Shown: piece after piece, positions 1 to 64,000 of the stretch
How the letters are laid out: each line of letters opens with the position of its first letter
Position numbering within the stretch: the stretch's first letter is position 1
Assembly (NCBI RefSeq): GCF_017813365.1
Contig: NZ_JAGIZA010000006.1
Coordinates: 62,001 to 126,000, forward strand
Direction of reading: 5' to 3'
Source: Roseomonas indoligenes
GTDB taxonomy: Bacteria; Pseudomonadota; Alphaproteobacteria; Acetobacterales; Acetobacteraceae
Length of the DNA stretch: 64,000 bases
The notes under the pieces: generated by a model
The model's database searches: none
The model's input: only the letters and a program-made list of their open reading frames with translations
What the model was told of the DNA's origin: nothing
Program-made: the position numbers and the translations under genes

Positions 1-34
1 CGGCCCGCCCCGCGCCAAGGGGGCGCGCCGGCCG
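1..34 (-). terminator. Terminator-like hairpin after the FMN reductase gene
   Basis: An inner stem CGCGCC/GGCGCG (11-16 with 22-27) lies inside an outer stem CGGCC/GGCCG (1-5 with 30-34), a few bases past the stop codon of the minus-strand gene at 39-599. It is cut by the window edge, so a T-tract beyond it cannot be checked. Confidence 0.35.
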
Positions 35-38
35 GGGG

Positions 39-599
39 TCAGCCCTTCAGGCGGATGGCCCAGTCCCGCAGCGCCACGATCTGCCCGGCGATGAAGCCGC
101 GCGTCGCCTCGTCCGTCAGCCGCCCCTCGGCGTCGATCTTCTGGCCCGACTGCATGATGAACAGCTCCGGCTTGTTCAGCGGGTGGGCGTTGAGGAAGAC
201 GAACATCTTCCGCAGGTCGTACTGCGCGCGGGAGGTGCCGAGCAGCCCGGGGGAGGCGCCGAGGATCGCCACCGGCTTCTCGTCGAAGGGCTGCTCCGGC
301 GGGCGGGAGGCCCAGTCGATCGCGTTCTTCAGCACCCCAGGGATGGAATAGTTGTACTCGGGCGTTGCGATCATCACCGCATCCGCCTCGCGCAGCGCCG
401 TGCGGAAGGCCTCCACGGCGGCCGGGTAGCCCTCGCCGGTGCGGACGTCGTCGTTATAGGGTGGGATTTCGCCCAGCCCTTCGAAGATCGTCACCTCCAC
501 GCCCTCGGGCGCCAGCTCCTGGGCGGCGCGCAGGGCGGCTGTGTTGTGCGAGCCCTTCCGAAGGCTGCCGGAGATGGCGAGGATCTTGAAGCTGGCCAT
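39..599 (-). CDS. NAD(P)H-dependent FMN reductase (flavodoxin-like fold)
   Basis: Predicted cytosolic flavin or quinone reductase of the NADPH-dependent FMN reductase family (ChrR/ArsH-like), 186 residues. The N-terminal phosphate-binding loop SGSLRKGSHN and the later motif PEYNYSIPGVLKNAIDW are the two conserved FMN-contact regions of this family. An in-frame start at 662 would add 21 residues without family character. I chose the ATG at 599 because MASFKILAISGSLR is the normal beginning of the fold and an AGGAG sequence lies upstream. It is monocistronic and about 75 nt downstream of the SnoaL-like gene on the same strand. The substrate (quinone, chromate, azo dye) cannot be told from sequence. 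Confidence 0.93.
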   Translation of the reverse strand: MASFKILAISGSLRKGSHNTAALRAAQELAPEGVEVTIFEGLGEIPPYNDDVRTGEGYPAAVEAFRTALREADAVMIATPEYNYSIPGVLKNAIDWASRPPEQPFDEKPVAILGASPGLLGTSRAQYDLRKMFVFLNAHPLNKPELFIMQSGQKIDAEGRLTDEATRGFIAGQIVALRDWAIRLKG

Positions 600-675
600 G
601 GTGGGGATTCTCCTGCTGAGACGGGCGGGGATGGCATAAGGGCTGGCGCCTGCCCGCGCCATCGCCCTGGTCAGC

Positions 676-1290
676 CTATTCCTCCCAGTCCAGCGTCCCG
701 CCCCGCAGCCAGGCCGCGCCGGCGGCGTAAAGCGCCGTCACCTTCTCCCCTTTCAGGCCGGGCATGTCGGTCTTCACCTCGTAGCCGATCCCCGTCTGGA
801 GGTAGGCGAGGTGTCTGTAGCCCTCGGGGAAGCGGCCCAGCAGCTCGGGATCCAGTTCCAGCCGCTCGGCCGGGTTCACCGGGTCCATGCGATCCTTCTC
901 GTAGATCGGCTGGCGCAGTACGATCTTCCAACCGTCCTCCCGCTCCTCGACAAAGTCGTAGAAGCGGCCGGTGCAGACCACGTCCACCACCACGCCCTGC
1001 ACGGGAGCGCGCTGGGAAATGGTCATCTTCGTCTGGGCGATGGCGCGGCGGCCCTCGATATCGACGGAGCAGCCGCCGAGGAAATGGAGGATGGAAACTC
1101 CCTTCGCCCACCCCTCCTGGCTCGCCTTGATGAAGCCTTCCGCCGGGGCCTGGCACCAGGTGGCCATCATGCGCCCCTCTGGCGCCCAGACTGTGCGGAA
1201 GCGTTCCCAATCGCCGGCATCGCGCCAGACAGCCCAGTTCTGCACCAGCTCCATCACCTGCAGGCGGCGCAACAGCGCGTCCTCGGACAT
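676..1290 (-). CDS. SnoaL-like / NTF2-fold domain protein
   Basis: A 204-residue protein with the cone-shaped NTF2/SnoaL-like fold expected from its N-terminal half: an opening helix LLRRLQVMELVQNWAVWRDAG, then DWERFRTVWAPEG, typical of SnoaL_4-type proteins. Such proteins act as small-molecule isomerases, hydrolases or dehydratases, or only bind ligands. The C-terminal 60 residues (YRHLAYLQTGIGYEV onward) are longer than the bare domain. The start at 1290 has a strong ribosome-binding site (GGAGGAAG, about 5 nt upstream). The flanking genes do not indicate a pathway, so the substrate is unknown. Confidence 0.85.
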   Translation of the reverse strand: MSEDALLRRLQVMELVQNWAVWRDAGDWERFRTVWAPEGRMMATWCQAPAEGFIKASQEGWAKGVSILHFLGGCSVDIEGRRAIAQTKMTISQRAPVQGVVVDVVCTGRFYDFVEEREDGWKIVLRQPIYEKDRMDPVNPAERLELDPELLGRFPEGYRHLAYLQTGIGYEVKTDMPGLKGEKVTALYAAGAAWLRGGTLDWEE

Positions 1291-2466
1291 CCCACTTCCT
1301 CCATTCCCTGTGCCCGCCGCATGGTGCTGGACGGGTTGCGCGCCGGCCAGACCGAATGACGTCGAAGTGCACCGGTGCCTTCCGCCTGAGAGGCTTGGCG
1401 ACGGAGAGGGGCAAACGGTCCGAGCCTCGGACGCGCTGTCCTGCCGCGGCAGGGCTGAAATCTTGAGGGAGGTGACGGGACCCCCTTATGGCAAGCAAGG
1501 CTGAGGGCGCGGCAAGGGACCTGGGCCGATCTTCAGGACGGGATCATTGCTCCGCCGCATGGATCCTCCTCCCGCCAGACACGCACAAAAAGCCTGTCTG
1601 TGCTGGACCCATCCATCAGAAGTCAGCCTCTTGATGGGGACGCGGAAGATCAATCTACTGCCAAGAATCCCGCTCCAAGACCTCGAGCTGCTCAACGAGT
1701 TGCTGGTACGCGGCCCGCTCCAGGAGCGAAAGTGTCGGCTCACTGGCGCCGCGACGCATCGCCCTGAGCGCAACAGGGCCCGTTACCCTCAGGCGTTTCT
1801 GCGACTGCAGAAGGATCCGTACAGCGTTTCGCTTCCTCACGCGGGTTTCAGGGATCTCAGGCACGCAGCACCTTCTGTCGTCAGACGCGTTGGAGGAACG
1901 AGGCAAGGGCATGGCGGCAGCGACATCCACATGGAAGGATTCGCGGCAGCTGCCCCGAGCCAGCCACGATCACCCAGAACAGATTGCTTTCGCCCTTCTG
2001 ACCCCACGGTTTATGCGCCGTCGGGTCTGCCGGACATATTTCGTGCTCCGTAACGCCCACGTTCGTGAAAGTGCTGCAGGTCGCGCCGCAAGAAAGAAAT
2101 TTAGTTCATTCCTCGGGGGGCTGTCCCGAGACGAGCCGACTTGTTCGTCGCATAACTGCGAAGGGTAGGGGGCGCGCACCTTCCCCGTCAGTGGGAGCGG
2201 CGCCTCGGCAAGCACGGCCAGGCAGATTGGGGGGCGGACGAGATCTGCTCGCTCCTGCAAAGACAGTTGCGCCTGCCACATCCAGCGCTTCCAGCCCCTC
2301 CGTCGCTAGAGGTAGGGGGTCGGCCGTCGCACCGCCGCGGATGCCCAGTAGGACTTGTTTCGGCGTAAGGTCGATCGGCGCCGCCAAACCTCCTGCTGCC
2401 TCGCACCCCGGCGGCAGCGCCCGCATCGCCTCGATCTCGGCGGAGGGTCTGGGAGGTGCCGAAGGC
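1291..2466. other. Gene-poor stretch with no supportable gene
   Basis: Nearly 1.2 kb without a convincing coding sequence. The base composition is visibly less G+C-rich than in neighbouring genes, with runs such as CACAAAAAGCC near 1586 and AAGAAAGAAATTTAG near 2090. Open frames exist on both strands. The best is a 91-codon minus-strand frame at 1655-1930 whose end (LSLLERAAYQQLVEQLEVLE) looks protein-like, but its third-position G+C is lower than in real neighbours and no family is recognisable. The 5' part (1291-1500) is the leader region of the SnoaL-like gene. The rest looks like decayed DNA, possibly remnants of old inserts. Confidence 0.6.
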
Positions 2467-3369
2467 CTACCCCTCCAGTCCCGACAGCTCCGCCACAAGC
2501 GCGCCGAGCGAGGCAGAATCCATCCCCCCGCGCCCGCTGTTCACCAGCGCCTCCAGCATTTGCGCCACCACGGCGGTGGCGGGTGCGAAAACGCCGTGGT
2601 CCCGCATGGCGGAGAGGGAAAGGCGGGTGTCCTTCCGCATCAGCTCCGCCCGGAAGCCGGGCTGGAAGGTGCCCTCGTTGATGCGCTTCGCGTGGTTCTC
2701 CAGCACGAAAGATCGGGCGGAGCCGCCCATCAGCGCCTGGCGCATTGCCGCCGGATCCAGCCCTGCCTTGCGCCCCAGCGCCAGCGCCTCCGAAACCGCC
2801 AGCACCCCGGCCGCGACGAGGAGCTGGTTGGCCGACTTGCAGACCTGGCCAGCACCGGGCGGGCCGAGATGGGTCAGCGTCTTCCCCACCGCTTCCAGAT
2901 AGGGCCGCGCCGCCTCGAAGGCAGCCGCGTCGCCGCCGATCATGAGGGTCAGCGTGCCGTCCCGCGCCCCGCCCGGGCCACCGCTGACCGGGCTGTCCAG
3001 CAGATGGGCGCCGCGCTCCTCCAGCAGCCGCCTGGCGAAGCCGGCCGTCGGCGCGGCGGCGATGGTGCTGAAGTCGATCACCACCGTCCCGGGCGCCACC
3101 CCTTCCGCCACGCCGCCCGGCCCGAAGAGCACCGCCTCTACATCCGGCGTATCGGGCAGGCAGAGCCCGACGCAGGCGGCGCCGCGCGCAGCCTCGGCGG
3201 GGCTCGCCGCCCATTCCGCACCGGCCGCCTCCAGCGCCTCCGCCTTGCCCCGGCTGCGGTTGCTGACCGCCAGCCTGAAACCGGCCTTGGCGATGTTGGC
3301 GGCCATGGAGGCCCCCATGACCCCGAGGCCGACGAAGGCGACGCGCGCGGGCGGAGAAATGGTGTCCAA
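2467..3369 (-). CDS. NAD(P)-dependent oxidoreductase, 3-hydroxyisobutyrate dehydrogenase family
   Basis: Predicted beta-hydroxyacid dehydrogenase, 300 residues, oxidising a 3-hydroxy acid or reducing a semialdehyde (for example tartronate semialdehyde) with NAD(P). The N-terminal Rossmann motif is GLGVMGASMAANIAKAG, the substrate signature is DSPVSGGPGGARDGTL, and the catalytic lysine region is GQVCKSANQLLV. No ATG precedes the Rossmann motif. The likely start is a TTG at 3369, 4 nt after the stop of the Bug receptor gene, which gives the usual family length; an in-frame start at 3450 would overlap that gene by about 75 nt. It is the last gene of the operon rraA-like, ldh-like, Bug receptor, this gene, so it probably works on the product of that pathway. 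Confidence 0.93.
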   Translation of the reverse strand: MDTISPPARVAFVGLGVMGASMAANIAKAGFRLAVSNRSRGKAEALEAAGAEWAASPAEAARGAACVGLCLPDTPDVEAVLFGPGGVAEGVAPGTVVIDFSTIAAAPTAGFARRLLEERGAHLLDSPVSGGPGGARDGTLTLMIGGDAAAFEAARPYLEAVGKTLTHLGPPGAGQVCKSANQLLVAAGVLAVSEALALGRKAGLDPAAMRQALMGGSARSFVLENHAKRINEGTFQPGFRAELMRKDTRLSLSAMRDHGVFAPATAVVAQMLEALVNSGRGGMDSASLGALVAELSGLEG

Positions 3370-3373
3370 AGCC

Positions 3374-4342
3374 TCAGGTCCTCTTGATGGCGGCGCGGAT
3401 AGAGTCGAGCAGCCGGTCCATGGAGAGCTGGAAGTCCGGGCCATTGGCATAGCCGTCGGCCTCGCCCACCCTCTCCATGAAGCGCTGCCAGGTCGGGGTC
3501 TGCATGCCCTGGCGGAAGCGGTCGTGCAGGTAGGTCGTCATCTCGTCCGTCATGCCGGCGGGGCCGACCCAGCCCTTCATGTTGTCCGCCACGATGTCGT
3601 AGCCGAGCTCGCGCAGCGTGGGGACGTCCGGATAGGCCTTCGCCCGTGCCTCGGAGGCGACGGCGAGCGCCTTCAGCGCGCCGGAGGTCACCTGGTCGCC
3701 CAGTTCATCGGTCGCGTTGATATTAAGTTGTGTTAGCCCCTGCAGCAGCGCCTGCAGGGCCGGCCCGCCCCCATTATAGGGAACGTGCAGGAACTCCACG
3801 CCCACCGCGCGCTCCATCAGGATGAAGATGGAGTGCGACAGCGTGCCGATGCCCGCGGAGCCATGCGCCACCCCGCCCGGATTGGCCTTGGCCGCCGCCA
3901 TCGCCGCCGCGAAATCCGCGTAGGTCGGGTTCGGCCCGCCCTTGCAGGACAGCACGTGCCCGTTCCGCGTCAGCCGGATGACGGCGCGGAAGGACTTCTT
4001 GGGATCGTAGGGCACGTCGCGGAAGGCGGGCAGGGAGGTGCTCTCGCTGCCGCCATGCATCACCAGGGTGTGCCCGTCCGGCGCCGCGCGCGCCACGAAC
4101 TCCGCCGCCAGCGCGCCGCCCGCACCGGGGCGGTTCACCACCACCATCGGAACGGGGATGATCGGGGCGCAGGCCTCGGCGATGGTGCGGGCGATGATGT
4201 CGCTGCCCCCGCCCGGCGCGTAGCCGACGATGAGCTGGATGGGGCGGCTGGGCTGCCAGGCCCCGATCTGCTGCGCGAGGGCGGGGCAGGCCAGCGCCGC
4301 GCCCGCCGCCCCTAGGAAAGTCCGGCGGTTGATCCGCTTCAT
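3374..4342 (-). CDS. Bug-family (tripartite tricarboxylate transporter) solute-binding protein
   Basis: Periplasmic receptor of the TctC/Bug type, 322 residues. A signal peptide is visible at residues 1-24 with a twin-arginine-like start (MKRINRRTFLGAAGAAL). It is followed by the family's first ligand loop IVGYAPGGGSDIIART, and VVNRPGAGG comes later. These proteins bind carboxylates or similar small ligands in the periplasm and normally feed a TctA/TctB permease, which is absent here. The gene has a strong ribosome-binding site (GGAGGAAG). It lies in an operon with RraA-like, Ldh-like and hydroxyacid dehydrogenase genes, suggesting that it captures the substrate they degrade; the ligand itself is unknown. 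Confidence 0.95.
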   Translation of the reverse strand: MKRINRRTFLGAAGAALACPALAQQIGAWQPSRPIQLIVGYAPGGGSDIIARTIAEACAPIIPVPMVVVNRPGAGGALAAEFVARAAPDGHTLVMHGGSESTSLPAFRDVPYDPKKSFRAVIRLTRNGHVLSCKGGPNPTYADFAAAMAAAKANPGGVAHGSAGIGTLSHSIFILMERAVGVEFLHVPYNGGGPALQALLQGLTQLNINATDELGDQVTSGALKALAVASEARAKAYPDVPTLRELGYDIVADNMKGWVGPAGMTDEMTTYLHDRFRQGMQTPTWQRFMERVGEADGYANGPDFQLSMDRLLDSIRAAIKRT

Positions 4343-4372
4343 CTTGTGCTTCCTCCTGATCCGTCCCGCGCC

Positions 4373-5464
4373 TCAGTCGTCGCTGAGCGCGTACTCCGCC
4401 CCGGACCGCGCGCAGATGTCGCGGATGTGCTTCTCCAGCGCCGGCGGCACCGGGATGCCCTTCTGCAGCCGCCGCTCGCGCTCATGCGCCTCCGGGTCGC
4501 CGCCGACCAGCACGGGCTTCGCGGGATCGGCCGGCGGCGTCGCGCGCATCACGTCGATCATCGCGTCCAGCTCCTCCTCGAACCCGCCCTCCGGCCGGAA
4601 GGCGCGCGGATCGATGGCGAGGAAGAAGTGGCCCACATCGTCGGGGTCCCCCGGCTTCCGCTGCGGGTTCCGGATCGGCCCGAAGGCGGCGCCGGTCAGC
4701 GTGCCGGAGAGGATCTGCACCATCATGCCCAGGCCGTAGCCCTTGTGCCCGCCCGTCACCTCCGCCCCGCCCAGCGGCGTCACGCCGCCGCCCGGCTCCT
4801 TGAAGATGATCTCCATGGCGCGGGCGGAATCGGTGATCGGCGTGCCCGCCTCGTCCACCACCCAGCCCTCGGGGATCGGCTTCCCGTTCAGGTCGTAGAC
4901 CTTCACCTTGTTCGCCGCGACGGTGGTGGAGGAGATGTCCAGCACGAAGGGCCGGTTCCGCAGCGCCGGCGCCACGAAGGCGATGGGGTTGGCGCCCAGC
5001 AGCGGTAGCGTGCCGCGCGTGGGCACCATCAGCACCGTGCGCGCGGTGGAGGTGATCATGCCGATCACCCCCGCCGCCGTCGCGATGCGCGCGTAATGCC
5101 CGGCCGCGCCGAAGTGGTGGGAGTTCCGAACGCCCACCGCGCCGATCCCGGCCGCCTTCGCCTTCTGCACCGCCAGCCGCATGGCGAAGTCGGCGTTGGG
5201 ATGGCCGAGGTTGGCGCCGCCATCCACCAGCGCCGTCGCCGCCGCGTCCAGCACCACGCGCGGGCGCGCGGTGAGGTCTAGCTGCCCGGCGTTGCGGAAC
5301 GTCTCGTACATCATCAGCATCGACAGCCCGTGGCTGTCGATACCCATCAGGTCCGTCTCCACCATCGCTTCCGCGGTGGTGGCGGCCATGTCGTCCGCCA
5401 TGCCCCAGGCATGCAGGACATTGAGGATCTGCCGCCGGACCCGCTCGGCCGGAACGGACCTCAC
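4373..5464 (-). CDS. Ldh-family (malate/L-lactate/ureidoglycolate-type) dehydrogenase
   Basis: NAD(P)-dependent 2-hydroxyacid dehydrogenase of the Ldh_2 family, which is not related to classical MDH/LDH; 363 residues. Family landmarks are GIDSHGLSMLMMYETF with the catalytic histidine, GHPNADFAMRLAVQKA, VGVRNSHHFGAAGHYA, NPIAFVAPA, and the glycine-rich GHKGYGLGMMVQIL. The arginine often found a few residues after the SHG motif in other members is replaced here, so substrate preference may differ. The start is a GTG at 5464 that overlaps the stop of the RraA-like gene (GTGA, 4 nt), which implies translational coupling. Possible substrates are malate, sulfolactate, ureidoglycolate or related acids; the RraA neighbour favours a C4-C6 hydroxyacid. 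Confidence 0.93.
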   Translation of the reverse strand: MRSVPAERVRRQILNVLHAWGMADDMAATTAEAMVETDLMGIDSHGLSMLMMYETFRNAGQLDLTARPRVVLDAAATALVDGGANLGHPNADFAMRLAVQKAKAAGIGAVGVRNSHHFGAAGHYARIATAAGVIGMITSTARTVLMVPTRGTLPLLGANPIAFVAPALRNRPFVLDISSTTVAANKVKVYDLNGKPIPEGWVVDEAGTPITDSARAMEIIFKEPGGGVTPLGGAEVTGGHKGYGLGMMVQILSGTLTGAAFGPIRNPQRKPGDPDDVGHFFLAIDPRAFRPEGGFEEELDAMIDVMRATPPADPAKPVLVGGDPEAHERERRLQKGIPVPPALEKHIRDICARSGAEYALSDD

Positions 5465-6138
5465 TTGGAGACGACCACGCCCTTGCCGGCCAGCGTTTCC
5501 TCGACCCAGCCGCGCACCCAGCCGCCGCCCTGGATGGCCGCGGTGGTCTCCTGCTCCTTCGCCGCGTGCTTCTCCGCCGCGTCGATCACTGCCGCCGCCT
5601 CGGCGCGGGGGATCACCACCACCCCGTCCTCGTCCGCCGCGATCAGGTCGCCCGGCATCACCACCTGCCCGCCGCAGGCGACGGCATAGCCGATCTCGCC
5701 AGGCCCGTCCTTGTAGGGACCCGAAGGATTGGCGCCGCGCGCCCAGATGCCGATGTCCATCTTGCGGATGCCGTCCAGGTCGCGCACCGCGCCGTCGATC
5801 ACCAGCGCGCCGACGCCGCGCTTCTCCGCGTGGCCGATCATCAAGTCGCCGGCGAGCGCGATGTTCAGGTCCCCGCCCCCGTCGCAGACGATCACCTCGC
5901 CCGGGCGGGCCAGGTCGATCGCGCGGTGCAGGAACAGGTTGTCGCCCGGACGCGCCTTCACCGTCAGCGCCGCCCCCACGAAGGTCCGCCGCCCGCCATA
6001 GGCGAGGAAGCCGCCGCGCATGGCCTGAAGCCGGTTCATCACATCCCCGATATTGGCGACCGGCAGCTTCGCCGCGCGCGCGATCAGCGCGGCGTCGGCC
6101 TCGGGGCGAGCTTCCGCGATCCGTAGCCCAATGGTCAT
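5461..6138 (-). CDS. RraA-family protein, likely 4-hydroxy-4-methyl-2-oxoglutarate aldolase/oxaloacetate decarboxylase type
   Basis: A 225-residue protein of the RraA/HMG-aldolase fold. The signature GDLMIGHAEKRGVGALVIDGAVRD contains the arginine-aspartate pair that positions the divalent metal and substrate in class II pyruvate aldolases of this family, and GDLIAADEDGVVVIP follows. In catabolic operons such enzymes cleave 4-carboxy-4-hydroxy-2-oxoadipate-like acids to pyruvate or decarboxylate oxaloacetate. The regulator-of-RNase-E role of E. coli RraA is unlikely in this context. The ATG at 6138 was chosen over one at 6240 because the extra 34 residues are arginine-rich and unlike the family, and AGGAG lies upstream. 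It is the first gene of a four-gene operon. Confidence 0.92.
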   Translation of the reverse strand: MTIGLRIAEARPEADAALIARAAKLPVANIGDVMNRLQAMRGGFLAYGGRRTFVGAALTVKARPGDNLFLHRAIDLARPGEVIVCDGGGDLNIALAGDLMIGHAEKRGVGALVIDGAVRDLDGIRKMDIGIWARGANPSGPYKDGPGEIGYAVACGGQVVMPGDLIAADEDGVVVIPRAEAAAVIDAAEKHAAKEQETTAAIQGGGWVRGWVEETLAGKGVVVSK

Positions 6139-6329
6139 TGGGTAGGCACTCCTGCAGCGCCGGCCCGGCCGGCGGGGATGGGGAAGAGAACGCGCCCTCG
6201 TGATGCGGGAAACGCTGGCACCGGGACCGTTTCTCTCCACGCCGTCTTGGCGGCGGCGCGGAGGATCGGCACGATCGCCCGGCTTGGCAAGCCGCCATCA
6301 CCAGAAGAACGGCGGCGAGGAGGACGCCC

Positions 6330-7304
6330 GTGACGAAGATCAAGATGACGCGCCGGCGCCTCGGCGTCCTGGCTGCCTCCGCCGCGGGCATCGCCACCGC
6401 GCGCCCGGCCCTTGCCGCCTGGCCGGAGCGCCCCATCACCCTCATCGTCGCCTTCCCCGCCGGCGGCGGCACGGATGTCGCCGCGCGCACCCTGGCCCGC
6501 TTCATGGAGAAGCATGTCGGGCAGTCCATCGTGGTGCTGAACCGCGGCGGCGCGGGCGGGGAGATCGGCTGGTCGGAAATGGTCCGCTCCGCGCCGGACG
6601 GCTACACGATCGCCTTCATCAACACGCCGAACATCGTCAGCATCCCGATCGAGCGCCAGGCGCGCTACAAGCTGGAGGACTTCGCCCCCGTCGCCAACGT
6701 GGTGGACGATCCCGGCGCCTTCCTCGTCGCGCCCGACAGCCCCTTCCGGACCCTGCGCGACCTCGTCAGCTACGCGAAGGGAAAGCCGGAGGAGGTGACC
6801 TACGGCACCACCGGCATCGGTTCCGACGACCACCTCGCCGCCCTGGCCTTCGAGCGGCAGGCGGGGATCAGGCTGACCCATGTGCCCTTCGCCGGCGCCG
6901 GGCCGGTGCGGAACGCCATCATCGGCAGGCAGATCGCCGTCGCCAGCATGAACATCGGCGAGGGCATCACCGACATGCGCCAGAACCAGCTGCGCTGCCT
7001 CGGCCAGATGGCGGAGACGCGTTGGGCGGAATCACAGGACACGCCGACCTTCCGCGAGCAGGGCTTCGACGTGATCCAGAGCTCCATGCGCGGCCTCGCC
7101 GCCCCGGCCGGCATTCCCGGTGCCGTGCTCGCCCGGCTCGCAGAGGCGGCCAAGGCCGCCATGGAGGATCCGGAGTTCCGCCACATCGCGTCCCAGCAGG
7201 CCCTGCCGCTCCGCTTCCTCGGGCCGGAGGAGTACGGCGCTACCCTGGTCGCCCTGCGCGGGCAACTCACCGAGCTCTGGAAGGCGCATCCCTGGAAGGA
7301 GTAG
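6330..7304 (+). CDS. Bug-family solute-binding protein
   Basis: Second periplasmic TctC/Bug-type receptor, 324 residues, divergent from the rraA-like operon with 191 nt between the two starts. The signal peptide covers about residues 1-29 (twin-arginine-like TRRRLGVLAAS, ending ARPALAA). The ligand loop is IVAFPAGGGTDVAART, and NRGGAGGEIG matches the second conserved region. The GTG at 6330 is preceded by GGCGAGGAGG at good spacing; an ATG five codons later is possible. No TctA/TctB permease is present. The shared divergent promoter region suggests common control with the operon at 6138-2467, perhaps for the same or a related ligand. Confidence 0.95.
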   Translation: MTKIKMTRRRLGVLAASAAGIATARPALAAWPERPITLIVAFPAGGGTDVAARTLARFMEKHVGQSIVVLNRGGAGGEIGWSEMVRSAPDGYTIAFINTPNIVSIPIERQARYKLEDFAPVANVVDDPGAFLVAPDSPFRTLRDLVSYAKGKPEEVTYGTTGIGSDDHLAALAFERQAGIRLTHVPFAGAGPVRNAIIGRQIAVASMNIGEGITDMRQNQLRCLGQMAETRWAESQDTPTFREQGFDVIQSSMRGLAAPAGIPGAVLARLAEAAKAAMEDPEFRHIASQQALPLRFLGPEEYGATLVALRGQLTELWKAHPWKE

Positions 7305-7310
7305 GGCCGC

Positions 7311-7335
7311 CCGGGGGAGGGGAGACCTCCCCCGG
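7311..7335. terminator. Convergent hairpin terminator
   Basis: A perfect 10-bp stem CCGGGGGAGG/CCTCCCCCGG with a 5-nt loop sits between two converging genes, 6 nt after the stop of the Bug receptor and 8 nt before the stop of the M29 aminopeptidase. There is no T-tract on either side, so termination efficiency is uncertain, but position and symmetry fit a bidirectional terminator. Confidence 0.6.
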
Positions 7336-7343
7336 AGCAGCTC

Positions 7344-8609
7344 TCAGTCCACCCACTCGCCGCCGCGCATCACGGGGGTGCGGTTCCCGGCGGCGTCCAG
7401 CCCGTCCACCTCCACCTCCGGCGAGCCGATCATCCAGTCCACGTGGATCAGGCTGCGGTTGGCGCCGCGCCGGACCAGCTCCTCCTCCGTGAAGGTGTCC
7501 ACGAAGCACTTGGAATAGGCCTGGCCGAGCGCGATGTGGCTCGCCGCGTTCTCGTCGAACAGCGTGTTGAGGAACAGGATCCCGCTGCGCGAGATGGGGT
7601 TGGAGGAGGGCACCAGCGCCACCTCGCCCAGCATGCGCGCGCCCGCATCGGTGGAGATCATCTGCTCCAGCACAGCCTGCCCGCGCGTGGCCTTCGCCTC
7701 CACGATGGTCCCTGCCTCGAAGCGCACCTGGATGCCCTCGATCAGCGTGCCCTGGTGCGAGAGCGGCTTGGTGGCGGAGACCGTGCCCTGCGTCATGGAC
7801 CGGTGCGGGGTGGTGAAGACCTCCTCCGTCGGGATGTTCGGGTTGCCGTAGACGCCGTTCTTCGCGCGGCTGGCCCCGCCCATCCAGGCATGCCCCTCCG
7901 CCAGCCCCACGATCAGGTCCGTGCCCGGTCCGCGGAAGTGCAGGGCGTGGAAGCGCTGCTCGTTCAGCCGGTCCTGCCGCGCCTTCAGCTTCGCGTTGTG
8001 CACGGCCCAGGCGGCGATCGGGTCGGGCGCGTCCACGCGGGTGGTGGCGTAGATCGCGTCCCAGAGCTGCTGCACCGCATCCGCCGGCGAGGCATCGGGG
8101 AAGACGGCCCGCGCCCAGGCCGGATGTGCAAAGGGCACCAGGGTCCAGTTGATGTGGCTGTCCACGATCAGGTCCAGCGCCGGGCGATAGGCGATGGACT
8201 GCGCCCGGTTGGCCCGCGCCACCTTGGACGGATCCTGGCCGGAGAGCAGGGAGGGATCGGCGCCCACGATGGCCAGCCGCGCCGCCCCGCCGCGGAAGGC
8301 GGCCGCCATGCCCTCGAACAGCCAGGGGGTGGAAGCGTCGAAGCTCTCGTCCCGCGCGTGCTGGTAGCGCAGAAGGGTGGACCGCTCGTCCGAGAAGATC
8401 GTCGTCACCAAGGTGGCGCCGGCCTTGTAGGCCTGCTCCGTGATGCGGCGGGCCAGGGGCAGGGCCTCGACCGGGGCAGTCATCACCAGTTCCTGCCCGG
8501 GCACGAGGCCGAGCCCCACCTTCACGGCCAGTTCCGCCAGACGGTCGAGGCGAGGGTCCTCCGCGGCATCGGCGGCGGAGGCGGCAGCGGGGGAGGGGGC
8601 AAGATCCAT
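7344..8609 (-). CDS. M29-family aminopeptidase
   Basis: Cytosolic metallo-aminopeptidase of the AmpS/aminopeptidase T class, 421 residues, removing N-terminal residues from peptides with a two-metal centre. Family motifs with the metal ligands are visible: NPNIPTEEVFTTPHR, ARMLGEVALVP and LIHVDWMIGSPEVEVDG near the C-terminus. The first 20 residues are alanine/proline-rich and probably disordered. The ATG at 8609 has a GGAG ribosome-binding site. It follows the ABC peptide-binding protein gene on the same strand with 58 nt between them, so uptake and breakdown of peptides could be linked, but this is inference. Confidence 0.95.
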   Translation of the reverse strand: MDLAPSPAAASAADAAEDPRLDRLAELAVKVGLGLVPGQELVMTAPVEALPLARRITEQAYKAGATLVTTIFSDERSTLLRYQHARDESFDASTPWLFEGMAAAFRGGAARLAIVGADPSLLSGQDPSKVARANRAQSIAYRPALDLIVDSHINWTLVPFAHPAWARAVFPDASPADAVQQLWDAIYATTRVDAPDPIAAWAVHNAKLKARQDRLNEQRFHALHFRGPGTDLIVGLAEGHAWMGGASRAKNGVYGNPNIPTEEVFTTPHRSMTQGTVSATKPLSHQGTLIEGIQVRFEAGTIVEAKATRGQAVLEQMISTDAGARMLGEVALVPSSNPISRSGILFLNTLFDENAASHIALGQAYSKCFVDTFTEEELVRRGANRSLIHVDWMIGSPEVEVDGLDAAGNRTPVMRGGEWVD

Positions 8610-8667
8610 GGTCGAAGTCTCCTATGCCCCGTAGATCGAAGCCCCGGCGGGAATGAGCAAGGGGGCC

Positions 8668-10260
8668 TTACGCCTCCCGCCTCACGTTCAGCGGCACGGT
8701 CATCCCCCGCCGTTCCACCTTCAGGCCGCGGCGATAGGCGCTGTCCAGGAAGTACTGCCCCAGCGGCACATAGGGCACGTCCTGGAAGAACCGCGCCTGG
8801 ATCGCCCGGCCCACCCGCTTCTGCGCCTCCAGGTCAGGCGCTTCCAGCCACTCGTCCCGCAGCGCCTCCAGCCCCGGGCTGCTCGGCCAGCCGAACCAGG
8901 CATCCTGCCCATTGCCGCGCAACAGGGGATGCCCGCCGGGATTGGTCAGATCCTCGCCCCCGAAGGCGACGTAGACGGCGTTCCAGCCGCCCTGGGCCGG
9001 CGGCTCCTTCTTTGCGCGCCGGGCCAGCATGGTGCCCCAGTCGGTGGTCGCCACCTCCACGTCCAGGCCCATGCGCTTCATCGCGTCGGCGCAGATCAGC
9101 GTGCCCGCATTGTTGTTCACCTGGTCGGCTGCGTTGAGGACGACGACCTTCGCCCCGAGCTTCCCCGCCGCCTGCAACGCCGCCCGGGCCGCCGCCAAGT
9201 CGCGCGGCCCCGCCACTGCGGACAACCCCTCCTCCGAGGCGAGGGACGAACCGGGCGTGAAGGGGCCGATCCCGTCGCGGAAGCGGCTGCGGTCGTCGCC
9301 CATGATGGCGGACATCACATCCGTCTGGCTGACCGCCATCAGCAGGGCGCGGCGCACGGCCGGGTCGTCGAAGGGCTGGTGCAGGTGGTTCGGCCGCAGC
9401 ATGGCTACCGTGCCCTGCGTCTCGATCCGGTCCACCACCACGTCGCGGCGGCGGGAGATGAGCGGGCGGAGGTCGGGCGCCATCCGTTCCCACCAATCCA
9501 CCTCGCCTGCCTGAAGCGCGGCGCCGATGGTCGAGGGATCGCCGATCATCTGCCATTCCAGGCGCTCGAAATGCGCGATCTTCGGCCCGGAGGTCACCGC
9601 CACCGGCCCGCCCGGCGCGGGCGAGTAGCGGTCGTAGCGACGGTACACCGCCAGCGACCCCGCGCGCCGCTCGTCGGCCACGAAGCTGTAGGGGCCGGAA
9701 CCGACGATCTCCGTCAGCGGTGCCGTGGCGGGCTGGCTCGCGAAGCGCTCCGGCATGACGAAGCAGGGGTAGGAGGAGGACTTGCCGAGCGCGTCCAGCA
9801 TCACCCCGAAGGGCCGGCGAAGACGAAGGACGAAGCGCCGGTCGTCCAGCGCCTCGATCGCGTCCAGCCGCGCGGCCAGGGTCTGGCCATGCGTGTCCCG
9901 CACCATCCAGCGGCGGATGGAGGCCACAGCATCCGCCGCGCGGATCCGCTCCCCGTCATGAAAGGTCGGGCCCTCCCGCAGGGTGAAAGTCCAGCGCCTG
10001 CCGTCATCCTCCACCACATGCCCTTCCGCGAGCTGCGGTTGCGGTCGGAAGGCGTCGTCCAGCCCGTAGAGCGTGTCCCAGCAGAGATGCGCGTGGTTCC
10101 GCACGGCGTAGGAGGTGGTGGCGAGCGGATCGAGGCTCGTCACATCCGCCTGCGGCACGAAGCGCAGCACATGCGCTCCATCCCCCTGCGCGATGGCCGG
10201 TGCACCCGGGATCAGCGTGGCCGCCGTGGCGGTGCCCAGCAGGGCGCGGCGAGCGATCAT
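8668..10260 (-). CDS. ABC transporter substrate-binding protein, peptide/nickel family (SBP_bac_5)
   Basis: Periplasmic binding protein of the DppA/OppA class, 530 residues, with a signal peptide at about residues 1-25 (MIARRALLGTATAATLIPG, cleavage after AIAQ). Family features include VTSLDPLATTSYAVRNHAHL near the N-terminus, WTFTLREGPTFHDGERI and the C-terminal YVPLGQYF. It normally delivers oligopeptides, nickel, heme or glycosides to an ABC permease, but no permease or ATPase gene adjoins it. It sits just upstream of an M29 aminopeptidase on the same strand, which hints at peptides as ligand. Confidence 0.94.
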   Translation of the reverse strand: MIARRALLGTATAATLIPGAPAIAQGDGAHVLRFVPQADVTSLDPLATTSYAVRNHAHLCWDTLYGLDDAFRPQPQLAEGHVVEDDGRRWTFTLREGPTFHDGERIRAADAVASIRRWMVRDTHGQTLAARLDAIEALDDRRFVLRLRRPFGVMLDALGKSSSYPCFVMPERFASQPATAPLTEIVGSGPYSFVADERRAGSLAVYRRYDRYSPAPGGPVAVTSGPKIAHFERLEWQMIGDPSTIGAALQAGEVDWWERMAPDLRPLISRRRDVVVDRIETQGTVAMLRPNHLHQPFDDPAVRRALLMAVSQTDVMSAIMGDDRSRFRDGIGPFTPGSSLASEEGLSAVAGPRDLAAARAALQAAGKLGAKVVVLNAADQVNNNAGTLICADAMKRMGLDVEVATTDWGTMLARRAKKEPPAQGGWNAVYVAFGGEDLTNPGGHPLLRGNGQDAWFGWPSSPGLEALRDEWLEAPDLEAQKRVGRAIQARFFQDVPYVPLGQYFLDSAYRRGLKVERRGMTVPLNVRREA

Positions 10261-10300
10261 CGGGCCATATCCTATCCTTGTGCCGCGCAGCCTCGCATGC

Positions 10301-10330
10301 CGGCGCCCCGGCTTTCCAGCCGGGGCGCCG
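10301..10330 (-). terminator. Hairpin terminator after osmC-like gene
   Basis: A perfect 13-bp G+C-rich stem CGGCGCCCCGGCT/AGCCGGGGCGCCG with loop TTCC lies 10 nt past the stop of the OsmC-family gene and before the start of the downstream ABC binding-protein gene on the same strand. There is no T-tract, but it probably separates the two transcripts. Confidence 0.6.
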
Positions 10331-10339
10331 CCGGCCGGG

Positions 10340-10765
10340 TCACGACTCCAGCGTCGCGTCCAGCGAGATTTCGGCGCGCAGCACCTTGGAGACGGGGCAG
10401 TTCGCCTTCGCCTTCGCCGCCAGCTCCTGGAAGGTGGCGTTGTCCGTGCCGGGCACCTTCGCCTTCAGGGTCAGGTGGATCTTGGTGATCTCCCACCCGT
10501 CCCCCACCTTGTCGAAGGTGACATCCGCCTTCGTATCCATCCGCTCCGCCGTCAGCCCCGCGCCGCCCAGCACGGCAGAGAGCGCCATGGTGAAGCACCC
10601 CGCATGAGCCGCGCCGATCAGCTCCTCGGGGTTCGTACCCTTCACGCCCTCGAAGCGCATGGCATAGCCGTAGGGGCGCGCATCCAAGGCCCCGCTCTCG
10701 GTGGAGATGGAGCCGCGCCCATCCTTGAACCCGCCCTGCCAGCTGGCGGAAGCACTTCTGTTCAT
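10340..10765 (-). CDS. OsmC-family hydroperoxide reductase
   Basis: A 141-residue protein of the OsmC subfamily (OsmC/Ohr), which reduces organic hydroperoxides with a cysteine pair. Both cysteines are present in family context: HAGCFTMALSAVLGG and ANCPVSKVLRAEISLDA. The N-terminal strand segment GRGSISTESGALDARPYGY and TNPEELIGAAHA favour OsmC over Ohr. The start at 10765 (MNRSASASWQGG) has an AAGGAA ribosome-binding site; an in-frame start at 10807 adds 14 unrelated residues. It is divergent from a GNAT gene with 55 nt between the starts. Confidence 0.95.
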   Translation of the reverse strand: MNRSASASWQGGFKDGRGSISTESGALDARPYGYAMRFEGVKGTNPEELIGAAHAGCFTMALSAVLGGAGLTAERMDTKADVTFDKVGDGWEITKIHLTLKAKVPGTDNATFQELAAKAKANCPVSKVLRAEISLDATLES

Positions 10766-10820
10766 CGACCGTTCCTTGTGATCGAGGGCGCGGTAGCGAC
10801 CCTGCACCGGGTATCTTAGG

Positions 10821-11279
10821 ATGGCGACGGGAAACCGCTACGGCGTGGACATCCGTGCCGCGCTGCCCGCCGATTCTGCGGATCTCGCCGCACTCCTCGG
10901 CGGCACGCCCCGCGCCATGGCGCTGCGGCTCGAAGCTCTCGCGCGCGATCCCGGCTCAGCGGTGCTCGTCGCAACCGGCTGGAACGGCGCGGCCATCGGC
11001 GTGATCGCCCTGAACTGGCACCCCGCCCTGATCGCGGACCGCCCCCTGGCCCGCATCGGCGCCCTCGCGGTGGCGGAGGATGAGCGGCGCAACGGGATCG
11101 GCCGGCTTCTTATCAAGGCCGCCTCCCAGGCCGCCCGCACGGCCGGCTGCGACCTGCTGGAGGTCGCCCCGCCGGACCGGGAGGGGGCCGCGACGGCCTT
11201 CCTCGGCGCCCTCGGCTTCACCCCCGCCGGTCCCAACCTGGCCCGCCCGCTCCGCCGCCGTGCCCAGGAAATGCCCTGA
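10821..11279 (+). CDS. GNAT-family N-acetyltransferase
   Basis: Predicted acetyl-CoA-dependent acetyltransferase, 152 residues, single GNAT domain. The acetyl-CoA pyrophosphate-binding motif A is seen as VAEDERRNGIGRLLIKAASQAA, and the last strand region GALGFTPAGPNLARPL resembles the GF motif that closes the fold. No substrate can be assigned. The ATG at 10821 lacks a clear ribosome-binding site (TCTTAGG directly precedes it), so translation may be leaderless or begin slightly downstream. It is divergent from the OsmC-like gene. Confidence 0.9.
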   Translation: MATGNRYGVDIRAALPADSADLAALLGGTPRAMALRLEALARDPGSAVLVATGWNGAAIGVIALNWHPALIADRPLARIGALAVAEDERRNGIGRLLIKAASQAARTAGCDLLEVAPPDREGAATAFLGALGFTPAGPNLARPLRRRAQEMP

Positions 11280-11343
11280 TTCCGCCCCGCATCGCATCCC
11301 AGGATCGGGCGTTCCTGACCTGACAAAACGGGAGACCGACGCG

Positions 11344-12063
11344 ATGCGACACGCCCTTATTCCCGCGGCGGCCTTGCTCCTGGGCCTCGCCAACCCGGCC
11401 TCCGCTGCCCCCGGCTTTGCCACCGGCAGCGTGAACCTGCGCGCCGGCCCCGGGACGACCTACCCGAAGGTGGTGGTCGTTCCCTCCGGCGCCGGAGTGG
11501 AGATCTTCGGCTGCCTGGAGGGATACAGCTGGTGCGATGTCGGCTTCGGCAGCGTGCGCGGCTGGGTCTCCTCTAACTACCTGCAATACACCTACGAGGC
11601 GCGCCGCGTGCCCCTGCCGCGCTACGCCCCGCAGAGCGGCGTGCCGATCGTCACCTTCAGCTTCGGCGACTACTGGCGGGACAACTACCGCGGCCGGTCT
11701 TGGTACACGGAGCGCGACCGCTGGGGCGGCCCGCCCCCGCCGCGCGCCGCCTATGGGCGTGCCCCCGGCCCGGGGCCGGACTGGCGCCCGGACTGGCGCG
11801 AAGGCCGGCCTGGTGGCCCGGGTCCGCGCGGGGACTGGCGGGATGACCGCCCTGGGCGCCCGGCCGATTGGCGCGATGACCGCGGTGGCCCGCGCGACGA
11901 CCGTGGTCCCGGTGGCCGGGACTTCGAGAGGCGGGGTCCCGAAGGGCGCGGCCCCGAGGGGCGCGGTTTCGAAGGGCGTGGTCCCGAGGGTCGAGGACCA
12001 GAAGGGCGGGGCCCTGGTGGCCGCGGGCCTGATGACCGTGGCCCGCCCGGCCGGCCTGACTAG
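11344..12063 (+). CDS. Secreted SH3-domain protein with Arg-Gly-Pro repeat tail
   Basis: A 239-residue exported protein. A signal peptide spans about residues 1-22 (MRHALIPAAALLLGLANPASA). A bacterial SH3 (SH3_3) domain runs from about 25 to 80, with the usual SVNLRAGPGTTYPKVVVVPSG opening and the closing GWVSSNYL. After a tyrosine/tryptophan-rich linker, the C-terminal 100 residues are low-complexity, rich in Arg, Gly, Pro and Asp, and end in eight five-residue repeats. Bacterial SH3 domains commonly bind peptidoglycan peptides, so an envelope role is likely. The charged tail may bind polymers or be disordered. A GGGAG sequence precedes the ATG. Confidence 0.9.
   Translation: MRHALIPAAALLLGLANPASAAPGFATGSVNLRAGPGTTYPKVVVVPSGAGVEIFGCLEGYSWCDVGFGSVRGWVSSNYLQYTYEARRVPLPRYAPQSGVPIVTFSFGDYWRDNYRGRSWYTERDRWGGPPPPRAAYGRAPGPGPDWRPDWREGRPGGPGPRGDWRDDRPGRPADWRDDRGGPRDDRGPGGRDFERRGPEGRGPEGRGFEGRGPEGRGPEGRGPGGRGPDDRGPPGRPD
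11932..12051 (+). repeat. Eight tandem 15-bp units encoding Arg-Gly-Pro-Glu-Gly variants
   Basis: Inside the 3' end of the SH3 protein gene, eight consecutive 15-bp units encode RGPEG, RGPEG, RGFEG, RGPEG, RGPEG, RGPGG, RGPDD and RGPPG. The DNA units differ at several third positions (for example CGGGGTCCCGAAGGG against CGCGGCCCCGAGGGG). The repeat is therefore old or under protein-level selection, but slippage could still change its copy number between strains. Confidence 0.9.
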
Positions 12064-12078
12064 ATTCGTGCTCCCGGC

Positions 12079-12100
12079 CCGGGGAAGTGACCTTCCCCGG
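12079..12100. terminator. Convergent hairpin terminator
   Basis: A perfect 9-bp stem CCGGGGAAG/CTTCCCCGG with a 4-nt TGAC loop lies between the converging SH3 protein gene (stop 12063) and LysE-type gene (stop 12112). There is no T-tract. It could serve both strands. Confidence 0.5.
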
Positions 12101-12111
12101 CCCGGATTACG

Positions 12112-12687
12112 TCAGCGCAGCATTGGCCCAACGACCAGCACCACGGCGAAGGCACCCACCACCGCGGCGCCGAGCCGCGGCACCAGCCCGCGCCGGCCCG
12201 CAGCGCCGGCCGCACGGCCCAGCGCCGCGCCGATCCCGATCCAGGCCACGGCGACCGAGACGAGTTGCGCCAGGAAGCCCAGGAAATAGGCCGGCCAGCC
12301 CGGCGTGCCGAAAGGGATGACGCCGAGCGCGAAGACCAGCGCCTTCGGGTTCAGCAGGGTGGTCAGGAAGACCTGGCGCGGCGCCACCGGCGCGACGGAA
12401 GGGTCCACCGCTCCCCGCTGCCATAGCCGCACCGCAAGCCAGATCAGGTAGGCGCCCACGGCCAGCCGAAGCCCCAGCGCCACCGCCGGCACGCCGGCGA
12501 TCAGCGGCCCCAGCACCAGCCCCACCGCCAGGATGGTGATCGAGTAGCCAGCCGCTTCCGCCGGCACCAGGGGAAGCGCCCGGCGGAAGCCCACCGTGCC
12601 GCCGCCCGTGGCCAGCAGCGTGTTGGTGGGGCCGGGCGTGCCGAGGATCAGCAGCACCGTCATGATGAAGAGAGTCGGATCCTGCAT
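12112..12687 (-). CDS. LysE/RhtB-family exporter
   Basis: Inner-membrane exporter of the LysE/RhtB family, 191 residues with about six hydrophobic segments. Characteristic parts are GTPGPTNTLLATGGGTVGF near the N-terminus (the family's PGP motif) and FLTTLLNPKALVFALGVIP in the middle. These proteins pump amino acids or homoserine-type compounds outward. The ATG at 12687 (MQDPTLFIM) gives a standard length; an in-frame start at 12798 would add 37 non-hydrophobic residues. The gene is a single transcription unit, divergent from the small HNH-type gene. Confidence 0.92.
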   Translation of the reverse strand: MQDPTLFIMTVLLILGTPGPTNTLLATGGGTVGFRRALPLVPAEAAGYSITILAVGLVLGPLIAGVPAVALGLRLAVGAYLIWLAVRLWQRGAVDPSVAPVAPRQVFLTTLLNPKALVFALGVIPFGTPGWPAYFLGFLAQLVSVAVAWIGIGAALGRAAGAAGRRGLVPRLGAAVVGAFAVVLVVGPMLR

Positions 12688-12791
12688 GGGAACTCCGGTG
12701 GAGGCCGTGCAGGCTTCGTAGCCTCTCTCCCCGGCCCCGGCCAAGGCGGGCGGCCCTTTCCCCGCGGGCCTTCCCTTCCCATATCCTTCAA

Positions 12792-13154
12792 GTGTCACGC
12801 CGCCACGAGAAGCGCGCCGCCCGCCAGGAGCGCCCGAGCCCGGCGCCCGCGGAGAAGGCCCCGTGCCCCCTCTGCCTGCGTCCCATTCCGCCGGGTGCCC
12901 GAGCCAGCCGCCACCACCTCGTGCCCCGGCTGAAGGGCGGAACCCACGCGGGCACGGTGCTGCTGCACCATATCTGCCACCAGGCGATCCACGCCCGCTT
13001 CACCGAGGCGGAGCTGGCCCGGGACCTGGCAGACCCCGATGCTCTCCGTGCGGAGCCGCGGTTGGCCGGCTTCCTGTCCTGGGTGGCGGGCAAGCCGCCG
13101 GACTTCCACGCGCCCACCCGCGCCGCCCGCGACCGCACGCCGAAATGGCGCTGA
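12792..13154 (+). CDS. Small HNH-nuclease-like zinc protein
   Basis: A 120-residue basic protein. A zinc knuckle CPLC at about residues 25-28 is followed by RHHLVPRLKGG and LLHHICHQAIHARFTEAEL, the arrangement of HNH/5-cysteine nuclease folds. The C-terminal part (FLSWVAGKPPDFHAPT) resembles the tail of a family of short HNH proteins common in proteobacteria. The asparagine usual in the middle of an HNH motif is not evident (TVLLH instead), so nuclease activity is uncertain. The start is a GTG at 12792, and the gene is alone between a LysE gene and a secreted protein gene. No methylase or restriction partner is near. Confidence 0.8.
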   Translation: MSRRHEKRAARQERPSPAPAEKAPCPLCLRPIPPGARASRHHLVPRLKGGTHAGTVLLHHICHQAIHARFTEAELARDLADPDALRAEPRLAGFLSWVAGKPPDFHAPTRAARDRTPKWR

Positions 13155-13222
13155 CCCGGCACCGTGTTGGAAGACCCGCCCCGGACCACCAGCTACCCAG
13201 CACCCCTCCTCCGGAAAGATCC

Positions 13223-13750
13223 ATGACGCTCCGTCGCGCCGTCCTGCCCGCCCTTGGCCTGTTGCTCGCCTCGACAATCGCCCTTCCGGCCCTCGCCCAG
13301 GCGCCTGCCCAGTCCCCCGCCATCGTCGCGCCGGACGCGGTGCAGGAGACGCCGGCCCAGTCGACCATCGTGCTGCGCCTGCCCCGGCAGGGCGGAGAGG
13401 TTGGTGAATACGCGCTGGACGACCTTTCCCTCTCCGTGTCCCGCACGGCGGATATGCGGGGGGACAGCCGGGCGGATATCAGCCTCTCCCTTGTCGGGCT
13501 GCGTCCGATGGACGCCGCCCTGCTGGAATGGGCGCGGCAGGACGAGACGGGCGCGGCCGCGTTCCGCGACCTGGCCATCACCGTCAGCACCCCCCAGGCC
13601 TCCGGCCCAGCCACAACCACGCGCTACGGCGCGGAAGGGGCCAGGGTCCTCGCCTTCTCCATCAGCCATTCGGGGATGCCGGGCACGAGCCAGCTTGTGG
13701 TCCAGCTCTCCGTCCGCCGGATCGTCGTCAACGGCGTTGCCATGAACTGA
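13223..13750 (+). CDS. Secreted protein of unknown function
   Basis: A 175-residue exported protein I do not recognise. It has a clear signal peptide (MTLRRAVLPALGLLLAST, cleavage after ALPALAQ), a short Ala/Pro/Gln linker, then about 120 residues rich in alternating hydrophobic and polar residues (TIVLRLPRQGG, ISLSLVGLRPMDAALLEWA, LVVQLSVRRIVVNGVAMN), suggesting a beta-sandwich. There are no cysteines and no lipobox. The order of strands, one helix and a final strand faintly recalls tail-tube/Hcp-type folds, but this is not supported by any motif. AAAGATCC precedes the ATG; the gene is 68 nt after the HNH-like gene. Confidence 0.8.
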   Translation: MTLRRAVLPALGLLLASTIALPALAQAPAQSPAIVAPDAVQETPAQSTIVLRLPRQGGEVGEYALDDLSLSVSRTADMRGDSRADISLSLVGLRPMDAALLEWARQDETGAAAFRDLAITVSTPQASGPATTTRYGAEGARVLAFSISHSGMPGTSQLVVQLSVRRIVVNGVAMN

Positions 13751-13861
13751 GCGACAGCTGAGCGACCCTGGGCCGGCCCAAGAGGCCGGCGCGCTCGACG
13801 CCCCGAAGCCGAGCCGATAGAACCGCCCCCAACCCCCGACCGTCCCTACGGAAGATCGCCC

Positions 13862-15537
<1,676 letters not shown>

Positions 15538-15541
<4 letters not shown>

Positions 15542-16089
15542 GCGTCGCCGGACCTGGCCGGGCGCAGCCCGCGCTGCGCCTGGCCGCGCGTCGCGTCGTG
15601 CGGACGGAGCGGCTCACCCTCCTGCCGGTCGGGAAGGAGAACCTCCCCGACCTCGTCCGCCTGAAGGGGGATGAGGAGGCTTTCGGCCTCATGCTCCACG
15701 GCGTCCGCACGCCCCAGCGCACGGCGGAGGAGCTGGAGGACGACATCGACTTCTGGGAGGTGCGGGGCTACGGCACCTGGGCCGTCCACCGGAGCGAGGA
15801 TGGCGAGTTCCTCGGCATCACCGGGCTGATGGAGCGCCCGGACGGACGCGGCGTCGCCCTGCGCTACGCCCTGTGGCCACACTTCCGCGGCCAGGGCTAT
15901 GCGCGGGAGGCCGCGAAGGCCGCGCTGGATTTCGGCCATGCCGCCGGACTGAAGCGCGTCATCGGCATCGCGCGGGAGACCAATGTTTCCTCCCGCGCGG
16001 TGATGGAGGACATCGGCATGGCCCAGGCCGGTGAATACCACCACCAGGGCCACCGGATGATGGTGTTCGAGAGCCTTACCGCCGCCTGA
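15538..16089 (+). CDS. GNAT-family N-acetyltransferase (RimJ/RimL-like)
   Basis: A 183-residue acetyltransferase of the RimJ/RimL class. VVRTERLTLLPVGKENLPDL is the usual N-terminal strand of this class, and the acetyl-CoA loop is ALWPHFRGQGYAREAAKAAL. The closing segment ETNVSSRAVMEDIGM matches the family's N-x-x-S-x-x-V-x-E-x-x-G-[FM] motif. The GTG start overlaps the stop of ettA (GTGA), so the two are probably translated together. The substrate may be a ribosomal protein terminus or a small molecule; it cannot be decided here. Confidence 0.92.
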
Positions 16090-16177
16090 CCCAGAAGGTG
16101 ACGAACATGACCGCAATCATGATCGCCACCCCGACGCGGTTCTCGGCGATCCACTGCAGCGCGCGCTCGATCGGCAT
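16076..16177 (-). CDS. Possible 33-residue membrane miniprotein
   Basis: A short frame on the minus strand encodes a protein beginning MPIERALQWIAENRVG, continuing into a hydrophobic stretch (VAIMIAVMFVTFWV) and ending in three arginines, as expected of a single-pass small membrane protein with a positive cytoplasmic end. Nearly all codons end in G or C, but the opposite frame shares those positions, so that is not proof. The upstream in-frame stop is only 15 codons before the ATG and the ribosome-binding site is weak (AGCAGG). It overlaps the 3' end of the converging GNAT gene by 14 nt. No family is recognised. Confidence 0.4.
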   Translation of the reverse strand: MPIERALQWIAENRVGVAIMIAVMFVTFWVRRR

Positions 16178-16269
16178 GGCCTGCTGTAGCGGCGTCCGGT
16201 CTCTCCGTGCAACCGTTGATCACGGCCGCCGACCGCAGCATCCTTCCCGCAGCTGCGAAGGATTACCCC

Positions 16270-17448
16270 ATGCCGACCCTGCCCGAGATCGACGCCCTGC
16301 ATGAGGAGATGACGGCGTGGCGCCGCGATTTCCACGCCCATCCCGAGATCGGCTACGAGGAGGTCCGCACCTCCGGCATCGTGGCGGAGAAGCTGGAATC
16401 CTGGGGCATCGAGGTCCATCGCGGCCTCGGAAAGACCGGCGTCGTCGGCGTGCTGCGCGGCAACCGCCCGGGCAACCGCGCCATCGGCCTGCGCGCCGAC
16501 ATGGACGCCCTGCCCATGCCGGAGCTGAACGACTTTGCCCACCGCAGCACGACCCCCAACGCCATGCATGCCTGCGGGCATGACGGCCACACCACCATGC
16601 TGCTGGGCGCGGCGAAGCATCTGGCCGCCACGCGGGACTTCCCGGGGACCGTCCACTTCATCTTCCAGCCCGCCGAGGAAGGGCTGACCGGTGCCCTCTC
16701 CATGGTGAAGGACGGGCTCTTCACCCGCTTCCCCAGCGACACGGTCTACGGCCTGCACAACCATCCCAGCATGCCGCTCGGCACCGTCGCCGTCCGCCCG
16801 GGCACGGTGCTCGCTGCGGTGGATTACTTCGTCATCCGCCTGATCGGGAAGAGCAGCCACGGCGCGGAGCCGCAGAACGGCCTGGACCCGTTGCCCTGCG
16901 CCGTGCAGATCTACAACGCCCTCCAGACCCTCGTTTCCCGCCGCACCTCGCCGCACGACACGGCCGTGGTGAGCGTCGGCCAGTTCCACGCCGGCACTTC
17001 GGACATCGTGCTGCCGGAGGTGGTGGAGATGCGCGGCACCATCCGCACCCTCCTCCCCGAAACGCATGACCGCCTCGCCGCGCTGTTCCGCGAGATAGTG
17101 GAGAACACCGCGAAGGCCCACGGCGTGCGGCTGGAGCTGGAGCACAACTACTCCTACCCGCCCACCATCAACACGCCCGCCCAGGCTGCCCTGGCGGCGG
17201 AAGCGGTAGCCGACGTGGTGGGGGCGGGGAGCATCAAGGCGGACCTGCCTTCCCTCACTGCCGGGGAAGACTTCGCCTACATGCTGCACGAGGCGCCGGG
17301 CGCCTTCATCCTGCTCGGCCAGGCCGGGGCCGATGAGCACACCAGCACCCCGGTGCACAACGGCCGCTACGACTTCAACGACGACCTGCTGCCGATCGGG
17401 GCCAGCACGCTGGTTCGGCTGGTGCAGCGGGAACTGGCGCAGGGCTGA
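16270..17448 (+). CDS. M20-family amidohydrolase (hippurate hydrolase / N-acyl amino acid amidohydrolase type)
   Basis: Cytosolic di-metal amidohydrolase, 392 residues, cleaving N-acyl amino acids or similar amides. Metal-binding and catalytic motifs of the M20D class are visible: RADMDALPMPE, MHACGHDGHTTMLLGAA, FQPAEEG, LHNHPSMPLG, and the late histidine TSTPVHNGRYDFND. A dimerisation (lid) domain lies in the middle around GKSSHGAEPQNGLDP. The ATG at 16270 is preceded by GAAGGA and gives the usual family length; an in-frame start at 16207 adds 21 residues without family character. It is a single gene with no catabolic partners, so the exact substrate is open. Confidence 0.95.
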   Translation: MPTLPEIDALHEEMTAWRRDFHAHPEIGYEEVRTSGIVAEKLESWGIEVHRGLGKTGVVGVLRGNRPGNRAIGLRADMDALPMPELNDFAHRSTTPNAMHACGHDGHTTMLLGAAKHLAATRDFPGTVHFIFQPAEEGLTGALSMVKDGLFTRFPSDTVYGLHNHPSMPLGTVAVRPGTVLAAVDYFVIRLIGKSSHGAEPQNGLDPLPCAVQIYNALQTLVSRRTSPHDTAVVSVGQFHAGTSDIVLPEVVEMRGTIRTLLPETHDRLAALFREIVENTAKAHGVRLELEHNYSYPPTINTPAQAALAAEAVADVVGAGSIKADLPSLTAGEDFAYMLHEAPGAFILLGQAGADEHTSTPVHNGRYDFNDDLLPIGASTLVRLVQRELAQG

Positions 17449-17480
17449 GCCTTTCCTGCACCGCGCGTGCGCCACGGGTA

Positions 17481-17502
17481 GAGGAAGAACGTGTCCTTCC
17501 TC
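17481..17502 (+). terminator. Possible terminator hairpin after M20 gene
   Basis: A 7-bp stem GAGGAAG/CTTCCTC with an 8-nt loop lies 33 nt after the stop of the M20 amidohydrolase gene, followed by TCCCC rather than a T-tract. It is a weak candidate. The remaining bases up to 17697 hold nothing recognisable. Confidence 0.3.
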
Positions 17503-17697
17503 TCCCCGCACCCCTCACCAACACCTTCTGCTGGGCGCTGGGCCGATCTGACGGACCATGCGCCTCGCCTCCGTGCGCCGAGGCCACTGCAGAAGCAGGC
17601 TCGGGACAGACGTATGGAAGCTGGCAGATCGGGCCAGTTCCGCGGCAGCCCGGTTCAGGCCCAGGGGACGGAGCCCCCTAGGACTGCCGATCCGGGA

Positions 17698-18324
17698 TCA
17701 GCCCCCTTCGCGGGAGGAGAGCTGCGCCACCTGCTGCCGCATGGCGTCCAGCAGGGCGGAGACGCGGCCGCCGTTACGGCCAATGACCGAGGCGTACTCG
17801 CTGCGGGTGGTCAGGCGCAGGGAGGTGCCCTCCGCGATCAGGTCCACGATCCGGGGCTGCCCGCCCACTTCGCTCACGCGCCAGTCCAGGGAGACGGGGG
17901 CGGCGTTCGGCCGCTCCACCACCGTGTTCACCAGCGCGTCGTCCTCCGTGCGCTGCTGGCTGCGGCCGAGGGAGAAGCGCACCCCCTGATACTCGCCGAA
18001 GCGGGCGGAGAGGTTGCGGATCAGCACCTCCTCGAACAGACGCATGTACTGGGCCTGCTCGTCCGGGGTGGCCTGGCGCAGGTAGCGGCCAAGAATGAAG
18101 CGGCCCACCCCCTCCACGTCCACCGCACGGCGCAGGATGGCGGCCACTTGGTCGCGGCGCTGGGCAACGGCGCCACGGCCGTTGATGGCAGCGACCAGTT
18201 CCTGGCCCGTGGCCTGGATGAAGGCCGCCGCGCGGGCCGTGTCCACCGGCTGGGCGGAGGCGGGGAAGGCCCGCGCCATCGCCAGCGCGGCGCCGGCGGC
18301 CAGGAGGGTGCGTCGTGCGATCAT
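17698..18324 (-). CDS. MlaC/HpnM-type phospholipid-binding periplasmic protein
   Basis: Periplasmic lipid carrier of the MlaC (Ttg2D, tolerance) family, 208 residues with a signal peptide at about 1-24 (MIARRTLLAAGAALAMARA, cleavage after ASAQ). The family pattern shows in VEGVGRFILGRYLRQATPDEQAQYMRLFEEVL, which matches the usual D-F-x-x-[MI]-x-x-x-x-LGRxWR helix, and in VSLDWRVSEVGGQPRIVDLIAEG. MlaC carries phospholipids between the outer-membrane MlaA complex and the inner-membrane MlaFEDB transporter. The MlaA-like gene lies directly upstream on the same strand. No mlaFED genes are in the window. The HpnM variant linked with hopanoid transport is an alternative. Confidence 0.92.
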   Translation of the reverse strand: MIARRTLLAAGAALAMARAFPASAQPVDTARAAAFIQATGQELVAAINGRGAVAQRRDQVAAILRRAVDVEGVGRFILGRYLRQATPDEQAQYMRLFEEVLIRNLSARFGEYQGVRFSLGRSQQRTEDDALVNTVVERPNAAPVSLDWRVSEVGGQPRIVDLIAEGTSLRLTTRSEYASVIGRNGGRVSALLDAMRQQVAQLSSREGG

Positions 18325-18473
18325 CTCGTCCGAGGTCTCGTTCTGCTATGCGGCACGGGCCGGCCCTTTCGGGCGGCCCGCTCGCAGATGGTTTGCTGGC
18401 GTTGCCGCCTCAACGTCCCCTGAACGCCGGGGGGCGTGTTCCGTTCCCTTTCGCCGCCCCCCGGGGGCGCGGC

Positions 18474-19295
18474 TCAGGGCTGCGGGGAGCGGGGCGTGCT
18501 GTCCGGCAGGCCGGTGCCCAGCCCCTGCGGCGCGGCGGGGGTGGCGCCAGGGGTATTGGCGATCTCCCGCGCCCGCTGCTGGCGATAGGCGCTTCGGAGC
18601 GTGGCATAGGGGTCCAGGCTGCTGCGCTGCACGTCGTCCAGCGCGTCCAGCAGGCCTTCCCGCGTGCTCACCACCGTCACCCCGGCCCGGGCGTAGTTGG
18701 CGATGTCCATCGCGTCCGGGTGGCCGAAGGTGAGCCAGGTGAGGGGATCGGCCGCGATGCCGACGCCGAAGCCCAGCAGGTCGCGCGGATTGCTGGGGCC
18801 GAGGATGGGGATGAAGAGGTAGGGCCCTTCCTCCACCCCGGCCACCGCGAAGGTCTGACCGAAATCCTCCGTGTGCGGGGGCAGGCCGAAATCCCGGGCC
18901 ACGTCGATGAAGCCGCCGACGCCGAGGGTGGAATTCAGCAGGAAGCGTCCCAGCGTCTCCCCGAAGCGCTGCGTCTCGCCCTGCAGGGCGTCGTTCATCG
19001 CCACGACGGGGCTGCGCAGGTTGCTCAGGAAGTTGGAGATGCCGGTGCGGACGGGCTGCGGCAGCACGGCGCGGTAGCCCACGGCCACCGGGCGCAGCAC
19101 GGCCGTGTCGATGGCCTGGTGCACGTCGTACATCGCGCGGTTCCAGGGCTCGATCGGATCGTTGGTGGCGCGGAACTCTTCCTGCGCCTCGCGGTCATCG
19201 GCTGGGGGGCGCGTGGCGCAGCCGGACAGGGCGGCGCCGGTCAACACCAGGGCGAGGGCGGCCGGTGCCAGGCGGGGCAGGAGAGAGGGGCGCAT
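18474..19295 (-). CDS. mlaA: MlaA/VacJ-family outer-membrane lipoprotein
   Basis: A 273-residue lipoprotein that removes misplaced phospholipids from the outer leaflet of the outer membrane. The signal peptide ends in a lipobox (LSGC at about residues 25-28). MlaA core features follow: NDPIEPWNRAMYDVHQAID, RTGISNFLSNLRSPVVAMNDALQG, RFLLNSTLGVGGFIDVARDFG and the glycine/proline-rich YLFIPILGPSNPRDLLGFG. The C-terminus is Pro/Ala/Gly-rich and probably disordered. The ATG at 19295 was preferred because an in-frame start at 19343 adds a charged stretch before the signal peptide. The gene is upstream of mlaC-like on the same strand (149 nt apart), so the two form a partial Mla pathway. Confidence 0.95.
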   Translation of the reverse strand: MRPSLLPRLAPAALALVLTGAALSGCATRPPADDREAQEEFRATNDPIEPWNRAMYDVHQAIDTAVLRPVAVGYRAVLPQPVRTGISNFLSNLRSPVVAMNDALQGETQRFGETLGRFLLNSTLGVGGFIDVARDFGLPPHTEDFGQTFAVAGVEEGPYLFIPILGPSNPRDLLGFGVGIAADPLTWLTFGHPDAMDIANYARAGVTVVSTREGLLDALDDVQRSSLDPYATLRSAYRQQRAREIANTPGATPAAPQGLGTGLPDSTPRSPQP

Positions 19296-19470
19296 GATTC
19301 CAGGGCTCGGTTCACGTTCCACGTAGCACCTGCAGCATGGCAAGTGAACTGCCCGGTTCAGTTTGCCGGCGCCTCGGGGGGCGCAACCTCGCGTGATCTG
19401 CGGATCCCAGGCCTCTCCGGCCCACGCCGGTCCTGACCGGGGGCGAGGTGACCCTGGGACGCGGCCCGCC

Positions 19471-20406
19471 TCAGCCCTCCAACCGCAACCGCCGATAGAC
19501 CGGGCGCAGCAGGAAGGGGCTGAAGAAGAGCGGGAACTGGCACAGGGCGAAGAAGAGCAGGATCAGAGGATCCGTCGCCGCCGGCAGCACCGCGAAGTAG
19601 AGCGCCATGTTCCGGTTCCCCGAGAGAAGCCCGGCCGAGAGCGCCACCCTCTGCCCCGCAGGCCGGAAGGCCAGGGCCGTGGCCGCGTTCAGCCCGAAGG
19701 ACCCCGCGAAGGCCAGGGCCAGCCCGCCCAGCACGAAGCCCGGCGCCGCGAGCAGCCGCGCCAGCACCCCGTCCATGATCCCGAAGCCGTAGAGCACGAC
19801 CAGCAGCACCACGGTCCCGTCCACGGCCCGGCCCCAGCGGTCCAGCACGGACGGCCGTACCACGCGCCGGATGAGCAGGGAGATCGCGAGCGGCAGCGCC
19901 ACCAGCAGCGCCAGACGCCCCATCAGCGCGCCGATCGAGATGGAAAGGTCGATTCCCAGCAGCCCCAACGCCAGGGGCGGGGCAGTGAAAGGCACCAGCA
20001 GGGTGGCGAGCACGGCGACGACCAGGGAAAGTTCGCCGTCCAGCCCCACCATCCGCGCAAAGGCGGGCGAGGAAATGGCCGAGCAGCCCGTGGCCATGAT
20101 CACCAGCCCCGCGGCCAGGGATCCGTGAAGCCCCATGGCCCATGCCGCCGCATGGGCCAGCACCGGGCAGGCCAGCAGGATCCAGGCGAGCAGCGCCGCG
20201 ACCAGCACGGGACGCCGAAGGTAGGAGAGCACCTGCGCTGGGTCGATCCGCAGGAGAACGAGCGTGGTGAGGCAGGCGACTACCGGCCCCACCCAGTCCC
20301 GCAGCGCCGCGGCCAGGGGTGGCGTCAGCAACCCCACCACGATCCCCGCCGCTAGAAGCACCCCCCCCTGCCGGGCACACCATTCCAGGCAGAGGCGAAG
20401 CGGCAA
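19471..20406 (-). CDS. Bile acid:sodium symporter-like (BASS/SBF family) membrane protein
   Basis: Polytopic inner-membrane protein, 311 residues, with about nine to ten hydrophobic segments. The middle part GCSAISSPAFARMVGLDGELSLVVAVLATLLVPF is typical of the sodium-dependent BASS/SBF fold, where a conserved polar crossover region binds sodium. Substrates in bacteria include carboxylates, pantoate and others; none can be assigned. No ATG is present near the N-terminus. The most likely start is a TTG at 20406, which begins just before the first hydrophobic segment. It is divergent from uvrD, with 71 nt between the starts. Confidence 0.85.
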   Translation of the reverse strand: MPLRLCLEWCARQGGVLLAAGIVVGLLTPPLAAALRDWVGPVVACLTTLVLLRIDPAQVLSYLRRPVLVAALLAWILLACPVLAHAAAWAMGLHGSLAAGLVIMATGCSAISSPAFARMVGLDGELSLVVAVLATLLVPFTAPPLALGLLGIDLSISIGALMGRLALLVALPLAISLLIRRVVRPSVLDRWGRAVDGTVVLLVVLYGFGIMDGVLARLLAAPGFVLGGLALAFAGSFGLNAATALAFRPAGQRVALSAGLLSGNRNMALYFAVLPAATDPLILLFFALCQFPLFFSPFLLRPVYRRLRLEG

Positions 20407-20477
20407 GCGGCGGTTCCCATCACGGCCCCGGCCTCTTCTGGTGGCGCGGGTTCGCGTCCCGTTCTATAGCCGCCCCC

Positions 20478-22709
20478 GTGTTCCCGCCAGCCCAACCCCC
20501 CGCACCCTTCCCCGAATCAGGGACTGACTACCTCGCCAAGCTCAACCCCGAGCAGCGCGAGGCGGTGGAGACGGTGGACGGCCCGCTGCTGGTCCTGGCC
20601 GGCGCCGGCACGGGCAAGACGCGGGTGCTGACCACCCGCTTCGCCCACATCCTGATGACCCGCCGCGCCTTCCCCAACCAGGTGCTGGCCGTCACCTTCA
20701 CCAACAAGGCGGCGAAAGAGATGCGGGAGCGCGTCTCCGTCATCCTTGGCCGCCCGGCGGAAGGGCTGTGGCTCGGCACCTTCCATGCCCTCTGCGCGCG
20801 CATGCTGCGGCGGCACGCGGAATATGTCGGCCTGACCTCCTCCTTCACCATTCTGGACACGGACGACCAGATGCGCCTGCTGAAGCAGGTGATGGACGCC
20901 GCCGTGGTGGACATCAAGCGCTGGCCCGCCCAGGGCATGATGGCGGTGATCCAGCGCTGGAAGGACCGCGGCCTGACACCGGCCCGCGTCTCCCCCGCCG
21001 AGGACAGCGACTACGCCAACAACAAGGCCCGCTCGATTTACGAAGCCTATCAGTCCCGCCTGAAGGACCTGAACACCGCCGATTTCGGTGACCTGATGCT
21101 GCACATGACGGAGATCCTGCGCACCCAGCCGGACGTACTGGCGCAGTACAACCGCATGTTCCGCTACATCCTTGTGGACGAGTACCAGGACACGAACACC
21201 GTGCAGTACCTGTGGCTCCGCCTGCTGGCGCAGGGCCACCACAACATCTGCTGCGTGGGCGACGACGACCAGTCCATCTATTCCTGGCGCGGCGCGGAGG
21301 TGGAGAACATCCTGCGCTTCGAGAAGGACTTCCCCGGCGCCCGCATCGTGCGGCTGGAGTCCAACTACCGCTCCACCAAGCCCATCCTCGCCACCGCCGC
21401 GCATCTGATCGCGAAGAACGAGGGGCGGCTGGGCAAGACCCTCCGCTCCGGCCGCAACGACGCGGAGGGCGAGAAGGTCCGCGTCGTCTCCCTCTGGGAC
21501 TCGGAGGAGGAGGCCCGCATGGTCGGCGAGCGGATCGAGCAGGCGCAGCGCAAGGGCGTGTCGCTCGCCGAGACCGCCATCCTCGTGCGCGCCGGCTTCC
21601 AGACGCGTTCGTTCGAGGAGCGGCTGATCACGCTCGGCATTCCCTACCGCGTCGTCGGCGGCCTGAAATTCTATGAGCGCGCGGAGATCCGCGACGCGAT
21701 GGCGTACATGCGCGTGATGCACCAGCCGAGCGACGACTTGGCCTTCGAGCGCATCGTGAACACCCCGAAGCGCGGCATCGGCGACGGCGCGTTGCAGCAG
21801 ATGCACATGGGCGCGCGGGAACAGTCCATCCCGCTGGCCATCGCCGCCGAGCGGCTCTCCCGCACGGAGGCGCTGCGCGCCAAGCCTCGCGCCGCGATGC
21901 GCGAGCTGTTCGACGGCTTCGCCCGCTGGCGCGCGCTGATGCAGAAGGACGGGCACGTGGTGGCGGTGGCCACCATGCTCGACGAATCCGGCTACACGGA
22001 GATGTGGAAGCAGGACAAGTCGGCCGAGGCGCCGGGCCGGCTGGAGAACCTGAAGGAGCTGGTCCGCGCCATCGGCGAGTTCCCCACGCTCGAAGGCTTC
22101 CTCGAGCACGTCGCGCTCGTCATGGAGAACGACGAGAACGCGGACACCGAGCGCGTCTCCCTCATGACGCTGCACGCCGCCAAAGGCCTGGAATTCGACC
22201 TCGTCTTCCTGCCGGGCTGGGAGGAGGGGCTCTTTCCCCACCAGCGCGCCCTGGACGAGGGCGGCACCAAGTCGCTGGAGGAGGAGCGGCGCCTGGCCTA
22301 TGTCGGCATCACCCGCGCGCGGAAGATGGCGGTGATCAGCCATGCCGCGAACCGCCGGGTCTACGGCAACTGGTCCGCCGCCATCCCCTCCCGTTTCCTG
22401 GACGAGCTGCCGGCGGACCAGATCGAGCGCGAGGGCGGCGGCGGCGCCCAGCGCGCGCGGTTGGCGGACGCGCCGAGCGTCTTCTCCGGCGGCGGCATCT
22501 CCTCCTACCGCCCGCGCGTGATCGAGGCCGGCGCCTGGGAGGTGAAGGAACGTCCTGCGCGCGCGGATGCCATGCGGGTCGGTCAGCGCGTCTTCCATCA
22601 GAAGTTCGGCTATGGGCGAGTAACGGCGGTTGAGGACAACCGCCTGGAAGTCGATTTCGAGAAGGCGGGCACGAAGCGCGTCCTCGACAGCTTCGTGGAG
22701 AAGGCCTGA
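20478..22709 (+). CDS. uvrD: ATP-dependent DNA helicase UvrD/PcrA
   Basis: Superfamily 1A 3'-5' helicase used in nucleotide-excision and mismatch repair and in removing RecA filaments, 743 residues from a GTG start at 20478. Motifs in order: Q motif LNPEQREAV, Walker A AGAGTGKT (41-48), VTFTNKAAKEM, DEYQDTN (motif II), GDDDQSIYSWRGA (III), LESNYRS (IV), LMTLHAAKGLEF (V) and YVGITRAR (VI). The C-terminal 45 residues form the Tudor-like RNA-polymerase-binding module (VGQRVFHQKFGYGRVTAVE). An in-frame upstream start (20319) would run through the promoter region of the divergent BASS gene, so the GTG is preferred. The stop overlaps the prmA start by 1 nt. Confidence 0.97.
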   Translation: MFPPAQPPAPFPESGTDYLAKLNPEQREAVETVDGPLLVLAGAGTGKTRVLTTRFAHILMTRRAFPNQVLAVTFTNKAAKEMRERVSVILGRPAEGLWLGTFHALCARMLRRHAEYVGLTSSFTILDTDDQMRLLKQVMDAAVVDIKRWPAQGMMAVIQRWKDRGLTPARVSPAEDSDYANNKARSIYEAYQSRLKDLNTADFGDLMLHMTEILRTQPDVLAQYNRMFRYILVDEYQDTNTVQYLWLRLLAQGHHNICCVGDDDQSIYSWRGAEVENILRFEKDFPGARIVRLESNYRSTKPILATAAHLIAKNEGRLGKTLRSGRNDAEGEKVRVVSLWDSEEEARMVGERIEQAQRKGVSLAETAILVRAGFQTRSFEERLITLGIPYRVVGGLKFYERAEIRDAMAYMRVMHQPSDDLAFERIVNTPKRGIGDGALQQMHMGAREQSIPLAIAAERLSRTEALRAKPRAAMRELFDGFARWRALMQKDGHVVAVATMLDESGYTEMWKQDKSAEAPGRLENLKELVRAIGEFPTLEGFLEHVALVMENDENADTERVSLMTLHAAKGLEFDLVFLPGWEEGLFPHQRALDEGGTKSLEEERRLAYVGITRARKMAVISHAANRRVYGNWSAAIPSRFLDELPADQIEREGGGGAQRARLADAPSVFSGGGISSYRPRVIEAGAWEVKERPARADAMRVGQRVFHQKFGYGRVTAVEDNRLEVDFEKAGTKRVLDSFVEKA

Positions 22710-23614
22710 TGTCGCGGCACCACCCGCAGAACCTTGAGACCGTCTGGATTGAGGACCTCCCGGAGGAGGCTGTTCCCGCCGTGGAAGCCGCCTTCGAGCG
22801 CGCCTGCCGCAGCGTCGCCCTGTTCCTTAACGAGGAGACCGACACCTGGCGCGTGGAGGGCGTGCGGGAGGAGGGGACGAAGGAGGATGACCTCACTGCC
22901 GCCCTCGCCCTGGCATCGCTGACGACCGGCCTGGACCTGACGCCCCAGCGCGCGCCGGTGGAGTCGGAGGGCTGGCTTGCCCGCACCGCCCAGTCCTTCC
23001 CGGAGCAGGCCATCGGCGGCCGCGTGGTGATCCGCCCCACCCACCTGCCGGACCGCAAGCTCTGGAGCCGCACGGTGCTGAAGCTGGATGCCGGCATCGC
23101 CTTCGGTTCCGGCGAGCACGCCTCGACCCAGGGCTGCCTCATGGCTCTCGAGGGCGTGGCGCGGCGCATGAAGGGGTTGCCGAAGGACCGGCTGCGGATG
23201 CTGGACCTCGGCGCCGGCTCCGGCATCCTCGCCATGGCCGCCGCCTCCGCCCTCCATCGCCGCGTGCTGGCGACGGATATCGAGCCCTGGTCGGTCCGCG
23301 TGGCGAACCAGAACGCCGCGATGAACGGTCTGAAGACGCTGGTCCACTCCATCCTCGCCGATGGCTGGAAGAACCCCGCCGTCTCGAAGGGGAGCTACGA
23401 CCTCGTCTTCGCCAACATCCTGGCCCGGCCGCTCTGCGCCATGGCGGGCGACATGGCGCGCCACCTGCGCCCGGGCGGCACGGCGATCCTCGCGGGGCTT
23501 CTCGGCAAGCAGGCGAACTGGGTGCTGGCCGCGCATCGCCGCGGCGGGCTGGTGCTGGAGCGCCGCCTGAACATCGGCCCCTGGACGACGCTGGTGCTGC
23601 GCAAGCCGGGCTGA
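22709..23614 (+). CDS. prmA: Ribosomal protein L11 methyltransferase
   Basis: SAM-dependent enzyme that trimethylates lysines and the N-terminus of ribosomal protein L11, 301 residues. The C-terminal catalytic Rossmann domain shows motif I DLGAGSGILAMAAASAL, the preceding FGSGEHASTQGCLMALEG typical of PrmA (usually TGTHPTT), and VFANILARPLCAMAGDMARHL (usually NILA). The N-terminal L11-recognition domain covers roughly the first 90 residues and is divergent. The ATG is joined to the uvrD stop as TGATG. Some alphaproteobacterial members are annotated simply as 50S L11 methyltransferase. Confidence 0.95.
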   Translation: MSRHHPQNLETVWIEDLPEEAVPAVEAAFERACRSVALFLNEETDTWRVEGVREEGTKEDDLTAALALASLTTGLDLTPQRAPVESEGWLARTAQSFPEQAIGGRVVIRPTHLPDRKLWSRTVLKLDAGIAFGSGEHASTQGCLMALEGVARRMKGLPKDRLRMLDLGAGSGILAMAAASALHRRVLATDIEPWSVRVANQNAAMNGLKTLVHSILADGWKNPAVSKGSYDLVFANILARPLCAMAGDMARHLRPGGTAILAGLLGKQANWVLAAHRRGGLVLERRLNIGPWTTLVLRKPG

Positions 23615-23618
23615 CGGA

Positions 23619-24245
23619 TCAGCAGGGCGCGATCTCGACTGTCGTGCCCGGCCCGCAGCGGCCCAGCAACTCCACCAGCGCCGGCCGCTCGATCGAGACG
23701 CAGCCGAGGGTCGGCCCCCAGTCCGGGGCGGCCACATGCAGGAAGATGGCGCTGCCCAGCCCCGGCACGGGCGGCGCGTCGTTGTATCCGATCACCGCGA
23801 TCACGTCGTAGAGTCCGTCCTCCCGCCACAGCTCCTCGTGGCTGCCGTTGAAGGGGAGCGTGACCGGGCGATTGTATTCCGGCCGCGCCGGATCGTCGCA
23901 CCACCCGTCGCTGGGCCGCAGCGCGCGGCAGGGCAGGGCGGTCTGCACCGGCGGCAGGCGGTCGGGCCGGTAGAGCACCTCGCGCAGCGGGAACAACCCG
24001 GCAGGAGAGGCCTTGTCCCCCTCCCGCTTCTCGGCCCGGGCGCCGGCCGCGCCGATGGCGCAGCGAAGGGCGACATCCCCGGCGAGCAGCCGTCCGCGAT
24101 CCGGCACGACCAATCGCTCCAGCATCGTCCCCGCCCGTGGGCGGACGGGAATGGCAAACCCCGCCGCACCGGCCCCAGAGAGCAGCAGCGGGCGCCGCCC
24201 CAGCACCGGGGAGGCCCGTTCCTCGCGCGTCGTGCGGCACTCCAT
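23619..24245 (-). CDS. L,D-transpeptidase-like (YkuD-fold) protein
   Basis: A 208-residue protein of the YkuD catalytic fold, which makes or edits cross-links in peptidoglycan through a cysteine. The region SAIFLHVAAPDWGPTLGCVSIE holds the histidine and the catalytic cysteine. In classical members the cysteine is preceded by SHG; here it is TLG, as in a separate set of alphaproteobacterial homologues. The conserved ASPAGLFPLREVLYRPDR and GWCDDPARPEYNRPV also fit that set. The start at 24245 is followed by an apparent signal or anchor segment (RRPLLLSGAGAAGFAIPV). It converges with prmA, only 4 nt between the stops. Confidence 0.85.
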   Translation of the reverse strand: MECRTTREERASPVLGRRPLLLSGAGAAGFAIPVRPRAGTMLERLVVPDRGRLLAGDVALRCAIGAAGARAEKREGDKASPAGLFPLREVLYRPDRLPPVQTALPCRALRPSDGWCDDPARPEYNRPVTLPFNGSHEELWREDGLYDVIAVIGYNDAPPVPGLGSAIFLHVAAPDWGPTLGCVSIERPALVELLGRCGPGTTVEIAPC

Positions 24246-24357
24246 GCGACACCCCCGTCTTCCGGCGACACCATCGGGCGTCGCACCCCACGAGGCTAGA
24301 TCCGCCTCACGGTGCTTCCGGATCACATCGCTGTCGGGAGAGGCCCAAAACAGCACC

Positions 24358-24402
24358 GGCCCGCCATGGCGCCTCGAGGGGGGAGGCGGCGCCAGGCGGG
24401 CC
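24358..24402 (-). terminator. Probable intrinsic terminator of the DUF1127 gene
   Basis: A two-part stem (GGCCCGCC/GGCGGGCC and TGGCGCC/GGCGCCA, separated by one bulged A) with a 14-nt loop lies 64 nt past the stop of the minus-strand DUF1127 gene. In that direction it is followed by GGTGCTGTTTTGGG, a short T-run. Confidence 0.6.
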
Positions 24403-24466
24403 GGGCATCGGAACGGCGAAGAGGTTTGGGGGAACTCGCCGCCCCGGTACTCGATGGAAGCGGCCG

Positions 24467-24823
24467 TCAGGCGGCGGCGTGCTTCCGGAAGCGGTCATTC
24501 GCGGCGGCCGGCGTCGCCACGGCGATCGGGGCCTCCACGCCGCGCGCGGGCGCCTGCCCGGCGAGCACGAAGGGAATGTCGGAGCGGGTCAGGCCGATAT
24601 CGGACAACTCGCGGTCCGTGAGAGCGAGCAGCTCGGCCTCGGCCCGACGGCGCTGCATCCAGCCCGCGAAGCCGGCGAGCAGGCGCTGCAGCCCGGATAG
24701 CACGGCCGCGTTGCGGGCCTCGTTGGCCTGGCGCAGAAGCTCGACTTCGCTCAGCTGACGCATGTTGGCCGGGTAGGGCATCATCGGCGCGGGATTCTGC
24801 ACCTGGGAGATGCGGGGGTTCAT
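24467..24823 (-). CDS. DUF1127-domain protein
   Basis: A 118-residue protein with a C-terminal DUF1127 segment (about 50-95), recognised from RRRAEAELLALTDRELSDIGLTRSDI. DUF1127 proteins are short, basic and arginine-rich. In Agrobacterium and Rhodobacter relatives they influence phosphate uptake, RNA turnover and stress fitness through RNA or protein contacts. Here the domain is preceded by a Met/Pro/Asn-rich N-terminus and followed by an Ala-rich tail. The start at 24823 (MNPRISQVQN) is preferred to one at 24925. The gene is divergent from the M24 peptidase, sharing a lower-G+C intergenic region. Confidence 0.9.
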   Translation of the reverse strand: MNPRISQVQNPAPMMPYPANMRQLSEVELLRQANEARNAAVLSGLQRLLAGFAGWMQRRRAEAELLALTDRELSDIGLTRSDIPFVLAGQAPARGVEAPIAVATPAAANDRFRKHAAA

Positions 24824-24952
24824 GATTGTCGTCCGTTGATCGGTGGCACCAACCGGCAGGCCGCCCTTGCGGCCCGTCCTTGGGTTGCCTTCGGTGAAGG
24901 CAATATGCGCTCGGGAAGCAGGCAAATGGCGCGTTGTTCATGTGGCTGAGCC

Positions 24953-24967
24953 ATGCGTCAGACGCAT
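24953..24967. promoter_or_regulatory. Perfect inverted repeat between divergent genes (possible operator)
   Basis: ATGCGTC-A-GACGCAT is a 7-bp perfect inverted repeat with a one-base centre, lying in the intergenic region between the DUF1127 gene and the M24 peptidase gene. It would be inside the coding region if the peptidase began at 24953, but that start lacks a ribosome-binding site. A role as a dimeric regulator's binding site is only inferred. Confidence 0.4.
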
Positions 24968-24988
24968 AGAAATCTGGGGAAACATGCT

Positions 24989-26776
24989 GTGGTTAACGAT
25001 CTGGTGACAAACCTGCCGCAAAAGCGTCTTACGGACCTCCGTTTTGAGATTGCGCGCGCCGGGGTGGACGGATTCATCATTCCCCGGGCCGACGAGTTCC
25101 TCGGCGAATACGTCCCTCCTTCCGGGGAGCGCCTCGCCTGGCTCACCGGCTTCACCGGGTCCGCCGGCCTCGCGATCGTCCTGCCGGACCGCGCCGTGGT
25201 CTTCACCGATGGCCGCTACACCACCCAGGTCGCCCAGCAGACCGATCCCACGCTCTGGGAGCGCCGGCACCTGATCGAGGAGCCTCCGGCCGCCTGGCTG
25301 AAGGCGCATGCCGCCGGCAAGCGGATCGGCTACGACCCCTGGCTGCACCCCCAGGCCGCGCTGGACCGCCTCGCCGCCTCGGGCGCCGAGCTCGTCCCGC
25401 TGCCCGCCAATCCGCTGGACGCGATCTGGACCGATCGCCCCAGCGCCCCCACGGCGCCGGCCGAGCCCTGGCCGGAGGAATTCGCCGGCCGCTCCTCCGC
25501 CGAGAAGCGCGGTGGGATCGCCGCCGCCCTGAAGGAGGCCGGGCAGGACGCGGTGGTGCTCGCCGATGCCCATTCCGTCGCCTGGCTGCTGAACATGCGC
25601 GGCGGCGACCTGGACCACACGCCGCTCGCCCTTGCCTTCGCCATCCTGGACGCGGAGGGAGCTGTCACCCTGTTCATGGACCCCGCCAAGGCCGGCCCGG
25701 CGCTGCGCGAGGCCCTGGGCAACGCCGTCTCCATCCAGCCGCGCGACACCCTGCCCGCGGCGCTTGCCGCACTGAAGGGCAAGACCGTCCGGCTGGACCC
25801 GGAGGCGACGCCCGCCTGGTTCGGCCAGGTGCTGAAGGAGGCCGGCGCCGACATCTCCTCCGGCGCCGACCCCATCCGCCTTCCCCGCGCCTGCAAGACG
25901 GAAGCGGAGCGCACCGGCGCCCGCGCCGCCCACCGCCGCGACGCGCGGGCGATGATCCGCTTCCTCGCCTGGTTCGCGAGGGAGGCCCGGCATGGCGAGC
26001 TGACGGAGATCGCCGCCGCCGACCAGCTCCTCGCCTTCCGCCGGATGGAGGACCGATTCCGCGCCGAATCCTTCCCCGCCATCGCCGGCGCGGGGGAGCA
26101 CGGCGCCGTCATCCACTACCGCGCCACGGAGGCGAGCAACCGCACGATCCACCCCGACGAGCCCTTCCTGCTCGATAGCGGCGCCCAGTACCTGGACGGC
26201 ACCACGGATATCACGCGCACCCTCTGGACCGGCCCCGGCCTGCCGCCGGCGGAACTCCGCACCCGCTACACGCTGGTGCTGCGCGGCATGATCGCCCTGG
26301 CCGCCACCCGCTTCCCGGAGGGCGTGGCCGGACCGCACCTGGACGCCATCGCCCGCCGGCCGCTGTGGGAGGCCGGGCTGGACTACGACCACGGCACCGG
26401 CCACGGCGTCGGCGCCTTCCTCTCCGTGCATGAAGGCCCTGCCGCCTTCTCCCGCAGCGCCGCCAACATCCCGCTGCAGGAGGGAATGATTCTCTCCGAC
26501 GAGCCGGGCTTCTACCTGCCCGGCGCCTACGGCATCCGGCTGGAGAACCTGCTGCTCGTGCGCCCCGTCGCCGCCGCGCAGGGACCGCGCCGCTGGCTGC
26601 ATTTCGAGACCCTGACCCTGGCCCCCTTCGACCGCGAGCTGATCGATGCCGGCGCGCTGGACCGCACGGAGCGCGCCTGGCTGGACGCCTATCACGCCCG
26701 CATCCTCGTGGAGGTCGGCCCCACCCTGGACGGCCCGACGATGGAATGGCTGCGCGCCGCCTGCGCCCCGCTGTGA
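24989..26776 (+). CDS. Xaa-Pro aminopeptidase (M24 family)
   Basis: Cytosolic di-manganese aminopeptidase P-type enzyme, 595 residues, releasing N-terminal residues next to proline. Two creatinase-like N-terminal domains precede the pita-bread catalytic domain. Metal ligands are seen in LLDSGAQYLDGTTDITRT (both aspartates), GTGHGVGAFLSVHEGP (histidine), ILSDEPGFY and IRLENLLLV (glutamates). The C-terminal extension LTLAPFDRELID is typical of the long eukaryote-like APP1 class. The GTG at 24989 has GGGGA at good distance. An ATG at 24953 is possible but lacks a ribosome-binding site and would include a palindromic sequence. Confidence 0.94.
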   Translation: MVNDLVTNLPQKRLTDLRFEIARAGVDGFIIPRADEFLGEYVPPSGERLAWLTGFTGSAGLAIVLPDRAVVFTDGRYTTQVAQQTDPTLWERRHLIEEPPAAWLKAHAAGKRIGYDPWLHPQAALDRLAASGAELVPLPANPLDAIWTDRPSAPTAPAEPWPEEFAGRSSAEKRGGIAAALKEAGQDAVVLADAHSVAWLLNMRGGDLDHTPLALAFAILDAEGAVTLFMDPAKAGPALREALGNAVSIQPRDTLPAALAALKGKTVRLDPEATPAWFGQVLKEAGADISSGADPIRLPRACKTEAERTGARAAHRRDARAMIRFLAWFAREARHGELTEIAAADQLLAFRRMEDRFRAESFPAIAGAGEHGAVIHYRATEASNRTIHPDEPFLLDSGAQYLDGTTDITRTLWTGPGLPPAELRTRYTLVLRGMIALAATRFPEGVAGPHLDAIARRPLWEAGLDYDHGTGHGVGAFLSVHEGPAAFSRSAANIPLQEGMILSDEPGFYLPGAYGIRLENLLLVRPVAAAQGPRRWLHFETLTLAPFDRELIDAGALDRTERAWLDAYHARILVEVGPTLDGPTMEWLRAACAPL

Positions 26777-26808
26777 AAACCCTTCCCCGGAAGGGGTGAT
26801 GCTGCGAG

Positions 26809-26830
26809 CCTCCCGGAAAAGACCGGGAGG
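26809..26830 (+). promoter_or_regulatory. Hairpin that masks the ribosome-binding site of the next gene
   Basis: A perfect 8-bp stem CCTCCCGG/CCGGGAGG with an AAAAGA loop lies just upstream of the Bug receptor gene. Its 3' arm contains GGGAGG, the only good ribosome-binding site for the ATG at 26837. Folding would block translation. It could also act as a weak terminator for the M24 gene (stop at 26776). Confidence 0.55.
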
Positions 26831-26836
26831 CGAACG

Positions 26837-27826
26837 ATGTTCAGGACGGCCCTTTTCAGGATGGCCCTGGGCGGCCTGCTCGCCGCACTCCTCGTGCACG
26901 GCGCGCGGGCGCAGGAGGCACCTGCCTTCCCCGCGCGTCCCGTCACCATGGTCGTCGGCTTCGCGCCGGGCGGCCCGGCCGACGTCATTGCCCGCCTGAT
27001 CGCGCCCGCGCTCGGCGCGGATCTCGGCCAGCCCGTGGTCGTGGAGAATGCCGGGGGTGCCGGCGGCTCCATGGGGCAGGGCCGCGTGGCGGCGGCCCGC
27101 GCGGATGGCCACACCATCCTTTTCGGCAGCCTCGCCCAGGCGACGATCCCGACCCTCCTGCCGAACCTCGCTTTCGACCCTCTGGCGCTGGAGGCGATCG
27201 GGATGGTGAACGAGGTGCCAATGGCCGTCATCGCGCGCCGTGACCTGCCGGCGGCGAACCTCGCGGAACTCGCCGCCCTGATCCGGCGGGAGGGGATGCG
27301 CCTGAACCTCGGCAATGCGGGCGTTGGCTCCACCAGCCACCTGTGCAGCCTGTTGCTGCTCTCAACCGTGGGCACGCCGGTGACGCTCGTTCCCTATCGC
27401 GGCAACGCGCTCGTCATGAACGACCTCATGGCGGGGAATCTCGACATGGGCTGCGACCAGACGACGAACAACGCGGAGCACATCCGCGCCGGCACCGTGC
27501 GCGCCTATGCCATCACCACCCCCGCCCGCGCCGCCGCCCTGCCGGATGTGCCGACCACGGGGGAGGCGGGGCTTCCGGCGATGCGGATGTCCGGCTGGAA
27601 CATGCTCTTCGCCCCCGCCGGCACGCCGCGCCCGGTGGTGGCGCGGCTGAACCGCGCGCTGCTCTCGGCCCTGCGCGACGCGAACGTGCAGCAGCGCATG
27701 ATGGAGCTCGGCAGCCTTCCCGCCCGCGACGAGCGCACGGCGCCCGCGGCCGCGCAGGCCTTCTGGCGCGCCGAGATCGCGCGCTGGAAGCCGCTGCTCG
27801 CGGCCTCCGCCGCGGGCGTGAACTAG
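26837..27826 (+). CDS. Bug-family solute-binding protein
   Basis: Third orphan TctC/Bug-type periplasmic receptor, 329 residues. The signal peptide covers about 1-29 (ending GARAQ). The ligand loop is VVGFAPGGPADVIARLIAPAL, and the second conserved region is VVENAGGAGGSMGQG. The usual PxGRP-like opening is FPARPVTMVVGF. It is preceded by a ribosome-binding site inside a hairpin and converges with the SDR gene (stops 4 nt apart). No permease genes are present and the ligand is unknown. The gap to the M24 gene is 60 nt on the same strand, so cotranscription is possible. Confidence 0.95.
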   Translation: MFRTALFRMALGGLLAALLVHGARAQEAPAFPARPVTMVVGFAPGGPADVIARLIAPALGADLGQPVVVENAGGAGGSMGQGRVAAARADGHTILFGSLAQATIPTLLPNLAFDPLALEAIGMVNEVPMAVIARRDLPAANLAELAALIRREGMRLNLGNAGVGSTSHLCSLLLLSTVGTPVTLVPYRGNALVMNDLMAGNLDMGCDQTTNNAEHIRAGTVRAYAITTPARAAALPDVPTTGEAGLPAMRMSGWNMLFAPAGTPRPVVARLNRALLSALRDANVQQRMMELGSLPARDERTAPAAAQAFWRAEIARWKPLLAASAAGVN

Positions 27827-27830
27827 GGCA

Positions 27831-28577
27831 TCAGGTCTCCGCCCCGCCATTCACCGCGAGCATCTGGCCGTTGACGTAGCCGCCGCCCTCGCTGACGAGC
27901 ATCTTCACCACCGCCGCTACCTCGGCCGGCGTGCCCATGCGGCCCACCGGCACCTTCGAGACGTAGCCGTGGCGGTGGGTCTGCACGCCCGGTTCGTCGT
28001 CGTCCGCCGCGATCGGGCCGGGGGAGATGGCGTTCACCGTGATCCCCTTCGGCCCGAACTCCTTCGCCAGCGCCTTTGTCAGCCCCCAAAGCCCGTGCTT
28101 GGCGACGGAGACGGGCGCGCGGCCGGCATAGCCGTGGATGGCGTTCATCCCCGTGAAGCCGACGATGCGGCCCCAGCCCCGCTCCACCATTCCCGGCAGC
28201 ACGGCCTGGGCAAGCCAGACGGAGGCCTCCAGGTCCACCGCCATCACGCGGCACCAGTCCTCCGGCGTGATCTCCAGGAAGGGTCTGGAAGGGCGCAGCG
28301 CGGCGTTGTTCACCAGCACGTCCACGGAGCCGAACTCGGCCAAGGCCTCGGCGGCGATGCGCGCGCATTCCTCGCGCCGGCCGACATCGCCCATGGCCAC
28401 CAGCGCCCGCACGCCGAAGCCCCGCACCTCCTCCGCCACGGCGTCCGCCGCCGCGCGGTCGGAGGAGCCGTTGACGACGACATCGAAGCCGTCGCCCGCC
28501 AGCCCGATCGCGACCGCACGGCCGATGTTGCGCCCCGCGCCGGTGATCAGCGCGGTCCTGCGGGCGATGGTGTTCAT
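27831..28577 (-). CDS. SDR-family oxidoreductase with altered catalytic residues
   Basis: Classical-length short-chain dehydrogenase, 248 residues. The cofactor loop TGAGRNIG (12-19) and NNAA (90-93) are in place, and the C-terminal VNAISPGPI is typical. The lysine of the YxxxK motif is K160, but the position four residues before it is valine (APVSVAK), and the usual serine region reads GFTGMNA. A tyrosine occurs at 150. Either a different tyrosine serves or the protein is not a standard reductase. The start at 28577 (MNTIARRTAL) is preferred over 28622. It converges with a Bug receptor gene and is divergent from the FUSC gene. Confidence 0.9.
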   Translation of the reverse strand: MNTIARRTALITGAGRNIGRAVAIGLAGDGFDVVVNGSSDRAAADAVAEEVRGFGVRALVAMGDVGRREECARIAAEALAEFGSVDVLVNNAALRPSRPFLEITPEDWCRVMAVDLEASVWLAQAVLPGMVERGWGRIVGFTGMNAIHGYAGRAPVSVAKHGLWGLTKALAKEFGPKGITVNAISPGPIAADDDEPGVQTHRHGYVSKVPVGRMGTPAEVAAVVKMLVSEGGGYVNGQMLAVNGGAET

Positions 28578-28728
28578 TCCCCGGCGTTCCCTCATCTTGC
28601 TTGCGAGTCCCGACCCTATCACCCGTCGCCCGGCTTGGCACGGCGGCGGCCGGAGGCGTGGATCGGGGCAGGGGAGGGGCGCGCAACCCGCGCTTCGCCC
28701 GCGCCGGCCACGGGCTTATGCACCGGGG

Positions 28729-30576
28729 ATGCTCGCGACACTCGGCCTGGACCGCGCCGCCCTCCTCCACGGCCTCCGCCTCGCACTTGCGGCGGCCCTC
28801 GCCTTCGCTATTGCCTCGCTCCTGCAGGTCGGCAACGCCTACTGGGCCGCGATGCCGGTCTGGGTGGTCTCGCAATCCGCCCGCGGGCTGCTGCTGGAAC
28901 GCGCCGTCTTCCGGATCCTCGGCACCCTGGTCGGGGCGGCCGCCGGCTTCGGGCTGCTGCGGCTGACGGGCGACCCCGTCCTCATGCTTCCGCTGCTGGG
29001 GATCTGGGTCGGCGTCTGCGCGGCGCTGGTGGGCATGCTGCGCGGCGTGCACGGATACGGCGCGCTGATGGCGGGGATGACGGCCGCCGTCGTCGTCCTG
29101 CCCTCCCTCCTGTGGCCGGAGCACGCCAACGCGCTGGCGGTGGCCCGCGTGGAGTGCACGCTGATCGGCGTCCTTACCGTCACCCTCGTCACCGGGTTCT
29201 GGACGCCGGATGCCCCGCGCCGCGCCTTCTACGCCCGGCTCAGTGCCCTGGCGCGGGACACGCTCTCCGTCGCCGCCGACCGGTTGCGCGGCCTCTCCTC
29301 GCCGGAGGTCGCGGTGCGGGAACGGCCGCTCATCCATGCGCTGGCCGGCGCCCAGGCGGAGGCCGGCCTCGTCTCCGCCGGTTCGATCGAGGGCTATCGC
29401 CGCCTGCACCATGTCGATGCCCTCGCCATCGCCGCCCTGGGCACCCTGGCCGCGGCCGGGTCGCTCGGCGCTGAACGACCCGGCCACGCCGAGAACACCG
29501 CCATGGCCGAGGCGCTGGAACGTCTCGCCCGCACGCCCATCGGCGCTCCCGGCGCCGAGTCGCTGCCCGGTTCGCTCCACCCGCGCCTCGCCGAGCCGCT
29601 TCACCGTCTCCTGCGCGCGGAGGCCGCCTTCGTCGGGGAGCCGGCCGCCGCCGATGCCCGCTCCTTCGGCCCTAAGGCCGCGCTCCTCGCCCCCCATGCC
29701 GACCCGGTGCTGGCGGCCGAGACCGGCCTCGTCGCCGGCGGCGCCACGGCGGCCGCCGGCGCGCTCGCGCTCCTCTCAGGCTGGCCGCCGGCGGAGCTGA
29801 CGGCGCTCGGCGTCTGCATCTTCTCCATGATCCTCGGCACGCTGCCCTCCGCCCGGGCCGCGGCGCCGACGATGCTGGCGGGCGTCACCGCTGGGGTGGC
29901 CGTGGCGCTGCTCTACCGCTTCCTCGTCCAGCCGCATGTCGCGACCGTCCCGGTGCTGATCCTCTCCGTCCTGCCCTTCCTCCTCGTCGGCGGCCTGGCG
30001 CGCACCAGCCGCCGCACGGCCGCACCGGCGCTGGACGCCAACATGTGTTTCCTCCTCGCCAGCCAGGCCGTGCTGCCGGCCGTGACGGACCCGGCCGTGA
30101 TCCTGGCGGATTCCGCCGCCCTGCTCCTCGCCATCGCCCTGGTCGCCGCGGCGGGCCTGCTGCTGCCGTCCCGTGCCCCTCGCCGCGCCCGCCGCGCGGC
30201 TCGTGCCGTGGGCGAGACCCTGGCCGCCATGGCCGCCCGCCCCGGCGCGTCGCCCGAGGCGCGCAGCCGGTCCGGCCGCGTCATGCTGCGCCTTGGCCTG
30301 CTGATCGAGCGCGCCATCGGCCCCGATCCCGTGCCTGGCGCCAGCCCCGTGGCCGCCTACGGGCTTGGCGAGGCCATCTTGCGCCTGCATGCCGCCGAGG
30401 CCGAGGGGGACGCCACGGCCCGTGGCGCCCTGGCCGCACTCGCCGGGATGCGAGCGGACCCTGAGGGCACCGCCGCCCGCCTGGAAGCGCTGATCCCCGC
30501 CGCCGGCCCCGCCGAGCCCGCCCTGCGCGACGCCGCTGCGGCGCTTCGCGCCAGCCGGCTCCTCGTCGCGGCCTGA
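28729..30576 (+). CDS. FUSC-family membrane protein (aromatic acid exporter-like)
   Basis: A 615-residue inner-membrane protein of the FUSC/YccS/AaeB type. The N-terminal block of hydrophobic segments (about 15-150) begins with LRLALAAALAFAIASLLQVGNAYWAAMPVWVV, matching the repeated FUSC membrane unit. A soluble central region (about 165-330) follows, then a second membrane block from about 335 to 485 and a soluble C-terminus rich in alanine and arginine. Members export aromatic carboxylic acids or are of unknown function; no AaeA-type fusion protein is next to it. The ATG at 28729 was chosen because the much longer in-frame opening overlaps the SDR gene on the other strand. Confidence 0.9.
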   Translation: MLATLGLDRAALLHGLRLALAAALAFAIASLLQVGNAYWAAMPVWVVSQSARGLLLERAVFRILGTLVGAAAGFGLLRLTGDPVLMLPLLGIWVGVCAALVGMLRGVHGYGALMAGMTAAVVVLPSLLWPEHANALAVARVECTLIGVLTVTLVTGFWTPDAPRRAFYARLSALARDTLSVAADRLRGLSSPEVAVRERPLIHALAGAQAEAGLVSAGSIEGYRRLHHVDALAIAALGTLAAAGSLGAERPGHAENTAMAEALERLARTPIGAPGAESLPGSLHPRLAEPLHRLLRAEAAFVGEPAAADARSFGPKAALLAPHADPVLAAETGLVAGGATAAAGALALLSGWPPAELTALGVCIFSMILGTLPSARAAAPTMLAGVTAGVAVALLYRFLVQPHVATVPVLILSVLPFLLVGGLARTSRRTAAPALDANMCFLLASQAVLPAVTDPAVILADSAALLLAIALVAAAGLLLPSRAPRRARRAARAVGETLAAMAARPGASPEARSRSGRVMLRLGLLIERAIGPDPVPGASPVAAYGLGEAILRLHAAEAEGDATARGALAALAGMRADPEGTAARLEALIPAAGPAEPALRDAAAALRASRLLVAA

Positions 30577-30699
30577 GGCGCGAGCCCAGTCTGCGAGTTC
30601 ACCCCTGAACTTCATCGTTGCTTCTGGAACCCGGGACCCGCTAGGGGAGTCCGGTCGTCCATCGATCGGGACGGCCACCACGGCTATTCGGAGTCGCCG

Positions 30700-31008
30700 A
30701 TGTCGGACGAGAAGGAAGGCCCGCAGCGGCTGGAGTTGGACCAGCTGGACCAGGTCACGGGCGGCGGCTCCGGGATCTCGGGGACCGGCTTCAACTACCA
30801 GCAGATCGCGGACACGATGGGGCAGTCCATGTCCACCTCCGAGGCCTCGCTGCGCTCCTTCTCCCAGACCATGGACCCCGGTTCCACCGAGGACATGATC
30901 AAGCTGCAGAACCTGACGCAGCAGTGGTCCATGGCCACGGAACTGCAATCGACCACGCTGAAGATGGTGGGCGACGCGCTTAAGGGCATCGTGAACAAGG
31001 TCGGCTGA
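30700..31008 (+). CDS. Double-glycine-leader protein with type III secretion rod-like C-terminus
   Basis: A 102-residue protein. Residues 1-22 look like a bacteriocin-type leader: LELDQLDQVTGG, with conserved acidic/hydrophobic spacing and two glycines at 21-22 where C39 peptidase-ABC exporters cleave. The rest is Gly/Ser-rich, then a helical C-terminus (about 57-102) with DPGSTEDMIKLQNLTQQWSM and ATELQSTTLKMVGDALKGI. This follows the pattern of YscI/PscI/HrpB inner-rod proteins (D-P-x-S, M-x-x-Q, E-L-x-[AS], then a hydrophobic end). No secretion, C39-ABC or modification genes are nearby. GGAG lies 7 nt before the ATG, and a small stem-loop follows the gene (31025-31038). Codon use is like its neighbours. 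Function is unknown. Confidence 0.82.
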   Translation: MSDEKEGPQRLELDQLDQVTGGGSGISGTGFNYQQIADTMGQSMSTSEASLRSFSQTMDPGSTEDMIKLQNLTQQWSMATELQSTTLKMVGDALKGIVNKVG

Positions 31009-31189
31009 TCACCGTCGGACGCGGCGCTCCCCGGAGCGTCTCCGGTCCACGCGAAGGCAGGCGATCCGCCTCGGCGCCGCCGGATAGCGGCACGGCTTCG
31101 CCCGTTCGGAACACGCGTCCCGCTGATCCGGAAATACTGTAGCATCCCGCCCGTGAGGCGCCGCCAAAGGCGCCCCGGGAGAAACGACC

Positions 31190-32161
31190 ATGCAGAGGCG
31201 GACCATCCTCCGCGCCGCGGCCCTGCCCGCGATCCTCGCCGCGCCCGCAGTTCACGCGCAACGCGGCTTCGCCACCCGCCCGATCCGCATCGTCGTCGGC
31301 GTCGCACCGGGAATCGGCACCATCGACCTCACCGCCCGCGCCGTGGCGGACCCGATGGCGGAGGCGCTGGGCCAGCCCGTGGTGGTAGAGAACCGCCCCG
31401 GTGCCGGCGGGATCATCGCCGCGGAGGCCGCCGCCCGCGCAGCGCCCGATGGCCACACCCTGTTCCTCGGCGGCGCGGACACGGTGGTGCACGCCTTCCT
31501 GCTGGCCGACCGCCCGCCATTGGACCCGTTCAAGGATTTCACCCCCGTCTCCCGCGCCACGAAGGACCACTGGTTGGTGGTCGCCGCGCCCTCCCTCGGC
31601 GTGAGCACGGTGGCGGAGCTCGCCGAGGCCGGGCGCCGCAGGCAGGGAGAGCTGAACTACGCCTCCTTCGGTCCGGGCACCGTCTTCCACCTCGTCGGGG
31701 CCCGCCTCGCCCAGCGCCTGGGCTTCGAGGCAGTCCACGTGCCCTATCGCGGCGACTACACCTCGGACCTGCTGGCGGGCCGCATCTCCTACCTCGTCCA
31801 GCCCTCGGCGCTGCTGCTGCCCCATGTGCAGGCGGGCAAGCTGAAGGCGCTCGCCACGCTGTCCCCCCAGCGCCTGCCGCAGTTGCCGGAGGTGCCGACG
31901 ATCGCGGAGGCGGGCTTCCCCGACCTCGGCTTCAACATGGGCATCATCCTCTGGGCCCCGGGCGGCACCTCGCCGGAGATCGTGGGGCAGGTGAACGCCG
32001 CCTATGCCCGTGCCGCCGCCAACCCCGCCGTGAAGGGCCGGCTGGCCGACCTCTCGCTGGAGACGGTGGGCGGCTCCGTGCCGGAGGCGGCGGAGTTCAC
32101 CCGCTGGTTCGTCGGCTTCGTGGACGATCTTCGGGGAAAGGTGCTGGGCAAGGCCCGTTGA
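31190..32161 (+). CDS. Bug-family solute-binding protein
   Basis: Fourth orphan TctC/Bug-type periplasmic receptor, 323 residues. Signal peptide about 1-24 (MQRRTILRAAALPAILAAP, cleavage after VHAQ). The first ligand loop reads IVVGVAPGIGTIDLTARAV, which departs from the usual PGGxxD form and suggests a different ligand from the other three. VVVENRPGAGG and IAEAGFPDLGFNMG are conventional. GGGAGAAACGACC provides the ribosome-binding site. It is not clustered with permease or catabolic genes; the next gene is a YgiB-like protein 86 nt downstream. Confidence 0.95.
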   Translation: MQRRTILRAAALPAILAAPAVHAQRGFATRPIRIVVGVAPGIGTIDLTARAVADPMAEALGQPVVVENRPGAGGIIAAEAAARAAPDGHTLFLGGADTVVHAFLLADRPPLDPFKDFTPVSRATKDHWLVVAAPSLGVSTVAELAEAGRRRQGELNYASFGPGTVFHLVGARLAQRLGFEAVHVPYRGDYTSDLLAGRISYLVQPSALLLPHVQAGKLKALATLSPQRLPQLPEVPTIAEAGFPDLGFNMGIILWAPGGTSPEIVGQVNAAYARAAANPAVKGRLADLSLETVGGSVPEAAEFTRWFVGFVDDLRGKVLGKAR

Positions 32162-32247
32162 ACCGGCGCGCCGGAGGACAGAACGGTGTCTGTCACGAAC
32201 CGGTTACCCGGCGGCGCCGGTGCATTACTTTCGGGTCAGGAACGGCT

Positions 32248-32961
32248 ATGCCGTGCGGCATGAGACGCTCCAGCCAGATTGTTCTCACCCTTGTCGCCGG
32301 GGCCGGGATCACCGCCGGGGCCTTCGCCATTCTCGGCGGCGACGGGGAGGAGGAGGGCGTGCTCACCTCCGAGGCCGCCTGTGTCGAGCGCCTCGGTGAC
32401 GACGCGGCGTCGGAGTGCTCGAACGTCTTCCGGAGCGCCGAGGCCGAGCACGTCAGGACCGCCCCCCACTACGCCTCGGCGCAGGAGTGCCAGGAGGCGA
32501 CCGGTGGGGACTGCACCAGCGTCGGCGGCTCCAAGTCGGCCGGGGCCACCGCCGCCTCGGTCTTCATCCCGGCCATGGCCGGGGTGATGATCGGGCGGCT
32601 GCTGGCCGACGGCACGCGGGGCGCCATGCCCGTCTATGCCGGCGCGGCACCCCCGCCCGGTGCCTGCCCGCCCGGCGCGACCCAGCAGCCGGGCTGCCCG
32701 CCGGCAAACCAGTCCTCGCGCGGGTCGTCCGGCGGCGGTGGCCGCGCCTACTGGTATTCCGGCACCAGCTATGCCGGCACCAGCGATGCTGCCGGCCGGG
32801 GCGGCTTCCGCGCGGCCTCCGCCACGGCGGAGGGCGGCACCATGCTGGCCCGCAGCGCCAACACGGCGTCCAGCGCCTCCTCCTACTATGGCGGTCGCAC
32901 CGCCAGCCGCTCCGGCGGGCTGGGCTTCTCCGCCTCGGCGCATTCGAGCAGCGGCTCGTGA
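32248..32961 (+). CDS. YgiB-like (DUF1190) exported protein
   Basis: A 237-residue protein with an N-terminal hydrophobic segment (about 8-28) and a mature part with cysteines in DUF1190-like context (AACVERLGDDAASECSNVF and AQECQEATGGDCTSVGG), a second hydrophobic region (ATAASVFIPAMAGVMIGRLL), and a long Ser/Gly/Ala/Tyr-rich low-complexity tail. E. coli YgiB is of unknown function and pairs with the ATP-grasp protein YgiC, as this gene does. Of two nearby in-frame ATG codons, the first (32248) has an AGG ribosome-binding site at suitable distance. Its stop overlaps the GTG of the next gene (GTGA). Confidence 0.85.
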   Translation: MPCGMRRSSQIVLTLVAGAGITAGAFAILGGDGEEEGVLTSEAACVERLGDDAASECSNVFRSAEAEHVRTAPHYASAQECQEATGGDCTSVGGSKSAGATAASVFIPAMAGVMIGRLLADGTRGAMPVYAGAAPPPGACPPGATQQPGCPPANQSSRGSSGGGGRAYWYSGTSYAGTSDAAGRGGFRAASATAEGGTMLARSANTASSASSYYGGRTASRSGGLGFSASAHSSSGS

Positions 32962-34127
32962 TCCGGCGGCCCGGCCGGGAACGGCCGGACTGGCGCGACC
33001 GTCTCTCCTCCATCGGCCTGGACTACCATTCCGACGGCAGGGAACCGGTGCCGGGTGGGGAAGGGGGCCTCTGGTGGCATGAGGCCGACCACTACGAGCT
33101 GACCGAGGCCGAGGTGGACAGGCTGGACGATGCCACCGCCGCCCTGCACGCCCTCTGCCTCGCGGCCGTGGACCACTTGGTGCGGCGTGAGCCGCATCGC
33201 CTGGTGGCGGAGTTCGGCATGGCCGACTGGGCCGCCGACTACGCCGCCCGTTCATGGCTGCGCGGCGATCCCGCGCTGATGGGGCGCATGGACCTGGCCT
33301 GGGACCCCGCCGCCGGCCCGCCGAAGATGCTGGAGTACAACGCCGACACGCCGACGCTGGCGATCGAGACGGCCCTGGCCCAGTGGTTCTGGCTGCAGGA
33401 GACCCAGCCCGGCGCGGACCAGTTCAACTCCCTCCACGAGGCCCTGCTGGAGGGCTTCCGCGCCCTTGCGCCGCGCATGAACGGCCGGGGCATGCACTTC
33501 GCCGCCTTCCCCGATGCGCCGGAGGAGTGGGCGCACTCCACCTATTTCCGCGACCTGGCGGAGCAGGCCGGCATCCCCACCCGCCCTATCCCCATCCCGG
33601 AGATCCGCTGGAACGACGCCGCTGGCGAGTTCCGGGACGAGGAGGAGACCCGCATCCTCTTCCTCCACAAGCTCTATCCCTGGGAATGGATCGCCACCGA
33701 CGAGTTCGGCCCCTTCTTCGGCCGCGACACCACCGGCGTGGTTGAGCCGCCCTGGAAAGCGATCCTCAGCCACAAGGCGATCCTGCCCCTGCTGTGGGAG
33801 CTGAACCCCGGCCATCCGAACCTGCTGGAAGCCCATCACGGCCCGGCGCCCGCCACCGGGAAATGGGTGGAAAAGCCCGCCCTCGGCAGGGAGGGCGCGA
33901 ATATCCGCATCCGGCGTGACGGTACCGTGACGAGCATGACGGGCGGCACCTATGGCGACGGGCCGGTGATCAGCCAGCGCCGCGCACCGCTCTACGCCCA
34001 GGAGGGGTGGAACAGCGTCATCGGATCCTGGATCGCCGCCGACCGGGCCTGCGGCGTCATCTTCCGCGAGGCGCGCGGGGCGGTGGTGCGGGAGAACAGC
34101 CGGGTCCTGCCGCACCTGTTCCGGTAG
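32958..34127 (+). CDS. Glutathionylspermidine synthase-family ATP-grasp protein (YgiC-like)
   Basis: A 389-residue ATP-grasp ligase of the GSP_synth family (C-terminal synthetase half of GspSA; YgiC/YjfC group), without the N-terminal amidase. Landmarks are PKMLEYNADTPTLAIETALAQW, ILFLHKLYPWEW, AILPLLWELNPGHPNLLEAH, the ATP-binding WVEKPALGREGANI, and GSWIAADRACGVIFRE near the end. Members probably form an amide bond between a peptide-like acid and an amine. Whether glutathionylspermidine is made here is doubtful, since YgiC lacks that activity in E. coli. The GTG start overlaps the ygiB-like stop by 4 nt, so the two proteins are very likely functional partners. Confidence 0.93.
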   Translation: MIRRPGRERPDWRDRLSSIGLDYHSDGREPVPGGEGGLWWHEADHYELTEAEVDRLDDATAALHALCLAAVDHLVRREPHRLVAEFGMADWAADYAARSWLRGDPALMGRMDLAWDPAAGPPKMLEYNADTPTLAIETALAQWFWLQETQPGADQFNSLHEALLEGFRALAPRMNGRGMHFAAFPDAPEEWAHSTYFRDLAEQAGIPTRPIPIPEIRWNDAAGEFRDEEETRILFLHKLYPWEWIATDEFGPFFGRDTTGVVEPPWKAILSHKAILPLLWELNPGHPNLLEAHHGPAPATGKWVEKPALGREGANIRIRRDGTVTSMTGGTYGDGPVISQRRAPLYAQEGWNSVIGSWIAADRACGVIFREARGAVVRENSRVLPHLFR

Positions 34128-34130
34128 GGC

Positions 34131-34763
34131 TCAGCCCCGCCCGGCCACCAGCCGCGTTCCTAGCCCGAGGAAGATCACTCCCGCCGTCCCGTGCAGCCAA
34201 CGCACCGCTCTGGCGGAGTGGGAGAGGCGCGCTGCCGCGCCGGAGGCGCCGGCGATCAGCAGCGCGAAGACCGGCACGGAGAGGATCGGCAGGATTGGGC
34301 CGAGGACCAGCATCTGCGCCCATTCCGGCGCCCGCCCGGGCGAGGCGTCCACGAACTGCGGCAGGAAGGCGAGGAAGAAGAGCGCCACCTTCGGATTGGT
34401 CAGGTTCGTCAGCATGCCCTGCAGCACCACGCGCCGCGCGGCCGAGGCGGGCTGGACGACCGACGCCCCCGCCAGGGCCGCGCGGAGCGACCCCACTCCC
34501 AGCCACAGCAGATAGGCCCCGCCGGCCAAGCGCAGGCCCGTGAACAGCGCCGGCTCCGCCGCCAGCAGCGCGGCCACGCCCAGCGCGGCCAGCAGGATGT
34601 GCACCATGGCCCCGCACCAGATGCCGATCGTGGCCGCCCAGCCCTGCCGCCTTCCGCCCGCCAGCGTCTGGCCCAGCACGAACATCATGTCCGGCCCCGG
34701 CGAGAGCACGACCACGATGCCGGCCAGGGTGCAGGCGAGGAGGAGGGCGGGATCGACGGGCAT
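34131..34763 (-). CDS. LysE/RhtB-family exporter
   Basis: Inner-membrane amino-acid-type exporter, 210 residues with about six hydrophobic segments. Family landmarks are VVLSPGPDMMFVLGQTLAGG near the N-terminus and LQGMLTNLTNPKVALFFLAFLPQF in the middle, as in RhtB/YggA-like proteins. The ATG at 34763 fits the usual start; an in-frame opening up to 35021 would overlap the region upstream of the divergent MFS gene. It converges with the ygiC-like gene, 3 nt between the stops. Confidence 0.93.
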   Translation of the reverse strand: MPVDPALLLACTLAGIVVVLSPGPDMMFVLGQTLAGGRRQGWAATIGIWCGAMVHILLAALGVAALLAAEPALFTGLRLAGGAYLLWLGVGSLRAALAGASVVQPASAARRVVLQGMLTNLTNPKVALFFLAFLPQFVDASPGRAPEWAQMLVLGPILPILSVPVFALLIAGASGAAARLSHSARAVRWLHGTAGVIFLGLGTRLVAGRG

Positions 34764-34971
34764 GGCCGGAAGCTGAGGCCGTCGACGCCCTGCGTCGAAC
34801 GAGTAATCCTGAATCCCGACATCAGCGCCCGTGATGCCCGGTTCCGCCGAATGGGCATGGCTCGGCTTCCGTATCTGTGATGGTGGATCCCGTGTTGCGA
34901 CGCAATATTGCGTGACAGACCTGCCGCGCGAAAGCTTCTGCCCGGCGCCCCTGAGTTGACGGAAGACTTTG

Positions 34972-36297
34972 ATGCAAACTCCCACCGCCACCCGACGACT
35001 GACCCGGCAGGACGCCCGCACCCTGTTTCTTGCCTCCCTCGGCGGGGCGCTGGAGTTCTACGACTTCATCATCTTCGTCTTCTTCGCCACGGTCATCGCG
35101 AAGCTTTTCTTCCCTGCGGGGATGCCGGATTGGCTGCAGCAGATCCAGGCTTTCGGCATCTTCGCCGCGGGCTACCTCGCCCGTCCGCTCGGCGGCATCA
35201 TCATGGCGCATTTCGGCGACCTGTTCGGCCGCAAGCGCGTCTTCACCTTCTCCGTCTTCCTCATGGCCGTGCCGACGCTGGTGATGGGCCTTCTGCCCAC
35301 CTATGCCAGCATCGGCATCGCCGCCCCGCTGCTGCTGCTGCTGATGCGCGTCCTCCAGGGTGCGGCCATCGGCGGTGAGGCCCCGGGCGCCTGGGTCTTC
35401 GTGTCGGAGCACGTGCCGGCCAACCGCGTGGGCGTCGCCACGGGCATGCTGACCGGCGGCCTGACCGGCGGCATCCTGCTGGGCTCGCTCATGGCGACGG
35501 CCATCAACACCGCCTATACCCCGGCCGAGGTCGCGGACTGGGCCTGGCGCATCCCCTTCATCACCGGCGGCATCTTTGGGCTGGTGGCGATGTACCTGCG
35601 CCGCTGGCTGCATGAGACCCCGGTCTTCGAGGCCATGCGCGCGCGCATCGGCGAGGAGAGCCGGGAGATGCCGCTGAAGGCGGTGCTGCGCGGCCAGGGC
35701 AGCGCCGTGATCGTCTCCATGCTCGTCACCTGGATGCTGACGGCCGCCATCGTGGTGGTGATCCTGATGACGCCCGCGCTGTTCCAGAAGCTGCACGCCC
35801 TGACCCCGGCAACGACGCTGGAGGCGAATGTCGCGGCCACCTTTACCCTGACCGTCATGGCCGTCGTAGTGGGCGCGCTTCTGGACCGCTTCGGTGCGCT
35901 CCGCGTTGGCATGATCGGCAGCCTGGCGCTCATCGCCGCCACCTATGCCCTGTACTACGGCGTGGAGGCCAACCCGGCGAACCTGCTGCCGCTCTACGCC
36001 CTGGCCGGTGCCACGGTCGGCATCATCACCGTGGTGCCCTATGTCATGGTCAACGCCTTCCCGGCGGCCACGCGCTTCACCGGCGTCTCCTTCTCCTACA
36101 ACGTGGCCTATGCGGTGTTCGGCGGCATCACGCCGCTGCTCGTCTCCGTGATGATGGCGGGCAACCGGCACGCGGCGGCGCACTACGTTGCCGCAGTGGT
36201 CGTGATCGGCATGGGCGCGCTGATGTGGAACGCCACCCGCACCGCCCGCGCGGCGGCGCTGGAGACGCCCGTCGAGGCCCAGCCCGCGCTGCGCTGA
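34972..36297 (+). CDS. MFS transporter, metabolite:H+ symporter (MHS) type
   Basis: A 441-residue, twelve-helix transporter of the MHS family (ShiA/KgtP/ProP relatives). GGALEFYDFIIFVFFATVIA is the conserved first helix of the family, RPLGGIIMAHFGDLFGRKR is the loop 2-3 signature, and RVLQGAAIGGEAPGAWVFV the helix-4/5 region. Substrates of relatives are shikimate, oxoglutarate, citrate or betaines; this one cannot be assigned. The ATG at 34972 is preceded by GGAAG. It stands alone, divergent from the LysE-type gene, and ends at a hairpin terminator. Confidence 0.93.
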   Translation: MQTPTATRRLTRQDARTLFLASLGGALEFYDFIIFVFFATVIAKLFFPAGMPDWLQQIQAFGIFAAGYLARPLGGIIMAHFGDLFGRKRVFTFSVFLMAVPTLVMGLLPTYASIGIAAPLLLLLMRVLQGAAIGGEAPGAWVFVSEHVPANRVGVATGMLTGGLTGGILLGSLMATAINTAYTPAEVADWAWRIPFITGGIFGLVAMYLRRWLHETPVFEAMRARIGEESREMPLKAVLRGQGSAVIVSMLVTWMLTAAIVVVILMTPALFQKLHALTPATTLEANVAATFTLTVMAVVVGALLDRFGALRVGMIGSLALIAATYALYYGVEANPANLLPLYALAGATVGIITVVPYVMVNAFPAATRFTGVSFSYNVAYAVFGGITPLLVSVMMAGNRHAAAHYVAAVVVIGMGALMWNATRTARAAALETPVEAQPALR

Positions 36298-36318
36298 CCT
36301 GCCTTTCGCCAGAGACCA

Positions 36319-36348
36319 AGGGGCCGGGGCCGAAAGGCTCCGGCCCTT
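36319..36348 (+). terminator. Intrinsic terminator-like hairpin after the MFS gene
   Basis: An 11-bp stem GGGCCGGGGCC/GGCTCCGGCCC with one G-T wobble and a GAAA tetraloop lies about 22 nt after the MFS gene stop. It is extended by an A-T pair at the base and followed by TTCCGTTGTTC, a poor T-tract. It lies before the methyltransferase gene on the same strand. Confidence 0.65.
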
Positions 36349-36415
36349 CCGTTGTTCGGGCCATGGCTTGCGCGCCTCCCCCGCCCCGTGGAGAAGGGCG
36401 GCCGCAAGGAGACCC

Positions 36416-37327
36416 ATGCAGGACCATCAGCCGCATCGGACCGTGGTGCCGCCCGGCTATGCGGCGGGCAGCCGCCTGCCCTGGAGGGCGAAGCTGGCGC
36501 TCAAGCTGGCCATCGCGGCGCTGCGGCTGCCCGCCGGTGCTCTGCGCCGCGCCGGGGTGAACCGCCACAGCTTCGTCGCCGATGCCGAAACCCGCCTGGT
36601 GCGGGAACCGGCCGACCACGTGGCCCGCTTCGCCGCCCTGCACGGCCGCCCGCCGCGCGGCGTGCTGGAGCTCGGCCCGGGCCGGCTGGTCACGCGCGCT
36701 GCCACCTACGCCGCCCTGGGCTGCGGCCCCGTCTGGTTCGCCGATGTGGAGGAGGACGCCCCGCGCGAGGCCGCGCCCTACGCAGCCGCCGCCGCAATGG
36801 CCCGCGCGGCCGGCCTGCCCGCGCCGGACCTCTCCGGTGCCGCAGACCGGGGCGCCGCGCTGGCCGCCTGCGACGCGCACTACCTGATCGGCGGCACGGA
36901 TGCGCTCGCCACCATCCCGGATGGCGCCGTGGAACTGGTGCTGTCGGACGTGGTGCTGGAGCATGTGCGGCGGGACGCGCTGGCCGGCCTGCTGGCCGCT
37001 CTCCGTCGTGTCTCCGCGCCCGTCTCACTGGGCGTGCATGCCGTGGACTTCCACGACCATATCGGCGGCGCCCTCAACACGCGCCGCTTCGCGCCCCGGT
37101 TCTGGGAAGGGCCGCTGGTGGCCCGCAGCGGCCTCTACGTGAACCGCCTCGGCCTGTCCCAGTTCCGGGCGGCCTTCGCGGAGGCCGGGTTCACCACGCG
37201 CGTCATGCAGACGCGCCTCTGGCCCGCCCCGCCGGCCGGCGCCGAGGCCGCCCATCCCGCCGTGCAGCGCCCTGCGGAGGACGACCTGATTGCCTTCGCC
37301 AGGATCGAGGCGGAGCCCGGCCGGTGA
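36416..37327 (+). CDS. SAM-dependent methyltransferase domain protein
   Basis: A 303-residue protein with a class I methyltransferase pattern. Motif I is GVLELGPGRLVTRAA (an unusual GPGR in place of GxGxG), followed by the acidic loop WFADVEEDA and the post-I region AVELVLSDVVLEHVRRDALAGLL with DVVLEHV. The FHDHIGGALNTRRF segment is seen in similar enzymes linked with polysaccharide or lipid modification. The first 60 residues are basic and Ala/Leu-rich. The start at 36416 has AAGGAG at good distance; an in-frame start 48 nt earlier lies in the MFS terminator region. The acceptor substrate is unknown. Confidence 0.85.
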   Translation: MQDHQPHRTVVPPGYAAGSRLPWRAKLALKLAIAALRLPAGALRRAGVNRHSFVADAETRLVREPADHVARFAALHGRPPRGVLELGPGRLVTRAATYAALGCGPVWFADVEEDAPREAAPYAAAAAMARAAGLPAPDLSGAADRGAALAACDAHYLIGGTDALATIPDGAVELVLSDVVLEHVRRDALAGLLAALRRVSAPVSLGVHAVDFHDHIGGALNTRRFAPRFWEGPLVARSGLYVNRLGLSQFRAAFAEAGFTTRVMQTRLWPAPPAGAEAAHPAVQRPAEDDLIAFARIEAEPGR

Positions 37328-37759
37328 CGAGATCCTCCCGCCACGGGGCCTGTCCGTAAGCGTTCCGTAACCCCACGGAAGGGGAGTGTCGTGGTCCTTC
37401 GAATCCGCCTCTCCGTCTCTCGCGCGTCCGCCCGGTTGGGGGTGAGAAGCCGTTCCGGACTGACATTTCAATTTGCCTTTTTTGCAAGTTCCGCCCGCGG
37501 AGCTGCAGCAAGGTGCTCCGTCCACGCGTCTGGTTCACCGAATTCCATGGATCTCAACCTGAGGTCATCAACGTCTGGAACCGTGGTCCCATCGCGGGTT
37601 GCGCGCGTGTTTGCGGTGTCGCGTCAGCGCGCAGTAGGCTGAGCTGTCAGTGCAATCTGATCCTTTTTTGCATGGGCAATGGTGCCGTCCTGCTTCTGCG
37701 ATCTGTACGGGGAGTGCCCCGGTGGATGGAGGCCGGCCGGCCGGGATGGAACGCCGGGG
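37328..37759. other. Intergenic stretch with lower G+C and a tRNA-Ser-like fragment
   Basis: About 430 nt without a supportable gene. At 37398-37415 the sequence TTCGAATCCGCCTCTCCG resembles the T-loop plus 3' acceptor end of a tRNA-Ser, but no cloverleaf precedes it. From 37460 to 37680 the DNA is clearly richer in A and T (for example TTTCAATTTGCCTTTTTTGC and GATCCTTTTTTGCATGG), as in promoter regions or old inserts. It probably contains the promoter of the following gene pair. Confidence 0.5.
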
Positions 37760-39376
37760 ATGAGTTCCCACAGCCTTCGCGACGAGGTGCGCCCTGATCC
37801 TCTGCTCGAGGCCTGGAGCAGCGATGTTCTTCTCCCCGCCTGCTTGGCCGGCGAGGGTGGGGCACCATCGCGAGGCCTCTACTGCGCGCTGCTGCACCGA
37901 GACTACGGCGTGGCGCTGTTGGACCTCGCTTCCGACGAGCGGCCGGACGCCGCCGAACAGTTCCGCCATCTTCACTGGTCTCGTTACCCGCGCCAGCCGG
38001 TGCCGCCGGTCGTGTACCGCTCACTCGCACCGATGGATCTCTGGCGGCTGACGATCATCCTGGACTCCGCCTTCGCGCTTGAACCGCCCTTGGCCGAGCA
38101 CGGCACGGACTGGATGGACCGTGCCCGCAGCATCCTCGCGCGGGAACCGGAACCGGAACTCGAATCGACACCAGCGCCCGTGCCGGTCGGGTTGCCCAGC
38201 CTGGAAGCCTGCACCACGGACGAACCATCCGAAGTTGAGGATCGTGGCACGGTCGCACCCGCTGCCCCGCGCCGCCGGCGTTCCTACCTTCTCGTCCTGC
38301 CCGTTCTCGCCGGCGTCGCGATCCTGGCGATGCTTCCCTGGCTCCGGTCGCCGGAGCCGGAGGGTGTTGTTGCCGTGGCCGCCCTGGGCACCGGGCAGCC
38401 ACTTCCAGACCCAATGAAGCCACTGGCCGTGGAAGCGCCACCGCCAGTTCGGGATGAGACGCGGGGCGGCGAAGTCCCGAGGGAAGGCGCCTTGCCTGCA
38501 CAGGCGGAGCTCCGTCTGACCGATGACGCCACCGGCGAGGTGAAGGGGATGGATGCCGGGCCGGAGCCCGAGGTGGTCCTTCCGGATCCGCCGCTGCTGG
38601 CGGCGCTGGCCGTCCCGCCGCCGCGTCCCCTGCCGCCGCTGGAATCCGTGGCGCCGCAGCCCGCCGGCCCGCTGGTGGAGAGGGTAGAGCCCGCTTCCGA
38701 AGTGACGATGGTGGTCGCCCCTCCGGAGGTTCCGGCGCCGATGCTGCCGCCGGTCCCGGAACCACCACCCGGCCTGCCAGCCCTGGCCTCGCACGCCGAA
38801 GCCGATCTGCCGATTCAGGCAACGCTCCACCTCCCGACGGTCCCGGTGCTGGCCTTGGCGCCCTGGCCGGAGCCGGACAGGCCGCCGGCGCCGCAGGGCC
38901 CGGTCCTCGCGCCCTCCCCACCGCAGGCGGCCGGGCTGGCGCTGCCGGACGACATCGTCGTGCCCGCCCTGCCGCCCGCCCCTGCGGCGACGTCGCGTCC
39001 CGACGAGACGGTTACGGCTGAGACACCGGGCGAGCGGCCAATCCAGCCCGTGGCGCGTGCGGAACCCGCCCCGCCACCGGGATCAGAGCCGGCCCTGCTC
39101 CAGCTGCTGTTGCGGCGGGGCGATGCGCTCCTGGGCCTGGGCGACGTTTCGGCAGCGCGGCTCTTCTACGAGCGGGCGGCGGCCGCGGGGAGCGGCGCCG
39201 CGGCGGTGGCCATGGCCCGCACCTACGATCCTGCCGTTCTCGGGGAACTGGGCGTGCGCGGGCTCCGCCCGGAGCGGGACACCGCGATCACCTGGTACCG
39301 CCGGGCCGTGGCGCTGGGCAGCGCCGACGCGGCCGGGCCTCTTGAGCGTCTCGAGATGCAGGCCAGGGCACGATAA
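37760..39376 (+). CDS. Single-pass membrane protein with Pro-rich region and C-terminal Sel1-like repeats
   Basis: A 538-residue protein. The N-terminal ~120 residues form a soluble domain I do not recognise (GLYCALLHRDYGVALLDLAS and VVYRSLAPMDLWRLTIILDS), faintly like NERD-type nuclease-related domains. One transmembrane helix follows near 180-197 (SYLLVLPVLAGVAILAMLPW) after an arginine cluster. Then come some 250 residues rich in Pro, Ala and Glu, and finally a Sel1/TPR-type helical module (LLRRGDALLGLGDVSAARLF, then AITWYRRAVALGSADAAGPL). The start is uncertain; the ATG at 37760 was preferred over 37679, which lies in AT-richer leader sequence. It is followed 14 nt later by a TAXI receptor, and the pair is probably an operon. 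Confidence 0.75.
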   Translation: MSSHSLRDEVRPDPLLEAWSSDVLLPACLAGEGGAPSRGLYCALLHRDYGVALLDLASDERPDAAEQFRHLHWSRYPRQPVPPVVYRSLAPMDLWRLTIILDSAFALEPPLAEHGTDWMDRARSILAREPEPELESTPAPVPVGLPSLEACTTDEPSEVEDRGTVAPAAPRRRRSYLLVLPVLAGVAILAMLPWLRSPEPEGVVAVAALGTGQPLPDPMKPLAVEAPPPVRDETRGGEVPREGALPAQAELRLTDDATGEVKGMDAGPEPEVVLPDPPLLAALAVPPPRPLPPLESVAPQPAGPLVERVEPASEVTMVVAPPEVPAPMLPPVPEPPPGLPALASHAEADLPIQATLHLPTVPVLALAPWPEPDRPPAPQGPVLAPSPPQAAGLALPDDIVVPALPPAPAATSRPDETVTAETPGERPIQPVARAEPAPPPGSEPALLQLLLRRGDALLGLGDVSAARLFYERAAAAGSGAAAVAMARTYDPAVLGELGVRGLRPERDTAITWYRRAVALGSADAAGPLERLEMQARAR

Positions 39377-39390
39377 GGGAGAAGCGGGGG

Positions 39391-40401
39391 ATGGACCTCA
39401 CGGGCATGGCGCGGCGCGGCTTGCTGCTTGGGGGGGCCGCGCTGGCCACCTTCCGGTCGCTGCCCGCATCGGGGCAGGGCGCGGCTCCGCCGGTGCCGCA
39501 GGGCACGGGCCTGGCCGCCATGACGGCGCGTGCGAATGCCGGCACGGTCGGCATCGTCGCGGGCGGCGTGGACGGGACCTATATCCGCATCGCGGCCGAC
39601 CTTGCCGCCGTGCTGGACGATGGGGAGCGCCTGCGCGTCCTGCCCATCATCGGGCGCGGCTCCGTGCAGAACATCGCGGACATCATGTTCGTGCGCGGGA
39701 TCGACATCGGCATCGTGCAGTCGGACGCGCTCGCCTATGTGCGCAGCCGTCGCCTGCTGCCGGGCGTGGGCCAGATGGTGCAGTACATCGCCAAGCTCTA
39801 CGACGAGGAGGTGCATGTCCTTGCCCGCGCCGAGGTGGAGAGCCTGCAGGACCTGGCCGACCGGCCGGTGAACGTGGACGTGCCGGGAAGCGGCACCTCG
39901 ATGACGGCGTCCCTCATCTTCGATGCGCTCGGCATCGCGCCGAAGCTGGTCAACGATCCCCAGGACGTCGCCCTGGACCGGCTTCGGCGGGGCGAGATCG
40001 CGGCGCTGGTCTATGTGGCGGGAAAGCCGGCCCGGCTCTTCTCCGGCATCGCCGCCGGATCCGGGCTGCACTTTCTCCGCCTGCCGATGACGCCCGCGCT
40101 GATCGAGACCTACCTGCCCGCGCGGCTGGGACACCAGGAGTATCCCGGCCTTATCCCCGAAGGGGCGGGGATGGAGACGCTCGCGGTCGGTGCCGTGATG
40201 GCGGCCTATAACTGGGCGCCGGGAACGGAGCGATTCCGCAAGGTGGCAGGCTTCGTCGAGGCGTTCCGCAGCCGCTTCGAGAGCTTCCTGCGCCCGCCGC
40301 GCCACCCGAAATGGCGCGAGGTGAACCTGGAAGCCCAGGTGCCGGGATGGGTGCGCTTCGACCCCACGCGGGAACCGCCCCCGCCGGCATACAGACGCTA
40401 G
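39391..40401 (+). CDS. TAXI-family TRAP transporter solute-binding protein
   Basis: Periplasmic receptor of the TAXI type, 336 residues, with a signal peptide at about 5-27 (MARRGLLLGGAALATFRSLPA). GIVAGGVDGTYIRIAADLAA is the family's first ligand-binding strand-turn, IDIGIVQSDALAYV the central motif, and VDVPGSGTSMTASLI the phosphate- or carboxylate-contacting loop. TAXI receptors normally serve a fused DctQM permease, but none lies nearby. Its partner is the membrane protein with Sel1-like repeats just upstream, suggesting a sensing role rather than transport. A GGGAG ribosome-binding site is present. Confidence 0.9.
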   Translation: MDLTGMARRGLLLGGAALATFRSLPASGQGAAPPVPQGTGLAAMTARANAGTVGIVAGGVDGTYIRIAADLAAVLDDGERLRVLPIIGRGSVQNIADIMFVRGIDIGIVQSDALAYVRSRRLLPGVGQMVQYIAKLYDEEVHVLARAEVESLQDLADRPVNVDVPGSGTSMTASLIFDALGIAPKLVNDPQDVALDRLRRGEIAALVYVAGKPARLFSGIAAGSGLHFLRLPMTPALIETYLPARLGHQEYPGLIPEGAGMETLAVGAVMAAYNWAPGTERFRKVAGFVEAFRSRFESFLRPPRHPKWREVNLEAQVPGWVRFDPTREPPPPAYRR

Positions 40402-40455
40402 GCACGGCGGCAGCCCGTCCTGGGCCAGGCGGGAGGTCCTGCCCGGCCCCTTTCG

Positions 40456-41307
40456 TCAGGCGGCGGCCATGGTCACCGCCTGGACCGTCAGCTGCTCCTC
40501 CTCATCCCGGTCCAGCGCCTCGATCCGGACCTCGGGCTTGCCGCACTTCACCTGCCCATGGGGGGAGCAGAAGGCCACCTCGGCCGCGTCCCGCCCCACG
40601 CCGATGCGGACCAGCCCGTCGGGCGCAGCCTTGCGCGTCGGGTCGAAGAGGAACCAGGCGCCGCCTTCCGGCCCTTCCAGCCAGGCCTCCATCACCGCGT
40701 GGAAATCCGGCGGCGAGAGGCGCCAGGCATAGGCGCTGACGAAGCGCGCGGGGATGCCCAGCGCACGGCAGAAGCCGATGGCGAGGTGTGAGAAGTCGCG
40801 GCACACGCCCTGGCGCTGCAGCAGCGTGTCGCGGGCCGAGGTGTGCTCGTCGCTGCTGCCGGCGGTGTAGTCCAGGTGGTCATGGATCCAGTTGCAGATC
40901 GCCACCACGCGGCCGTAGCCCTGGGGCAGGTGCCCGAACTCCTTCCCGGCGAAGGTCTGCAGCAGGTCGGATTCGACGTAGCGGCTGGGCAGCAGGTGCG
41001 GCATCACCTGTAGCGGAAGGCGCGCGGCCGGCATCTCCCGCACTGTGGCCGGGTCCAGCGCCTCCGGCGCCAGCTCCACCACGGCCTCGTAGCGCACGGA
41101 CAGGTCGCCGCGATTGGCGAGGACGCGGAAGTAGCGGTTCCCGCTCTCGGGCGTCACGAAGCGCTCGGTTTCCAGATCCGGGGAGAGCGTCAGGCTCTCC
41201 TCCAGCACCTTCTGGCCGGACCGGCGCTGGGCCTCGATGTTGAACACGAAGGGCGCGCAGCCCTCGTTCACCTCGTAGTCGAGGTCACAGGCAACTTTGT
41301 AACGCAT
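40456..41307 (-). CDS. Transglutaminase-like cysteine protease-fold protein
   Basis: A 283-residue protein with an N-terminal beta-rich Bact_transglu_N domain (about 1-90) and a transglutaminase core. The catalytic triad is intact: C169 in QGVCRDFSHLAIGFCRALGI, H203 in DFHAVMEAWL, and D222 in FLFDPT. The C-terminal part (VKCGKPEVRIEALDRDEEEQ) is family-typical. Such bacterial proteins are probably cytosolic peptidases or amidases and are often linked with a circularly permuted ATP-grasp partner, which is absent here. It is downstream of ligA on the same strand with 141 nt between. Confidence 0.92.
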   Translation of the reverse strand: MRYKVACDLDYEVNEGCAPFVFNIEAQRRSGQKVLEESLTLSPDLETERFVTPESGNRYFRVLANRGDLSVRYEAVVELAPEALDPATVREMPAARLPLQVMPHLLPSRYVESDLLQTFAGKEFGHLPQGYGRVVAICNWIHDHLDYTAGSSDEHTSARDTLLQRQGVCRDFSHLAIGFCRALGIPARFVSAYAWRLSPPDFHAVMEAWLEGPEGGAWFLFDPTRKAAPDGLVRIGVGRDAAEVAFCSPHGQVKCGKPEVRIEALDRDEEEQLTVQAVTMAAA

Positions 41308-41448
41308 GCGCTCGGTTTTCCCCAGGCGGTCGGCACGGCCGATGGTTTCGTGCCCGACCCGCCCGCAAATGAGCGCGCTAAACCCTGTTCTCCGCCGGGG
41401 GTTGCCGCATGGCAGGGTCCACGGTTCCGCAACGATCGCGGGGTGCCG

Positions 41449-43686
<2,238 letters not shown>

Positions 43687-43696
43687 TCACCCCGGC

Positions 43697-44410
43697 ATGA
43701 GCCCGCCGGAAGACTGGATCCGCCCCGCCAACCTCGACGCCGCCCGGGCCGCCCAGCACGAGATTGCCGTCGGGGTGGAGTTCGAGGACCGCCTGCCCGA
43801 AGCTCCGGCCCTGGTCGCCGGGGTGGATTGCGCCGGGGCCGCCCGCGGCGCGCCGGACCGGGTGCGCGCCATGGCCGTGCTGCTCTCCGCCGAGGCGCGT
43901 TCCCGTCCCCTCGCCACCGGCCTTGCGGAGGGCGCGCCTGCCTTCCCCTACATCCCCGGCTTCCTCGGCTTCCGGGAGATCCCCTTCGTGCTGGAGGCCG
44001 TGAACAAGCTGCCGGCCCGCCCGGACCTGATCGTCGTGGATGGCCACGGCATCAGCCACCCGCGCGGCTGCGGCATCGCCACCCATCTCGGCGTGGTGCT
44101 GGACCTGCCGACGATCGGGGTGGCGAAATCCATCCTGGTCGGCCGCGTGGAAGGAATGCTGGGGATGGAGGCCGGTAGCACCGCGCCCCTGGTCTGGAAG
44201 GGCCGGCGGATCGCGACGGCCCTCCGCAGCAGGCGCGGCGTGCAGCCCCTGTTCGTGTCCACCGGCCACCGCGTCTCGCAGGAGACGGCGGTGCGGCTGG
44301 TGATGGAGTGGCTGGCCGGATATCGTCTGCCAGAGCCGACGCGGCTGGCCGATCGGCTCGCCGGCGAGGCCCGGAAGGCTGCGGGGAACGACGCCCCGGC
44401 CCTCTTCTAA
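43697..44410 (+). CDS. nfi: Endonuclease V
   Basis: DNA repair nuclease that nicks the second phosphodiester 3' of deoxyinosine, 237 residues. The metal-binding acidic residues are in expected positions: D44 in VAGVDCAG, E94 in YIPGFLGFREIPF, and D115 in DLIVVDGHGISHPRGCGIATHLG. The wedge residues of the PYIP motif are present (FPYIPGF). The C-terminus HRVSQETAVRLVMEWLAGYRLPEPTR is conserved. It lies alone on the plus strand, divergent from ligA (88 nt between starts) and convergent with recN (31 nt between stops). Confidence 0.95.
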   Translation: MSPPEDWIRPANLDAARAAQHEIAVGVEFEDRLPEAPALVAGVDCAGAARGAPDRVRAMAVLLSAEARSRPLATGLAEGAPAFPYIPGFLGFREIPFVLEAVNKLPARPDLIVVDGHGISHPRGCGIATHLGVVLDLPTIGVAKSILVGRVEGMLGMEAGSTAPLVWKGRRIATALRSRRGVQPLFVSTGHRVSQETAVRLVMEWLAGYRLPEPTRLADRLAGEARKAAGNDAPALF

Positions 44411-44441
44411 GTCACGCCCGAGTTGGCGGCGGTCAGACCGG

Positions 44442-46121
44442 TCAGACCGCCCCGGTCAGCAGTTCGTCCGCTGCCGCCCGCGCGGCTTCCGTCACCTTCT
44501 CCCCGGCCAGCATCCGCGCGATCTCCTCGCGCCGGGCACCGGGCTCCAGCGGCGTCACCCGCGTCTCCGCGCGCTCGCCCCGGACGCCCTTGGCCACCTG
44601 GAAGTGCCGGTTGCCGCGCGCCGCGACCTGGGGGGAATGCGTCACCACGAGCACCTGCAGGCGCTCGGCGACCCGTGCCAGCCGTTCCCCCACCGCCGCC
44701 GCCGTGGCGCCGCCGATACCGCTGTCCACCTCGTCGAAGACGAGGGTCGGCACGGGCGAGCCCCGCGCCAGCACCACCTTCAGCGCCAGCATTAGGCGCG
44801 ACAGCTCGCCGCCCGAGGCGATCTTCGCCAGCATCCCCGGCTTCTGCCCGGGATTGGTGGTGACGAGGAAGGTCACGCGATCCTGCCCATCCGGGCCCCA
44901 GCCCGTCTCCTCGCGCGCGGCGATCTCGATGTGCAGCCGGGCCCGGTCCAGCTTCAGCGGGGCCAGCTCCTTCGCCACCGCCTTCTCCAGCTTCGACGCG
45001 TGGTCCCGCCGCGCCGCGGTCAGGGCCTGGGCGGCGGCTCCGTAGGCCCCGCGGGCCTCCTTCGCGGCGACATCCAGCGCCGCCACGCGGCCGGTGCCCG
45101 CATCCAGGTTCGCCAGCCGGTCCTTCAGCGAGGCCAGGTGGCCCGGCAGGTCCACCACCGCCACCAGATGCTTCCGCGAGGCGGCGCGCAGGGCGAAGAG
45201 CCGCTCCTCCACCCCCTCGAGCCGGCGCGGATCGGACTGGGCATCACCCGCCAGCCGCTCCAGCACGTTCTCCGCCTCGGCCAGCGCGTCCTGCGCGGCG
45301 GCCAGGGCGGTTAGGGCATTGCCCACCTCCTCGGAGGACGGGGTCAGGCGTTCCAGCGCCCGCGCGGCGTTGCGCAGCGCGGCGGCCGGGGCACCGCCAC
45401 CGCGCCGATCGCGGGGCTGCAACTCGGACAGTGCCGCCGCGATGGCCTCGGCCCGCCGTTCGCCGCCTTGCAGGGCTTGGCGCTCGGCCGCCAGCGCATC
45501 CTCCTCGCCATCCTGCGGGGCGAGATCGGTAAGCTCCTCCACGGCGTGGCGCAGCCACTCCTCGTCGCGCTGGGCAGCAGCAATGGCCTCCTGCGCGTCC
45601 CGCAGCGCCCGCTCCGCCCCCTTCCAGGCGCGGTAGGCCTCGGCCACGGCATTGCGGCGCGGCTCCAGCCCGCCGAAGGCGTCCAGCAGCCCGGCATGGG
45701 TTGAGGGATCGGCCAGACCCACCTGGTCGTGCTGGCCCTGCACCTCCACCAGCAGCGCGCCGAGGCGGCGGAGCATCGCCACCCCCACCGGCTCGTCGTT
45801 GACGAAGGCGCGGGAGCGACCATCGGCCGTCACGATGCGGCGGACGACGATCTCGTCCTCCGACTCGATGCCCTGATCCGCCAGCAGCGCGTGGGCGGGA
45901 TGGCCGGCGGGCGGATGGAACACCGCCACCACCCCGGCCTGGGCCTGCCCGGCGCGCACCATCCCCGCCTCGGCCCTCTGGCCGAGCGCGAGCCCGAGGC
46001 TGTCCAGCAGGATGGACTTGCCCGCGCCGGTCTCGCCGGTCAGCACCGAGAGGCCGGAACCGAAGGAAAGGTCCAGGCGCTCGATCAGCACCACGTCGCG
46101 GATGGAGAGGGAGGCGAGCAC
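44442..46121 (-). CDS. recN: DNA repair protein RecN
   Basis: SMC-like ATPase for double-strand break repair, 559 residues. Walker A GETGAGKS at 29-36, a central coiled-coil-forming region (about 150-370) rich in Ala, Glu and Arg, then the ABC signature SGGELSRLMLALKVVLA and Walker B PTLVFDEVDSGIGG, followed by VVTHSPQVAARGNRHFQV. The GTG start at 46121 is immediately followed upstream by bamD (3 nt gap), so recN is cotranscribed with bamD and perhaps lpxC. This order is standard in alphaproteobacteria. Confidence 0.97.
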   Translation of the reverse strand: MLASLSIRDVVLIERLDLSFGSGLSVLTGETGAGKSILLDSLGLALGQRAEAGMVRAGQAQAGVVAVFHPPAGHPAHALLADQGIESEDEIVVRRIVTADGRSRAFVNDEPVGVAMLRRLGALLVEVQGQHDQVGLADPSTHAGLLDAFGGLEPRRNAVAEAYRAWKGAERALRDAQEAIAAAQRDEEWLRHAVEELTDLAPQDGEEDALAAERQALQGGERRAEAIAAALSELQPRDRRGGGAPAAALRNAARALERLTPSSEEVGNALTALAAAQDALAEAENVLERLAGDAQSDPRRLEGVEERLFALRAASRKHLVAVVDLPGHLASLKDRLANLDAGTGRVAALDVAAKEARGAYGAAAQALTAARRDHASKLEKAVAKELAPLKLDRARLHIEIAAREETGWGPDGQDRVTFLVTTNPGQKPGMLAKIASGGELSRLMLALKVVLARGSPVPTLVFDEVDSGIGGATAAAVGERLARVAERLQVLVVTHSPQVAARGNRHFQVAKGVRGERAETRVTPLEPGARREEIARMLAGEKVTEAARAAADELLTGAV

Positions 46122-46124
46122 GCC

Positions 46125-46973
46125 CTAGAAGATGGTGTTGACCGCGCGCCGCAGGAAGCCCGGGCGTTCGCCCGCCGCGGTCGGGGCCCCGTCCACCAGC
46201 AGCGCGTAGCTGTCCTGGTACCAGGGGCTGCCGGGGTAGTTGTGGCCGAGCACGGAGGCGGTCTTCTTCGCCTCCTCCGTCAGGCCGAGGGTGAGATAGA
46301 TCTCCGTCAATCGGTACAAGGCTTCCGGGGTGTGGTTGGTGGTCTGGTAGTTATCCACCACCGTGCGGAAACGCCCGATGGCGGCGGCGTAGAGGTGCCG
46401 CTGCTCATAGAAGCGTCCGATATTCATCTCCTTGCCCGCCATGTGGTCGCGCGCCAAGTCGATCTTCAGGCGGGCGTCGCGGGCGTAGGTGGAGTTGGGG
46501 AAGCGGTTCACCACGTCCTGCAGCGCCGCCATGGCGGTTTCCGTGCCCTGCTGGTCGCGCTGCGCGTCCGCGATCTGCTCATAGTAGCAGAGGGCGCGCA
46601 GGTAGTAGGCGTAGGCAATGTCGCGATGGGCGGGGGAGAGCTGGATGAAGCGGTCCAGCTGGGCCAGCGCCTCGGTGTAGCGGTTGCGGGAGTACTCGGC
46701 GTAGCCGCTCATCAGCCGGGCATTCGCGGCCCAGCTGGAATAGGGATGGTCGCGCTCCACCGCCTCGAAGAGCTGAACGGCCTGGGCATAGCGCTCCGCC
46801 TTCAGGGCCTCGAGACCCGAGGCGTAGAGCGCCTCCGGCGACATGTCGGCGTAGCTGGACCCTGGCGCGCGCAGCGAGCTCGGCTTGCTGTCCCAGAAGT
46901 TCAGGCTCTCGCAGCCGCCCAGGACGACGGGGGCGAGCAGGACGGGCAGGATCGCGAGGCGACGGATCTTCAT
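46125..46973 (-). CDS. bamD: Outer membrane protein assembly factor BamD
   Basis: Outer-membrane lipoprotein of the BAM complex, 282 residues, with five TPR-like repeats that bind unfolded beta-barrel proteins and BamA. The signal peptide MKIRRLAILPVLLAPVVLGGC ends in a lipobox. TPR regions are seen in LYASGLEALKAERYAQAVQL, RDIAYAYYLRALCYYEQIAD and YAAAIGRFRTVVDNYQTTNH. An in-frame opening as far as 47219 would overlap lpxC, so the ATG at 46973 before the signal peptide is clear. It lies between lpxC (82 nt) and recN (3 nt). Confidence 0.97.
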   Translation of the reverse strand: MKIRRLAILPVLLAPVVLGGCESLNFWDSKPSSLRAPGSSYADMSPEALYASGLEALKAERYAQAVQLFEAVERDHPYSSWAANARLMSGYAEYSRNRYTEALAQLDRFIQLSPAHRDIAYAYYLRALCYYEQIADAQRDQQGTETAMAALQDVVNRFPNSTYARDARLKIDLARDHMAGKEMNIGRFYEQRHLYAAAIGRFRTVVDNYQTTNHTPEALYRLTEIYLTLGLTEEAKKTASVLGHNYPGSPWYQDSYALLVDGAPTAAGERPGFLRRAVNTIF

Positions 46974-47055
46974 GGCGGCGGCTCTATAGCATGGGCCCTG
47001 GCCTGCGCGACATAGCCGGCGGGCGGCTGTTACCGCCCGCGGCCATCGGGGCAGA

Positions 47056-48009
47056 TCAGGCCGGGGCGGCCGCCATAGGCAGGCGGGCGGTGGCGCCCGA
47101 GAGGGCCGGCATCGGCACCGTCTCGCCGGCCCAGCGCCAGGCGCGGGGATCGGAGAAAAGGGCGCGGAGCACGCGGTTGTTGAGCGCGTGGCCGGAGCGG
47201 TGGCCGCGGAAGCGGCCACGCAGCGGGGCGCCGGCCAGGGCCAAGTCGCCCACAGCGTCCAGCATCTTGTGGCGCACGAACTCGTCGGCGTGGCGGAGTC
47301 CGCCGGGGTTCACCACCAGCGGCCCATCCACAACCACCGCATTCGCCAGGGACCCCCCGCGGGCCAGCCCGACGGAACGGAGCCGGGCGATGTCCTCGGC
47401 CATGGTGAAGGTGCGGGCATCGGCCAGCACGGCGCGGAACCCGTCCTCCGTGACCGGCATCGTCAGGGACTGGCGGCCGATGGCGGTGGCGCCGAAGTCG
47501 ATGCTCAGCTCCGCCTCGAAGCCCGGGCAATCGCCGGGGGAGAGCTCGGCCCAGGCGGCGTCCGGGCCGTCGCCGTCCTGCACGCGCACGGTCTTCAGCA
47601 CCTCGATGGCGCGGACCGGGGCGTCCAGATCCACCAAGCCGGCGCAGTCCAGAAGGAAGACGAAGGGGGCGGAGGAACCGTCCAGGATGGGGATTTCAGG
47701 CCCGTCCACCTCGACGGTGGCGTCCGTCACGCCCAGCGCCGCGAGCGCGGCCATCACATGCTCAATCGTGCCGATCCGCGCCTCACCCTCGCCGATGGCG
47801 GTGCAGAGGCGGGTGTCGGTCACCTGATCGTGGCGGGCAGGGATCTCGACCCCAAGATCCGTGCGGCGGAAGACAATGCCGTGGCCGGCTTCCGCCGGCC
47901 GCAGGGTGAGGGTGGCGCGCGCGCCCGAGTGCAGGGCCACGCCCACGCAGCCGATCGCGGACTTCAAGGTCCGCGCCCGCGACGTGCCGATCGGGAAGAA
48001 ACCGTCCAT
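47056..48009 (-). CDS. lpxC: UDP-3-O-acyl-N-acetylglucosamine deacetylase
   Basis: Zinc enzyme committing UDP-GlcNAc derivatives to lipid A synthesis, 317 residues with two alpha/beta sandwich domains. Catalytic and metal residues are in IGTIEHVMAALAALG (Glu-His), EFVRHKMLDAVGDLAL (HKxxD) and GHRSGHALNNRVLRAL (final histidine). The acyl-binding insert is seen near DFGATAIGRQSL. The ATG at 48009 (MDGFFPIGTSR) is preferred over 48078. It is downstream of ftsZ but separated by a strong terminator, so it has its own promoter in 48010-48150. It is followed by bamD. Confidence 0.97.
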   Translation of the reverse strand: MDGFFPIGTSRARTLKSAIGCVGVALHSGARATLTLRPAEAGHGIVFRRTDLGVEIPARHDQVTDTRLCTAIGEGEARIGTIEHVMAALAALGVTDATVEVDGPEIPILDGSSAPFVFLLDCAGLVDLDAPVRAIEVLKTVRVQDGDGPDAAWAELSPGDCPGFEAELSIDFGATAIGRQSLTMPVTEDGFRAVLADARTFTMAEDIARLRSVGLARGGSLANAVVVDGPLVVNPGGLRHADEFVRHKMLDAVGDLALAGAPLRGRFRGHRSGHALNNRVLRALFSDPRAWRWAGETVPMPALSGATARLPMAAAPA

Positions 48010-48150
48010 TTGGGACCCCGGATACCGTTCCGTGCCAGCATCAACGCGCCGGCAGGGTGGAAAATCGCACCGCAGCACGGCCGTTGCCAGTCAAGCGTTG
48101 TTTCTCCGTATTACGGCGTAAGCCATTGTTTTCAGAAGATTTTTTAAACG

Positions 48151-48181
48151 GAAAAGGCCCCGCCGACATCTCGGCGGGGCC
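48151..48181 (-). terminator. Strong intrinsic terminator of ftsZ / dcw cluster
   Basis: A perfect 11-bp stem GGCCCCGCCGA/TCGGCGGGGCC with a 4-nt loop lies about 45 nt past the ftsZ stop. In the minus direction it is followed by CTTTTCCGTTTAAAAAA, a clear T-run. It closes the division and cell-wall transcript and isolates lpxC. Confidence 0.9.
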
Positions 48182-48226
48182 CCTCTCGAAACCGTTCCAG
48201 CCCCGGCCAGCGCCGGGGAGCGCTCC

Positions 48227-49804
48227 TCAGTTGCCCTGGCGGCGCAGGAAGGTGGGGATGTCCAGACCCATCCCGTCCTCCTGCGCCTGCGGGCGCTGGG
48301 CGGGGGCGGCCGGGGCCGCCTGCGGGGCCTCCCCCTGCTCCGGCAGGGTACGGCGCATGCCACCGATCCCCGTCGCGCGGCGGAAGATCCCGCCCAGACC
48401 ACCCGCTGGCGCTGCCGACGGAGCCTGCGGGGCCTGCGCCACGCGGGAAGCCGGGGTCGCGTTCAGCGGCGGGGCAGCCACCGGGGCCATCGGCGCGGGC
48501 GCCGGGGCCTCGGCCACCGGCTCCATCGGGGTGCTGCCCGTCTCCACCGTCGCGCGCCGCATCGCCATCGGCATGCGCGGGCCGGCATTCGGCGCCGGGG
48601 CTACCACCGGTGCGCCGATCGGGGCGGACTGGACAGGGGCCACGGTGGCCATGCGCGACGCGCCGATCACCGGGGCCGGCCGGCCGGCGCCGGGCTGCAC
48701 CACGGCCGGGCGCATGGCCGGGGCCTGCGGGGCGCCGGGCACGAAGCCCGCGGGCTGCGCGGCCACGGCCGCGCCCCCGCCGATGGCCACCACACGCGGC
48801 GCCTCGGCCTGGACTTCCTGCTTCGCCTCGGACACCGCGTCGATGCCCGTGGCGACCACGGACAGGCGCAGGCGGCCGTTCAGCGTTTCGTCCACGCTGG
48901 TGCCGAAGATGATGTTCGCGTCCTCGTCCACCTCGCGGCGGATGCGGTTCGCGGCCTCGTCGACCTCGAACAGCGTCATGTCGTAGCCGCCGGTGATGTT
49001 GATCAGAACGCCGCGCGCGCCGCGCATGGAGGTGTCCTCCAGCAGCGGGTTGCTGATGGCGGCCTCGGCGGCCTTCACGGCGCGGTCGTCGCCCTCAGCC
49101 TCGCCCGTGCCCATCATCGCCTTGCCCATCTCCGCCATCACGGTGCGGATATCGGCGAAGTCGAGGTTCACGAGCCCCGGGTTCGTCATCAGGTCGGAAA
49201 CGCCGCGCACGCCCATGTAGAGGACGTCGTCGGCCATCTTGAAGGCCTCGGCGAAGGTCGTCCGCTCGTTCGCCTTCCGGAAGAGGTTCTGGTTGGGGAC
49301 GATGATCAGCGTATCGACGTACTGCTGCAGCTCCTCCAGCCCCTGCTCGGCGGAACGGCGGCGCTTCGGGCCCTCGAAGTCGAAGGGCTTCGTCACCACG
49401 CCGACGGTCAGCACGCCGCGCTCGCGCGCCATGCGGGCGATCACCGGCGCCGCCCCCGTGCCGGTGCCGCCGCCCATGCCGGCGGTGATGAAGATCATGT
49501 GCACGCCCTCGAGGTGGCGGGCGAGGTCCTCGGTGGCCTCCTCCGCCGCCGCGCGGCCGATCTCGGGCTTCGCGCCGGCGCCCAGGCCCTGCGTCAGATG
49601 CGGGCCGAGCTGCACGCGGCGCTCCGCGCGGCTGTTGACCAGCTGCTGGGCATCGGTGTTGGCGACGAGGAACTCCACCCCGTCAAGCCCCATGCCGATC
49701 ATGTTGTTCACCGCGTTGCAGCCCGCGCCGCCCACGCCGATGACCGTGATTCGCGGCGTAAAATCCGTGTGTTGCTGCCGCGGAATGGTCAAATTCAGCG
49801 TCAT
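48227..49804 (-). CDS. ftsZ: Cell division protein FtsZ
   Basis: Tubulin-like GTPase forming the Z-ring, 525 residues. Nucleotide-binding [13 protein letters not shown] near residue 23, the tubulin signature GGGTGTG (111-117), and the synergy-loop region [20 protein letters not shown] carry the GTPase site. The C-terminal 190 residues form a long Pro/Ala-rich linker ending in the conserved tail [13 protein letters not shown], which binds FtsA and other membrane anchors; such long linkers are normal in alphaproteobacteria. It is the last gene of the dcw cluster, 57 nt after ftsA. Confidence 0.99.
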
Positions 49805-49861
49805 CGTTCTAGCCCCCTTCGAAGACGCGATGAAAACGAATCGCCCCCAGGACCTTATGCA

Positions 49862-51163
49862 TCACACCCGGTCCCGGAGCCAATTGACGAAACGCGCGAA
49901 AACGCCCCTCGATCCCTGTGAAGCGTCATCGAAATCCAGTGCCGGACGCCCCTCGCCGCCACCCCAGGCGATGAGGCCCAGAGTGGTCGCGAATCCGGGC
50001 GCGTGGAAGGCTTCCGGCAGGCCCCGGACCGGGGCCGGACGGCCGAGCCGCACCTGCCGCCCGAGGATCCGCGCCGCCGTCTCCCGCATGCCCACCAACT
50101 GGCTCGCGCCGCCGGTCAGCACCACGCGCTGCCCGGCCTCGGGACCCAGATGGGCCTCCGCCAGCCGGTCCCGCACCAGCTCCAGCGTCTCCTCCACCCG
50201 CGGGCGGATGATGGAGAGCATCTGTGCGCGGGGCACGCGGGCCAGGCTCTCCCCGTCCTCGCCGATCTGGGAGAGGGAGAGCATCTCCCGCTCGTCCTCG
50301 ATCGTGCCGAAGAGGCTGCCGAACATGGTCTTCAGCCGCTCCGCCTGGTCGAGCGGGGTGGAAAGGCCGCGCGCCAGGTCGTTCGTGACCTGCCACCCGC
50401 CCACGGGCACCTGCGCGGTGTGCAGCAGCATCCCCTCATGCACCACGGCGAGGCTGGTCGTGCCGCCGCCCATGTCGATCACGGTCGCGCCCAGCTCCCG
50501 CTCATCCTCGCTCAGTGCCGAGAGGGCGGCGGAGTAGGGGGCGGAGACGGGCTCCTCAACCTCCAGGTCGCAGCGCAGCAGGCAGTTGCCGAGGTTGCGG
50601 AGCGAGGCGGAGGCGGCGTCCACGATGTGCAGCCGCACGCCGAGGCTCTCTCCGAGCATGCCGCGCGGGTCGGAGACGCCGGGGGTGGCATCCAACGTGA
50701 AGTTCAGGGGCAGGGCGTGGATCGCCTCCCGCCCTTCCTCAGCCATGCGGCGCCGGCCCTCGTTCACCATGGCGCGCAGGTCGGCCTCGGTCACGGCGCG
50801 GCCGCCGATGGTCCATTGCACATTGCGCTGCCGGCTGCCGGGCTGCCCGCAGGAGAGGTTAACGATCACGCCGGAGAGCTTGGTGTGCGCCATCTCCTCC
50901 GCATGCGCCACCGCGGCGCGGATGGCGCGCTCGGCCGCGGCGAGGTCGGTGATGTTGCCGCCCTTCACCCCGTGGCTGCGCTGCCAGCCATAGCCCAGGG
51001 CGCGCGGCAGCCCGTCCGGCTCGATCCGCGCGATGACGCAGACGACCTTGGTGCTGCCGATATCCAGGACGCCGAAGGTGCCGCTGCGTGCGCGGGGATG
51101 CCGCGGGCGGGGTGGCGCCAGGCCGGGGCCGGCGCCATCGGGCACGCGGGCCACGGCGTTCAC
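49862..51163 (-). CDS. ftsA: Cell division protein FtsA
   Basis: Actin-like ATPase that tethers FtsZ to the membrane, 433 residues. Phosphate-binding GVLDIGSTKVVCVIARIEP near the N-terminus, the 1C domain between about 105 and 190, VIDMGGGTTSLAVVHEG as the second phosphate loop, and VVLTGGASQLVGMRETAARIL for the adenosine side. The C-terminal amphipathic helix (FARFVNWLRDRV) is the membrane anchor. The GTG start overlaps the ftsQ stop by 4 nt (GTGA). Confidence 0.98.
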   Translation of the reverse strand: MNAVARVPDGAGPGLAPPRPRHPRARSGTFGVLDIGSTKVVCVIARIEPDGLPRALGYGWQRSHGVKGGNITDLAAAERAIRAAVAHAEEMAHTKLSGVIVNLSCGQPGSRQRNVQWTIGGRAVTEADLRAMVNEGRRRMAEEGREAIHALPLNFTLDATPGVSDPRGMLGESLGVRLHIVDAASASLRNLGNCLLRCDLEVEEPVSAPYSAALSALSEDERELGATVIDMGGGTTSLAVVHEGMLLHTAQVPVGGWQVTNDLARGLSTPLDQAERLKTMFGSLFGTIEDEREMLSLSQIGEDGESLARVPRAQMLSIIRPRVEETLELVRDRLAEAHLGPEAGQRVVLTGGASQLVGMRETAARILGRQVRLGRPAPVRGLPEAFHAPGFATTLGLIAWGGGEGRPALDFDDASQGSRGVFARFVNWLRDRV

Positions 51164-52056
51164 CCGTTCCTCCCGCGCGGGCGGGCCGAGGTCGGGGTGG
51201 CCGCGGGCTCGGCCGCAGAGGAGGCCGCGGGGCGCAGCACCAGCCGGTCCGGCAGGCGCAGGTCCACGGTCTGCATCGGGCGGTCCAGCAACTGGCTCTG
51301 CCGCTGCAGCTCCGCCAGGCGCTGGATGGCCACCTCCTCATGGCCTTCGGGCAGCAGCACGTCCGTGCCGCTGTGCAGGCGCAGGTTCCAGCGGCGCTCC
51401 CCGATGCGGACCAGCGCCTGGGTACGGGCCTTCACGTCCGGCGCATCGCCCAGGAGGTCGTAGAGCGGCGCTGCGCTCTTCTCCGCCCCGGCGCCGACGA
51501 TGAGAGGCAGGGGGCCGAAGGCGTCGAGGCGGTCCGTCGCGACCGTGCGGCCCTCGCGGTCCACGATCGCGAAGCGGCCGTTGTTCTGCCAGATGGCGAA
51601 GGGCTGCCGCTCCTTCACCTTCACGAGCACGAGGCCGGAGAGGTGGCGTTGCACCTCCGCTTCCTCGATCCAGGGAATGGCTTCCAGCCGCTCCCGCGCC
51701 TTGTCCGGGGAGAAGCCGAGCACCGGATCGCCCGCACGGACGGACAGGGCCTGGCGAAGCTGCGCGGCGGGCGTGTTGCGCGCGCCTTCGACTTTCACCT
51801 CGCTGACCACCAGCCCGCTGACGCGCTCGCCGAGCCTCGCCGTCGCGCCTTCCACGGCGGCCGAGAAGCGGCTGGCGGGATCGAGCTGCGCGACGCCGAG
51901 GGCCGCGACGCCGCAGAGCGCGATCACCGCGCCCACCTTCGCCGCCGGCCGCAGCATCGGCCGCTTCCGCCGAAGCCAGAGCCGCAGCGCGCTCGGCCGC
52001 ACCGGCTCCGGCGGGGCCGGGCGGGCGCGGATGCCGGCCTGGAGCTTACGCGGCAT
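51160..52056 (-). CDS. ftsQ: Cell division protein FtsQ
   Basis: Bitopic divisome protein, 298 residues, linking FtsB/L with FtsK/W. The cytosolic Arg-rich N-terminus precedes a transmembrane helix at about 38-56 (AAKVGAVIALCGVAALGVA). The POTRA domain begins near VVSEVKVEGARNTPAAQLRQ, followed by the beta domain with RHLSGLVLVKVKERQPFAIW and IVDREGRTVATDRLDAF. The ATG at 52056 lies inside the end of ddl, an 11-nt overlap in a different frame. An upstream start at 52092 would overlap ddl further. Confidence 0.95.
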   Translation of the reverse strand: MPRKLQAGIRARPAPPEPVRPSALRLWLRRKRPMLRPAAKVGAVIALCGVAALGVAQLDPASRFSAAVEGATARLGERVSGLVVSEVKVEGARNTPAAQLRQALSVRAGDPVLGFSPDKARERLEAIPWIEEAEVQRHLSGLVLVKVKERQPFAIWQNNGRFAIVDREGRTVATDRLDAFGPLPLIVGAGAEKSAAPLYDLLGDAPDVKARTQALVRIGERRWNLRLHSGTDVLLPEGHEEVAIQRLAELQRQSQLLDRPMQTVDLRLPDRLVLRPAASSAAEPAATPTSARPRGRNG

Positions 52057-52999
52057 CGCGCATTCCCTTCGGCCCACGCTCCATCCCGTCATGCCGGGCC
52101 TGCTGCACCATCCAGGCGCAGAGCTCGGGAAAGGTGATGCCGCGATACGCCGCCTGTTCCGGGACGAGGGAAGTCGGCGTCATGCCGGGCTGGGTGTTCA
52201 CCTCCAGAAGCACAAGCCCTTCCGCGCCGGGGCGGGAGTCGTCCCAGCGGAAGTCGCTGCGCGAGACGCCGCGGCATCCCAGCGCCGCGTGGGCGGCCAC
52301 CGCCACCTGCATGGCCCGCGCCGCCACCTCATCGGGCACCCGCGCCGGAATGGTGTGGGCGGAGCCGCCATCGGCGTATTTCGCGTCGTAGTCGTAGAAG
52401 GTGCGGCTGGTGTCGATCTCCGTCACCGCCAGCGCCCGGTCCTCCATCACCGCGACTGTCAGCTCGCGGCCAGGGATATAGGGCTCGGCGATGATCTCGC
52501 CCCACTGCCAGGTGGCCGCGATCTCCGCGCGCCGGTTGTCGCCGCCGCGCAGGATGTGCACGCCGACGGAGGATCCCTCCCGCACCGGCTTCACCACATA
52601 AGGGAAGGGCAGGGGGTCCGCATCGGCCAGTGCCGACGCCTCCAGCAGACGGTGCGGCGCGACCGGCAGGCCGGCCGCCGCGAAGGCCGCCTTGGCGGTC
52701 GCCTTGTCCATCGCCATCGCCGAGGCCCGAAGCCCGGAATGCGTGTAGGGAATGCCCATCCAGTCCAGCACGCCCTGGATGGAGCCGTCCTCCCCGAAGC
52801 GCCCGTGCAGCGCGTTGAACACCACGTCCGGCCGCGTGGCGGCGATGCCCGCCACCACGGCGCCGAGGTCCGGGCCGGGATCGAAGGTCACGACCTCGAA
52901 CCCTGCCTCCCGCAGCGCCGCCGCGATCTCCCGCCCGGAGGAGAGGGAAACCTCTCGCTCGCTGGACAGCCCGCCCAGAAGGACCGTGACACGGGTCAT
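52046..52999 (-). CDS. ddl: D-alanine--D-alanine ligase
   Basis: ATP-grasp enzyme making the D-Ala-D-Ala dipeptide for UDP-MurNAc-pentapeptide, 317 residues. N-terminal VTVLLGGLSSEREVSLSSG, substrate loop NALHGRFGEDGSIQGVLDW, ATP-grasp lysines in FPYVVKPVREGSSVGVHI, omega loop KYADGGSAHTIPA, and the metal-binding LVLLEVNTQPGMTPTSLVPEQ. ATG at 52999 overlaps the murB stop (ATGA). The position between murB and ftsQ is standard. Confidence 0.98.
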   Translation of the reverse strand: MTRVTVLLGGLSSEREVSLSSGREIAAALREAGFEVVTFDPGPDLGAVVAGIAATRPDVVFNALHGRFGEDGSIQGVLDWMGIPYTHSGLRASAMAMDKATAKAAFAAAGLPVAPHRLLEASALADADPLPFPYVVKPVREGSSVGVHILRGGDNRRAEIAATWQWGEIIAEPYIPGRELTVAVMEDRALAVTEIDTSRTFYDYDAKYADGGSAHTIPARVPDEVAARAMQVAVAAHAALGCRGVSRSDFRWDDSRPGAEGLVLLEVNTQPGMTPTSLVPEQAAYRGITFPELCAWMVQQARHDGMERGPKGMRDAA

Positions 53000-53913
53000 G
53001 CCGCGCGCTCCCCGATGCGCTTGATCTCCCATTCCAGCGTGATGCCGGAATGCGCGAGGACGGCGGCACGCACCGCCTCGCCAAGGTCCTCAAGATCGGC
53101 CGCTTTCGCGTCGCCGGTGTTGAGGAGGAAATTGCAGTGCTTCTCGCTCACCTGCGCGCCGCCCAGGACCTTGCCGCGGCAGCCCGCGGCATCGACCAGC
53201 GCCCAGGCCTTGTGCCCCGGCGGATTGGCGAAGGTGGAGCCGCCGGTGCGCGCCCGCACGGGCTGCGTCGCCTCCCGGCTCTCGCGGATCTCCGCCATGC
53301 GGGCGGCAATCGCGCCCTTGTCGCCCGGTACGGCATGGAAGCGCGCCCGCACCACCACACCACCGGGCGGAAGCTGGGACCGGCGGTAGGACAGCCGCAG
53401 CTCGGCCGCGCGCACGCGCAGCAGCCCGTCGACGGTGGCGATCTCCGCCCAGTCCAGTACGTCCGCCACCTCGGCCCCGTAGGCGCCGGCATTCATTGCC
53501 ACCGCGCCGCCGACGCTGCCGGGAATGCCGGAGAGAAATTCGAGGCCGGCAAGCCCGGCCGCGGCGGCGTGCTCCGCCACGTTCGCGTCCAGCGCGGCGG
53601 CACCCGCCACCACGCCATCCGCTTCCACATCCACGTCACCGAAGCCGCGCGCGAGGCGCAGCACGATGCCGCGCACCCCGCCATCCCGCACGATGAGGTT
53701 AGAGGCGGCGCCCATCACCATGACCGGCGCCTCGGCCCGCCGCAGCAGGCGCAGCAGGTCGTCCAGATCGGCCGGGCGCACCAGCCAGTCCGCATTGCCG
53801 CCGACGCGGAACCATGTTCCCGGCCCGAGCGGCGCATCCTTCTGGACGCGGCCGCGCAGCGCGGGAAGCGGGGTTGTTTCCCCCATGGCCGCCATGTCGA
53901 CGGAGGCGCTCAT
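52996..53913 (-). CDS. murB: UDP-N-acetylenolpyruvoylglucosamine reductase
   Basis: FAD enzyme reducing UDP-GlcNAc-enolpyruvate to UDP-MurNAc, 305 residues. FAD-binding region [19 protein letters not shown] with [18 protein letters not shown], then [18 protein letters not shown] and the catalytic-serine region [20 protein letters not shown]. The C-terminal [11 protein letters not shown]-like ending is [13 protein letters not shown]. No tyrosine loop of the type I enzymes is evident in the middle, consistent with type II. The start overlaps the murC stop by 4 nt and the end overlaps ddl by 4 nt. Confidence 0.97.
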
Positions 53914-55352
53914 GCCGCGCCCTTGATCCGGCGCGGGCCGCTCTTCGCCTGCAGCTCCGTGAGTTGTGCCGGCAGCGCGTGCGCCCAGGTCGTGATGTTC
54001 CCCGCACCGAGGCAGACCACGTAGTCGCCCGGACGCGCGATGGCGTGCACCATCTCCGCCAGGTGGTCGGGGGAGGGCAGGGGCACGACGGAGCGGTGAC
54101 CATGGGCGCGCAGCCCCTCGACCAGCCCGTCCTTGTCCCGCCCCTCGATCGGCTGCTCACCGGCCGCGTAGACATCGGCCACGATCACGGTGCCGGCGTC
54201 GTTCATGCAGGTGCAGAACTCGTCGAACAGCGCGTCCAGGCGGGAGTAGCGGTGCGGCTGCACTACGGCGATCACGTCTTTCGCCCCGGCCTGCCGCGCG
54301 GCCTTCAGCACCGCCGCGATCTCCACGGGGTGGTGGCCGTAGTCGTCGATCACCATGATGTTGCCGGCCTGGCCCGCCAGGGTGAAGCGGCGCTTCACGC
54401 CCTTGAACCCGGCCAGCGCCATGCGGATCGTCTCCTCCGGCACCTCCATCTCCACGCCAATGGCGATGGCGGCCAGCGCGTTCAGCACGTTGTGCTGGCC
54501 CAGCATCGGCAGGCGGAAGGGCTTGAGGTGCCGCGTGCGGCGGGAAAGGCGGTCCTGCACCACCACGTCGAAGGTGGCGCCCATGCGGTCCGTGATCACC
54601 CGCTCCGCCCGGACATCCGCCTGGGGGGAGAAGCCGTAGGTGATGAGGCGGCGGTCGGAGAGGCGCGGGATCATCGCCTGCACCTCCGGATGGTCGGCGC
54701 AGAGGACCGCGAAGCCGTAGAAGGGGATGTTGCCGACGAAGTTAGCGTATCCCTCCTTCATGTTGTCGGCATTGCCCCAGTGGTCCAGGTGCTCCGGGTC
54801 CATGTTCGTCACCACGGCGACCACGGCGGGCAGCTTCAGGAAGGACCCGTCGCTCTCATCGGCCTCCACCACCATCCACTCGCCGGCGCCCAGCCGCGTG
54901 TTGGTGCCGTAGGCGTTGATGATGCCGCCGTTGATCACGGTGGGGTCGATCTTCGCGGCTTCCAGCACGCAGGCGACGAGGCTGGTGGTGGTCGTCTTCC
55001 CATGCGTCCCGCCGACGGCGATGGACCACTTCAGCCGCATCAGCTCTGCCAGCATCTCCGCGCGGCGCACCACGGGCAGGAAGCGCTTGCGGGCCTCCTG
55101 CACCTCCGGGTTGTCGCGCTTCACGGCGGAGGAGATGACGACGACCTGGGCCTGACCCAGGTTCGCCGCGTCATGGCCGATGGTCACGGCGATGCCGGCC
55201 TCGCGCAGGCGGGTGACGTTGTAGCCCTCCGCGATGTCGCTGCCCTGCACCTGGTAGCCGAGGTTGTGCAGCACCTCGGCGATGCCAGACATGCCGATGC
55301 CGCCGATCCCGACGAAATGAATGGGGCCGATGTTCAGCGGCAGGGCGCGCAT
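53910..55352 (-). CDS. murC: UDP-N-acetylmuramate--L-alanine ligase
   Basis: Mur ligase adding L-alanine to UDP-MurNAc, 480 residues. N-terminal Rossmann-like [20 protein letters not shown], the ATP loop [31 protein letters not shown], and the C-terminal domain beginning [20 protein letters not shown] with HHP. ATG at 55352, 3 nt after the murG stop. Housekeeping, cytosolic. Confidence 0.98.
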
Positions 55353-55355
55353 GGG

Positions 55356-56486
55356 CTAGGGCACTTTCCCGATGGGCGTCGCCGCCACGAGTGAGAGGAC
55401 CCGGTCCGCCAGCCTCTCGGCCGCGTCCGGTCTTCCGAGAAGTGCCGCAGCCCGGGCCATTCCGTCCAGGGTTTCCGGCGCCTGAAGAAGATTTTTCAGC
55501 GCCGTGGCAAGGGATTGGGGCGTGAAGCTCGCCTGCACGATCAATTCCGCCGCTCCGCGCTCGGAAAGGGAACGGGCGTTCCCGGTCTGGTGGTCGTCGA
55601 TCGCGTGGGGAAGGGGCACGAGAAGGCTCGGCCGGCCCGCGCAGGCAATCTCCGCGACCGTCGAGGCGCCGGCGCGCGCGATCACCAGATGGGCTGCGGA
55701 AAGCCGCGCCGCGACATCGCCGAAGAAGGGCGCCAGTTCCGCCTTCACGCCGGCGGCGGCATAGGCGGTGCGGGTGCGGTCCATGTCTTCCTGCCGGCAC
55801 TGCTGCACCACCCGCAACCGGCGGCGATCCGCTTCCGGCAGGGCGGTGATGGCGGCGGGCACCACGTCCGAGAAGACCCGGGCGCCGAGCGAGCCGCCGA
55901 GGACGAGGATCCGCACCTCGTCCAGCGGCGGCGCATAGCCCTGCGCGTAAAGTGCCGCGATCGCAGGGCGCACGGGATTTCCCAGCACTTCCGCCCGCAC
56001 GCCCGCCGGCACGCGGGTCGTGCCTTCGAAGCACAGTGCCAGCAGGTCCGCCCCGCGGGACAGGGTGCGGTTGGCGCGGCCGAGCACCGCGTTCTGCTCG
56101 TGCAGCACCGTCGCTGGACGGCGGGAGCCCGGCAGCAGCCGCGCCGCCAGCAGCGGCGGCACGGAGGGATAGCCGCCGAAGCCCACCACCGCCGCGGGAT
56201 TAAGATCCAGGAGGAGCCGCCGCGCCTGCATCGTGCCGCGCATCAGCGCCACCGCGCCCTTCGCCGCGCCGAGCACCCCATGGCCCGCGAGGCCGGAGCC
56301 CTTGAGCACGAAACGCTCCGCATTCGCGAAGGTCGGACTGTCCAGGGAGGAGGAGCGCGCATCGGTCATCAGCGCCACCCGCTCCCCGCGCCCGATCAGG
56401 GCGGCGGCCAGCGCCTCGGCGGGGAAGAAATGCCCGCCCGTGCCGCCGGCCGCGATGACGATGGGGCGCGCGACGGGACCTCTCAC
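55356..56486 (-). CDS. murG: Lipid II synthase (UDP-GlcNAc transferase) MurG
   Basis: Peripheral membrane GT-B glycosyltransferase that adds GlcNAc to lipid I, giving lipid II, 376 residues. Glycine-rich loop 1 AAGGTGGHFFPAEALAAAL and the acceptor motif VGFGGYPSVPPLLAA (loop 2) are intact; the UDP-binding half has LVLGGSLGARVFSDVVP and ARAGASTVAEIACAGRPSLL. The GTG start overlaps the ftsW stop (GTGA). Confidence 0.98.
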   Translation of the reverse strand: MRGPVARPIVIAAGGTGGHFFPAEALAAALIGRGERVALMTDARSSSLDSPTFANAERFVLKGSGLAGHGVLGAAKGAVALMRGTMQARRLLLDLNPAAVVGFGGYPSVPPLLAARLLPGSRRPATVLHEQNAVLGRANRTLSRGADLLALCFEGTTRVPAGVRAEVLGNPVRPAIAALYAQGYAPPLDEVRILVLGGSLGARVFSDVVPAAITALPEADRRRLRVVQQCRQEDMDRTRTAYAAAGVKAELAPFFGDVAARLSAAHLVIARAGASTVAEIACAGRPSLLVPLPHAIDDHQTGNARSLSERGAAELIVQASFTPQSLATALKNLLQAPETLDGMARAAALLGRPDAAERLADRVLSLVAATPIGKVP

Positions 56487-57625
56487 GTGAGCGTCCCCTC
56501 CTCGGCCCGGCTCATCCGCTTCCGGGTGAGAGCCAGCAGGAAGCCCATGCCGAGCGCGATGGCGATGACGGAGGAGCCGCCATAGGACACGAAGGGCAAC
56601 GTCATCCCCTTGGTCGGGATGAGGTGCAGGGAGGAGGCCATGTTGATGAAGGCCTGCAGCCCGAACTGGGTCAGCAGCCCGGAGGCGGCGAGAATAACGA
56701 AGAGGTCCGTCTCCGCCAGCAGCCGCATCATCCCCCGCACCACGACGAAGGCGAAAAGGCCGAGGATGAGGAGGCAGATCATCAACCCGAACTCCTCACC
56801 CACCACGGCATAGACGAAGTCGGCATGCGCGTCGGGCAGCACGTTCTTCATCCGGCCCTCGCCAGGGCCCACGCCCATCATCCCGCCCGCGCCGAAGGCC
56901 TCCAGCGCCACGTCCACTTGGTAGCTGTTCCCGCCCTCACCGAATAGGAACTGGTTCACGCGCTTATGGACGTGGTCGAACAGGAAATAGGCGCCCACGA
57001 TGCCGGAGACGCCCATCAGCCCCAGCCCGCCGACGAGGGCAAGGTTGATCCCGGCCACGAAGATCTGCGCGAAGAAGACGGAGGAGACGACGAGCAGCAT
57101 GCCGATATCAGGCTGGCGCTGCAGCACCAGAGCCACGCCGAGATAGGAGACCAGGGCCGCGCCCCACATCGCCGTGCCGCGCCGCCCGGCGAGCTTCGCC
57201 TCGGAGATCAGCCAGGCCGCGAAGACCGCGAAGCAGGGTTTGAGGAACTCGGAGGGCTGGAGGGAGCCGAGGAGCGGCAGGTTCAGCCAGCGCCGCGCGC
57301 CCTTCACCTCCGCGCCGATGAACAGCGTCGCGATCGTCAGCAGCAGCGCGCCGGCGAAGCCGAGGATCGCCAGCCGCCGGACCCCCTTCGGGCTGAGCAG
57401 CGAGACGCCCGCCATCACCGCCGACGCGCCGGCGAGGAACATCACCTGCTTGGCGAAGAACATGTTGCGGGACGAAGCGCCGATGCGCTCCGCCACCGCC
57501 GGCGCCGCGGCCAGCACCATGACGTAGCCGAAGCCCACCAGGGTGAAGAGGGCCGCGAGAGTCCAGCGGTCCACGCTCCACCACCAGCGGCCGAGGGTGG
57601 AGGTATCGGCGCGGGAGAGTGCCAT
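56483..57625 (-). CDS. ftsW: Septal peptidoglycan polymerase FtsW (SEDS)
   Basis: Ten-helix SEDS glycosyltransferase that polymerises lipid II at the septum with FtsI, 380 residues. Family landmarks: LLGSLQPSEFLKPCFAVFAA (QPSE), QRQPDIGMLLVVSSVFFAQI (the catalytic-aspartate Q-P-D region), DAHADFVYAVVGEEFG, and the final KGMTLPFVSYGGSSVIAIA. Start ATG at 57625 forms TGATG with the murD stop. Confidence 0.98.
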   Translation of the reverse strand: MALSRADTSTLGRWWWSVDRWTLAALFTLVGFGYVMVLAAAPAVAERIGASSRNMFFAKQVMFLAGASAVMAGVSLLSPKGVRRLAILGFAGALLLTIATLFIGAEVKGARRWLNLPLLGSLQPSEFLKPCFAVFAAWLISEAKLAGRRGTAMWGAALVSYLGVALVLQRQPDIGMLLVVSSVFFAQIFVAGINLALVGGLGLMGVSGIVGAYFLFDHVHKRVNQFLFGEGGNSYQVDVALEAFGAGGMMGVGPGEGRMKNVLPDAHADFVYAVVGEEFGLMICLLILGLFAFVVVRGMMRLLAETDLFVILAASGLLTQFGLQAFINMASSLHLIPTKGMTLPFVSYGGSSVIAIALGMGFLLALTRKRMSRAEEGTLT

Positions 57626-58971
57626 CAGGCGGCCTCCGCTTCACGGTTGGCAAGGTTGCGGACAAAGTCGCGGAAGGCATCGCCCCGCGCTTCGAAGGAA
57701 CGGAACTGGTCGAAGGAGGCGCAGGCCGGGGAGAGAAGCACGGCACCGCTGCCGGTCCGCCGCGCCGCTTCCAGCCCCTCAGCCACGGCGGCGTCCAGCG
57801 TGCCGACGACCCGGTGCGGCACGCCGTGCTCGGCCAGGGTGGCCGCGAACTCCTCCGCCGCCTGCCCGATCAGCAGGGCTTCCGCCACCCGGGGGAAGAG
57901 GGACGCCAGAGGCACGATCCCGCCGGCCTTCGGCACCCCGCCGGCGATCCAGACCACGCGGTCGTGGCAGGCCAGGGCGTAGGCGGTGCTGTCGGCGTTC
58001 GTCGCCTTGCTGTCGTTGAGGAAGGCGATGCCATCCACCTCGCCCACCCGCTCCTGCCGGTGCGGCAGGCCGGGATAGGTGAGCAGCGCCCGCCCCGCCA
58101 CGGCGCGCGCGATGCCCAGCCCGAAGGCCAGTGCCGTCGCGGCCGCCGCGTTCTGCGCGTTGTGCGGGCCGGGCAGCGCCAGCGCGCCGGACAAGTCCAC
58201 AATCACGCCGGCACCGTCCCGCAGCAGCGCGCCGTCGCCCCAGATCCCGCCGGGCTGCGGCATGTGGCCGGAGACCGGCACCACCCGGCCCTCATGCGCC
58301 GCCGCCACCGCCCGCGTCTCCGCGTCGTCCATCCCGAAAACGGCGAGGTCGTTCCCCAGCATCACCCGCGCCTTGGCCGCGGCATAGCCGGCCATGTCAC
58401 CGTGCCGGTCCAGATGATCCGGCGAAAGGTTCAGAAGCGCCCCCAGCGCGAAGCGCGCCCGGTCCAGCCGTTCCGCGGAGTAGGAGGACATCTCCAGGAT
58501 ATAGACGCCGTCGTCTGCCAGCACCGGCATGTCCAGAGCCGGCGGGCCGAGGTTGCCGCCCGTCGCCACCACCATCCCGGCCGCCCGCGCGAGATGGTCC
58601 AGCAGCGCCGTGGTCGTGGACTTGCCGTTGGTGCCGGTGATCCCGACGAAGCGCGCCCGGCTGCCCACCGCGCGCACGGCGCGATACAGGAATTCCACGT
58701 CGCACAGGACCGGTGCGCCGATCTCCGCCGCGCGTCGCGCCAGCGGATGCGCCTTCGGCCCCCGGTGCGGAATGCCCGGGGAAATCATCAGCAGGTCGAA
58801 GCGCTCCGGCTGCCCGACGGCGATGCCGGCCGCTTCCGCCGCCGCCCGCGCCGCCTCGCCGTCATCCCACGCCGTGACATCCGCGCCCCAGTCGCGCAGG
58901 CGGCGCGCAGCCGGCAACCCGGCCCGCCCCAGCCCGAGAACCGCGATGCGCTGTCCGGCGAAGGGCGTCAT
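57625..58971 (-). CDS. murD: UDP-N-acetylmuramoylalanine--D-glutamate ligase
   Basis: Mur ligase adding D-glutamate, 448 residues. N-terminal RIAVLGLGRAGLPAARRL, ATP loop GITGTNGKSTTTALLDHL, LEMSSYSAERL (metal/ATP contacts), NLSPDHLDRHGDMAGYAAAK, FLNDSKATNADSTAYAL and LLSPACASFDQFRSFEARGD in the C-terminal domain. An in-frame opening to 59292 overlaps mraY; the ATG at 58971, sharing one base with the mraY stop, is clearly the start. Confidence 0.98.
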   Translation of the reverse strand: MTPFAGQRIAVLGLGRAGLPAARRLRDWGADVTAWDDGEAARAAAEAAGIAVGQPERFDLLMISPGIPHRGPKAHPLARRAAEIGAPVLCDVEFLYRAVRAVGSRARFVGITGTNGKSTTTALLDHLARAAGMVVATGGNLGPPALDMPVLADDGVYILEMSSYSAERLDRARFALGALLNLSPDHLDRHGDMAGYAAAKARVMLGNDLAVFGMDDAETRAVAAAHEGRVVPVSGHMPQPGGIWGDGALLRDGAGVIVDLSGALALPGPHNAQNAAAATALAFGLGIARAVAGRALLTYPGLPHRQERVGEVDGIAFLNDSKATNADSTAYALACHDRVVWIAGGVPKAGGIVPLASLFPRVAEALLIGQAAEEFAATLAEHGVPHRVVGTLDAAVAEGLEAARRTGSGAVLLSPACASFDQFRSFEARGDAFRDFVRNLANREAEAA

Positions 58972-60056
58972 CACCGGATCTTCAGCGTGGAAAGGCCGAT
59001 GAGGGCCAGGATCATGGAAATGATCCAGAACCGGATCACGATGGTCGGCTCCGACCAGCCCTTCTTCTCGTAGTGGTGGTGCAGCGGCGCCATCAGGAAC
59101 ACGCGGCGCCCGGTGCGCTTGAACCAGAAGACCTGGATCACGACCGAGAGCGTTTCCACCACGAAGACGCCGCCCACGATGGCCAGCACCACCTCGTGCT
59201 TCGTCGCCACTGCCACGGCACCGAGCGCGCCGCCCAGCGCCAGGCTGCCCGTGTCGCCCATGAACACCGCCGCCGGCGGCGCGTTGAACCACAGGAAGCC
59301 CAGCCCGGCGCCGACGAGCGCGGAGAGGAAGACCGCCAGCTCGCCCGTGCCCGGCACGAAGACCACCTGCAGGTAGTCCGCGAAGACGCGGTTGCCGACG
59401 AGGTAGGCGATGATGGCGAAGACGCCCGCCGCGATCATGACCGGCACGATCGCCAGCCCGTCCAGCCCGTCCGTCAGGTTCACGGCGTTGGAGGAGCCGA
59501 CCATCACCAGCATTCCCACCAGGGGAAAGAAGACACCGAAGGGGATCAGCACGTCCTTGAACACGGGCACCGTCAGGCTCTCGTTCAGCCCGGGCGGCAG
59601 CAGGTAGAGGATGGCGATGGCGATCACCAGCGCCAGCCCGAACTGCACCACCAGCTTGCCGCGGGCCGAGACGCCCTTGGTGTTCCGCTTCGTCACCTTC
59701 AGCCAGTCATCGGCGAAGCCCAGCAGCCCGAAGCCGAGGGTGACGACCATCACCGCCCAGACCAGCCCGTTCCGCAGATCCGCCCAGAGAAGGGTGGAAA
59801 CCGTCAGCGCCAGCAGGATCAGCACGCCGCCCATGGTGGGCGTGCCCTTCTTCTCGATCAGGTGCCGCTCCGGCCCATCCGCCCGGATCGGCTGCCCGCC
59901 GCGCTGGAAGCCGCGCAGCCAGCGGATCACCATCGGCCCGAACACCATGGAGAGCACCAGCGCCGTCAGGCAGGCCGCGCCAGCGCGGAAGGTGACGTAG
60001 CGCAGCAGGTTGAAGATGATGAGGTCGCCCGGGCCGGCGAGCAGCGCGGGGATCAT
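58971..60056 (-). CDS. mraY: Phospho-N-acetylmuramoyl-pentapeptide-transferase
   Basis: Ten-helix membrane enzyme transferring phospho-MurNAc-pentapeptide to undecaprenyl phosphate to form lipid I, 361 residues. Motifs are [36 protein letters not shown] (catalytic DD region), [34 protein letters not shown] and [21 protein letters not shown] overlaps the murF stop (ATGA). Confidence 0.99.
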
Positions 60057-61432
60057 GCCGCCGCTCCCTGCTGCTCGAGCGCCTTGATGGCGCGCACCAC
60101 CACCGCCATGCGGCTGCCGAGCGACCCCTTCACCAGCACGGAATCCCGTGCCCGCAGCGCATCCGCCACCAGCGGCGCCAGCGCCGCGCTGTCCGCCGCG
60201 TGCGCACCACGCTTCTCCGCCGGCAACGCATCGTGCAGCGCCGCCATCTGCGGGCCGCAGGTGAACACCACATCCGCGCAGGCCGCCGCGTCCGCGGCCA
60301 GGGCGGCGTGCATCGCCGCACCCTCGTTACCAAGTTCCAACATATCACCCATCACGGCCACGCGCCGCGTTCCTTCCTGTGCCGCCAGCACGGCAAGGGC
60401 CGCACGCATGGAGGTCGTATTGGCATTATAGGATTCGTCGAGCAGCAGCACCGCGCCGCCCGCCACGGGGACGACGACGCGCGCCCCCCGGCCGGCCAGT
60501 GGCGCGAAGCGCGCCAGCCCTTCCGCGAACGACCGGGGATCCGCGCCCAGCGCCCGCGCAGCGGCCATCGAGGCCACCGCATTCATCGCCATGTGCCGCC
60601 CGGGAACGGGCAGGGACACGGCGAAGCTCTCCCCGTCCAGCCCGACACGGAAGGACTGGCTTTCGGCATCGCCCCTCCAGTCCAGCAGCCGCGCCGTGCC
60701 GCTCTCACCGAAGAGAACGGCTCTCACGCCCGCTTCCTCCGCCCTCCGGTGCAGCAGGGCGGCGCAGGGACCTTCCGCCGGGATCACCGCCACACCGCCG
60801 GGCTCGAGCCCCAGCACGATGTCGGCCTTCTCCTCGGCGATCGCCTCCATGGAGCCGAGCCGCCCGAGATGGGCCGGCGCGATGGTGGTGATGACAGCGA
60901 CATGCGGCCGCGCGAGGCGGGAGAGGGGAGCAATCTCCCCCCGGTTGTTCATCCCGACCTCGATCACGCCGAACCCGGCGGAAACCGGCATCCGCGCCAG
61001 CGTCAGCGGCACGCCCCAGTGGTTGTTGTAGCTCGCCACAGCCGCATGCACGGCGCCGCACGCGGAAAGCCCGGCCGCCAGCATCTCCTTCGTGCTCGTC
61101 TTGCCCACGCTGCCCGTCACCGCGACGAAGCGCGCGGGGGAACGGGCCCGCCCAGCAGCACCTAGCGCCGTCAGCCCCGCCAGCGTGTCGCCCAGGCGCA
61201 GCAGCGGCACGGCGCCCGGCACCTCCCGGTCCACCATCGCGCAGGCGGCCCCGCGTGCCATCGCGTCCGGCACGAAGTCGTGCCCATCCCGCACATCGCG
61301 CAGCGCGACGAACAGATCGCCCGGCCCGACGCTCCGGCTGTCGATGGAAACGCCGGACACCGCCACGCCGTCCGGCACGTCGCCGCCCGTGGCCGCGCGC
61401 AGCGCGGCGGAATCCCACAGCGCCGCGCTCAC
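60053..61432 (-). CDS. murF: UDP-N-acetylmuramoyl-tripeptide--D-alanyl-D-alanine ligase
   Basis: Adds the D-Ala-D-Ala made by Ddl to the UDP-MurNAc-tripeptide, 459 residues. ATP loop [39 protein letters not shown], and the C-terminal domain with [18 protein letters not shown] and [18 protein letters not shown]. The GTG start overlaps the murE stop by 4 nt. Confidence 0.98.
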
Positions 61433-62892
61433 GCCGCGATCCCCGCCAGCGCCCGCACCACGGAGACGTCGTCGAAGGGATGCGTCACCCCGCCGATCGT
61501 CTGCCCGCTCTCATGCCCCTTGCCCGCCACCGCCAGCACGTCGCCAGGGCCGAGGGCCGCCATCGCCTCCGCGATCGCCGCTTCCCGCCCGCCGATGTCG
61601 GTGCCGCCGGGGCAGCCCGCCAGCACCGCCGCCCGGATCCCGGCCGGGTCCTCGCTGCGGGGATTGTCGTCCGTCACCACCACCCGGTCGGCCAGCCGCG
61701 CTGCCGCCGTGCCCATCAGCGGCCGTTTGCCGGGATCACGGTCCCCGCCGGCGCCGAACACCACGTGCAACCGGGCGGCGTGCGGACGAAGCGCCGCCAG
61801 AAGCCGCTCCAGCGCGTCGGGCGTGTGGGCATAGTCCACATAGACCGCCGCGCCGTTCGGCAGCCGCGCCGCAAGCTCCATGCGGCCGCGCACGCCGGAG
61901 AGACGGGGCAGGGCGCGCAGCGCGCGGTCCGCCGGAAGACCCGTGGCCACGGCCAGCGCCGCCGCCAGCATCACGTTGTCCGCCTGATAACGCCCGACCA
62001 GCGGCAGGTGCAGCACCTCCCGCCGCCCGAAAAGGGTGATCTCCAGCTCCTGCCCGTCGGCCAGGGGCGTGTGGCGCAGCAAGCGCAGATCGGCGCCGGC
62101 CTCGCCCACCGTCACCAGCCGCAGGTGCCGCGCGGCGGCGATGGAGCGGATGGCGGCCAGCGTCGCGCCGTCCATATCCGCGTTCGCCACCGCCGGCCGG
62201 CCGGCCTCAAGCAGCGTGTCCAACAGCCGCAGCTTCGCCGCGCGGTAGTCCTCGATCGTGCCGTGGTAGTCCAGATGGTCGCGCGTCAGGTTGGAGAAGC
62301 CGGCCCCCGCCAGCATCACCCCGTCCAGCCTGCGCTGCTCCAGCCCGTGGGAGGAGGCCTCCATCGCCGCGTGCGTCACCCCAGCGCGCGCGATGGCGGC
62401 CAGGGTGGCGTGCAGCGAGACGGGATCCGGCGTGGTCAGCGAAGGCCCGGGCGGGAAGCCGTCCGCCACCAGCCCCAGCGTGCCCATGGAAGCGGCGCGC
62501 GATCCCGCATCGGCCCAGATCTGGCGCAGGAAGTCGGCAGTGCTCGTCTTGCCGTTGGTCCCCGTGACGGCGACCACCGTGCGGGGCTGCGCGCCGTGGA
62601 AGCGCGCGGCCATCAGCGCCAGTGCGCGCCGCGCATCGGCCGCCATGACCATCGGGCGCGGCGGCACGCCAGGCGGCCACTCCGTGCCTTCCGGCGCCAG
62701 CACCGCCGCCGCACCGCGGCGCACCGCCTCCTCGATATGCGCGCGGCCATCCGTGCGGGCGCCTGGCAGCGCGGCGAAAAGCGCGCCCGGAACCACCTGC
62801 CGGCTATCCGCCGTCAGCGCCGTCACTTCCGGCCGGGCCTCGTAGCGCATCGCGACGGAGTCCAGCCGGGCCATCAGCTCATCGAGCCTCAT
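61429..62892 (-). CDS. murE: UDP-N-acetylmuramoyl-L-alanyl-D-glutamate--2,6-diaminopimelate ligase
   Basis: Adds meso-diaminopimelate to the nascent stem peptide, 487 residues. ATP loop AVTGTNGKTSTADFLRQIW, MEASSHGLEQRRLDGV, FSNLTRDHLDYHGTIEDY (carbamylated-lysine domain region), and the meso-DAP-specific DDNPRSEDPAGIRAAVL. So the cell wall is of the DAP type. The ATG lies within the last codons of ftsI (14-nt overlap). Confidence 0.98.
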   Translation of the reverse strand: MRLDELMARLDSVAMRYEARPEVTALTADSRQVVPGALFAALPGARTDGRAHIEEAVRRGAAAVLAPEGTEWPPGVPPRPMVMAADARRALALMAARFHGAQPRTVVAVTGTNGKTSTADFLRQIWADAGSRAASMGTLGLVADGFPPGPSLTTPDPVSLHATLAAIARAGVTHAAMEASSHGLEQRRLDGVMLAGAGFSNLTRDHLDYHGTIEDYRAAKLRLLDTLLEAGRPAVANADMDGATLAAIRSIAAARHLRLVTVGEAGADLRLLRHTPLADGQELEITLFGRREVLHLPLVGRYQADNVMLAAALAVATGLPADRALRALPRLSGVRGRMELAARLPNGAAVYVDYAHTPDALERLLAALRPHAARLHVVFGAGGDRDPGKRPLMGTAAARLADRVVVTDDNPRSEDPAGIRAAVLAGCPGGTDIGGREAAIAEAMAALGPGDVLAVAGKGHESGQTIGGVTHPFDDVSVVRALAGIAA

Positions 62893-64000
62893 GGCTCGTC
62901 ATCAGGCCCGGCTCCTCGTCGGAGCCGGTGAGCGTCGCGGCTTCCGCGGCCATGGAGAAGCGGATGCGGCTCACCGCCTGCTGCCACATCGTCTCCACCT
63001 CCGTCACCCGCAGCGGCACGGGCGCCGGCAGGGTGGGGGAGGACGGCACGGGTTGCGGCGTCGCCGGGCGGGGCGCCATGGCCGGTGTCGTCATCGGGCG
63101 CCCCGGCACGGCCGGCGGCGCGACGGGCGCACCGGGCCGTGCGGTGGCCGCGGTCGCCGGGCGCTGCGACGGGCGTCCGGGCTGCAGCGGGATGGTGATG
63201 GCCTGCACGATGGCCGGGTCCTGTGGATTCTCGGGAATCAGTCCCAGCACCGGCGCGATGCGGGAGATCACCGTGCCCGCTGCCGGCGCCGCCACCCAGC
63301 CCGCCGTCGCGTAGCCGTGCGATCGCGCGTTCGGGTTCGGCTCGTCGACCATCACGTAAATCGCGTAGCGCGGCGCGTTCATCGGAAAGGCGCCGACGAA
63401 GGCCGCGATGCGCTTGTTCGGCAGGTAGCCGCCACGGGGCCCCGTCTTCTGCGCCGTGCCCGTTTTGCCGCCGACGAAATAGCCCGGCACATCCGCGCCC
63501 TTGCCGGAGCCGTCCGTCACGACCAGCCGCATCAGCCGCCGCATCGTCTCCGATGTGCGCTCGCTGATCACGCGCGTTCCCTCGCGCGGCACGTTCGGCG
63601 GCTGCGCCAGCAGCGTCGGCTGGCGGAGGATGCCGCCATTCGCCACCGCCGAGATGCCGGTGACGACGTGCAGCGGCGTCACCGCGATGCCGTGGCCGTA
63701 GGAGATCGTGAACATGTTGATCTCCTTCCAGCCACTGGCCGGCGGGACCATCGGCAGCGCCGTCTCCGTCAGCTCGATCCCCTGGCGGGAGAGCATGCCC
63801 ATGCGGCCCAGGAACTCGCGCTGTCGCTGCGGCCCGAAGGTCTGCGCCATGTGCGCTGCGCCGAGGTTGGAGGAATAGGCCAGCACCTCGGGGAAGGTGA
63901 TGATCCGGTTCTTGCCCTTGTAGTCCGTGATCGTGAAGCGCCCGAAGCGGATCGGGTGCGCCGCGTCGAAGGTGCTCGTGTTCACGTTCGCCGTGCCGAA
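62879..64000 (-). CDS. ftsI: Septal penicillin-binding protein 3 (FtsI), N-terminus outside the window
   Basis: C-terminal 373 residues of the divisome transpeptidase that cross-links septal peptidoglycan with FtsW. The open frame runs to the window edge, and its SxxK nucleophile motif must lie beyond it. Visible are the SxN motif in LAYSSNLGAAHMAQTFG and the KTG motif in VGGKTGTAQKTGPRGG, plus FVGAFPMNAPRYAIYVMVDEP. The last 150 residues include a long Pro/Ala/Thr-rich segment (PSQRPATAATARPG and further), which is extra relative to E. coli FtsI. The stop overlaps murE by 14 nt. Confidence 0.97.
   Translation of the reverse strand, partial: FGTANVNTSTFDAAHPIRFGRFTITDYKGKNRIITFPEVLAYSSNLGAAHMAQTFGPQRQREFLGRMGMLSRQGIELTETALPMVPPASGWKEINMFTISYGHGIAVTPLHVVTGISAVANGGILRQPTLLAQPPNVPREGTRVISERTSETMRRLMRLVVTDGSGKGADVPGYFVGGKTGTAQKTGPRGGYLPNKRIAAFVGAFPMNAPRYAIYVMVDEPNPNARSHGYATAGWVAAPAAGTVISRIAPVLGLIPENPQDPAIVQAITIPLQPGRPSQRPATAATARPGAPVAPPAVPGRPMTTPAMAPRPATPQPVPSSPTLPAPVPLRVTEVETMWQQAVSRIRFSMAAEAATLTGSDEEPGLMTSHEAR

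Follow-up and report, generated by a model that had tools for sequence, protein, structure and literature searches.

A type III needle-family protein with a double-glycine leader in Roseomonas indoligenes

The needle subunits of type III secretion systems normally depend on the injectisome that they lengthen for their synthesis, chaperoning and export. Chaperones are required to protect these subunits from premature assembly, according to the available part of PMC3084799. For the peptidase-ABC exporter PCAT1, the leader rule stated in PMC6959990 is L(-12), E(-8), L(-7) and GG, with -4 as a likely specificity position. The NHLM export system is recognized by the models TIGR03794, TIGR03796 and TIGR03797 and has NHLP and Nif11-type precursors; in the available portion of PMC2887384, which lists these models, the main text contains neither "type III" nor "needle". 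Here, we describe a gene in a 64,000-nucleotide stretch of Roseomonas indoligenes DNA (the window) whose product joins a type III needle domain to a double-glycine leader. Judged from sequence, leader and needle domain are combined in three genomes, each of which has an exporter of the same family.

A needle domain behind a double-glycine leader

A preliminary description of the gene had reported 102 codons, a leader ending in VTGG, a Gly/Ser-rich spacer and a C-terminal helix, and the sequence and the structural model bore out all of these (Table 1). Residues 19 to 22 read VTGG and are followed by a Gly/Ser-rich stretch and then by a predicted helical hairpin. The predicted cleavage site lies after G22, and the predicted mature protein (residues 23 to 102) has a calculated mass of 8.5 kDa and a pI of 4.7. 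AlphaFold2, run on a single chain with a 5-row alignment, returned a helix-turn-helix with a low-confidence leader (mean pLDDT 70.8, pTM 0.43). The ortholog in a second genome of the genus (G305) likewise has a CGGAG 5' of its start. The third-position GC of the needle gene was 0.95, near that of the adjoining genes.

Table 1. Features of the needle locus in window coordinates
Feature	Position	Strand	Basis or remark
SDR dehydrogenase gene	27831..28577	-	also upstream in G305 locus; window has FUSC gene between
Shine-Dalgarno-like GGAG	30690..30693	+	6 bases 5' of ATG; from sequence
102-codon ORF, ATG start	30700..31008	+	encodes 102 residues
Double-glycine (bacteriocin-type) leader, residues 1-22	30700..30765	+	sequence, matrix ranking, PCAT leader rule
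Predicted mature needle-like protein, residues 23-102	30766..31005	+	80 aa
Predicted helix-turn-helix hairpin (H33-57, loop, H63-101)	30796..31002	+	AlphaFold2
PF09392 T3SS_needle_F match, residues 35-101	30802..31002	+	profile search; profile 3-71 of 71
TctC/Bug substrate-binding protein gene	31190..32161	+	downstream; same neighbour in G305

The protein matched PF09392, the type III secretion needle family, over nearly the whole profile (58.2 bits against a cut-off of 29.4, E = 9.7e-16), and this was its sole Pfam match at E up to 10. The G305 ortholog and a homologue from Roseomonas marmotae scored 58.3 and 53.1 bits, respectively. With the SctF equivalog model TIGR02105 (NCBIfam), the window protein reached 29.5 bits, under the cut-off of 41.7; a canonical Belnapia needle also fell narrowly under that cut-off, at 41.2 bits. 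The YscI/HrpB rod model NF038054 reached no more than 15.9 bits, its cut-off being 39, and no rod family was among the Pfam matches up to E = 10. Since the needle family scored far above the rod model, the SctI/YscI/HrpB rod identity was dropped and the protein was re-identified as a needle homologue. Thus, of the leader fused to a rod-like type III helix that had first been described, the leader and a helix of a type III filament family stand, the family being that of the needle and not the rod. What had been read as a rod-like C-terminal tail is a full-length needle-type domain of about 80 residues following the leader. The C-terminus was checked for a better match to an unrelated family; it matches the related type III needle family and no unrelated one.

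A PDB search with the single protein returned two weak rows, a chain from a needle co-chaperone entry (E 0.06), whose sequence looks like a needle C-terminus, and YscF (E 1). A profile of eight relatives returned nine rows at E <= 1, seven of which were named needle proteins, with YscF the best (E = 5.6e-8); the others were the same co-chaperone entry chain and one unrelated SMC protein. Fold searches with the structural model agree with a needle, but the structures matched are those of any helical hairpin, and because helical hairpins are common, they do not discriminate. Given the E value of the PF09392 match, and given that leader and domain are both kept in the G305 ortholog, the observation goes beyond chance.

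When the protein is aligned with canonical needles, its leader forms an extra segment immediately ahead of the usual needle N-terminus. Consistent with the double-glycine rule, the window protein has GG at -2 and -1 and hydrophobic residues at -4 (V19), -7 (L16) and -12 (L11), all near the N-terminus. The same L11, L16 and V19 are found in G305 and R. marmotae. Position 15 is Q in the window protein, E in G305 and S in R. marmotae, and the E(-8) of the PCAT1 rule is thus present in the G305 leader only.

A 13-column matrix was built from five RTX leaders and scanned over 275 ORFs in 323.5 kb, the ORFs being called by a simple codon-position rule. The three needle leaders ranked 6th, 7th and 8th, right behind the training set, with scores of 16.3, 13.3 and 12.2; the best other ORF scored 11.2. 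When the GG columns were removed, the needle leaders dropped to ranks 6, 8 and 12. When the same matrix was applied for comparison to the reading frames of canonical needle loci, the best score in 13 of the 17 loci was 6.55, and the single GG-ending segment among the best reached 2.12; the other four loci were judged by eye only. Some canonical needles do have GG stretches close to the start (for example, L060, L061 and L065). Long leaders of the NHLP/Nif11 type (TIGR03793, TIGR03798) had no match in the window protein at E up to 10.

Relatives, constraint and type III genes of the carriers

Three leader-bearing needle genes were found in Acetobacteraceae: that of the window, that of G305 and one on plasmid p1318-4 of R. 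marmotae. The G305 ortholog is 74% identical over all 102 residues and adjoins the same TctC and SDR genes as in the window; it was the one other carrier among 15 genus genomes, in which further matches appeared only at E 0.27 or weaker. The R. marmotae copy is 38-39% identical to the window protein and stands in RefSeq as WP_207449636.1, "EscF/YscF/HrpA family type III secretion system needle major subunit"; its start was chosen by us, the RefSeq start lying 33 codons earlier and giving 134 residues. With that start, GG occupies residues 21 and 22 in all three orphan needles, so that both homologues found retain the site on which the preliminary description had hung its proposal. In overlapping draws of genomes, PF09392 was over its cut-off in 2/299 genomes of the family (the window's genome and Belnapia arida), in 3/395 of the order (the three carriers) and in 9/385 of the class, the window's genome included. 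One further match, in G218, was a sub-threshold fragment and was dropped as chance. The B. arida needle is a canonical, leaderless one in a locus with SctV and SctD, and it is the nearest canonical relative (51% identical over the mature part).

Between the window and G305, three neighbouring genes are 89-92% identical, compared with 74% for the needle. By the NG86 method, dN/dS was about 0.71 for the needle, 0.26 for TctC, 0.13 for the aminopeptidase and 0.20 for SDR; by YN00, it was 0.22 for the needle, 0.07 for TctC and 0.03 for the aminopeptidase. In a neutral simulation, 30.6 +/- 2.6 residue changes were expected and 27 were seen, with 11% of runs as low; this is not clearly below the neutral expectation, and overall constraint is therefore mild. 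A stop was acquired in 77% of runs, so an intact frame alone is about 23% likely by chance. What constraint there is was concentrated at the core columns of the needle family. The three GG needles retain 9, 8 and 8 of 12 columns invariant in seven chosen canonical needles and 9, 11 and 8 of 13 nearly invariant ones, against 13/55, 11/55 and 11/54 (20-24%) of the remaining columns. Fast change of this kind fits exposure to other organisms and relaxed constraint alike, and a microcin-like role or relaxed constraint is therefore compatible with it.

No secretion system part was found among ten neighbouring proteins (23.6-36.3 kb) typed by Pfam, which were YkuD, DUF1127, aminopeptidase M24, two TctC, SDR, FUSC, GSP_synth, LysE and MFS. 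Ten reference proteins of type III systems, some of them labelled from their position in the Belnapia locus only, were used in a tblastn search (E 1e-6) and had no match in the window or in the needle regions of G305 and R. marmotae; some of the same references were found in six of eight canonical needle loci searched. The gene is thus an orphan with no secretion genes around it, as had been stated at the outset. TctC/Bug-type genes lie at four places in the window (3374-4342, 6330-7304, 26837-27826 and 31190-32161), two of them confirmed by Pfam and the others by look.

Over 17 genomes, SctV (TIGR01399) was above its cut-off in two, B. arida and G305. None was found in the window's genome or in R. 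marmotae, where the single FHIPEP protein was in each case an FlhA over the cut-off (813.2 and 836.1 bits, respectively). With no SctV detected in the window's genome and no type III genes detected near the needle gene, the window needle does not qualify as an injectisome part. Because this genome is 99.35% complete in 61 contigs, the absence of SctV is strong and not absolute. In G305, a type III locus unlinked to the needle gene contains SctV and a secretin. None of the seven proteins of that locus run on Pfam is PF09392, and the sole match of the genome to this family at E <= 0.01 is the GG needle; a second FHIPEP protein of G305 is probably FlhA. Of all results, this SctV locus speaks most strongly against an account entirely free of injectisomes, and a type III link is therefore possible in G305.

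The type III locus of G305 (L051, G305:C1:1024000-1042000) holds SctV, a secretin, a YscD-like protein and a weak HrpB1 match under the cut-off, with no PF09392 needle; a 76-residue gene at 5413-5643 of this locus may, as a guess, encode its filament subunit. That of B. arida (L007, G275:C11) is related to rhizobial loci and occurs in a member of the Acetobacteraceae; near it, at 6550-7296, lies a gene for a protein with RTX-like repeats, recognized by eye.

The peptidase-ABC exporter and a proposed export route

The window's genome has one C39 domain, located in an NHLM-type export locus. In this locus, the HlyD-like TIGR03794 scored 267.3 bits (cut-off 156.2), ABC1 (TIGR03796) 877.8 bits (cut-off 853.3) and ABC2 (TIGR03797) 597.8 bits, under its cut-off of 709.4. 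TIGR03796 was over the cut-off in all three carriers, with 872.4 bits in G305 and 877.4 in R. marmotae. The latter has two C39 loci, one of the NHLM type, in which ABC2 was again under the cut-off (635.9 bits) and no RTX gene was seen adjoining the exporter. In seven proteins checked, Cys and His patterns were present that we take to be the C39 peptidase motifs. An unlinked C39-ABC exporter had been postulated from the gene alone; such an exporter is present in the window's genome, away from the needle gene, and each of the other two carriers has a C39 transporter as well. In none of the three genomes is the needle gene close to the exporter, the two being far apart or on separate contigs.

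Among the 15 genus genomes, five exceeded the TIGR03796 cut-off, the two needle carriers included, and in each of the five an RTX (PF00353) protein with a GG leader, its start chosen by us, adjoins the exporter. In the window's genome, the RTX protein with its own GG leader precedes the exporter (L008:9642-17090, G000:C61); comparable pairs of RTX and NHLM exporter are seen in L052, L053, L054 and L055. From its sequence, the short RTX protein is probably exported with N-terminal cleavage, instead of by the usual uncleaved C-terminal signal. Beside the second C39-ABC exporter of R. marmotae, a small protein with a GG leader-like start (L095:11389-11703, G402:C1) had no Pfam match and is a candidate bacteriocin.

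A C39 domain was found in 25 of 80 family genomes examined (the 15 of the genus, R. marmotae, B. arida and 63 others taken in listing order, with four skipped). It was present in 3/3 GG-needle carriers and in 22/77 other genomes (Fisher p = 0.028). For TIGR03796 in the genus, the counts were 2/2 carriers and 3/13 others (p = 0.095). Both tests are small and post hoc. This co-occurrence rests on three genomes, two of them from one genus, and C39 exporters are common in any case; the canonical-needle genome of B. arida also has a C39 domain.

A needle carrying a bacteriocin tag, in a bacterium in which no injectisome was detected, suggests that the needle has moved to another export route. We propose that it is a needle homologue re-routed to type I export by the unlinked C39-ABC exporter, cleaved at GG and perhaps self-assembling outside the cell, and we put the probability of this reading at roughly 0.6. 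The leader would probably dock on the C39 domain of the NHLM-type peptidase-ABC exporter, which would work with its HlyD-like adaptor and presumably through a TolC-type channel. The C39 domain would cut after G22, and type I secretion would carry the 80-residue needle-like protein out of the cell. Once exported, its helical hairpin would most likely self-associate into a needle-like filament or oligomer, a step based on known needle biology. While attached, the leader may stand in for needle chaperones. A Mesorhizobium needle gene has an annotated needle chaperone gene as its neighbour, and the ORF lists and annotations of the three GG-needle loci showed no such gene; since needles need chaperones, it is plausible that the leader keeps the subunit unassembled until export.

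Other readings were weighed against this one. In leader type, size and exporter family, the protein matches unmodified bacteriocins, its rapid divergence fits an arms race, and the R. marmotae copy is plasmid-borne and lies two genes from an IS5 transposase gene. All of this would suit a class II microcin-like antimicrobial or toxin, in which the needle fold has become bacteriocin-exporter cargo and acts as a soluble or pore-forming hairpin against competitors. We consider such a role unlikely, as the core positions of the needle family are largely retained, PADLOC gave no match, and no small immunity-like gene stood out beside the needles of the window, G305 or R. marmotae in ORF lists with a size cut-off of 50 or 80 residues, which smaller ORFs could escape.

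It is far less probable that the protein is the needle or an early substrate of an unlinked injectisome or flagellum and that its GG stretch is incidental. The SctV locus of G305, a genome whose only PF09392 match at E <= 0.01 is the GG needle, the FlhA proteins of the other two carriers and the probable FlhA of G305 lend themselves to this idea, but searches of the window's genome and of R. marmotae found no SctV, small genes are present in the G305 type III locus itself, and the leaders score right behind true double-glycine leaders in three of three cases. Decay of a lost injectisome, with an N-terminal extension that is leader-like by chance, would explain the patchy distribution in family and order as well as the weak constraint. 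It too has very little probability in our estimation: the frame is intact (an outcome that the neutral simulation alone would allow in about 23% of runs), GG occupies the same residues in three genomes, and the two genus copies show similar conservation in the leader (0.77) and in the mature part (0.72).

Relation to described systems

If re-routing to type I export is correct, a single injectisome part can be exapted on its own, and an exporter with one subunit would form a simple system for needle formation without a basal body. A broader version is tentative and, in our judgement, rather doubtful: needle subunits may have been captured, perhaps repeatedly, as type I peptidase-ABC cargo in Acetobacteraceae, giving an injectisome-free, self-assembling extracellular filament in which a cleavable leader takes the place of the type III export signal as well as of the needle chaperones. 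An "EscF/YscF/HrpA needle" annotation is not, on its own, a sign of a type III system in genomes of this kind. WP_207449636.1 of R. marmotae, which is one of the three proteins described here, is a case in point, its record giving the 134-residue start, treating the protein as an injectisome part and leaving the leader unmentioned.

Compared with the exporter systems, the protein shares with PCAT substrates, such as class II bacteriocins, microcins and CtA of PCAT1, the L(-12), L(-7), GG(-2,-1) and V at -4 of the leader and a small cargo (PMC6959990, in the portion on leaders). Here, however, the cargo is a needle homologue, the gene is unlinked to the exporter and no immunity gene was seen. 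With the NHLM system (PMC2887384, available portion), it shares the exporter family in all three genomes, but ABC2 was under its cut-off in the two carriers checked, the window leader is short and not nitrile-hydratase-like, and the exporter-adjoining cargo in the genus is an RTX protein.

Compared with the SctF needles YscF, MxiH and PrgI (PF09392), the window protein has the same full-length needle domain, keeps most core positions and is predicted to form a hairpin. It differs from them in its extra 22-residue double-glycine leader and in the lack of injectisome genes nearby, and no chaperone gene was seen beside it, in contrast to the Mesorhizobium needle with its adjacent annotated one. 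In the open-licence literature covered, no paper was found that describes a double-glycine leader on a needle. The parts are of known kinds, and their combination appears to be new.
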